A DNA stretch of 33,700 nt from Lachnospiraceae bacterium (GTDB taxonomy: Bacteria > Bacillota > Clostridia > Lachnospirales > Lachnospiraceae): assembly GCA_017440375.1 (NCBI GenBank), contig JAFSHK010000034.1, positions 1 through 33,700 of the forward strand, read 5' to 3'. Shown piece by piece: positions 1 through 33,700 of the stretch (the first letter of the stretch is position 1; each line of letters begins with the position of its first letter). Made by a program: the position numbers and the translations under genes. Below the pieces are notes generated by a model. It was not told the origin of the DNA. It saw only the letters and a list, made by a program, of their open reading frames with translations, and did not search any database.

Positions 1-26
1 CATTTTATCCCCCAACATTTGCCCAT

Positions 27-79
27 AAAAAAATTGCACATATATTAACCCATTTTTTTCTTCGTTAATATATATGCAA
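27..79 (-). terminator. Intrinsic terminator downstream of scpB
   Basis: Two 16-nt arms (34-49 and 64-79) pair with a single G-U wobble around a 14-nt loop. On the minus strand the stem is followed by seven consecutive U residues (27-33). This is a textbook rho-independent terminator for the scpA-scpB transcript. There is no T-run on the plus-strand side, so it works in one direction only. Between it and scpB (80-187) I see no gene. A CAT at 1-3 preceded on the minus strand by a GGGGGA box could be the start codon of a gene lying to the left, but only the start codon would be inside the window. Confidence 0.85.
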
Positions 80-187
80 TCTTATCATTCATATGACCTT
101 GTTCCGTCAACTGTCTTCACATTCCGTCCCTAACCGTAAGCAAGACGATTCGATTTCCTGTTAGAAATAATCAATTAACTTCATGAT

Positions 188-757
188 TTAAATATCAAGT
201 TGTAACTGTACCTCTGTTTCCGCCTGCTGTTTAAACTCTTCCATCTGTACCGCAGAAAGCTCAGGTAAATCTTCTAAGGATTTCACTCCAAAGCTGCGAA
301 GGAACTGCTCAGTTGTCCCAAACAAAAGCGGTCTTCCCGGTGCATCCATTCTTCCTACTTCCGTAATCAAATCAAATTCCAGAAGTCGGTTCACCGCATG
401 GTCGCAACTGACACCACGCACCTTCTCAATTTCCAATCTGGTTACCGGCTGCTTATAGGCAATAATTGATAATGTTTCAAGCAGTGTATCTGTCAGAACA
501 AATTTCTTAGGTGTTTTGGCTATCTTAATCAACAACTCATAAAATTCGCCTTTGGTACAAAGCTGTACCGCGTTATCAAGCGTTGTCAATTCAATGCCTC
601 TGTCATTTTTCTGATACTCTTCTGCCATTTCAGTCAGAATTTCTTTTGTTACCTTTTTATCTTCTTCTATCACTTCTGCTAATCTGTCGATTTCCACAGA
701 ATCACCCATTGTAAAAAGAATCGCCTCTAATGTGGCTTTTGCTTTTTGTCTCTCCAT
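188..757 (-). CDS. scpB: Segregation and condensation protein ScpB
   Basis: This 189-residue protein is the kleisin-associated winged-helix subunit of the bacterial SMC condensin, which acts with ScpA and SMC on the nucleoid during chromosome segregation. The N-terminus resembles the family opening (KATLEAILFTMGDSVEIDRL). The middle has the typical LSIIAYKQPVTRLEIEKVRG helix-turn-helix segment, followed by DLITEVGRMDAPGRPLLFGTT. Length is normal for the family. It follows scpA on the same strand after a 67-nt gap and precedes a strong terminator, so it is the last gene of its operon. The start is the ATG at 755-757, with a GGGG box upstream. The call rests on sequence pattern and on the scpA neighbour. 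Confidence 0.96.
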   Translation of the reverse strand: MERQKAKATLEAILFTMGDSVEIDRLAEVIEEDKKVTKEILTEMAEEYQKNDRGIELTTLDNAVQLCTKGEFYELLIKIAKTPKKFVLTDTLLETLSIIAYKQPVTRLEIEKVRGVSCDHAVNRLLEFDLITEVGRMDAPGRPLLFGTTEQFLRSFGVKSLEDLPELSAVQMEEFKQQAETEVQLQLDI

Positions 758-824
758 TTTCTTTCATCCCCTGTTTTTATCAACTAGTTTTACCGTTCAC
801 TGCATCACGCCTATTTACATTTCA

Positions 825-1574
825 TCATGCTGACATTTTCGACGTAATAATAATATCCGCAAACGTATCTTCCTGCTCAATTCCTATTTTTCCGGTTTTC
901 ATCATTTCCAGAATCACGAGAAACGTTACAATGACTTCCATTTTACTGTGCTGTTTCTCCAAGAGCTTACGGAAACTGAATGTTTTGTGCGTCTGTATGT
1001 ATGCTTCTATATAGGTTGTCTTTAAATCCATATCAATTTCATCTTTTTCAATCTTACCGAATGTACTTCTGACAGGGTCAATCTTGTCCTCCTGCCGTTT
1101 CATCATAGATTTAAAGATTTCATGTAATTTTGCCAGTGTCATATCACCAATCAATTCTTCATAATTAACCGGTTCTCTATATTCATTGATTTCTTTTGGC
1201 AAAGTCGGCTTTTTATACAAACTTCTTTCTGCTTCAATCAGTCTGTCCTTCAATTCATAGGACATATATTTACACATCTTGTATTCTAACAGTTTTTCTA
1301 CTAATTCGGCTCTTGGATCTTCCTCTTCGCCTTCTTCATTCACTTCTTTCGGCAGAAGCATCTTACACTTAATGTCTATCAGAGTTGCTGCCATGACGAG
1401 AAATTCGCTCATAACGTTCATATCCTCTGTTTCCATCTGCTTAATGTAATCCAAATACTGCTCCGTAATTTCTACAATCGGAATATCATAGATATCAACT
1501 TTGTTCTTATCAATCAAATGTAGTAACAAATCAAGAGGTCCTTCAAAAACCTCTAATTTTACAGGAATTGCCAT
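825..1574 (-). CDS. scpA: Segregation and condensation protein ScpA (kleisin)
   Basis: This 249-residue kleisin subunit of the SMC-ScpA-ScpB condensin bridges the SMC heads. The N-terminal signature LEVFEGPLDLLLHLIDKNKV (residues 7-26) and the following DIYDIPIVEITEQYLDYI are diagnostic. An acidic stretch near residues 78-90 (EEGEEEDPRAELVEKLLEYK) is also typical of the family. The C-terminus forms the small winged-helix domain that contacts an SMC head (SKMEVIVTFLVILEMMKTGK). The start ATG has a GAGG box 9 nt upstream. It lies only 18 nt below the metallophosphoesterase gene and directly above scpB, so the three are probably cotranscribed. Confidence 0.97.
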   Translation of the reverse strand: MAIPVKLEVFEGPLDLLLHLIDKNKVDIYDIPIVEITEQYLDYIKQMETEDMNVMSEFLVMAATLIDIKCKMLLPKEVNEEGEEEDPRAELVEKLLEYKMCKYMSYELKDRLIEAERSLYKKPTLPKEINEYREPVNYEELIGDMTLAKLHEIFKSMMKRQEDKIDPVRSTFGKIEKDEIDMDLKTTYIEAYIQTHKTFSFRKLLEKQHSKMEVIVTFLVILEMMKTGKIGIEQEDTFADIIITSKMSA

Positions 1575-1592
1575 TCTGCTATCCTCTCTGTC

Positions 1593-2462
1593 TTATTGTT
1601 TGTCCGACGATATCGGGCGCAAATGTATCACAATCAGTTCTCCCGGATTAAAAATCCGAATCGGCAGTGTATGCGTTCCAAGTCCTCGACTCAGAATCAT
1701 CTCCGCATTTCCTTCTTTAAATCTGCCACCATCATATTTAGGGAAAAGTGTTAATTTCGGAGACACAACCCCACCCAGATACGGAAGGCGCATCAAACCG
1801 CCATGTACATGACCGGATACCACTAAGTCTGCTCCCCATTTTGCATATTCTTGAAAGTATTCCGGATTGTGGGCAATCAGAAGTTGAAATTTATCCTTCT
1901 GTGGATACCCTAATACTTCCGGCAAATATTCATCTCTCATCGGATATTTCCGAAATCTTTTATAATAACATCTGTCCATCTGCAAACCACAGATACTGAT
2001 GTTTGCAGACGGCAGACTAACTGTTTCGTTGATTAACGGTTCAATTCCGCAAGCATGCAGACCACTCATGTACTCTTCATATATGCTTCCGTACTGTTCA
2101 GGATACAGCCCTGCACGATATTCATGATTTCCCATCCCGTAATAAATCGGATAATCTTTCGCCAACTGTTCCATAAACCGAAGCGCTATATGAAATTTAT
2201 CACCTTTTTGTGCCGTCATCATATCTCCTGCAACCAGAATCGCATCCGGTGCAAGCCTTTTTATTGCACTTAACAATTTCTTGTTATCTTTTCCAAAAGA
2301 TTTATTATGCAAATCCGATAAAAGTACAAATTTACACTCTTTCGTCAGTTTCTCGGATTCTATCTCATACGCAATCGTTACAAAACGATTGCAATCATAA
2401 CACATAATCAACAGAAAAAAGCAGACAATAACTGCAAAAATAACCAATAGGGTGACAAACAT
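1593..2462 (-). CDS. Membrane-anchored metallophosphoesterase (YkuE-like)
   Basis: This 289-residue calcineurin-type phosphoesterase has a single N-terminal membrane helix (residues 2-21). The two-metal-site motifs appear in order: SDLHN (Asp50, His52), AGDMM (Asp80), GNHE (Asn112, His113), AHNPE, and GHVHGG near the C-terminus. This places it with the YkuE/LpxH-like membrane phosphoesterases. The substrate cannot be read from the sequence; a lipid-linked or cell-wall phosphoester is possible because of the membrane anchor and the upstream carboxypeptidase. It sits 55 nt below the carboxypeptidase gene and 18 nt above scpA on the same strand, probably in one transcript. Confidence 0.88.
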   Translation of the reverse strand: MFVTLLVIFAVIVCFFLLIMCYDCNRFVTIAYEIESEKLTKECKFVLLSDLHNKSFGKDNKKLLSAIKRLAPDAILVAGDMMTAQKGDKFHIALRFMEQLAKDYPIYYGMGNHEYRAGLYPEQYGSIYEEYMSGLHACGIEPLINETVSLPSANISICGLQMDRCYYKRFRKYPMRDEYLPEVLGYPQKDKFQLLIAHNPEYFQEYAKWGADLVVSGHVHGGLMRLPYLGGVVSPKLTLFPKYDGGRFKEGNAEMILSRGLGTHTLPIRIFNPGELIVIHLRPISSDKQ

Positions 2463-2517
2463 TATTCTTCTCCATCATTGCTTCTACGTAACTTATAAAG
2501 TATATCACACTTGCATT

Positions 2518-3699
2518 TCATGAAACAAGGTATTTTTGCCATATCTGATACAGATAATCCAGATATCCGGCTTTTTCTACCGATTTTGCCGCAAGGATAG
2601 ATACACTTCCAATACGATTTCCATTCAATTTGTATACAGCCTCACCAATGGCATCTCCTTCTGTAATCGGTGCTTCTACCACCTCCGGCAGGCTGATTTC
2701 TTTCTGAATATCATTCAAATTGTTTCCTGCTGTATCCAGATATTGGAAGGTTCCCTCATAAGTAAGATTTACCTCCTCTTCCACGCCACCTTGTACCTTC
2801 TGTGCCGGCAGTGCATCTTTATTCTCATCCTTATACATCTGGCTCACACTATATCCATAATTCAATAAGGTTATTGCATCCTGAAACCTGGTTTTATTAT
2901 CCGGTGCCGCCATCACGACAGCAATCAATTCCATTCCATCCTTATTGGCTGTTGCCGACAAACAGTACAGCGCTTTGGATGTGGAACCTGTTTTCAAACC
3001 TGTTGTCCATTCATATTGTTTTAATAGCTTATTCGTACTCGACAAAGTAAACGTGGACGTTCCCTGTGCGGTCTGGTGCACGATGTCCTCCATCCAAATC
3101 CCTGTATAGTTAAATATTTCCGGATATCTGGTAATCAGCTCTCGCGACATAATCGCCACATCTTTCGCCGATGTATAATGATTATCCGAATCGGTAAGCC
3201 CGCAGCAATCTTCAAAATGCGTGTTCTGCATACCAAGACTCTCTGCTTTTTCATTCATTAATTTCACAAATTCGCCTTCGCTTCCGGCTATGTATTCCGC
3301 AACCGCTACGCTTGCATCATTTCCGGATGCCACTGCGATACACTTAATCATCGTATCTAACGTCTGTGTTTCTCCTTCTTCCAGAAAAACCTGGGAACCA
3401 CCCATTGATTTCGCATAAGCACTTGTCACCACAGAATCCTCTAATCGAATCCTACCACTTTGCAGATGGTCAAATATAACAAGTAAGGTCATAATCTTGG
3501 TAATACTCGCCGGACTTCTTCTCATTTCTGCATCCTGCTCACATATAATCTGTCCGGTGGATGCTTCCATAACCACATAAGACGGTGCAGAAACCTCTGG
3601 TGCCGCATAAGCCTTCATCGGTATGATTCCCGAAAAACATGTAACGGTCATAAGCACCGACATAATCAGACCTAGTAACCGCTTTTTTCTTTTTATCAA
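2518..3699 (-). CDS. dacF: D-alanyl-D-alanine carboxypeptidase (PBP5/DacF type)
   Basis: This 393-residue penicillin-binding protein removes the terminal D-Ala from peptidoglycan stem peptides outside the cell. A signal peptide (KRKKR, then a hydrophobic stretch ending KAYA, cleavage near residue 32) is clear. The SxxK motif is SITK (Ser65, Lys68), the SxN motif SGN (Ser125, Asn127) and the KTG motif KTGS (Lys236). The C-terminal part is the beta-rich PBP5_C domain ending in an amphipathic helix (YLDYLYQIWQKYLVS) that would lie on the membrane. The start is a TTG codon with GGGAG 9 nt upstream. A nearby ATG is in a different frame and the next in-frame ATG would destroy the signal peptide. 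The dacF name is by similarity; dacA/dacB-type roles cannot be excluded. Confidence 0.93.
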   Translation of the reverse strand: MIKRKKRLLGLIMSVLMTVTCFSGIIPMKAYAAPEVSAPSYVVMEASTGQIICEQDAEMRRSPASITKIMTLLVIFDHLQSGRIRLEDSVVTSAYAKSMGGSQVFLEEGETQTLDTMIKCIAVASGNDASVAVAEYIAGSEGEFVKLMNEKAESLGMQNTHFEDCCGLTDSDNHYTSAKDVAIMSRELITRYPEIFNYTGIWMEDIVHQTAQGTSTFTLSSTNKLLKQYEWTTGLKTGSTSKALYCLSATANKDGMELIAVVMAAPDNKTRFQDAITLLNYGYSVSQMYKDENKDALPAQKVQGGVEEEVNLTYEGTFQYLDTAGNNLNDIQKEISLPEVVEAPITEGDAIGEAVYKLNGNRIGSVSILAAKSVEKAGYLDYLYQIWQKYLVS

Positions 3700-3801
3700 A
3701 ACTCATCTCTCCCGTTGCTTCCTCTATATCATAGTTATTAGACGAAAAGACTTATTATGACCATTTATCCCGAAAAAGGTTTTAAAAATCCTGATATAAC
3801 A

Positions 3802-3827
3802 AAATCCCTGATAAAAATCAGGGATTT
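3802..3827 (-). terminator. Terminator downstream of rpsU
   Basis: An 11-bp perfect stem (3802-3812 with 3817-3827) with a 4-nt loop lies 14 nt after the rpsU stop. On the minus strand the end of the stem and the following bases read ATTTTGTTAT, a moderately T-rich tail. It separates the short rpsU transcript from dacF. The rest of 3700-3841 shows no gene; it must hold the dacF promoter, which I could not place with confidence. Confidence 0.7.
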
Positions 3828-3841
3828 GTTCTACACTTAAA

Positions 3842-4018
3842 TTAGTTGTATTTACGTTTTCTTGCTGCTTCAGATTTTTTCTTACGTCTTACACTTGGTT
3901 TCTCGTAATGTTCTCTTTTACGAATCTCCTGCTGAATGCCGGCTTTCGCACAGCTTCTTTTAAAACGACGTAATGCACTATCTAAAGTCTCGTTCTCTTT
4001 TACGATTACGTTTGACAT
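3842..4018 (-). CDS. rpsU: 30S ribosomal protein S21
   Basis: This 58-residue basic protein is part of the small ribosomal subunit near the 3' end of 16S rRNA. It starts [20 protein letters not shown], continues with [20 protein letters not shown] and ends in a lysine/arginine-rich tail ([15 protein letters not shown]). All of this is diagnostic of S21, and the length is normal. Two SD-like boxes precede the ATG (GGGAGG, then AGGTG 5 nt from the start). It has its own strong promoter upstream and a terminator just after the stop, so it can be transcribed as a single gene. Readthrough from alaS is also possible because no clear terminator follows alaS. Confidence 0.97.
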
Positions 4019-4076
4019 TTTCGCACCTGACCTCCCTTCAGTCCCTAACTAGTAACTCGACTGATTGGGTTATTTA

Positions 4077-4109
4077 TGCACAACTGTGCATTGTGTGTCT
4101 ACACACAAT
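4077..4109 (-). promoter_or_regulatory. Tandem hairpins in the rpsU 5' leader
   Basis: Two inverted repeats abut one another. The first (4090-4109) has an 8-bp perfect stem with a 4-nt loop. The second (4077-4090) has a 6-bp stem with a 2-nt loop (or 5 bp with 4 nt). With the predicted -10 box at 4114-4119, transcription would start near 4107, so the first hairpin would sit at the very 5' end of the mRNA. Possible roles are mRNA stabilisation or autogenous control by S21. Only the base pairing is seen. Confidence 0.5.
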
Positions 4110-4113
4110 ATAA

Positions 4114-4141
4114 ATTATACCACAAATTGGTTATGAGTCAA
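4114..4141 (-). promoter_or_regulatory. Promoter of rpsU
   Basis: The -35 box TTGACT (4136-4141) and -10 box TATAAT (4114-4119) are separated by 16 nt, with a TGG immediately before the -10 giving an extended -10 element. This is close to the SigA consensus and lies in the short gap between the alaS stop and the rpsU leader. Confidence 0.8.
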
Positions 4142-4175
4142 CTATTATTTTTAGAAATCCTAAGAAAACATAAAA

Positions 4176-6815
4176 TTATGCGAGCTGACCTTCTAATACC
4201 TTTGCAGTTTCTGCAATTGCAGCATCTATTCCTGCCGGATTTTTGCCACCTGCCTGTGCCATGTTAGGGCGACCACCGCCGCCACCGCCAACAAGTGCCG
4301 CAATACCTTTAATTAAGTTACCTGCGTGCGCACCTTTCGCCATTGCACCATCGGTTGCCATTGCTACTAAGCTTACTTTACCGTCTGTATCGGAAATCAA
4401 TACAACTACGCCTTCACCCAATTTTTCTTTTAACTGGTCTCCTAAATCACGCAGACCATTCATATCTACACCGGAAACCTTTGCTGCCAGAAGTTTTACA
4501 CCCTTTACTTCCTGTACCTGATTCATTACATCACCAAGTGCATCTTTGGCTGCTTTGCTCTTCAAAGATTCATTTTCACTCTGCAAAGCTTTCATTTCAG
4601 CCATCAAGTGTTCGCAACGTTCTAACAGATTTGCCGGAGTTGTTTTTAATACTTTTGCTGCTTCTTCCAGTTTTGCTTCTAAATCAGCATAGTATTTTAC
4701 TACGCCATTACCTGTCAAAGCTTCAATTCTTCTGACGCCGGCTGCTACTCCGTTTTCAGAAATAATCTTGAAAGAAGAAATTACTCCGGTATTCTTTACG
4801 TGAGTACCACCGCAGAATTCCTTCGAGAACTCGCCCATCTCTACAACACGCACCGTTTCACCGTATTTTTCACCAAAAAGTGCCATTGCGCCTGTCTTCT
4901 TCGCTTCTTCTACTGTCATAACTTCTGTTACAACCGGAATATTTTCTGCGATTTTCTCATTTACAATCTTCTCAACCTGTGCCAGTTCATCCGGTGTCAT
5001 GGCGGAGAAATGTGAAAAGTCAAAACGAAGTCTTTCGCCATCATTGTAAGAACCGGCCTGTTCTACATGGCTTCCAAGTACCATACGCAGTGCTTTCTGT
5101 AAAAGATGTGTCGCGCTGTGGTTTTTACAAGTTGCTGTTCTTCTTTCTGCATCCACTTCCAAAGTAACAGTGTCACCTACTTTGAACATACCTTTCGTAA
5201 CACGTCCAATATGACCTACTTTACCACCTAACATCTTAACCGTATCTTCAACTTTGAACTCACCGTCAGCGCAGCGGATAATACCAACATCGCCAACCTG
5301 TCCACCCATAGTTGCATAGAAAGGTGTCTCATCTACAAAAATAGTTCCGATTTCACCATCTGTAAGTGCCTCTACCAATTCTGTTTCTGTTGTAAGAACA
5401 GAAATCTTAGAGTTATGCACCAAATTATCATAACCCACAAATACAGAAGTTATACTTGGATCGATGGATTCGTATACTGTAACATCTGCACCCATGTAGT
5501 TCGTTACTTTACGTGCACTACGTGCTTTTACTTTCTGTTCTTCCATAGCTGCTTTGAAACCGGCTTCATCTACGGTAAATCCCTTTTCCTCCAAAATTTC
5601 CTTTGTTAAGTCAATCGGGAATCCATAAGTATCATATAATTTGAAAGTATCCTCACCGGAAAGTTCTTCGCGACCTTCCTTGGTCATGGTTTCTTCCATT
5701 TCAGCCAGAATGCTCAAGCCCTGATCGATTGTTTTATTGAATTTATTTTCTTCCTGTGTTAATACGTTGAAAATAAATTCTTTCTTTTCTTCCAATTCCG
5801 GATAACCGTCTTTGGAGCCCTCGATAACCGTATTACTTAAATTTGCAAGAAAAGTACCTTGAACACCAAGCTTACGTCCCTGACGGGCTGCTCTACGAAT
5901 AATACGTCTAAGAACATAGCCACGTCCCTCGTTGGACGGCATAATACCATCGGAAATCATGAAAGTTGCGGAACGAATATGGTCAGTAATAATACGGATA
6001 GAAACATCGGTATCATAATCTTCTTTATAAGCAACACCTGCAATTTCACAAACTCTTGTACGAAGAGCAAGTACCGTATCCACATCAAAAATGGAATCTA
6101 CATCCTGTACTGCAGATGCAAGTCTCTCAAGCCCCATACCTGTATCAATATTTTTCTGTACCAATTCGGTATAATTGCCTTTTCCATCGTTATCAAACTG
6201 TGTAAATACGTTGTTCCAGATTTCCATGTAACGGTCACAATCACAACCAACGGTACAATCCGGCTTACCACAACCATATTTTTCACCACGATCATAATAA
6301 ATTTCAGAACAAGGTCCACATGGACCAGAACCGTGTTCCCAGAAATTATCAGCTTTGCCGAAACGGAAAATTCTCTCCGGTGCAATACCGATTTCCTTAT
6401 TCCAGATTTCAAAAGCTTCTTCATCGTTTTCATAAATAGACGGATAAAGTCTTTCTTTATCCAGTCCTACTACTTCTGTTAAAAACTCCCAGCTCCATGC
6501 AATTGCTTCATGTTTGAAGTAATCACCAAAAGAGAAGTTACCAAGCATTTCAAAGAAAGTACCATGTCTTGCTGTTTTACCAACATTCTCCAAATCACCC
6601 GTACGAATACATTTCTGACAGGTTGTCACACGTTTTCTTGGTGGAATTTCCTGACCTGTAAAATATGGTTTCAATGGTGCCATACCAGAGTTAATCAGCA
6701 ATAAGCTGTTATCATTATGTGGTACCAGTGAAAAGCTTTTCATTTTCAAGTGTTCCTTGCTTTCAAAAAACTCAAGAAACATTCTTCTAAGTTCATTAAC
6801 ACCGTATTGTTTCAT
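4176..6815 (-). CDS. alaS: Alanyl-tRNA synthetase
   Basis: This 879-residue class II synthetase charges tRNA-Ala. The catalytic core occupies roughly residues 1-440, opening with the characteristic ELRRMFLEFFESKEHLKMKS and containing GSGPCGPCSEIYYDRG. The editing domain carries HSATHLLQ and CGGTHVKNTG, the zinc-binding HxxxH and CxxxH residues that hydrolyse Ser-tRNA-Ala and Gly-tRNA-Ala. The C-terminal DHHA1/C-Ala domain ends in the glycine run GGGGGGRPNMAQAGG. Length is normal. The ATG is preceded by AAGGGAAC. It lies 33 nt below glyS with no T-box leader between them, so it is probably expressed from the upstream lipoprotein-glyS promoter. Confidence 0.98.
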   Translation of the reverse strand: MKQYGVNELRRMFLEFFESKEHLKMKSFSLVPHNDNSLLLINSGMAPLKPYFTGQEIPPRKRVTTCQKCIRTGDLENVGKTARHGTFFEMLGNFSFGDYFKHEAIAWSWEFLTEVVGLDKERLYPSIYENDEEAFEIWNKEIGIAPERIFRFGKADNFWEHGSGPCGPCSEIYYDRGEKYGCGKPDCTVGCDCDRYMEIWNNVFTQFDNDGKGNYTELVQKNIDTGMGLERLASAVQDVDSIFDVDTVLALRTRVCEIAGVAYKEDYDTDVSIRIITDHIRSATFMISDGIMPSNEGRGYVLRRIIRRAARQGRKLGVQGTFLANLSNTVIEGSKDGYPELEEKKEFIFNVLTQEENKFNKTIDQGLSILAEMEETMTKEGREELSGEDTFKLYDTYGFPIDLTKEILEEKGFTVDEAGFKAAMEEQKVKARSARKVTNYMGADVTVYESIDPSITSVFVGYDNLVHNSKISVLTTETELVEALTDGEIGTIFVDETPFYATMGGQVGDVGIIRCADGEFKVEDTVKMLGGKVGHIGRVTKGMFKVGDTVTLEVDAERRTATCKNHSATHLLQKALRMVLGSHVEQAGSYNDGERLRFDFSHFSAMTPDELAQVEKIVNEKIAENIPVVTEVMTVEEAKKTGAMALFGEKYGETVRVVEMGEFSKEFCGGTHVKNTGVISSFKIISENGVAAGVRRIEALTGNGVVKYYADLEAKLEEAAKVLKTTPANLLERCEHLMAEMKALQSENESLKSKAAKDALGDVMNQVQEVKGVKLLAAKVSGVDMNGLRDLGDQLKEKLGEGVVVLISDTDGKVSLVAMATDGAMAKGAHAGNLIKGIAALVGGGGGGRPNMAQAGGKNPAGIDAAIAETAKVLEGQLA

Positions 6816-6848
6816 ATTATGTTCCCTTCTGTATCACTTTTTGTCTTT

Positions 6849-8237
6849 TTAGAAAGTAAATTTATCTGCAAAGTAAGCATCCAGATCTTTGATAGCAACT
6901 CTCTCCTGCTCCATAGAATCACGGAAACGAATAGTTACACACTGATCTGTTTCGGACTCGAAATCGTATGTAATACAGAATGGAGTTCCAATTTCATCCT
7001 GTCTACGATATCTCTTACCGATATTACCTCTATCATCAAATTCACAGTTATATTTTTTAGATAACTCTGTAAAGATTTTCTCCGCACCTTCATTTAATTT
7101 CTTAGATAAAGGAAGCACACCAATCTTAACCGGTGCAAGTGCCGGATGGAAATGTAATACGGTTCGAACATCTCCCTCACCAATTTCTTCTTCATCATAA
7201 GCTGCACAAAGGAATGCCAGTACCACACGATCCGCTCCAAGAGATGGCTCAATAACGTATGGAACATATCTTTCATTCTTCGCATCATCAAAATAGGACA
7301 TATCCTCACCAGAAGTATTCTGATGCTGTGTCAGATCATAGTCTGTTCTATCAGCGATACCCCAAAGTTCACCCCATCCGAATGGGAATAAGAACTCAAT
7401 ATCTGTTGTTCCTTTAGAATAGAAGCAAAGCTCTTCCGGAGAATGATCACGAAGTCTCATTTCCTCTTCTTTGATACCAAGAGAAAGTAACCAGTCACGG
7501 CAGAAGCCTCTCCAATACTGGAACCATTCTAAATCAGTTCCAGGCTCACAGAAGAATTCCAGTTCCATCTGTTCAAATTCTCTGGTACGGAAAGTGAAGT
7601 TACCCGGAGTAATCTCGTTACGGAAGGACTTACCAATCTGTCCGATACCAAACGGAATTTTCTTACGGGAAGTTCTCTGAACGTTTTTAAAGTTTACAAA
7701 GATACCCTGTGCTGTTTCCGGTCTTAAGTATACTGTATTTTTTGCATCTTCTGTTACACCCTGGAATGTTTTAAACATCAGGTTGAACTGTCTGATATCC
7801 GTAAAATTATGTTTTCCACAAGTAGGACATGGAATATTCTTTTCTTCTACAAAATCCTTCATCTGCTGCTGTGTCCACGCATCGATAGACTCTGTTAATT
7901 CAATACCATTTTCCTGCGCAAAATCTTCAATCAATTTATCAGCACGGAAACGCTCATGACATTCTTTACAATCCATAAGCGGATCGGAGAAGCCACCCAA
8001 ATGTCCAGATGCAACCCATGTCTGCGGATTCATCAGAATCGCACAGTCTACACCTACGTTGTATGGATTTTCCATTACGAACTTCTGCCACCACGCCTTT
8101 TTTACATTATTCTTTAACTCAACACCAAGATTACCGTAATCCCATGTATTTGCCAATCCGCCATAAATCTCAGAACCCGGATATACGAATCCTCTTGCTT
8201 TCGCTAAAGCTACAATTTTTTCCATTGTCTTTTCCAT
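6849..8237 (-). CDS. glyS: Glycyl-tRNA synthetase, single-chain dimeric type
   Basis: This 462-residue class II synthetase is of the alpha2 (eukaryote/archaea-like) type, not the alpha2-beta2 GlyQ/GlyS type found in Bacillus subtilis. Visible features are the N-terminal [11 protein letters not shown] segment, a zinc-finger-like pair (CKECHERF and CPTCGKHNF), motif 2 around [20 protein letters not shown], and motif 3 with [12 protein letters not shown]. The C-terminal anticodon-binding domain begins near [12 protein letters not shown]. The ATG has GAGGG 7 nt upstream. It follows the lipoprotein gene by 55 nt and precedes alaS, making a two-synthetase unit. The position next to recO/era matches the Bacillota synteny even though the enzyme class differs. 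Confidence 0.97.
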
Positions 8238-8292
8238 GATTTTTCCCTCACATCTTTTTATTCTTGACCGTCTCAGTTAAAACGGTTTTATC

Positions 8293-8883
8293 CTATTTGA
8301 ATATAATATAAGAGAGCATGTCTTCTCCCTCCGCTCCGATATGCGCATCCTCTTTGCCGGATATAATAACATTGCCACTGGTATACAAAATTTTATCGTA
8401 CACCTGCACGTTTAATTCTTCACCTTCCTTGGTTCCGACAACTATGACATGATTCTCATTGATTTGTGCTAACTGTTCTTCACTAATATCTGTACCATCT
8501 TCTGACACTGCATCTTTTAAAGAATAACCCTTAGCTAATGCCTCAGCAACAGTGCCATTAAAAAGTTCTCTGTTGTTAAACTCTGTATAATCTGTACCAC
8601 TTTGATAAGTCATTTCCACGACAATCTTACCATCTTTTTCCTTAATAGAGTCGCAGACAACCTTCTGTGTCCCATCGCCAAACTGCGATATTTTCTCCTG
8701 TGCCATAGTAGTAAGTTCTTCCACATCATAGTAATTTCTCTCGAATTGTTCTACGATTATCTGTTTAATACTACCATCCTTTTGAACGGAAACCGTATTG
8801 GTGTTAGAAAGATTTGAATCACCACATCCAATCATAACATACGCCACTGCCATTACTATAAGAGTCAATTTCCATTTCTTCAT
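8293..8883 (-). CDS. Predicted lipoprotein of unknown function
   Basis: This 196-residue protein begins with a lysine-containing n-region (MKKWKL), a hydrophobic stretch and a lipobox-like end (VMIGC, Cys20), so it is probably lipid-anchored on the outer face of the membrane. The mature part is acidic, has no cysteine pair or catalytic motif that I recognise, and seems to be alpha/beta (KEKDGKIVVEMTYQSGTDYTEF, then ENHVIVVGTKEGEELNVQVYD). It has its own promoter (8927-8955) and lies 55 nt above glyS, so it probably leads the lipoprotein-glyS-alaS transcript. The start ATG has GAGGGG upstream. I do not recognise a family; it could be a cell-envelope sensor or structural lipoprotein. Confidence 0.8.
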   Translation of the reverse strand: MKKWKLTLIVMAVAYVMIGCGDSNLSNTNTVSVQKDGSIKQIIVEQFERNYYDVEELTTMAQEKISQFGDGTQKVVCDSIKEKDGKIVVEMTYQSGTDYTEFNNRELFNGTVAEALAKGYSLKDAVSEDGTDISEEQLAQINENHVIVVGTKEGEELNVQVYDKILYTSGNVIISGKEDAHIGAEGEDMLSYIIFK

Positions 8884-8900
8884 AAATTTATTCCCCTCTC

Positions 8901-8912
8901 GGTTTATAAACC
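8901..8912. promoter_or_regulatory. 12-bp perfect palindrome in the lipoprotein leader
   Basis: GGTTTATAAACC is a perfect 12-bp palindrome lying between the predicted transcription start (near 8920) and the ribosome binding site of the lipoprotein gene. It could be an operator for a dimeric repressor of the lipoprotein-glyS-alaS transcript. A 12-bp AT-rich palindrome can also occur by chance. Confidence 0.35.
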
Positions 8913-8926
8913 ACTAACAACTTTAC

Positions 8927-8955
8927 ATTATATCCGACTTATCTGGGATTTTCAA
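8927..8955 (-). promoter_or_regulatory. Promoter of lipoprotein-glyS-alaS
   Basis: TTGAAA (8950-8955) and a perfect TATAAT (8927-8932) are separated by 17 nt, in the gap between the recO stop and the lipoprotein start. This predicts that the synthetase genes can be transcribed independently of era-recO. Confidence 0.78.
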
Positions 8956-8978
8956 CACACATCTTTAAGTTTATCTCA

Positions 8979-9629
8979 CTAGAAAAGATTATCCACAATT
9001 TCCAGACTTTTAAACGTCTTATCTATATAACGTTTTCGATAAGTATCCGCAATTTCTTTTAACTGCATCAAAACCTCTTCGGTCACAGTAAACGTATATA
9101 ATTTTTCTACACTGGAGGTCATAATATATTGTACCGCATAAATGGTAGACTCTTCCCATTTGCCTTTTTCCGGCACGCCTGGAAATTCTCCACTTAAAAC
9201 CATTGCCTTCATTTCAAATATGTATCGTACTAAGCGATTGGGAAATTTTTCATGTATAAGTGCCCGCAAAGATTGATATAGAAGCTTCAACATTTCTTTG
9301 TCTTCATTGTTTTCTCTTGTATAATAATCCATTACCTCCAGAAAATACATTCCATAGTAAGCACCTTCAAAATCTTCCCGAAGTCCTTCGAAATAATTAC
9401 TAATATTGGCTTCCAGTAAATTATACGAAGTTCTTCCTACATACAATTTAAATTTCCCGAAGGAAAAAGGATTCGTAGCGGCAAGAAGCCTGCTGGTCTG
9501 CTTTCGTGCCCCCTTGGCAAACGCCGATATCTTTCCTCTTTCCTTCGTTAAAATAACAACTCTTCTATCATATTCGCCGATTGGTTCAGCCTTTAAAATC
9601 ATTCCCGTAATCTCTGTAAACTCCTGCAT
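8979..9629 (-). CDS. recO: DNA repair protein RecO
   Basis: RecO helps RecR load RecA at gaps in recombinational repair. The N-terminal OB fold is visible (TGMILKAEPIGEYDRRVVILTKERGKISAFAKGARK), followed by the helical domain (GAYYGMYFLEVMDYYTRENNE). The two CxxC pairs of the zinc finger in many RecO proteins are absent from the C-terminal part. I place the start at the ATG at 9627-9629 (216 aa) because the OB fold then begins about seven residues in, as in other RecO proteins. An upstream in-frame ATG at 9678-9680 with AAGG 8 nt before it would add 17 residues and deepen the overlap with yqzL. It overlaps the end of yqzL by 44 nt, suggesting translational coupling. Confidence 0.92.
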   Translation of the reverse strand: MQEFTEITGMILKAEPIGEYDRRVVILTKERGKISAFAKGARKQTSRLLAATNPFSFGKFKLYVGRTSYNLLEANISNYFEGLREDFEGAYYGMYFLEVMDYYTRENNEDKEMLKLLYQSLRALIHEKFPNRLVRYIFEMKAMVLSGEFPGVPEKGKWEESTIYAVQYIMTSSVEKLYTFTVTEEVLMQLKEIADTYRKRYIDKTFKSLEIVDNLF

Positions 9630-9771
9630 GAGAATGTTCACCCGACTCATCTTCCCTGACAGAATCTTGTGCTCTGTCATTTTCTAAACCTTGTACTGCA
9701 TTTTTATATGCCAGAAAGTCTTTCACACTTCCCGTCACAAGAAATCGTTCCCAGTAATTTTCCTCGTTCAT
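9586..9771 (-). CDS. yqzL: Small YqzL-like protein between era and recO
   Basis: This 61-residue protein begins MNEENYWERFLVTGSVKDFL, matching the WxxFxxTGSVxxYLxYK pattern of the YqzL family, whose B. subtilis member also lies between era and recO. Its function is unknown. The ATG has AGGGGG 6 nt upstream, a better ribosome binding site than that of recO. The last 44 nt overlap recO in another frame (95 nt if recO starts at its upstream ATG), so only about the first 25 residues look conserved and the tail may be free to vary. Confidence rests on motif plus position. Confidence 0.75.
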   Translation of the reverse strand: MNEENYWERFLVTGSVKDFLAYKNAVQGLENDRAQDSVREDESGEHSHAGVYRDYGNDFKG

Positions 9772-9824
9772 CTTAAGCCCCCTAACAAAATCTATGCTAT
9801 TAGGGTTCGCTTTTTTCCTTTTTT

Positions 9825-10730
9825 CTATTCGGAATCCTTCGGATTATATCCGAAATTTTTCAGAAGAAAATCACTGTCTCTCCAGTCCTTTTTCACCTTC
9901 ACCCAGAGCTTCAGATTTACCTGTGATTCTACCAAATCCTCGATATCCGGTCTTGCCTTGGAACCGATTTTCTTAAGCATCTGTCCCTGCTTTCCGATAA
10001 TAATTCCCTTGTGGGAATCTCGCTCACAAACAATGGTTGCATCAATATCCACAATATGCTTTCTGAAATTCATTGCTTCAATCGTTACTGCAATTCCGTG
10101 TGGAATTTCGTCTTCCAGACAACGTAATGCTTTTTCTCGAATCAACTCTGCCACAATCTGACGTATCGGTTGATCTGTAACCGTATCCTCATCATAAAAC
10201 GGCTGTCCATATGGCAGATATTTCATAATACAGGAAAGCAAATCATCTGTCCCGTCACCTTTTAACGCGGAAACCGGAACAATCTCTGCAAAATCCATCT
10301 GTTTTCGATACGTGTCAATGAAAAGAAGAATCTCTTCCTTTTTCACCGTATCGATTTTATTGATAACAAGAATCACCGGAGTCTTTGTTTTTTTTAGCTG
10401 TTCGATAATATGCTGTTCGCCTGCTCCGATATAATTCGTAGGCTCTACAAGCCATAATACCACATCTACCTCTGACAACGTGCGCTCTGCCACGTTTACC
10501 ATGTAATTACCAAGTTTATTTTTCGCCTTATGAATACCCGGTGTATCCAAAAAAACAATCTGTCCTTCCTCGGACGTATAAACCGTCTGAATACGGTTTC
10601 TGGTAGTCTGTGGCTTATTGGATGTAATCGCTATTTTCTGTCCAATCAGACAATTCATCAAGGTAGATTTTCCTACATTCGGTCTTCCGATAAGGGTAGC
10701 AAAGCCCGACTTAAAATTTGCCTTCTCCAT
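9825..10730 (-). CDS. era: GTPase Era
   Basis: This 301-residue essential GTPase binds the 3' end of 16S rRNA and assists 30S assembly. The GTPase motifs are GRPNVGKST (G1), TTRNRI (G2), DTPG (G3), NKID (G4) and SAL (G5). The C-terminal KH domain contains IIIGKQGQMLKKIG followed by VNLKLWVKVKKDWRD, the typical ending of Era. Length is normal. The start lies 2 nt after the stop of the DUF4349 lipoprotein gene, implying coupled translation, and yqzL and recO follow in the usual Bacillota order. Confidence 0.98.
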   Translation of the reverse strand: MEKANFKSGFATLIGRPNVGKSTLMNCLIGQKIAITSNKPQTTRNRIQTVYTSEEGQIVFLDTPGIHKAKNKLGNYMVNVAERTLSEVDVVLWLVEPTNYIGAGEQHIIEQLKKTKTPVILVINKIDTVKKEEILLFIDTYRKQMDFAEIVPVSALKGDGTDDLLSCIMKYLPYGQPFYDEDTVTDQPIRQIVAELIREKALRCLEDEIPHGIAVTIEAMNFRKHIVDIDATIVCERDSHKGIIIGKQGQMLKKIGSKARPDIEDLVESQVNLKLWVKVKKDWRDSDFLLKNFGYNPKDSE

Positions 10731-10732
10731 AA

Positions 10733-11779
10733 TTATTTTTTATCCTCTTCCTGTATTTTTTCTTTGATTTCTTTTTCTGCTTTTTCTGCCTCAATAGCTA
10801 ATTCTTTATCCTTTGCCTGTCTTTGCGCAATTTTCTTTTTACCACGTTTGCGAATTGCACGAAGTACTATAACAATCACAACAATCACAATACCCCAGAT
10901 GATGAAATATGGAATATTAATCACGAACCACACAATAGCATCCTGAATATCATCCCCGATTCGATAGATACTCTTCCGCAAACCATTTTCCATCCTTCCA
11001 AGCAAAGTCGGTTCTGCCTTCGGTGTTATTCTCTGCACTTCCTGTATATTTAAGTTAATGGTACTGTAATCAATCTGATTATCAAGCGTACGAAGCTGCG
11101 ATTCCATACTTTCCAGTTCATATCTTACATCGGAAAGCCGCTGTTCAATAGAAATAATATCTTCTACTGTTTCTGCTTTGGCAAGTAGCTCAATCAAACG
11201 TTCTTGTTCTGTAATCAATGCCGTTTTACGGCTCTCCAAATCCACATATTGAAGTGTTACATCCTCAACCCGTTCTTCCTTATTGGTAACATTAGACTGT
11301 TCCTCTACTTTGCCCACAAACTCATCCAGACGCTTTACCGGAATACGGATAGTCATATTCGTACTTCGTACCTCCTCATAACCGGAATAATAACTTCCAT
11401 TATACTGATACTGGTATTCAATATAACCACCCAACTCTGTTACCTGTTTCTCCAAATTCCCAAGCAACGTGTCATAGGTTTCCGTTTCCACATATAAGTC
11501 AACCGTCTTTATCAGTTTCCGTTCCTGTGCATTTTCATCCAACGTTTCTGTACCGGCTTCCGTGGCACCTTCTGCCGGCATTTCTGCTGCCGTATCATCT
11601 GTTACATATTCTTCCGCCGCAAACTCCTCCGCTGCCGCTTCATAAACAACCGCTTCTTCTGTTGTCGCGGTGTTATAACTGTATCCGGCATCATAAGACT
11701 CGCTTTTTGCACTGCTTCCGCATCCGGTAAAAAGAACACCTGCTAAAAGGAACATCGCTGCCAATTTCATTTTTTTCAT
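10733..11779 (-). CDS. DUF4349-type membrane lipoprotein
   Basis: This 348-residue protein starts MKKMKLAAMFLLAGVLFTGC, a lipoprotein signal with lipobox FTGC. I place the start at the ATG 11777-11779 because AGGGGAAGG lies just upstream; a longer in-frame start lacks this. After an acidic alanine/glutamate-rich linker, the middle fits DUF4349: KTVDLYVETETYDTLLGNLE, an RIPVKRLDEFV segment, and a coiled coil (roughly LESRKTALITEQERLIELLA to LRTLDNQIDYSTI). One transmembrane helix (YFIIWGIVIVVIVIVLRAI) and a charged KKK/EKE tail end the protein, so it would be lipid-anchored outside and also cross the membrane. Function is unknown. It lies between the M16 peptidase and era with gaps of 22 and 2 nt. 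Confidence 0.85.
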   Translation of the reverse strand: MKKMKLAAMFLLAGVLFTGCGSSAKSESYDAGYSYNTATTEEAVVYEAAAEEFAAEEYVTDDTAAEMPAEGATEAGTETLDENAQERKLIKTVDLYVETETYDTLLGNLEKQVTELGGYIEYQYQYNGSYYSGYEEVRSTNMTIRIPVKRLDEFVGKVEEQSNVTNKEERVEDVTLQYVDLESRKTALITEQERLIELLAKAETVEDIISIEQRLSDVRYELESMESQLRTLDNQIDYSTINLNIQEVQRITPKAEPTLLGRMENGLRKSIYRIGDDIQDAIVWFVINIPYFIIWGIVIVVIVIVLRAIRKRGKKKIAQRQAKDKELAIEAEKAEKEIKEKIQEEDKK

Positions 11780-11801
11780 AATCCTTCCCCTCTCTTTTGT
11801 A

Positions 11802-14723
11802 TTAATGAAACAAATAATCAGTCTCTCCAAACAAAGCCTGCTGCCCTTTTATTTTCTCTTCATTTCCAACTACGCATAAGCACTCATCTTTCATAAAAGC
11901 CTGAATGTATTCTGCCAACTCCTGAATTTTCTCCGGACTTGTAGCTAACAACTCATCTCTCTCTTTCTGTACCTGTTCATAGGTGTAATGTGTCATATAG
12001 CCTGACATAGAGTACAAACCTCTGGTTGCCGGTGTCATCGGTGTATCCAGTTCACTTACCGCACCAATAATATACTGTGTCATGGTTCGCTCATCTGCCT
12101 CAAAATTACGGATATAATCTGCTGCTTTTTCAAAGACATCAATTGTCTTCTCCAGATTCGGATCCCGATAAGATACAAAATAACTTTCACCGGATTTACC
12201 AAACTGACACATACAACCGTAAGCTCCACCCTTCACACGCACCTGTGTCCAAAGGTAATCATACCCCATCATCACACGAAGCACTCGCAAAGCACCATGA
12301 TATGGCAATCCCTTCTTCGTAAAATTACCGGCACGACATACATACTGTACCTGCGAAGAGGACATAAAACCTTCGTTCTTTTTCTCCGGTGTCGGCTGAT
12401 AAGTCTGTGCAGCAATTGCTTCCGTATTTAAACAATTGCGGAATTTTTCAATCATTGTTTCAATGCCCACAAGACCTTCCTGCTGTGCCGTATAATCTAC
12501 CATCAGATTTTCCGGACGGAATAAGCAAACTGCTAATTTCTGCAGTTTTTCTACTACATTCTCTTTCTGACTATCAAAATCCTTCTCCAATTCTTCTAAC
12601 ATCCGATAATAAGGAATGCCGCTAATCATATCGGACACAGCCGCTGTCTTGGACTGATAAGACAACGCACGCACTGCTGCAAGAGAATGCCCTGCTGACA
12701 TCATACTTGCCTGTTTCTGGGATTTGAGTTCGGATACCAATTCCAAAAGACGCTTGGTATCCTCATATTTCGAGCACATCACCATTTCTTCTACTAAGCG
12801 GAATGCCTGCTCCAGATTCTCATACAACACTTTCGCTTTGATTTCAAAGGTTGCTGTATAGTGGTTCAAATCTCTGGCATCAATATAGGTATTTACAACC
12901 GGAACAATACCGCCTGTCTGAATATTAACCTCATTAAAAAGTTCTCCGTAAGTATAATTCTCCGTATCAATCAATCCAAAAATGGATTTCAACAATCCCA
13001 CATACGGGAATAATTCCTCCGGCACCTGGCGCATATCAAATACAAAACGAAGATATCCGATACCGTTCGTGAAAATATCATGATATAAAAGCAAGGTATC
13101 TCCTACCTTCTTTTCTTCGTTTACATATGGCTCTGCTTCTTTCTTCATATCCGCTCTGGTTAAAAGCGGAATCTTCTCCAAATCTTCTTTGGTACTCGGC
13201 TCTTCTTGATATTCCTCTAGCGCTTTCGTCTGTGCAACAATTTCTTCTAATTGTTCTTTGGATAGCTGTGCTTTCGTCTGCGCCAGTTTATCTGCCAATT
13301 CTTTATCTTTCTTAGTCGTCAAACCTTTTACCGGTTCTACCACAACCATTGTTTTGTGTGTATTGTTTAACAAATTGTCTTCAATTAATTTTTCATAATA
13401 ATCGGTATCAATCGCTTCTTTCAGCTCTTTATAGGTCTTATTTGCCTCAATATGAATAAATGGCTTACTATCATCATATAGCCAGCTGTCAAACATCTGT
13501 AAGCCCATCAGAAGCCCTTTCGGATAAGAACCGAAATCCGCTTCACGATATTTAAACTCATAGAAGTTCAAACCTGCTTTCAATGCTTTTTTGTCCAAGC
13601 CCTCTGTCACAAGCTTTTTTAACACCTGTTCAATCGTTCCGACAAACTCTTCCAACTGCTCTTTGTTGGCATTTTTTGCCACCACTGAGAAATATGGCTG
13701 TTTGATACCATTTTCGTATGTGCTGTAAACATCCTTGCCAATCCCTTTATCAATCAGGGTTTGTTTTAACGGTGCCCCCGGTGCAGAGCAAAGCACATAA
13801 TCCAGTACCTGAAACGCAATATATAGTTTTCTATCCAGACTATCACCAAAAGAAATGTTATAGGATAAATAAGTACTGTCTTTCTCCGACTCATTTTCCA
13901 TAATCGGATATTCCTTATAAACCGTAATCGGCTTTTCAAACGGTTTCTCTGCTTTCAACGTGGAATCTACTGCAAGCACATCGTATTTCGATAAATACTC
14001 TTCATCCAGATACGTAAGCTTCTCCACCATGTCCATATCACCGTACAGATAAATGTAGCTGTTAGACGGATGATAATATTTCTGATGAAAAGCAAGAAAG
14101 TCCTCGTACGTAAGCTCCGGAATCACATCCGGATCGCCACCTGATTCCACCGCATAAGAAGTATTCGGATACAAGGAATTCATAATCTCCCTGTCCAGTA
14201 CATCATCCGGTGAAGAGAACGCTCCTTTCATTTCATTATAAACAACACCATTAATGGTAAGCTCATCCTCTAAGCTTTCCATCTCATAGTGCCAACCTTC
14301 CTGCATAAAAATCTTTTTTTCATTATAAATGTTTGGATGAAACACCGCATCCAAATATACATCCATTAAGTTCTGGAAATCCTTGTCGTTACAGCTTGCT
14401 ACCGGATAAACCGTCTTGTCCGGATATGTCATCGCATTTAAAAACGTATTCAATGAACCCTTTGCCAGTTCAATAAAAGGATCTTTCACCGGAAACTTAT
14501 CGGAACCACAAAGCACACTATGTTCAATAATATGTGCGACACCTGTACTATCCTTCGGCGGTGTGCGGAATCCAATATAAAATACCTTATTCTCATCATC
14601 GTTCGACAAAAGTGCAACTCTGGCTCCTGTCTTATTGTGTTTCAACAAATAACTAATTGAGTTTAATTCCTTAATTTCTCTTTTCTCAATAATCGTATAT
14701 GCCTTTAATTGTTCCATTTGCAT
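11802..14723 (-). CDS. M16C family zinc metallopeptidase (PreP/Cym1-like)
   Basis: This 973-residue peptidase resembles the presequence protease group (insulinase superfamily), which degrades peptides inside a closed two-half chamber. The inverted zinc motif is HIIEH (His64, Glu67, His68), with the distal glutamate in VYNEMKGAFSS. The second, inactive half contains the typical KGGAYGCMCQFGKSGESYFVSYRDP segment. No signal peptide is visible, so it is probably cytosolic. I chose the ATG at 14721-14723: an upstream ATG (14756) and a GTG (14768) overlap or almost touch the predicted -10 box. The gene starts the transcript leading into the DUF4349 gene and era. Bacterial homologues are common in Clostridia, but the substrate is not known from the sequence. 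Confidence 0.92.
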   Translation of the reverse strand: MQMEQLKAYTIIEKREIKELNSISYLLKHNKTGARVALLSNDDENKVFYIGFRTPPKDSTGVAHIIEHSVLCGSDKFPVKDPFIELAKGSLNTFLNAMTYPDKTVYPVASCNDKDFQNLMDVYLDAVFHPNIYNEKKIFMQEGWHYEMESLEDELTINGVVYNEMKGAFSSPDDVLDREIMNSLYPNTSYAVESGGDPDVIPELTYEDFLAFHQKYYHPSNSYIYLYGDMDMVEKLTYLDEEYLSKYDVLAVDSTLKAEKPFEKPITVYKEYPIMENESEKDSTYLSYNISFGDSLDRKLYIAFQVLDYVLCSAPGAPLKQTLIDKGIGKDVYSTYENGIKQPYFSVVAKNANKEQLEEFVGTIEQVLKKLVTEGLDKKALKAGLNFYEFKYREADFGSYPKGLLMGLQMFDSWLYDDSKPFIHIEANKTYKELKEAIDTDYYEKLIEDNLLNNTHKTMVVVEPVKGLTTKKDKELADKLAQTKAQLSKEQLEEIVAQTKALEEYQEEPSTKEDLEKIPLLTRADMKKEAEPYVNEEKKVGDTLLLYHDIFTNGIGYLRFVFDMRQVPEELFPYVGLLKSIFGLIDTENYTYGELFNEVNIQTGGIVPVVNTYIDARDLNHYTATFEIKAKVLYENLEQAFRLVEEMVMCSKYEDTKRLLELVSELKSQKQASMMSAGHSLAAVRALSYQSKTAAVSDMISGIPYYRMLEELEKDFDSQKENVVEKLQKLAVCLFRPENLMVDYTAQQEGLVGIETMIEKFRNCLNTEAIAAQTYQPTPEKKNEGFMSSSQVQYVCRAGNFTKKGLPYHGALRVLRVMMGYDYLWTQVRVKGGAYGCMCQFGKSGESYFVSYRDPNLEKTIDVFEKAADYIRNFEADERTMTQYIIGAVSELDTPMTPATRGLYSMSGYMTHYTYEQVQKERDELLATSPEKIQELAEYIQAFMKDECLCVVGNEEKIKGQQALFGETDYLFH

Positions 14724-14758
14724 GTTAAATCCAAACCTTTCTCTTAATCTATCCATAT

Positions 14759-14788
14759 AGTATATCACTTACCCTGAAATTTAGTAAA
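14759..14788 (-). promoter_or_regulatory. Promoter of the M16 peptidase operon
   Basis: TTTACT (14783-14788) and TATACT (14759-14764), spacer 18 nt. It fixes the first usable start codon of the peptidase at 14723, because upstream in-frame starts would lie in or next to the -10 box. Confidence 0.6.
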
Positions 14789-14811
14789 GAATTACTGACA
14801 ATATAAAAGAA

Positions 14812-14840
14812 CAGGTAAAAACATATTATGTTAATACCTG
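14812..14840 (-). terminator. Probable terminator of the rhomboid-like/sigma-like/unknown gene cluster
   Basis: The arms CAGGTA/TACCTG and AACAT/ATGTT nest around a 3-nt loop with symmetrical AA internal bulges, forming an 11-bp imperfect hairpin. On the minus strand it is followed by TTCTTTTATAT. It lies 128 nt after the stop of the last gene of the cluster. The interval 14841-14968 also contains a TTTGACA/TGTCAAA inverted repeat and a small ACGCA/TGCGT hairpin but no coding sequence that I can support. The A-rich internal loop makes this weaker than the other terminators in the window. Confidence 0.5.
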
Positions 14841-14968
14841 CTCAGTGTAAAAGGGGAATTTTACCTAAATTTGTTTGACAATGTCAGTTTATCAGAAAAG
14901 TTTGTCAAAAGCAAGTCATCAAACGCAAAAAATGCGTCAACTAACACTGTAAGTTATCGCGTAAAATC

Positions 14969-15451
14969 TCAGACACTAAATGCCATCATATGTAACTTTG
15001 ATATAATAATCTCCTGTATTTTCACTCCCTGCTTCTTTTTTTGTGCAAGATTCATCTGCACAAATTCTTTTAAAGGAATTACCTTGTCCTGATAAACCAG
15101 CTTCTTTTTCCCCAAAAGAGATTTTTTCTCAACAAGCACACACACCTTCACCTTAGCCTTTAGTTGCATAAATGTTCGATACGAAAATTGCTCTTCTGTC
15201 ATATAATAAAACTGACTCTCTAAACTGGTTTCCAAATCCGTATCCTTCATAATATAATGCTCAATAATACATTTAATTTTAAAAGGCACCATCTCATGTT
15301 CCATCAAATCTCGGTAATTATAGCGCGCCCCAAAATAAAGTGTTCCTGCATCCTGCATATAATACTTAAAATCATTATCCTGATATGCCATTTTCTCTTG
15401 TGTTACTTCACGGTTATTGTTTTGTATTTCTTTTACATCAATCTCCGACAC
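14969..15451 (-). CDS. Unknown protein translationally coupled to a sigma-like gene
   Basis: This is a 160-residue protein with no family I recognise. The start is a GTG (15449-15451) that overlaps the end of the upstream sigma-like gene by 14 nt and has GGAGG 9 nt before it, inside that gene. Earlier in-frame codons lack a ribosome binding site. The N-terminus is polar (VSEIDVKEIQNNNREVTQEK). The core is aromatic-rich (FKYYMQDAGTLYFGARYNYR, then SQFYYMTEEQFSYRTFMQLK) and the second half is basic (KKSLLGKKKLVYQDK, NLAQKKKQGVKIQE). There is no signal peptide or membrane helix, so it is cytosolic. The overlap suggests a product needed in proportion to the sigma-like protein, perhaps a binding partner. 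Confidence 0.75.
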   Translation of the reverse strand: MSEIDVKEIQNNNREVTQEKMAYQDNDFKYYMQDAGTLYFGARYNYRDLMEHEMVPFKIKCIIEHYIMKDTDLETSLESQFYYMTEEQFSYRTFMQLKAKVKVCVLVEKKSLLGKKKLVYQDKVIPLKEFVQMNLAQKKKQGVKIQEIIISKLHMMAFSV

Positions 15452-16190
15452 TTCCGTTTTCCTCCAACGACTCAATTTTGCCGGCAGTAATACGAATCGC
15501 ATCCATAACTGCTTTTCTGCTCATACCGGTTTCTTCTATCAGTTCTTCTACAGTTACTTTGCGATGCAAGTCCTCCGCCAGTTCATTGGCTTTCTCTGCT
15601 ACCTTGTTAACTTTATCTGCAATTTTCCGGTCTTTTTTCACTTCCTCCACGTTTTCGGAAATATAGTCTTCCATGGCATCCATAATCATCTTACCAAGCA
15701 TCCCCTGCGCCTCAGCAACATGTTCCATCGCACCCAGCATAGAAACACCCATTGTAACAGCCACATTTCCTTCTCCGATTAAATCTTCCAGAAATACACC
15801 CTGTCCCGCATACAATTTGGCAATCTCAACTACTTGTGGCAAAAAAATCTGAATCAACTGATTCTGGGCATTCAAATCTCCTGCCATAGCCGAAAGAGTA
15901 ATGGCTTCTTTCTCTCCTTCTGAAAATTCCGGCAACTCCTTAAGCTGTTGTAAATATTCTTCCAAATAATCTACTTCTTCTTCACTTAAATAATCATCCA
16001 GATTGACCGGCTCACCGATACCGATTTTGTGTTTATGCAGATAATCAAACACCATCGCAAGCTGTTCTTCTGTTAAGTCCAGTTCCAAGAAAGCTTCTTC
16101 TACCTGTTCTTTTGCTATCACATTACCCTGCTCTTTTGCAACTTTTTTGACCTTTTCCAAGGTCTGTGCAAATAAGATTTCTTTATTCAT
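15438..16190 (-). CDS. Degenerate sigma-70-like protein lacking promoter-recognition regions
   Basis: This 250-residue protein matches sigma-70 factors in order. Residues 5-60 resemble region 1.1. Residues 74-145 resemble regions 1.2 to 2.2, with LKELPEFSEGEKEAITL, then GDLNAQNQLIQIFLPQVVEI and IAKLYAGQGVFLEDLIGEGN. Residues 193-244 resemble region 3 (KANELAEDLHRKVTVEELIE, then TGMSRKAVMDAI, ending SLEE). The stretch at the place of regions 2.3-2.4 (about 146-192) has normal length but lacks the tryptophan/tyrosine-rich FSTYAxWWIRQAI sequence, and there is no region 4. It should therefore keep the main core-RNA-polymerase contact (2.2) but not recognise or melt a promoter. It may act as a competitor or modulator of sigma binding. 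It overlaps the next gene by 14 nt. Confidence 0.75.
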   Translation of the reverse strand: MNKEILFAQTLEKVKKVAKEQGNVIAKEQVEEAFLELDLTEEQLAMVFDYLHKHKIGIGEPVNLDDYLSEEEVDYLEEYLQQLKELPEFSEGEKEAITLSAMAGDLNAQNQLIQIFLPQVVEIAKLYAGQGVFLEDLIGEGNVAVTMGVSMLGAMEHVAEAQGMLGKMIMDAMEDYISENVEEVKKDRKIADKVNKVAEKANELAEDLHRKVTVEELIEETGMSRKAVMDAIRITAGKIESLEENGSVGD

Positions 16191-16260
16191 TCCACCTCAT
16201 AACTCCTTTAACAACCATTTTTCTTACACCCACTCTATATCTGTCCGGACTTTCCGTCTA

Positions 16261-17118
16261 TTATCTTTTCACATGTGTATGAGTATATAAATGTTCTTCG
16301 CAATATTCATAATTTCCTTCACACTTTGAACAAAAACGGAACTGCATATTCGGACTGTCCTCTTCTGTTCTGCCACAGATAGCACATTTATGTTTCGTAA
16401 TACCGGTATTACGCTTTACCTCACGTTTAAATTCCTGTCGTCTGTGTATCTGCTTCGGATTCATATGCATCATATTTCTAGATGTTAAGAAGAACACCAC
16501 AAAGTTGAGCAGAGATGCCGCAATCGCAAACTTTGTGTTGATATTTCCCTGCAAGAAAGAGAATAACAACATAATTCCATAAATAACACCCAGCCATTTT
16601 ACCTTAATCGGAATAATAAACATCAAAAGTACCGACACATCCGGGAAGGTCGCTGCAAAAGCAAGGAAAATAGACATGTTGATGTAGTAGGTACTAAAAT
16701 ACAAGGAAACGATTGTAAAATAATAATCCCCACCAACTGCTGCTAACGCATCTCCATTAAAAAGATAACTATATCCCATCAGTAAAAAGCTTCCTACAAT
16801 TGTAAATAGCATACCCTGTAACAAATACACATTATAGCGGTATGTTCCCCACGTACGCTCTAGTGTCGTACCGATGGAGCAATAGAAATATAGCATCAGC
16901 AATGTTAAAAAGATATTGGATTCACTCGGTGGAATCAAAATCCATGTAAATAATCTCCACACCTGACCATGCAAAATAGCATACGGATTCAATGTCAGAT
17001 ACCATATTAAATTAGGTAGTAACATTTCAATCAAATATCCTATCGCATAACAAATTACTAACACAAAGGAAATATTACGAATTGCATATTTACCAAACTT
17101 TTTTTCAAACGAACTCAT
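16261..17118 (-). CDS. Rhomboid-like membrane protein with C-terminal zinc ribbon, probably protease-dead
   Basis: This 285-residue protein has about six membrane helices in residues 15-212. Rhomboid hallmarks are visible: GQVWRLFTWILIP in the L1 region and AATFPDVSVLLMFIIPIKVKWLG around TM4-TM5. The catalytic serine motif (usually GxSG) reads NMSI near residues 147-150, and the last-helix histidine is missing (KFAIAASLLNFVVFFL), so proteolysis is unlikely. The soluble tail carries CAIC (Cys245, Cys248), CSKC (Cys263, Cys266), Cys273 and several histidines, a probable zinc ribbon facing the cytosol. The ATG at 17116-17118 has AGGAG 9 nt upstream. It sits 70 nt above the sigma-like gene on the same strand and could tether a regulator at the membrane. 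Confidence 0.75.
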   Translation of the reverse strand: MSSFEKKFGKYAIRNISFVLVICYAIGYLIEMLLPNLIWYLTLNPYAILHGQVWRLFTWILIPPSESNIFLTLLMLYFYCSIGTTLERTWGTYRYNVYLLQGMLFTIVGSFLLMGYSYLFNGDALAAVGGDYYFTIVSLYFSTYYINMSIFLAFAATFPDVSVLLMFIIPIKVKWLGVIYGIMLLFSFLQGNINTKFAIAASLLNFVVFFLTSRNMMHMNPKQIHRRQEFKREVKRNTGITKHKCAICGRTEEDSPNMQFRFCSKCEGNYEYCEEHLYTHTHVKR

Positions 17119-17159
17119 TCTCTCATTCTCCTGACATTCTATACTGAAAAACTGAATAT

Positions 17160-17188
17160 ATTCTAACATTCCTGTTTTTAAAAGTAAA
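17160..17188 (-). promoter_or_regulatory. Promoter of the rhomboid-like gene
   Basis: TTTACT (17183-17188), a 17-nt spacer and TAGAAT (17160-17165) preceded by TGT (extended -10). It stands 42 nt upstream of the chosen start. Because no convincing promoter or terminator lies between this gene and the sigma-like gene, it may drive all three genes down to 14969. Confidence 0.5.
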
Positions 17189-17272
17189 CGGCACACAAGC
17201 GAATTTCAGGAAAGTCATAAAAATTTTATAATTGTCTTCCAAAATCTTCATATAATTCTTAAAAAGAGTTGA

Positions 17273-17301
17273 TTGCTTTTTCATAATGACTGTCGTATAA
17301 T
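17273..17301 (+). promoter_or_regulatory. Promoter of the long activase-like gene
   Basis: TTGCTT (17273-17278), 17-nt spacer, perfect TATAAT (17296-17301). The predicted start near 17308 gives a leader of about 90 nt. The remainder of the intergenic stretch 17119-17399 is AT-rich, and I see no gene in it. Confidence 0.65.
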
Positions 17302-17399
17302 GTCTGAGTATGTCAAATAATACGAAACACATTATAATAAGAAAATACTGCTAATATTTTGTTAAGATTTTTCTAATGTTAAAAGGAGTGAAATACAAG

Positions 17400-20300
17400 T
17401 TGAGTCAGATGCAATATACCCTTGGTATTGATATCGGTTCTACTACCGTAAAAATAGCAATTCTGGATGAAAAGCACCAGATTCTTTTCTCTGATTATCA
17501 GAGACACTATGCCAATATCAGGGAAACTCTATCTAACTTATTGCAAAGTGCATACGAAAAGCTGGGAAACATTTCGTTGCATCCAATGATTACCGGTTCC
17601 GGTGGTCTTACGCTTGCCAATCATCTTGCTGTCCCATTTGTACAGGAAGTTATTGCTGTATCCACCTCATTACAGGAGCTTGCGCCGACTACTGACGTCG
17701 CTATTGAGCTTGGTGGTGAAGATGCCAAAATTATCTATTTTGAAGGCGGCAATGTAGAACAACGTATGAATGGTATCTGTGCCGGTGGTACAGGTTCTTT
17801 TATTGACCAGATGGCTTCTTTATTACAAACAGATGCTGCCGGTCTGAATGAATATGCCAAAAATTATCATTCATTATATACTATCGCTGCTCGTTGCGGC
17901 GTATTCGCAAAATCCGATATTCAGCCCCTCATCAATGAAGGCGCGACCAAAGAAGATTTATCTGCCTCTATTTTTCAGGCAGTTGTGAACCAGACCATCA
18001 GCGGTCTTGCCTGCGGTAAACCAATCCGCGGTCATGTTGCTTTCTTAGGCGGTCCGCTTCATTTCTTATCGGAATTAAAGCAATCTTTCATCCGTACCTT
18101 GAAACTGGATGATGAACATATTATTGACACCGGTAACTCTCATTTATTCGCTGCTATCGGTTCTGCATTAAATGCAAAAGAAGATGTCTGCTATTCCATG
18201 CAGGAAATGGTAGAAAAGCTTTCCTCCGATATCAAAATGGAATTTGAAGTAGAACGTATGGAGCCTCTTTTTGCAACCAAAGAAGATTATGATTCTTTCT
18301 GCAAGAGACACTCTTCTCATCATGTTTCGACTGCTGATCTGGCATCCTATCGTGGCAGGTGCTTCTTAGGTATTGATGCCGGAAGTACCACAACCAAAGT
18401 CGCTCTGGTAAGCGAGGATGGTTCTTTGTTGTACTCTTTTTACAGCAGTAATGACGGAAGTCCTTTGAAAACAGCGATTCGTTCTATTCAGGAAATTTAT
18501 TCTCTTCTGCCGGAAGGTGTGGAAATTGTTCGCTCCTGCTCTACCGGTTACGGCGAAGCTTTGATGAAAGCCGCCTTCTTACTGGATGACGGTGAAGTGG
18601 AAACGGTTGCACACTATTATGCTGCCGCTTTCTTCAATCCTAATGTAGATTGTATTCTGGATATCGGTGGTCAGGATATGAAATGTATCAAAATCAAGAA
18701 TCAGACCGTAGACAGTGTTCAGCTTAACGAAGCTTGCTCTTCCGGCTGTGGTTCTTTCATTGAAACATTCGCGAAATCCTTAAATTATAGTGTACAAGAC
18801 TTCGCCAAGACTGCTCTTTTTGCAGAACATCCGATTGATTTGGGTACTCGTTGTACCGTATTTATGAACTCCAAAGTAAAACAGGCGCAGAAGGAAGGAG
18901 CTTCTGTTTCCGACATTTCTGCCGGTCTTGCTTATTCAGTTATTAAAAATGCTTTGTTTAAGGTTATCAAAGTATCCGATGCCTCTGAACTTGGTAAAAA
19001 CATTGTTGTACAGGGCGGTACCTTCTATAACGATGCCGTTCTTAGAAGCTTTGAAAAAATTGCAAACTGCGAGGCTGTACGTCCGGATATCGCCGGTATT
19101 ATGGGTGCTTTCGGTGCTGCTTTGATTGCAAGAGAACATTACAGCAAAGGATATCAGACTTCCATGCTCTCTATTGATAAAATTAATTCTCTGCAGTTTG
19201 AAACCAGCATGGCAAAATGTAAAGGTTGTACCAACAACTGTCGTCTGACCATCAATAAATTTACCGGCGGCAGACAGTACATATCCGGTAACCGTTGTGA
19301 AAGAGGGCTTGGTAAGGCAAAGAACGAAAACGGCGTACCAAACTTATATGAATATAAATTAAAACGACTTTTCTCCTACGAACCGCTTCCAATTACAGAG
19401 GCCAAACGAGGTACGGTAGGTATTCCAAGAGTTTTGAATATGTATGAAAACTATCCTTTCTGGTTTACCTTTTTCACCAAGTTAGGATATCGTGTTGTGC
19501 TCTCTCCAAGCTCTAACCGTAAAATTTATGAGCTTGGTATCGAATCCATTCCGAGCGAATCCGAATGTTATCCGGCAAAACTCGCACATGGACACGTAAC
19601 ATGGTTAATCAAACAGGGAGTAGACTTTATTTTCTACCCTTCCCTGTTCTACGAAAGAAATGAATTTCCGGAAGCAAACAATCATTACAACTGTCCGATT
19701 GTTACTTCCTATTCGGAAAATATCAAAAATAACGTAGAAGAAATCGGACGCGGTGAAGTTGTTTTCCGCAATCCGTTTATGTCCTTCCGTGACTTAAAAA
19801 CAGTTACCGAAGCTTTGACAAGAGAATTCGATTTCCTCCCGGTTACTGAGGTCATGGATGCCTGTGCTGAAGCATGGAATGAAATGGACAATGCCAGAGA
19901 TGATATGCGTAAGAAAGGCGAAGAAGTACTCCGGTACATGGAAGAAAGTCACAAACGCGGTATCATACTTGCCGGTCGTCCATACCACATTGATCCGGAA
20001 ATCAATCATGGTATTCCGGAGCTGATTAACTCCTATGATGTGGCTGTTTTAACAGAGGATTCCATCTCTCATTTAGCTGCACCGGAGCGTCCGCTCATTG
20101 TTTCTGACCAGTGGATGTATCATTCTCGTTTGTACGCGGCTGCAAGCTATGTGAAAACAAGAGACGATTTAGATTTGATTCAGTTAAACTCTTTCGGTTG
20201 CGGTTTGGATGCTGTTACAACGGATCAGGTAAATGATATTTTATCCGGTTCTGATAAGATTTACACCTGCTTAAAAATTGATGAGGTCAATAACTTAGGT

Positions 20301-21644
20301 GCTGCCAGAATCCGAATTCGCTCCCTGCTCTCTGCCATCAAAGTCAGAGAACAGAAACAAAAAGAACGTACTATCCGCTCTTCTGCCATTGAAAAAGTTT
20401 CTTTCACAGAAGAAATGCGTAAAGAATATACGATTCTTTGTCCGCAGATGTCACCAATTCACTTTGAAATTATGGAGGCTGCTTTCCGTGCCTGTGGTTA
20501 TAATTTTGAAGTGCTTGCAAACGACAACAGACATGCCGTAGATGTCGGATTAAAATATGTAAATAACGATGCGTGCTATCCATCTCTTATGGTAGTCGGT
20601 CAGATTATGGATGCACTGCTCTCCGGTAAATATGACTTGAATAAGGTTGCTATTATTATGACACAGACCGGTGGTGGCTGTCGTGCAACCAATTATGTCG
20701 GATTCATCCGCCGTGCTTTAGAAAAAGCCGGCATGGCTCAGCTTCCGGTTATTTCCTTGAACTTAGGCGGTATTGAAAGCAATCCGGGCTTCCATTTGAA
20801 TGCAAATATGCTGTTGCGTGTAGCTTACGCTGCTGTTTTCGGTGATATTTTCATGCGCTGCGTTTATCGTATGCGCCCTTATGAAAAGGAAAACGGTTCT
20901 GTCAATGCTTTACATAGCAAATGGATATCCAAATGTCAGAATTTTGTTTCCGCAAAGCATTTGAACCATTTTAAATTCTGTAAAATGTGTCGTCAGATTG
21001 TAAAAGAATTTGATGCGATTGCAATTCACGAGATAAAGAAACCTCGTGTTGGTATTGTTGGTGAAATTCTCGTAAAATTTGCACCGGCTGCAAATAATTA
21101 TCTTGTGGAACTGTTAGAATCAGAAGGCGCTGAAGCGGTTGTACCGGATTTAATTGACTTCATGCTCTATTGCTTCTACAACCAGATTTACAAAGCCGAA
21201 TATCTTGGTACTTCCAAGAAATCAGCTAACGTTTCCCGCTTAGGTATCTGGGCAATCGAAAAGCTTCGTTCCAGTGCCGTCAAAGCGTTTGAAAAGAGTA
21301 AACATTTTGATGCACCTACAAGCATCTACAAAATCGTAGAATATGCAAAACCAATTGTTAATATCGGAAACCAGACCGGTGAAGGATGGTTCTTAACCGG
21401 TGAAATGATTGAGCTAATCCATAGCGGTGTTAACAACATTGTTTGTACACAGCCGTTTGGTTGTCTGCCAAACCATGTCGTTGGAAAAGGTGTTATCAAA
21501 GAGCTTCGCAAGCAGTACCCTCTTTCCAATATCGTAGCCATCGACTATGATCCTGGTGCAAGTGAGGTAAACCAGCTTAATCGAATTAAACTGATGCTTT
21601 CCACAGCACAGAAAAATCTAAAAAAACAACAGGAATCCCACTAG
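17400..21644 (+). CDS. Long acyl-CoA dehydratase activase-like protein (two ASKHA ATPase domains plus dehydratase-like domain)
   Basis: This 1414-residue protein contains, in order: an ATPase domain of the BadF/BadG/BcrA/BcrD type ([16 protein letters not shown] near residue 8); a second copy ([15 protein letters not shown] near 323); a Cys-rich element ([12 protein letters not shown], then NRCERG); a DUF2229-like domain; and a C-terminal region related to 2-hydroxyglutaryl-CoA dehydratase D subunits (ending [15 protein letters not shown]). Each ATPase copy keeps the two cysteines that hold the bridging [4Fe-4S] cluster in such activases ([11 protein letters not shown] and [18 protein letters not shown] and GTRCTVF). 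It is probably an oxygen-sensitive cytosolic ATP-driven electron transfer protein; the substrate is unknown. The start is TTG at 17400 with AAGGAG upstream; an ATG at 17376 lacks a ribosome binding site. The gene stands alone. Confidence 0.9.
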
Positions 21645-21653
21645 GGATTCCTG
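21630..21653. terminator. Bidirectional terminator between convergent genes
   Basis: A perfect 10-bp stem (21630-21639 with 21644-21653) with a 4-nt loop is followed on the plus strand by TTTCTTTT. On the minus strand it is followed by TTGTTTTTTT. It therefore ends both the activase-like gene and the opposing pair of small genes. The stop codon of the activase-like gene (21642-21644) falls in the loop and first base of the right arm. Confidence 0.9.
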
Positions 21654-21695
21654 TTTCTTTTCATTCGATAGGAAATTGCTGCTGAATGAACTTTT

Positions 21696-21872
21696 TTACA
21701 TCTGTTTTCTAACCACCTTGTACTCATCATCTAACTGATAAAAGGAACATTCGAAATTGCCGCCACTCAAAAAACGACTCATCTCATCTTCGTCCAAATC
21801 TACCATACAAATATAACATTCATAATCTTCATCATATGCATAGTTACTGCATGTATCACAACTACTACTCAT
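21696..21872 (-). CDS. Small Cys-rich DUF6472-like protein
   Basis: This is a 58-residue acidic protein: it opens MSSSCDTCSNYAYDEDYECY, continues ICMVDLDEDEMSRFL and ends in QLDDEYKVVRKQM. The pattern SxCxxCxNYxYDExYExYxCxxDLDEDEMxxFL with a final EYKxVRKQM is one I associate with the DUF6472 family of Clostridia. Five cysteines (5, 8, 19, 22, 42), including two CxxC pairs, suggest a structural zinc or iron site. The start has GGTGGG close upstream. It follows the 96-residue gene by 45 nt and ends before the bidirectional terminator, which supports real transcription on this strand. Function is unknown. Confidence 0.8.
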   Translation of the reverse strand: MSSSCDTCSNYAYDEDYECYICMVDLDEDEMSRFLSGGNFECSFYQLDDEYKVVRKQM

Positions 21873-21917
21873 AATCCCACCATCATAATTATTTCTAATT
21901 CTCTATTGATTCTTCTC

Positions 21918-22208
21918 TTAATAATAAATCTTGTCCATTCTTCGATTAACAAATTTAATTTTCCCTTTACAAACCGGAAGAATCGGTTCTATCGCCTCAT
22001 CTGCCGCTTCTTTTTGCAACTGGTTTACACAAAAAATACATGTGCCAAATTTATCATTGGAAAAAAATTTCGGCTTCTCCCATTTCACATAATAAGAAAC
22101 GCGGTTTTTCAACAAAACCTTCTCTATCTTCTCTTTGGTATCCATGTCTGTAACCTGACACCATTCCAATTCATTATGTACCTTAACCTTCTGATAAGCT
22201 GTTTCCAT
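21918..22208 (-). CDS. Small hypothetical protein with a CxxC motif
   Basis: This 96-residue protein of unknown function starts METAYQKVKVHNELEWCQVT with GAGG 8 nt before the ATG; a TTG two codons earlier is less likely. It is mixed alpha/beta and soluble. TCIFCVNQLQKEAADEAIEP contains a CxxC, and another cysteine lies in PVCKGK. A promoter (22254-22281) lies upstream and a DUF6472-like gene downstream, so the two Cys-containing small proteins form a short operon convergent with the activase-like gene. I do not recognise a named family. Confidence 0.75.
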   Translation of the reverse strand: METAYQKVKVHNELEWCQVTDMDTKEKIEKVLLKNRVSYYVKWEKPKFFSNDKFGTCIFCVNQLQKEAADEAIEPILPVCKGKIKFVNRRMDKIYY

Positions 22209-22253
22209 CCTCAATACCTCATAAGTAAATATTATTAGAACTAGTTATAGTAA

Positions 22254-22281
22254 ATTATATCTCTTTTCCTGCAAATGTGAA
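22254..22281 (-). promoter_or_regulatory. Promoter of the two small Cys-containing genes
   Basis: TTCACA (22276-22281), 16-nt spacer, perfect TATAAT (22254-22259). Its -35 box lies only 3 nt from the -35 box of the divergent metA promoter. Confidence 0.6.
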
Positions 22282-22284
22282 AGC

Positions 22285-22313
22285 TTGCAGAATATGCCAT
22301 TTTATGTTATGTT
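22285..22313 (+). promoter_or_regulatory. Promoter of metA
   Basis: TTGCAG (22285-22290), 17-nt spacer, TATGTT (22308-22313). The remaining leader of about 35 nt is too short for an S-box or other SAM riboswitch. Confidence 0.5.
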
Positions 22314-22355
22314 AATAGACGTTAGTATATTTTAGAGTAAAGTTGAGGTTATAAT

Positions 22356-23273
22356 ATGCCAATTAGAGTTAAGGATTCCCTTCCTGCAAGAGCAACGTTG
22401 GAAGGCGAAAATATTTTTGTAATGACTGAATATCGTGCACTTCATCAGGATATTCGTCCGTTAAACGTGCTGATTTTAAATTTAATGCCTACAAAGGTTA
22501 TCACAGAAACACAGCTTCTTCGTAAGCTGTCCAATACTCCTTTGCAGGTAAAAGTAGAATTTTTACAGACTGCAAGCTATATTCCGCAACATGTTGATTC
22601 CAATCACTTGGAATCTTTTTATACTACCTTTGACCAGGTGAAAGACCGTAAATTTGACGGTATGATTATAACTGGGGCTCCACTGGACTATATAAAATAT
22701 GAAGATGTAACATACTGGGAAGAATTATGTACCATTATGGAATGGGGCAAAACACATGTACATTGTACCCTTCATCTTTGTTGGGGTGCTTTTGCAGCAC
22801 TGTATTATTTCTATGGTTTGGAGCGCTTCGATATGGAAGAAAAATTATCCGGTGTTTATTCGCACAGGGTGCTTAAAAAAACGTCTCCTCTTTTCCGTGG
22901 ATTTGATGATATTTTCTATGCCCCACAGTCTCGTGCTATGGGAATCACCGCTGAAAAAATTGCATCTGTACCGGAACTGGAGTTAATGGCAGTATCAGAC
23001 GAGGCTGGTGTCACAATTGTAAAAACCAAAGACAGCCGTCATTTCTTCGTTACCTGTCATCCCGAATACGATGCAGATACCTTATCACTGGAATATTACA
23101 GAGATTTGGAGAAAGGCATGAACCCGAAAGTTCCTGCCAATTATTTCCCGGACGATGACCCAACCAAAGCGCCGATTGTTAACTGGCGTTCCACCGGACA
23201 ATTATTGTATTCCAACTGGTTAAACTACTATGTTTACCAGACAACACCTTATGATATCCGTACAATTCAGTAA
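22356..23273 (+). CDS. metA: Homoserine O-acyltransferase MetA (probably acetyl-CoA dependent)
   Basis: This 305-residue enzyme transfers an acyl group to the hydroxyl of L-homoserine, the first step specific to methionine synthesis. It opens MPIRVKDSLPARATLEGENI, as in the MetA family. Catalytic Cys142 lies in LHLCWGAFAALY, and His235 and Glu237 in TCHPEYD complete the active site. The residue that sets acyl donor choice, position 111 (glycine in succinyl-CoA enzymes, glutamate in acetyl-CoA enzymes), is aspartate here (TGAPLDYI). By its acidic nature I infer acetyl-CoA use, but this is unproven. The ATG has GAGG upstream. The gene is monocistronic by context, with a convergent ligA on its 3' side. 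Confidence 0.95.
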   Translation: MPIRVKDSLPARATLEGENIFVMTEYRALHQDIRPLNVLILNLMPTKVITETQLLRKLSNTPLQVKVEFLQTASYIPQHVDSNHLESFYTTFDQVKDRKFDGMIITGAPLDYIKYEDVTYWEELCTIMEWGKTHVHCTLHLCWGAFAALYYFYGLERFDMEEKLSGVYSHRVLKKTSPLFRGFDDIFYAPQSRAMGITAEKIASVPELELMAVSDEAGVTIVKTKDSRHFFVTCHPEYDADTLSLEYYRDLEKGMNPKVPANYFPDDDPTKAPIVNWRSTGQLLYSNWLNYYVYQTTPYDIRTIQ

Positions 23274-23293
23274 ACATTTTCCTATCACATACA

Positions 23294-23326
23294 TAATGCC
23301 GAATATTTTATAAATATTCGGCATTA
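23294..23326. other. Strong hairpin between the convergent metA and ligA 3' ends
   Basis: A stem of about 15 bp with a 3-nt loop covers the gap between metA and ligA and the last codons of ligA. Neither strand has a T-run after it, so it is not a normal intrinsic terminator. It may block readthrough weakly or protect 3' ends. Confidence 0.6.
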
Positions 23327-25266
23327 AAATCTTCTTCGGAAATAATACGAATTCCCAGTTCTTTTGCTTTTTTATTCTTTGATGAATTTGATGTAACATC
23401 ATTGTTAATCAGGCAGGTCGTTTTCGAAGTAACACTTCCGGTTACTTTTCCACCTTTGCTTTCAATAATACTTTTTAGTTCGTTTCGATTACCGTAATGC
23501 TCCAAACTGCCTGTTATAACGAAGCTCATTCCCGTCAGTGTCTGTGCAGACTCATCTACTGTTTCTGTCACAATATTGATTTCTTTTAAGAGATTCTGTA
23601 ATTGTAAAATATTTTTTTCTTCTTTGAAATAATCACAGAATGCACCAGCAATTACCTCACCGATACCCTCTATTTCACTCAGTTCTTCTACGTCTGCTAA
23701 CTGCATCGCTGCCAAATCATACTGATAATGCTTACAAATCATCTTCGCATTTGCAAGTCCGATATTCGCAATTCCTAATCCATAAATAACTCTTGGCAGA
23801 TTTGTTTCTCTTGCCGCATTCACACTACCTATCAATTTCCGGTAGGATTTCTCTCCAAATCCTTCCATCTGTGTTATTTCTTCTTCATAACGATTTAATT
23901 TGAAAATATCCGCATATTCGTGAATAAATCCTTTTCCGATGAATTTCTCAAGCGTTGCTTCTGAAAGACCATCAATGTTCATAGCATCCCTACTGACAAA
24001 CAGTGTAAAGGATTTTATCTTTTTGGCATCACAGGCAGGATTTACACAATATAAGGACTGCACATCATTAATCTGCTTAATTTCCGTCGGCTGACCGCAT
24101 ACCGGACAAACTTGCGGAATCTCAATTGTATTACTTCCTGTCAGGTTTTCTGCAATCTGAGGAATGATCATGTTGGCTTTATAAACCGTAATATGATCTC
24201 CAATTCCTAATTTCAGACTTCTCATAATACTAATATTGTGTACAGAAGCACGACTTACCGTTGTTCCTTCCAATTCCACCGGTTCAAAAATAGCTACCGG
24301 ATTGATGAGTCCGGTGCGGCTTGGACTCCACTCAATTTCCTTCAAAACGGTCTCTCGTAGCTCATCTGCCCATTTAAAAGCAATCGAATCACGAGGAAAC
24401 TTTGCAGTCATACCAAGTGACTGCCCATAAGCGATATCTTCCAACGTAAGCACAAGTCCGTCAGAAGGAATATCATAGTTTTCTATTTTCTTTTCAAAAT
24501 AAGCTATATCATCCAGAATAGTGTCCGGTGCAACCTTCCGGTATTCTACAATATCAAATCCTTGCTTTTCCAGAAACTCTAACTGTCGCTCTCTGGAATT
24601 ATCAAATTCTATGCCATCTGCTTTTACCAGATTAAAAGCATAAAACATGACATTACGATTTGCCGTCACTTCATTATTTAATTGGCGCACGGAACCGCTA
24701 CATAAATTACGCGGATTTTTATATTTGGCATCCACCTCTTCTATCTTACTATTTATCTCTTCAAAATCAGAATAAGTAATAACTGCCTCACCACGCAAAA
24801 TCAATTCACCCTGAAAAGGAATCGAAAGTGGTACGTTCTTAAATACCTTGGCATTGTTTGTAATAACCTCTCCCACTTCTCCATTCCCTCTTGTGACTGC
24901 TTTTGCAAGTTTTCCTTCATAAAATGTCAATACAATGGTAAGACCATCTAATTTCCATGACAAAAGTGCTTCTTTCCCATTTAACCAATCGCGCAACTCT
25001 TCTCTGTTTTTCGTTTTTCCAAGCGAAAGCATCGGCTTTTCATGCCGTTCCTTCGGTAATTCGTCTACTGCTTCATACCCAACATGTATGGTTGGGCTAT
25101 TCGCAAGAATAACACCCGTTTTTTCTTCTAAAGCCACCAATTCATCATATAAACGGTCATATTCAAAATTACTCATGATTTCTGTATCTTGTGCATAATA
25201 TGCTTTCGCGGCACAATTTAATGTAGAAACCAGTTCTTTCATTCGATTCATTTCCGTAGTCTGCAT
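23308..25266 (-). CDS. ligA: NAD-dependent DNA ligase, divergent LigA
   Basis: This 652-residue protein has the full LigA layout: Ia domain (residues about 10-60), nucleotidyltransferase domain with the lysine motif WKLDG, OB fold, a four-cysteine zinc finger (CPVCG and YCVNPACDAKK), helix-hairpin-helix repeats (EGIGEVIAGAF) and a C-terminal BRCT domain (MSFVITGSLEHYGN). It would seal nicks using NAD+. Compared with E. coli LigA from memory, several usually fixed residues differ: SNFEYD for the PDAEYD-type motif, SWKLDG for ELKLDG, TRGNG for TRGDG and DGLVLTL for DGVVIKV. The ATG is at 25264-25266; codons 6 and 9 are alternative starts. It follows rluF by 81 nt. It may be a second, specialised ligase rather than the replicative one. 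Confidence 0.92.
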   Translation of the reverse strand: MQTTEMNRMKELVSTLNCAAKAYYAQDTEIMSNFEYDRLYDELVALEEKTGVILANSPTIHVGYEAVDELPKERHEKPMLSLGKTKNREELRDWLNGKEALLSWKLDGLTIVLTFYEGKLAKAVTRGNGEVGEVITNNAKVFKNVPLSIPFQGELILRGEAVITYSDFEEINSKIEEVDAKYKNPRNLCSGSVRQLNNEVTANRNVMFYAFNLVKADGIEFDNSRERQLEFLEKQGFDIVEYRKVAPDTILDDIAYFEKKIENYDIPSDGLVLTLEDIAYGQSLGMTAKFPRDSIAFKWADELRETVLKEIEWSPSRTGLINPVAIFEPVELEGTTVSRASVHNISIMRSLKLGIGDHITVYKANMIIPQIAENLTGSNTIEIPQVCPVCGQPTEIKQINDVQSLYCVNPACDAKKIKSFTLFVSRDAMNIDGLSEATLEKFIGKGFIHEYADIFKLNRYEEEITQMEGFGEKSYRKLIGSVNAARETNLPRVIYGLGIANIGLANAKMICKHYQYDLAAMQLADVEELSEIEGIGEVIAGAFCDYFKEEKNILQLQNLLKEINIVTETVDESAQTLTGMSFVITGSLEHYGNRNELKSIIESKGGKVTGSVTSKTTCLINNDVTSNSSKNKKAKELGIRIISEEDFNAEYL

Positions 25267-25347
25267 CTGTTCACACCATCATCTTTCTTCTAATATACAG
25301 ATATTTTCGCTATTTTTCACCAAACACAAGATATAGATACTGCTTTG

Positions 25348-26076
25348 TTAGTGCTTCATGGAGCATGTCTGATACAAACATTTTTGCTCCTCTTCATTCA
25401 ATTCTCGGTATTCTCCCGGTCTTAATTTTGCAAGGTTAACATTCATAACACGCGTTCTTTTAAGTTCTTTTACCTCATAACCTACTGATTGGCACATTCT
25501 GCGTATTTGTCTGTTGACTCCCTGAGTCAAAACCATTTGCATAGTATACTGCCCCGTCTGGGTAATTTCACATGGTCTGGTTGTAATATCCAAATCTTTT
25601 AAATACACACCTGCTCGCATTATATCCATTGCTTCCCTCGTAATGGGCTTATTTACTTTAACCTGATATTCTTTCTCATGGCAATTCGCTCCACGCATCA
25701 TTGCCTCAATCAAATCACCATCATTTGTCATGAGAAGCAAGCCTTCCGATTCCTTATCCAATCTCCCTGCATAAGTAACTCTGACAGGGTATTGTATATT
25801 GTCCTGCACTTTCACTTTGGCATGCTTATCTCGTTCTGTGCATACGACTCCTACCGGCTTATAATACGCAAGAACCACCTTTTTTTCACGTTTTTGCACC
25901 GCTTTGCCATGCACCGTCACTTCATCTGCCGGCATCACCTTCATACCCGACTGAGCTATTTTCCCATTCACACAGACAACTCCTTGTTCAATCAGTTTGT
26001 CTGCATCCCTTCTGGAACAGATTCCACATTGAGCAAGATATTTATTTAATCGAATTTCCTGTACTTCCTTCGTCAT
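25348..26076 (-). CDS. rluF: 23S rRNA pseudouridine synthase, RluF-like
   Basis: This 242-residue protein of the RsuA/RluB/RluF family begins with an S4 RNA-binding domain (LNKYLAQCGICSRRDADKLI). The catalytic domain has AGRLDKESEG with Asp107 as nucleophile. Segments HEKEYQVKVNKPIT and QGVNRQIRRMCQSVGYEVKE, followed by RTRVMNV, resemble E. coli RluF (which modifies position 2604 of 23S rRNA) more than RluB or RsuA. The target base is an inference from that likeness. The gene begins inside the 3' end of the SGNH gene (35-nt overlap), so its translation is probably coupled to it, and ligA follows. Confidence 0.92.
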   Translation of the reverse strand: MTKEVQEIRLNKYLAQCGICSRRDADKLIEQGVVCVNGKIAQSGMKVMPADEVTVHGKAVQKREKKVVLAYYKPVGVVCTERDKHAKVKVQDNIQYPVRVTYAGRLDKESEGLLLMTNDGDLIEAMMRGANCHEKEYQVKVNKPITREAMDIMRAGVYLKDLDITTRPCEITQTGQYTMQMVLTQGVNRQIRRMCQSVGYEVKELKRTRVMNVNLAKLRPGEYRELNEEEQKCLYQTCSMKH

Positions 26077-27277
26077 TCTTAACTACCCCATGTTCCATAA
26101 AGAACTCTTTCCAAGCTTCATAATTGTTTGCATACAAGTGAACACCGTCAAAAGTTAAATCCGCTTTTAAGAAACCTTCTTCATCTGTAAACATTGGATT
26201 GCTATCCAGATAAAAAATGTTCGTTCCATCTGCCAGACTTGCTGCCGCTGCATTCTTATCGTTGATATTCACATTATTAAACTCTGTTTTCATATTATTT
26301 CTTATCTGGCTTACATGCAAATTGGCCAAAATAAATATAATCGCCTGTGGCTGCCACTCTCTTATCTGTTTCAAAACAGCTTCATACTGCTCCAGATACC
26401 TCTCAGTATCTCCATACCCCAATTCATTCATGCCAAGCATAATATAAATTTTACCATATTGCTTCTGTTGAAGAACCTGACTCAAATTTACTTTCTGACC
26501 ATTTTTCTGATAGGTAATTCCCTTCTCGTCAAACAACTTATAAATTGTCATGCCGTTCTCGCAATAAAAATCAGCATCCAGTCCTGCATAATCTGCAATA
26601 CCAAGTGTTCTGGAATCTCCAAGAAATGCGGCATCATCAAAATACTTCTCTGTAACTTTCCGATATTCATAATCAGTTGTATATGCAATTTTTCCTGCAT
26701 CGGAATAATAAATAGAATCTGTTTCAATAGGTGTATAGGTTTCATAACGCGTTTTCCCACTTTCTGTATCTGCAGAATCATTTTCCACCGTTACAGAACT
26801 ATCTTTTTCCTCAGTTATAGAACCATCATTTTCCTCAGTTGCAGAACCACTCTCCGCATTTACTAACACAATATCATCCGATATTATATCACCGTTTAGA
26901 ACTTCCCCAGCCATATCTTCTAATGGATTTTCCAGAGCTTTGGCAGCTTCAATTATTCTCTGATCTGGCTGCAGAATTTCTGATTGGTTCATAGACGCCA
27001 ATACCGAGTTTTCCCACTTTAATTCTCCTGACACTTCATTCGCATCAAGTTTAGTATTTTTATCATTAGTTACGACTGCTTGCTCTGTCCTTTCCCCCTG
27101 CATCCCTTCTATAACCGCAACAGCAAATATGGGATTACTTACAAAATCTCTCCAATCTCTGCCATCATATCCTCGATACCACATTAAGACACCACTACCT
27201 ACTGTAAAGAACAGCCACGTTAAGCTTAACGCAATTAAATATGGACAATTATGTATAATTCTTTTCCATTTCTTCAT
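26042..27277 (-). CDS. Membrane-anchored SGNH/GDSL hydrolase, partner of MBOAT
   Basis: This 411-residue protein has one N-terminal membrane helix (residues 12-33), a long acidic low-complexity linker (about 60-200) and a C-terminal SGNH hydrolase domain. Catalytic blocks are FLGDSRTLG (Ser222), LGMNELG (Asn284) and DGVHLYANNY (Asp377, His380). The domain would lie outside the cell. Next to an MBOAT gene this pattern recalls AlgJ/AlgX- or PatB-like partners in extracellular O-acetylation, so a role in transferring or removing acetyl groups on a surface polymer is inferred. The polymer is unknown. The gene starts 16 nt after the MBOAT stop and its 3' end overlaps rluF. Confidence 0.87.
   Translation of the reverse strand: MKKWKRIIHNCPYLIALSLTWLFFTVGSGVLMWYRGYDGRDWRDFVSNPIFAVAVIEGMQGERTEQAVVTNDKNTKLDANEVSGELKWENSVLASMNQSEILQPDQRIIEAAKALENPLEDMAGEVLNGDIISDDIVLVNAESGSATEENDGSITEEKDSSVTVENDSADTESGKTRYETYTPIETDSIYYSDAGKIAYTTDYEYRKVTEKYFDDAAFLGDSRTLGIADYAGLDADFYCENGMTIYKLFDEKGITYQKNGQKVNLSQVLQQKQYGKIYIMLGMNELGYGDTERYLEQYEAVLKQIREWQPQAIIFILANLHVSQIRNNMKTEFNNVNINDKNAAAASLADGTNIFYLDSNPMFTDEEGFLKADLTFDGVHLYANNYEAWKEFFMEHGVVKNDEGSTGNSIK
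26774..26846. repeat. Imperfect 24-nt repeat in the SGNH linker
   Basis: AGAA-headed units start at 26774, 26795, 26819 and 26843 (periods 21, 24, 24). They encode degenerate acidic/Thr octads (EENDGSIT, EEKDSSVT, VENDSADT). Unit number may vary between strains and would change only the linker length. Confidence 0.6.
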
Positions 27278-27292
27278 GAAAAAATTTCACCT

Positions 27293-28687
27293 CTAAAATC
27301 TGAAATATAAGAACGGATTATTACTTCCTACCATAATCTCGTAAACGGAAAACCAAAAGATTGCTGCTATCAACAAAATAACATACCACTTGTTTTTCCT
27401 TTTTTTATACTGCCGCATCGGAAATGGTGTTGCAAACAGAACACAAAAAATAAATAACACCCCATATTCTTTCAAATACCGCAGAACCTGTTCACCCTCT
27501 ACTATTGCTCCTGAAGCATGAATTCCTATCATATTCTGTAAATATTGCAACAATACTTGCATATCATCAATTGCAAAAACCATCCAGGTAATCGGTAGCA
27601 ATACGATTACATATATATGGCCGATTACTTTCGTTTTCTCAAGCCATTTACCTATACCACTCTTTTCTATCGCTAATAATACAAAAAATATAAAACCCCA
27701 TAATGCAAAATTCCAGCTTGCACCATGCCAGATTCCAGTTAGCGTCCAAACAACCAAAAGATTAAACACTGTTCTGATAAATCCTTTTCGGTTACCGCCA
27801 AGCGGAATATATAAGTATTCACGGAACCATCTTCCTAAAGTAATATGCCATCTTCTCCAAAACTCAGAAACAGATTTCGAAATATACGGATGGTTAAAGT
27901 TTCTTGGAATCTTAAACCCAAGCATTATTCCAAGTCCTTTTGCCATCAGAGAATATCCCCAGAAATCAAAATAAATCTGGAATGAATAAGCGATTGCTCC
28001 CATCCATGCAGCCGGAACTGACAAATTTCCTGCTCCTGCTGTCATGAGCGTATTCCAAAGTGTTCCTATCTGATTTGCAAGCAACACTTTATATCCAAGT
28101 CCAATTGAAAATAATTTCAAGCCACTTTCAAGATTCCGCACAGAAATATGTCTCTGCTTCATGTGCTTGGCGACTTCTTCGTACTTCACAATCGGTCCTG
28201 CAATCAACTGTGGAAACATACTCACATAAGTAGCAAATTCGATAAACGTAACATCTTTTTTTATCTTATCATGATAACAGTCTAACAAATAGGACACCAT
28301 CTGAAATGTATAAAAACTGATTCCTAACGGCAATGTCAATGCCAAAATCGGAATCCCTTCCCACTTTAGTATCCCATTTATGGTTTGCGCTACAAAATCC
28401 CAATATTTAAAAACAAATAAGAATGAAAAATTAAACAATAATGCCAGTAGCAGTACAAATTTTCTTACAAAATGCCCTTTTTCCTGACGAAAAAAAAGCA
28501 GACTAATTCCATAATTGACCAAAACAGAAAAAATAAGCAGCAGAACATAATACGGTTCTCCTACTCCATAAAAAATCAAACTCCCCGAAAACAATACAAT
28601 ATTACGATATTTTTCGGGAACAAGCAGATATATTATCATAAAAATCGGTAAAAACCGAAATAAAAACTCCACACTGGAAAATAGCAT
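27293..28687 (-). CDS. MBOAT family O-acyltransferase (AlgI-like)
   Basis: This 464-residue polytopic membrane protein of the MBOAT family moves acyl groups from a cytosolic donor across the membrane. Visible marks are FPQLIAGPIVKY, SEFWRRWHITLGRWFREYLY (His281), IPLGGNRKG and the catalytic histidine segment TGIWHGASWNFALWG (His321). About ten hydrophobic segments are seen. The start is the ATG at 28685-28687 with GGGAG 9 nt upstream; an earlier GTG lacks a ribosome binding site. The downstream SGNH gene is its likely partner. The O-acylated polymer (exopolysaccharide, teichoic acid or peptidoglycan) is not shown by the sequence; no dlt genes are nearby, which argues against D-alanylation. 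Confidence 0.93.
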   Translation of the reverse strand: MLFSSVEFLFRFLPIFMIIYLLVPEKYRNIVLFSGSLIFYGVGEPYYVLLLIFSVLVNYGISLLFFRQEKGHFVRKFVLLLALLFNFSFLFVFKYWDFVAQTINGILKWEGIPILALTLPLGISFYTFQMVSYLLDCYHDKIKKDVTFIEFATYVSMFPQLIAGPIVKYEEVAKHMKQRHISVRNLESGLKLFSIGLGYKVLLANQIGTLWNTLMTAGAGNLSVPAAWMGAIAYSFQIYFDFWGYSLMAKGLGIMLGFKIPRNFNHPYISKSVSEFWRRWHITLGRWFREYLYIPLGGNRKGFIRTVFNLLVVWTLTGIWHGASWNFALWGFIFFVLLAIEKSGIGKWLEKTKVIGHIYVIVLLPITWMVFAIDDMQVLLQYLQNMIGIHASGAIVEGEQVLRYLKEYGVLFIFCVLFATPFPMRQYKKRKNKWYVILLIAAIFWFSVYEIMVGSNNPFLYFRF

Positions 28688-28722
28688 ATCTATAGGCTCC
28701 CACTCCACAAAACTCTAGATAT

Positions 28723-28751
28723 AGTATATTCCAGGCAGAGTCAATTTACAA
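28723..28751 (-). promoter_or_regulatory. Promoter of the MBOAT-SGNH-rluF-ligA cluster
   Basis: TTGTAA (28746-28751), 17-nt spacer, TATACT (28723-28728), about 35 nt upstream of the MBOAT start. A TTGACT inside the spacer gives a second, less well spaced possibility. Confidence 0.5.
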
Positions 28752-28801
28752 GCATTACCTGTCTATTTCTTCTTATTTTTATGCAAAATTTGATTAGTAA
28801 A

Positions 28802-30364
28802 TTATTCCGCAATTCTCCATATAACAAAAGACTGTCCGCCCATGCTATATTTACCCTCTTCATAGCCGGTATTTCCAACGGAAAAGACCTTTTCTTCTAT
28901 TACGATATCTCCTTCTTTTAAACTGTTTTCACCTATGACAACATCAGCATCGGAAGGATTACAAATCATCAACAAATTGCCACGCTGATAAGCAAACACT
29001 CTTGCCTCTCTTTTTGCATATATAAGCTTCAAATTTGCATTTTCCTGCAAATCTTCCTCTCTTCTTCGTACTGCAAAAATCTCTTTTACCATATGCAACA
29101 GAGAATCCTTATCTAACTCCTGACTTGCAACATTCGGTGCTCCCGCTTCTGTATCTATCGGCAAATACAAATCTTCCGCTGCCGCAGTAGAAAAACCAGC
29201 GTTTTCTGTATCATCCCACTGCATCGGAGTGCGAGAACCGGTTCTTGTATAACCGCCCTCTTTCGTGGGCAGATTCTGATAGCGCATACCGATTTCATCG
29301 CCATAATATAGGAACGGATTGCCCGGCATAGTGAAAAGAAACGCGTATGCCAATTTCAGTTCTCTCACATCCAGATAGTAAGCGGCACGAATCATATCGT
29401 GATTTCCGGTAATTAAACAATAATGCCCTTTGTCCTTAATCTGCTCATATTTTCCAAGATACTCATCAAAAAAGTCCAATACACTTCGGTTACTGCCTTT
29501 ATGGAAAAAGCTATTGTTTTTGCCATCTACTTCGTTGCGCATCAACAAATTAAAGCCGTTTCCTTCCCAATCCAAGAAAAAGTCCATATGAAAGCCTGCC
29601 GGAATAGCCACTTGGGGCTTGTTCCATTCAGAAACAAGAGCAGCCTCCGGATATTCTTCGTCCAACATTTTTCTAACATCCTTCCAGACCTGACTTGTTC
29701 CTGATTTGTTCTCATCATCTTTTTTCACAAGAGAATCTGCCATATCTACACGGAATCCGTCACACCCCTTATCTAACCAGAAACGCATAATGTCCTTCAA
29801 TGCCTCTCTCGTTGCCAGACATGCCGGATCATCAATCCCCTTCTGCCAACATTCTTCCGGATGCAGGAAACCATAATTCAATGCCGGCTGACATTTAAAG
29901 TAATTTAGCACATATACGCCGTCTCTTGGACTTTCTCCCGCAATATAATTCAGTCCCTGTGCACCATGAAACCACTTATCTGTCCAAATATACCGGTCAG
30001 AATAATCATTCCACTCTACTTTACTGCTTTCGACAAACCAAGGATGTTCCTCGGAAGTATGTCCGGGTACTAAATCGAGCAAAATGTGCATTTCTCTTTT
30101 ATGTACCTCTTCAAACAACTGTACCAAATCCTCTATACTTCCGTACCGCTTCGCTGTTTTCTTATAATCACGCACATCGTAACCACCATCTCGAAAAGGC
30201 GAATCATAGCAAGGATTCATCCAAATCGCATTGCAACCAAGTTCTTTAATATAATCCAGTTTCTCTATAATCCCCTGAAAATCACCGATTCCATCCCCGT
30301 TCGAGTCCTTAAAAGACTGAGGATAAATTTCATAAAAAATGGCATCCTTCAACCACGCAGGCAT
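28802..30364 (-). CDS. GH13 family alpha-glucosidase
   Basis: This 520-residue intracellular glycoside hydrolase resembles oligo-1,6-glucosidases and trehalose-6-phosphate hydrolases. It begins WLKDAIFYEIYPQSF, with the calcium-loop segment DSNGDGIGDFQG. The catalytic triad is Asp207 (GFRVDMAD), Glu246 (LVSEWNKP) and Asp323 (TGNHDM). Region I reads LVPGHTSEEHPWF, with glycine where most relatives have asparagine before HTS. No signal peptide is present, so it acts on imported oligosaccharides. Two ATGs lie close together; I prefer the second (30362-30364), 9 nt from GAGAGG, over the first (30368-30370), only 3 nt away. No transporter or phosphotransferase gene is adjacent, so the exact substrate is open. 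It follows the rRNA methyltransferase gene by 28 nt. Confidence 0.9.
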   Translation of the reverse strand: MPAWLKDAIFYEIYPQSFKDSNGDGIGDFQGIIEKLDYIKELGCNAIWMNPCYDSPFRDGGYDVRDYKKTAKRYGSIEDLVQLFEEVHKREMHILLDLVPGHTSEEHPWFVESSKVEWNDYSDRYIWTDKWFHGAQGLNYIAGESPRDGVYVLNYFKCQPALNYGFLHPEECWQKGIDDPACLATREALKDIMRFWLDKGCDGFRVDMADSLVKKDDENKSGTSQVWKDVRKMLDEEYPEAALVSEWNKPQVAIPAGFHMDFFLDWEGNGFNLLMRNEVDGKNNSFFHKGSNRSVLDFFDEYLGKYEQIKDKGHYCLITGNHDMIRAAYYLDVRELKLAYAFLFTMPGNPFLYYGDEIGMRYQNLPTKEGGYTRTGSRTPMQWDDTENAGFSTAAAEDLYLPIDTEAGAPNVASQELDKDSLLHMVKEIFAVRRREEDLQENANLKLIYAKREARVFAYQRGNLLMICNPSDADVVIGENSLKEGDIVIEEKVFSVGNTGYEEGKYSMGGQSFVIWRIAE

Positions 30365-30392
30365 AATCATGTACCTCTCTTTCTTAATTTAT

Positions 30393-31898
30393 TTACATTT
30401 TTCGTAATCCCTTCGGATAATGGTTCTTCATCTGTCCACCGCCCGCTTTTCCAAATCCAATAGAATAGCCATGCGTTGTTAAAAGTACCCACCCTTTCAT
30501 AGAAGCATCACAGTTAAAAGTTTCTCCTTTTAAATACTGCAACGTTTCCTCGTCTGTCATTTCGTAATGTTGCTTCACATCTTCCTTATTTATATATAGC
30601 GCCAATGCATGAGAAGGTTCAAAGCGGTTTTTCTTTCCTGTTCCAAGATGCAATCCTGGTCGTACTACCTTAATTCCCTGTAACGGTATCATTTGTTTTG
30701 GCACCAAATATACCTGTTCTCCAAACAAAATGTAAACAGCTTTTTCTTCCAATTGCTCCTGCTTTTCTTTCGATATGCCAAGCTCCTTGTGTAAAAAATC
30801 CTTACATAATTGAATGCTGTCTATTTCACTTTTGCCTCCCTGACTGCCTTTATTACCTCTATTAACTTTATTAACTTTATTAACTTTATTAACTTTATTA
30901 ACTTTACTGTCCTTGCCCTGTCCGCGTCTCATTTCTTCCTCGATAGTCAAACATACATCTGCGTATAACCCCTCTGCCTTTTTCAATCGGGCTACAAAAT
31001 GTCCTTCTCCATCGATTTTATGCGGCCATAAACGCATGGTATGCTCGATTCCTTCTGCCGGATTCTCTGTCCATGCTTTTTCTCCCAGCGAAAAAAATCG
31101 TTCCTGTTCTACGCCTTCTATCACAAAATCTTCGTGTCTCTTTATAAACTCGCTAATAGCCCCTTCATTTTCTGCCGGTGCAAAGGTACAGGTTGAATAG
31201 ACTAAAACACCACCCGGTTTCAACATTTTAGCGGCTTCCTTAAGAATCATCTGCTGTCTGTCCGCACACATCTGCACATGCTCCATACTCCATTCCCGAA
31301 TAGCTGTTTCATCCTTACGAAACATCCCTTCTCCGGAACAAGGGGCATCTACCAGAATCTTATCAAAATAATTCGGAAAAAAGGCTGCCAATCTGTCCGG
31401 TGTTTCATTACACACAATTGCATTGGATATTCCCATTCTTTCTATGTTCTGAGAAAGAATCTTGGCACGATTTGGAACAATTTCATTCGTTATCAAAATC
31501 CCCTCTCCTGCCATTTTCCCTGAAATCTGCGTGCTTTTTCCACCCGGTGCAGCGCACAAATCCAAAATTCGCTCCCCCGGCTGTGGATTTAACACTTCCA
31601 CAACAGACATGGCACTCGGCTCTTGAATATAATATGCCCCTGCTTCATGAAAAGGATGTTTTCCAGGCTGTTCCTCTGCCTGATAATAATAACCTTCCTC
31701 CACCCACTCTATCTCTTTCAGTGAGAAAGGTATTTTCGCAAGAAATTCTTCCTTTGTATTCTTCAACGGATTATAGCGCAGTCCATATAGACGTTCTCTC
31801 TCATAACTTTCCAGAAATTCTGCACATTCCTCACCAAGCAATTTCTGCATTCGCTCTATAAATTCACTTGGTAATACTATTTTCTCTTCTCGTTCCAT
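30393..31898 (-). CDS. RsmF/NOL1-NOP2-Sun family rRNA cytosine-C5 methyltransferase
   Basis: This 501-residue methyltransferase has the SAM motif LDLCAAPGGKSTQ (112-124), PCSGEGMFRKDE with Cys187, and VYSTCTF with Cys237, the two cysteines used by m5C RNA methyltransferases. The N-terminus (PSEFIERMQKLLGEE, LRYNPLK) and the C-terminal region (RPGLHLGTGKKNRFEPSHAL, then GWVLLTTHGYSIGFGKAGGG) match the RsmF group with its PUA-like ending. Between them lies a basic linker with a KVN tripeptide repeat. The target is probably 16S rRNA, by family. I chose the ATG at 31896-31898; the longest frame would start inside the predicted -35 box. The only SD-like box (GGAG) is 13 nt away, so translation may be modest. 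Confidence 0.92.
   Translation of the reverse strand: MEREEKIVLPSEFIERMQKLLGEECAEFLESYERERLYGLRYNPLKNTKEEFLAKIPFSLKEIEWVEEGYYYQAEEQPGKHPFHEAGAYYIQEPSAMSVVEVLNPQPGERILDLCAAPGGKSTQISGKMAGEGILITNEIVPNRAKILSQNIERMGISNAIVCNETPDRLAAFFPNYFDKILVDAPCSGEGMFRKDETAIREWSMEHVQMCADRQQMILKEAAKMLKPGGVLVYSTCTFAPAENEGAISEFIKRHEDFVIEGVEQERFFSLGEKAWTENPAEGIEHTMRLWPHKIDGEGHFVARLKKAEGLYADVCLTIEEEMRRGQGKDSKVNKVNKVNKVNKVNRGNKGSQGGKSEIDSIQLCKDFLHKELGISKEKQEQLEEKAVYILFGEQVYLVPKQMIPLQGIKVVRPGLHLGTGKKNRFEPSHALALYINKEDVKQHYEMTDEETLQYLKGETFNCDASMKGWVLLTTHGYSIGFGKAGGGQMKNHYPKGLRKM
30861..30905. repeat. Five exact 9-nt tandem repeats in the RsmF-like gene
   Basis: ATTAACTTT is repeated five times without error, flanked by one degenerate copy (30852-30860). 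It encodes a run of KVN/VNK tripeptides in the linker between the methyltransferase and C-terminal domains. Copy-number change by slippage would keep the frame. Confidence 0.95.
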
Positions 31899-31932
31899 TG
31901 TTATTCTTTTACTCCATCGTTTTCTTGGTTTA

Positions 31933-31961
31933 AGTATAACAGACTTGCAGGATTTTTCCAA
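31933..31961 (-). promoter_or_regulatory. Promoter of the RsmF-like gene
   Basis: TTGGAA (31956-31961), 17-nt spacer, TATACT (31933-31938). It overlaps the divergent putP promoter, so the two polymerases would exclude each other. Confidence 0.6.
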
Positions 31962-31973
31962 ACTCTATATAAT
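31945..31973 (+). promoter_or_regulatory. Promoter of putP
   Basis: TTGCAG (31945-31950), 17-nt spacer, perfect TATAAT (31968-31973). The -35 box lies within the spacer of the opposing promoter. Confidence 0.7.
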
Positions 31974-31980
31974 GTTGATA

Positions 31981-32005
31981 TTGTATGTCTATACATCGTA
32001 TACAA
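31981..32005. promoter_or_regulatory. Inverted repeat at the putP transcription start, possible operator
   Basis: TTGTAT and ATACAA arms are separated by 13 nt, with nested TGTAT/ATACA and GTATAC palindromes inside. It begins about 8 nt after the putP -10 box, a usual place for a repressor site. It may also form a weak 5' RNA hairpin. Confidence 0.45.
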
Positions 32006-32027
32006 CTAATGAGAGAGGAGATTTTTT

Positions 32028-33554
32028 ATGACATCACAAATTTGTATTATTATTGCGATTGTTCTTTATTTATCAATGATGATTTATGTCGGCATTTCCA
32101 ATTCCAAAAAGAACACAAGTGTCGATGATTTCTATCTTGGAGGACGTAAGCTTGGTCCGGTTGTTACTGCAATGAGTGCGGAAGCTTCCGATATGAGCAG
32201 TTGGCTCTTAATGGGACTTCCGGGTGTTGCCTATTTATCCGGTGTTGCAGAAGCTGGGTGGACTGCTATCGGTCTTGCTATCGGTACATACGTTAACTGG
32301 TTAATCGTATCAAAGAAAATCCGTCGTTATACCAGTGAAATCCATGCACTTACTCTTCCGGATTTCTTTTCCAAACGATATGTCGATGATAAAAATATTC
32401 TGACCTGTGTGTCTGCTATTATTATCATTATCTTTTTTATTCCATATACAGCATCCGGCTTCGCTGCCTGTGCTAAGCTGTTTAATACCTTCTTTGGTGT
32501 AAATTATATGGTAGCTTTAATTTTAAGTGCGGCCGTAATCGTACTGTATTGTACAATGGGTGGTTTCCTTGCTGTTAGCACAACAGACTTAATTCAGGGT
32601 ATCACCATGACTATCGCATTGTTTGTAGTTATCTTCTACGGTATCTCTTCCGCAGGCGGTTTGGATACGGTTATGGCAAATGCAGAAGCACTTCCCGGTT
32701 ATTTAAGTATGTTGAATTCCTACGTTCCGGGAACCGATGCAAGTACTCCTTATGGCGGCTTAACTATTGTTTCCACACTTGCATGGGGGCTTGGTTATTT
32801 CGGTATGCCTCATATTCTGCTCCGTTTCATGGCTATTGAAGATGAAAACAAATTAGCATTCTCCAGAAGAATCGCCACCGTATGGGTTGTTATTTCCATG
32901 ACAATCGCTGTCTTTATCGGTATTGTTGGTTACAGTATGTCTAAGGCATCCGTACTTCCTGTATTAGAAGGAAGTAACTCCGAAACAATTATCATTCAGA
33001 TTGCTTCTGTTTTGAGCCAACACAATGTTTTAACTGCTTTAATAGCCGGTATTATCCTTGCAGGTATTCTGGCGGCTACAATGTCCACTGCCGATTCACA
33101 GCTTCTTGCTGCTGCATCCAGTATTTCACAAAACCTGTTACAGGATTTTGGTAAAAAGAAAATTGATACAAATACTTCTGTCAAAATTGCAAGAATGACT
33201 GTTATTATCATTTCCATCATCAGTGTTGTTTTAGCTTCCAATCCGGATAGCTCCGTATTTGATATCGTATCCTTTGCATGGGCCGGTTTCGGTGCTGCAT
33301 TCGGTCCTATCGTACTGTGCGCATTGTTCTGGAAACGTTCCAACAAATGGGGCGCGCTTTTCGGAATGATTACCGGTGGTGCTATGATTTTCATCTGGAA
33401 ATACGGTATTGCTAAATTTGGCGGTGTGTTTGCCATTTATGAATTACTTCCGGCATTTATTTTAGCGTTGGCAGTAAATATTGTTGTTTCTCTTGCAACT
33501 ACTGCACCTTCTAAGGCAGTTACTGATACTTATGAAAAGGTGATGAAAGGTTAA
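32028..33554 (+). CDS. putP: Sodium/proline symporter PutP
   Basis: This 508-residue sodium:solute symporter imports L-proline with Na+. It has about 13 membrane helices. The segment SAEASDMSSWLLMGLPG carries Asp55, the Na+-site aspartate known in E. coli PutP at the same number. ATMSTADSQLL keeps the Ser-Thr pair of the second Na+ contact, and LTLPDFFSKRY, GWGLGYFGMPHIL-like (AWGLGYFGMPHIL) and SFAWAGFGAAFGPIVL are family signatures. The ATG has AGGAG 7 nt upstream. A strong promoter and a terminator frame it as a single-gene unit. No proline dehydrogenase gene is near, so the role is probably proline uptake for osmoprotection or Stickland-type use. Confidence 0.95.
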   Translation: MTSQICIIIAIVLYLSMMIYVGISNSKKNTSVDDFYLGGRKLGPVVTAMSAEASDMSSWLLMGLPGVAYLSGVAEAGWTAIGLAIGTYVNWLIVSKKIRRYTSEIHALTLPDFFSKRYVDDKNILTCVSAIIIIIFFIPYTASGFAACAKLFNTFFGVNYMVALILSAAVIVLYCTMGGFLAVSTTDLIQGITMTIALFVVIFYGISSAGGLDTVMANAEALPGYLSMLNSYVPGTDASTPYGGLTIVSTLAWGLGYFGMPHILLRFMAIEDENKLAFSRRIATVWVVISMTIAVFIGIVGYSMSKASVLPVLEGSNSETIIIQIASVLSQHNVLTALIAGIILAGILAATMSTADSQLLAAASSISQNLLQDFGKKKIDTNTSVKIARMTVIIISIISVVLASNPDSSVFDIVSFAWAGFGAAFGPIVLCALFWKRSNKWGALFGMITGGAMIFIWKYGIAKFGGVFAIYELLPAFILALAVNIVVSLATTAPSKAVTDTYEKVMKG

Positions 33555-33580
33555 TTTTTCAAACCTAAAAAAATTAAACA

Positions 33581-33617
33581 AAGACGGATACCATATGCTA
33601 TAAACGGTATCCGTCTT
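33581..33617. terminator. Terminator downstream of putP, probably bidirectional
   Basis: A perfect 12-bp stem (33581-33592 with 33606-33617) with a 13-nt loop is followed on the plus strand by ATTATTTTAATT. On the minus strand it is followed by TGTTTAATTTTTTT, so it could also stop a transcript entering from the right edge. Confidence 0.85.
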
Positions 33618-33631
33618 ATTATTTTAATTAT

Positions 33632-33700
33632 CTAACTGTCCCTTTTCTTTTTTACATCCAAAAATTGAAAAAATTTCCACTGTTTCCATACCCTCTTAAC
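33632..33700 (-). CDS. Possible 3' end of a gene entering from the right edge
   Basis: One minus-strand frame is open from the window edge to a TAG at 33632-33634 and would give the C-terminal 22 residues of a basic, aromatic-rich protein (ending FFQFLDVKKKRDS). The T-rich minus-strand side of the putP terminator just beyond it supports a convergent gene. The fragment is too short to identify, and the frame may be open by chance. Confidence 0.3.
   Translation of the reverse strand, partial: VKRVWKQWKFFQFLDVKKKRDS

Follow-up and report, generated by a model that had tools for sequence, protein, structure and literature searches.

A SigA-derived protein family of Lachnospiraceae with conserved clamp-contact residues, a replaced 2.3-2.4 segment and no detected region 4

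The stretch of Lachnospiraceae DNA analysed here (33,700 nucleotides; the window) encodes a 250-residue homologue of the main sigma factor SigA in which most residues facing the beta' clamp of RNA polymerase are kept, the 2.3-2.4 segment is replaced, and region 4 is absent. The protein belongs to an unnamed family which, within the samples examined, is restricted to Lachnospiraceae; literature searches, with subscription journals mostly outside their reach, found no paper on it. Judged from these sequences, we hold it an even bet that this SigA paralogue would dock on the beta' clamp without initiating transcription and would act there as a competitor or occupancy factor, with a block in one subgroup (type A) that may dock a partner. 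Such a shortened copy of the main sigma factor, devoid of its DNA-reading parts, may tune the amount of polymerase free for initiation in many gut Lachnospiraceae. Table 1 gives the features concerned.

Table 1. The sigma-like gene, the parts of its product, and two neighbouring genes in the window
Feature	Position	Strand	Basis
Downstream orphan protein, 140 aa ('DSTR')	14969..15391	-	Neighbourhood and 60-genome survey
Sigma-like CDS, 250 aa, type A family member	15438..16190	-	NCBIfam, structure-chain sequence match, SigA profile
Regions 3.0-3.1, residues 186-240	15471..15635	-	Alignment, region-4 search
Replaced 2.3-2.4 segment, residues 151-185; without WW, acidic	15636..15740	-	Family alignment
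New conserved block in the 2.3-2.4 segment: GMLGKMIMDAMEE; window version GMLGKMIMDAMED	within 15636..15740	-	
Regions 1.2 to 2.2, residues 74-150	15741..15971	-	SigA alignment, family conservation
Beta' clamp-contact motif DLIGEGN, D136-N142 (E. coli D403-N409)	15765..15785	-	Conservation in 164 members
Region 1.1-like part, residues 1-60	16011..16190	-	SigA alignments; Pfam region 1.1 in 55/95 relatives
Upstream rhomboid-like membrane protein, C-terminal Cys/His tail	16261..17118	-	Pfam rhomboid at 0.1

Homology to SigA and selection on the gene

The sigma-like open reading frame (ORF) opens with an ATG codon. An earlier note on this DNA had described its product as a sigma-70-like protein with regions 1.1, 1.2-2.2 and 3; regions 1.1, 1.2-2.2 and 3.1 are present. 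The protein matches many sigma-70 models of NCBIfam, with RpoS (2.8e-13) and RpoD (5.2e-11) far below these models' curated cut-offs, and a sequence comparison with proteins of solved structure matches its residues 9-238 to SigA chains (1.3e-8). Its single-sequence matches to Sigma70_r3 (0.004) and Sigma70_r2 (0.012) stay under the Pfam cut-offs; among 95 relatives, Pfam matches at E <=0.01 were obtained for sigma region 3 in 87, for region 2 in 69 and for region 1.1 in 55. A profile of 56 relatives was compared with one of 11 SigA proteins (hhalign) and aligned at a probability of 99.9 and an E-value of 6.4e-31 over 239 columns, which run from region 1.1, passing through 2.3-2.4, to the end of 3.1. 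This significant similarity over regions 1.1-3.1 places the family among the SigA-derived members of sigma-70. The alignment to the SigA of the same genome that the note had proposed (full-length SigA, G000:C21, locus L002) gives 25% identity over residues 74-239. From the sequence profiles, a preserved sigma2 fold is predicted.

The ORF is a real gene under strong purifying selection: over the first 243 codons, comparison with the relative at L032 gives a dN of 0.049 and a dS of 1.04. A pseudogene is ruled out by the ORFs of 243-260 aa found in 98 of 111 relatives and by a dN far below dS.

Clamp-contact residues, segment 2.3-2.4 and region 4

Conservation was read from 164 aligned members, comprising 108 of close type A (the window protein included), 21 of far type A and 35 of type B. 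The 108-row set came from 111 loci with a hit, from which L001 (the window), L002 (SigA), one 309-aa ORF and one 175-aa ORF were left out; of 60 distant loci, four were unusable, L127 and L167 for want of an ORF call and L135 and L171 for being too short. A further alignment, A1, took every second of 80 close loci and omitted L154 and L158.

Residues D403, E407 and N409 (E. coli numbering) are exposed on the sigma face toward the clamp. D403 is found in all 164 members, N409 in 163, E407 in 161 and, at another clamp-contact position, L384 in 159; the equivalent of D403 in the window protein, D136, is the sole invariant column among 95 diverse members. Among the type B proteins, the 28 taken from the 60-genome sample described below retain D403, E407 and N409 in 26 cases each; six of their ORFs, of 170-199 aa, begin too far downstream to include region 1.1. 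The remaining clamp residue of group 1 and 2 sigma factors, Q406, divides the family, with Gly in 129 of 129 type A members and Gln in 33 of the 35 of type B. The M413 position carries A, T or S in 106 of the 108 close type A proteins. Both positions are said, in work attributed to Sharp and colleagues from 1999, to matter for core binding by E. coli sigma70. Since Q406 has become Gly throughout type A, the interface is altered there, and unchanged core binding is not to be assumed.

According to an excerpt of a review (PMC4598750), the helix of region 2.2 contacts the beta' coiled coil and segment 2.3-2.4 captures -10 DNA. The Trp pair of this segment (W433-W434), present in 11 of 11 SigA proteins, is found in none of the 164 members. 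The segment is one residue longer than in SigA and, in the window protein, contains none of the aromatics of the melting set, in agreement with the earlier description of a 2.3-2.4 part of the right length without a Trp/Tyr-rich melting sequence. The set of promoter contacts that marks group 1 and 2 sigma factors (F427, Y430, W433, W434, Q437 and T440) is not found in the family. Type A lacks F427 in 129 of 129 members and has E, D or Q at the T440 position in all; in type B the contacts other than the Trp pair are scattered, with F427 kept in 8 of 35 and a Tyr at Y430 in 10 of 35. The loss, whose uniformity among homologues had been raised as a question, is thus complete as regards the Trp pair, but type B keeps single aromatics in part.

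In type A the segment was not merely lost, as had been supposed, but replaced by a strongly conserved acidic block (EAxGMLGKMIMDAMEE in this subgroup, to which the window protein belongs). Close type A proteins have G163, M170 and M173 in 108 of 108 cases, E174 in 107 and D171 in 103. Mean identity over 2.3-2.4 is 61% within the close family and 12% to SigA, the corresponding values for 2.1-2.2 being 68% and 44%. The net charge of the 2.3-3.0 segment is +3.7 in SigA, -5.3 in close type A, -8.0 in far type A and -5.3 in type B. In type A, then, it was this segment specifically that was lost, and selection acts on what took its place.

The protein ends where region 4 should begin, as had been claimed: about 10 residues follow region 3.1, and regions 3.2 and 4 are absent. 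A region-4 profile derived from the tails of 11 SigA proteins was searched against ORFs and against stop-to-stop translations in all six frames, taken from 172 sources (the window plus 171 loci). It gave no match in the sigma-like protein or in the six frames of the window, and across the 172 sources it matched only the genome's own SigA (L002) and, weakly, an opposite-strand stretch in L055 (E 0.0014). That weak antisense stretch aside, the six-frame search rules out the frameshift or second nearby gene supplying region 4 which the note had named as fatal to its reading. The family protein has no region 4 for the -35 recognition expected of a functional group 1 or 2 sigma factor, and the nearby region-4 subunit expected of a split sigma factor of the SigO-RsoA type was not found in the 172 sources. 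Of 10 type B members scanned with Pfam, 4 gave region-4 matches, which fall on the helix-turn-helix of region 3.1; such matches were also obtained in three members of alignment A1. The type B protein at L187 (356 aa) extends about 106 residues beyond region 3.1 without a region-4 match. The central proposal of the earlier note, that core-binding regions are kept and promoter recognition is lost, stands as a family-wide sequence pattern, with contacts near invariant, no Trp pair and no region 4 found. It does not extend to an unaltered interface in type A, given the Gly at Q406.

Distribution, origin and gene neighbourhood

The best 80 of 136 confirmed places in genome contigs are 57-90% identical and bear titles naming Lachnospiraceae (67), Butyrivibrio or Acetatifactor (5) or broader labels (8). 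Distant members (25-50% identity) occur in other Lachnospiraceae genera. Within a sample of 60 Lachnospiraceae genomes, 59 of at least 95% completeness plus the window's own at 68%, at least 39 hold one copy, a lower bound set by the search cut-off (E 1e-25). Ten of these are type A, taken from the search listing and from previously fetched loci, and 29 are type B, of which 28 were read as described next and the last is G054 (the same as L149). The other 21 genomes gave no copy; their frames were of SigA size or, once read, turned out to include region 4. Lachnospiraceae can therefore do without the factor. Thirty-six sigma ORFs read from this sample separate into 28 without WW and without region 4, and 8 with region 4 and either WW (7) or YW (1); mixed cases, with WW and no region 4 or the reverse, were not seen among them. 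As the 28 were picked by their short frame, the missing region 4 is partly a result of selection, which does not hold for the missing WW. Across 148 genomes from the class, of which 143 are non-Lachnospiraceae, the matches listed outside Lachnospiraceae have frames of SigA size, at least 351 aa, with three short exceptions, namely G462 (at a contig edge), G499 and G410 (the latter two 312-314 aa).

As to origin, the type B gene of L146 adjoins what we take, from sequence, to be a dGTPase-like (dgt-like) gene, and that of L164 adjoins a presumed dnaG with the N-terminal part of a presumed rpoD behind it. In a quick tree of 90 rows, whose root position is not fixed, L146 and L164 cluster with SigA (SH-aLRT 92), and type A lies with L139 and L140 on one side of a branch with a support of 97. 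These data would fit a sigA copy that arose by duplication near dnaG-rpoD and was then truncated, relocated and diverged; the gene setting of L146 and L164 and their clustering with SigA are in keeping with such a duplication.

Some further observations concern sigA itself. In genome G319 (L164:1019-2974, L221 and L222), the dnaG-adjacent rpoD gene breaks off directly behind the region 2.3 codons for TWW. The break in G319 is adjoined by a 445-aa serine-recombinase-like gene, the rest of rpoD lies about 39 kb off, and a second, full-length sigA-like gene is found elsewhere in that genome. Tandem pairs of SigA-size frames occur at G067:C2:379845-381756 and also in G508:C23, G483:C7 and G530:C1. 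Two unannotated faecal records entitled 'Bacteriophage sp.' (MT837372.1 and MT835772.1), which may be bacterial contigs, contain a distant relative of 26-27% identity. A phage or plasmid origin was rejected; no plasmid matched. A link to sporulation is likewise unsupported: TIGR02885 (E 1e-50), counted by hand, occurs in 28 of 39 holders versus 11 of 21 non-holders (Fisher 0.16), and the distribution of the family is not tied to carriers of SigF/SigG. A scan for Spo0A was positive in 39 of the 60 genomes.

At the best 80 of the 136 loci, some of them cut by contig ends, the same-strand neighbours are the rhomboid-like gene (76), an M16C peptidase (74), the downstream 140-aa gene (70), a DUF4349 protein (67) and Era (57), and at 66 loci there is an activase gene pointing the other way; the peptidase, DUF4349, activase and Era labels are presumed from sequence. 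The rhomboid-like gene is ruled out as a specific partner: it is found in 58 of the 60 Lachnospiraceae genomes, so its adjacency says little. By eye its product is without GxSG, and the zinc-ribbon-like Cys/His tail is invariant in 60 of 60 aligned proteins.

The sole specific partner candidate found is the 140-aa protein. Its gene occurs in 8 of the 60 genomes, all of type A and all with the gene adjacent to the sigma-like one, that is, in 8 of 10 type A versus 0 of 50 other genomes (Fisher 1.8e-8, kinship ignored). It is also adjacent in 15 of 21 far type A loci; being missing from the other six and from two of the ten type A genomes, it is not obligatory. The family has the consensus motif DFKYxMQD...GARY...FKxKSI. 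The protein has no match worth naming in Pfam, NCBIfam, PHROG or PDB; one of 36 family members matches a ribbon-helix-helix model (0.0022), and the region-4 profile found no region 4 in the family. That the two proteins might complement each other in charge was considered and dropped: the 140-aa protein is basic in close relatives, but in distant ones it mostly ranges from acidic to neutral. An inverted repeat, CAGGTA...TACCTG, lies at 14812-14840, in the gap that separates the 140-aa gene from the peptidase gene.

Proposed role and comparison with known systems

We infer core binding, competition and partner binding, with docking read from the selection on the contact residues. The SigA paralogue would dock on core RNA polymerase through its retained region 2.2, at the beta' clamp helices, and its region 1.1 and region 3 domain would stay attached. 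Once docked, it should be unable to recognise or melt promoters, because the contacts of 2.3-2.4 and 3.0 are replaced and regions 3.2 and 4 are missing. Occupancy of the sigma site would then lower the core pool for SigA and other sigma factors. In type A, the acidic 2.3-2.4 block may serve to dock another protein, perhaps the 140-aa product, that would switch the paralogue on or off. Among the three roles that had been proposed for the window protein (competitor, anti-sigma decoy, and elongation or pausing factor), that of a competitor or occupancy factor probably fits best. A broader reading, held tentatively and at a little under even chances, is that in most Lachnospiraceae a DNA-blind, vertically kept SigA paralogue sets the amount of initiation-competent polymerase, the rebuilt 2.3-2.4 segment being its control port. 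Literature searches turned up no description of a non-sigma subunit, derived from sigma, that controls transcription.

The newly conserved 2.3-2.4 block, and a 140-aa gene that in the 60-genome sample keeps to type A genomes and adjoins the sigma-like gene, would also suit a two-subunit factor, in which the sigma-like protein attaches to core and its partner, seated on the rebuilt 2.3-2.4 (in type A, the 140-aa protein), adds DNA or signal reading. There is a precedent in SigO-RsoA, where, according to an excerpt of a review (PMC8103513) and a title in its reference list, the 2.3-like segment of RsoA binds SigO. However, the 140-aa family has no region 4 and, its single ribbon-helix-helix hit included, no convincing DNA-binding match; its gene is absent from some type A genomes and from all 29 of type B in the sample; and the type A member L115 has the block without having the 140-aa gene. 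On balance a two-subunit factor is unlikely.

An anti-sigma decoy, that is, a SigA mimic titrating an anti-sigma factor or another SigA-binding regulator by a PhyR-like logic, would account for the overall SigA-like sequence and the retention of regions 1.1, 2 and 3. However, the anti-sigma factors that bind SigA use, to our knowledge, region 4, which is absent here. Residues of region 2.2 could themselves have been retained for an anti-sigma contact, since RseA and ChrR contact this region in the review excerpt (PMC4598750). Against this, inspection of the conserved neighbours of the sigma-like gene revealed no anti-sigma-like gene, and PhyR gave up the core-binding determinants that this family retains (excerpt of PMC8103513). 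The decoy, although among the roles first proposed, leaves the kept core contacts unexplained and is in our view quite unlikely.

A modulator of elongation or termination, bound to the clamp helices after initiation like NusG and reading no DNA, would share its predicted docking site with NusG and would put neither a region 3.2 finger nor region 4 in the RNA path. It is improbable because the window protein and its type A relatives retain region 1.1, which belongs to sigma in its free and initiating states. Moreover, sigma-dependent pausing at -10-like elements requires 2.3-2.4 residues lost here, which also disfavours the pausing role, with reading of -10-like DNA, that had been put forward. 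A sigma scaffold repurposed without any RNA polymerase role could be read, for type A, from the Gly that replaces Q406 and the small residues found at M413 and, for type B, from the drifted motifs and the copies lacking region 1.1, but is very improbable with D403 as the sole invariant column of 95 and E407 and N409 close behind.

The preferred reading, of a SigA paralogue that docks on the clamp without initiating, may be set beside known systems. With SigA/RpoD (group 1 sigma-70) the family shares regions 1.1, 1.2, 2.1, 2.2 and 3.1 and most clamp-contact residues; unlike SigA/RpoD, it has no WW pair or 2.3-2.4 promoter contacts (scattered remnants in type B apart), is acidic instead of basic, and is devoid of the 3.2 finger and region 4. 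NusG/RfaH-type factors bind the clamp helices and act in elongation; the predicted polymerase site is shared, but the fold is unrelated. RsoA of Bacillus subtilis SigO-RsoA is likewise a sigma protein without region 4, and its 2.3-like segment serves protein contact, as indicated by the title of a paper (Xue 2016) referenced in PMC8103513. In the excerpt of that review, RsoA partners a separate sigma4 protein, SigO (PMC8103513), whereas no region-4 protein was found near the family genes in the 172 sources, the weak L055 stretch aside. The sigma-like domain of PhyR from Alphaproteobacteria, a decoy, is likewise without a function in transcription initiation. It is ECF-like, is accompanied by a receiver domain, and has promoter and core regions that are both degenerate according to the same excerpt (PMC8103513), whereas nothing in the present family is better conserved than its core-binding motif. 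Pfam gave no receiver-domain match in the window protein, and the core-contact residues are conserved, which speaks against a PhyR-type mimic. If true, the preferred reading would make the family a naturally occurring separation-of-function tool for work on the sigma/clamp interface; its Gly and Gln subgroups at Q406 permit direct binding comparisons. The sigma-derived proteins compared here either initiate transcription, also in split form as in SigO-RsoA, or mimic sigma after loss of the core contacts, as in PhyR; the Lachnospiraceae family would be the reverse case, in which core contacts are kept and DNA is given up, providing these gut bacteria with a built-in regulator of polymerase availability.
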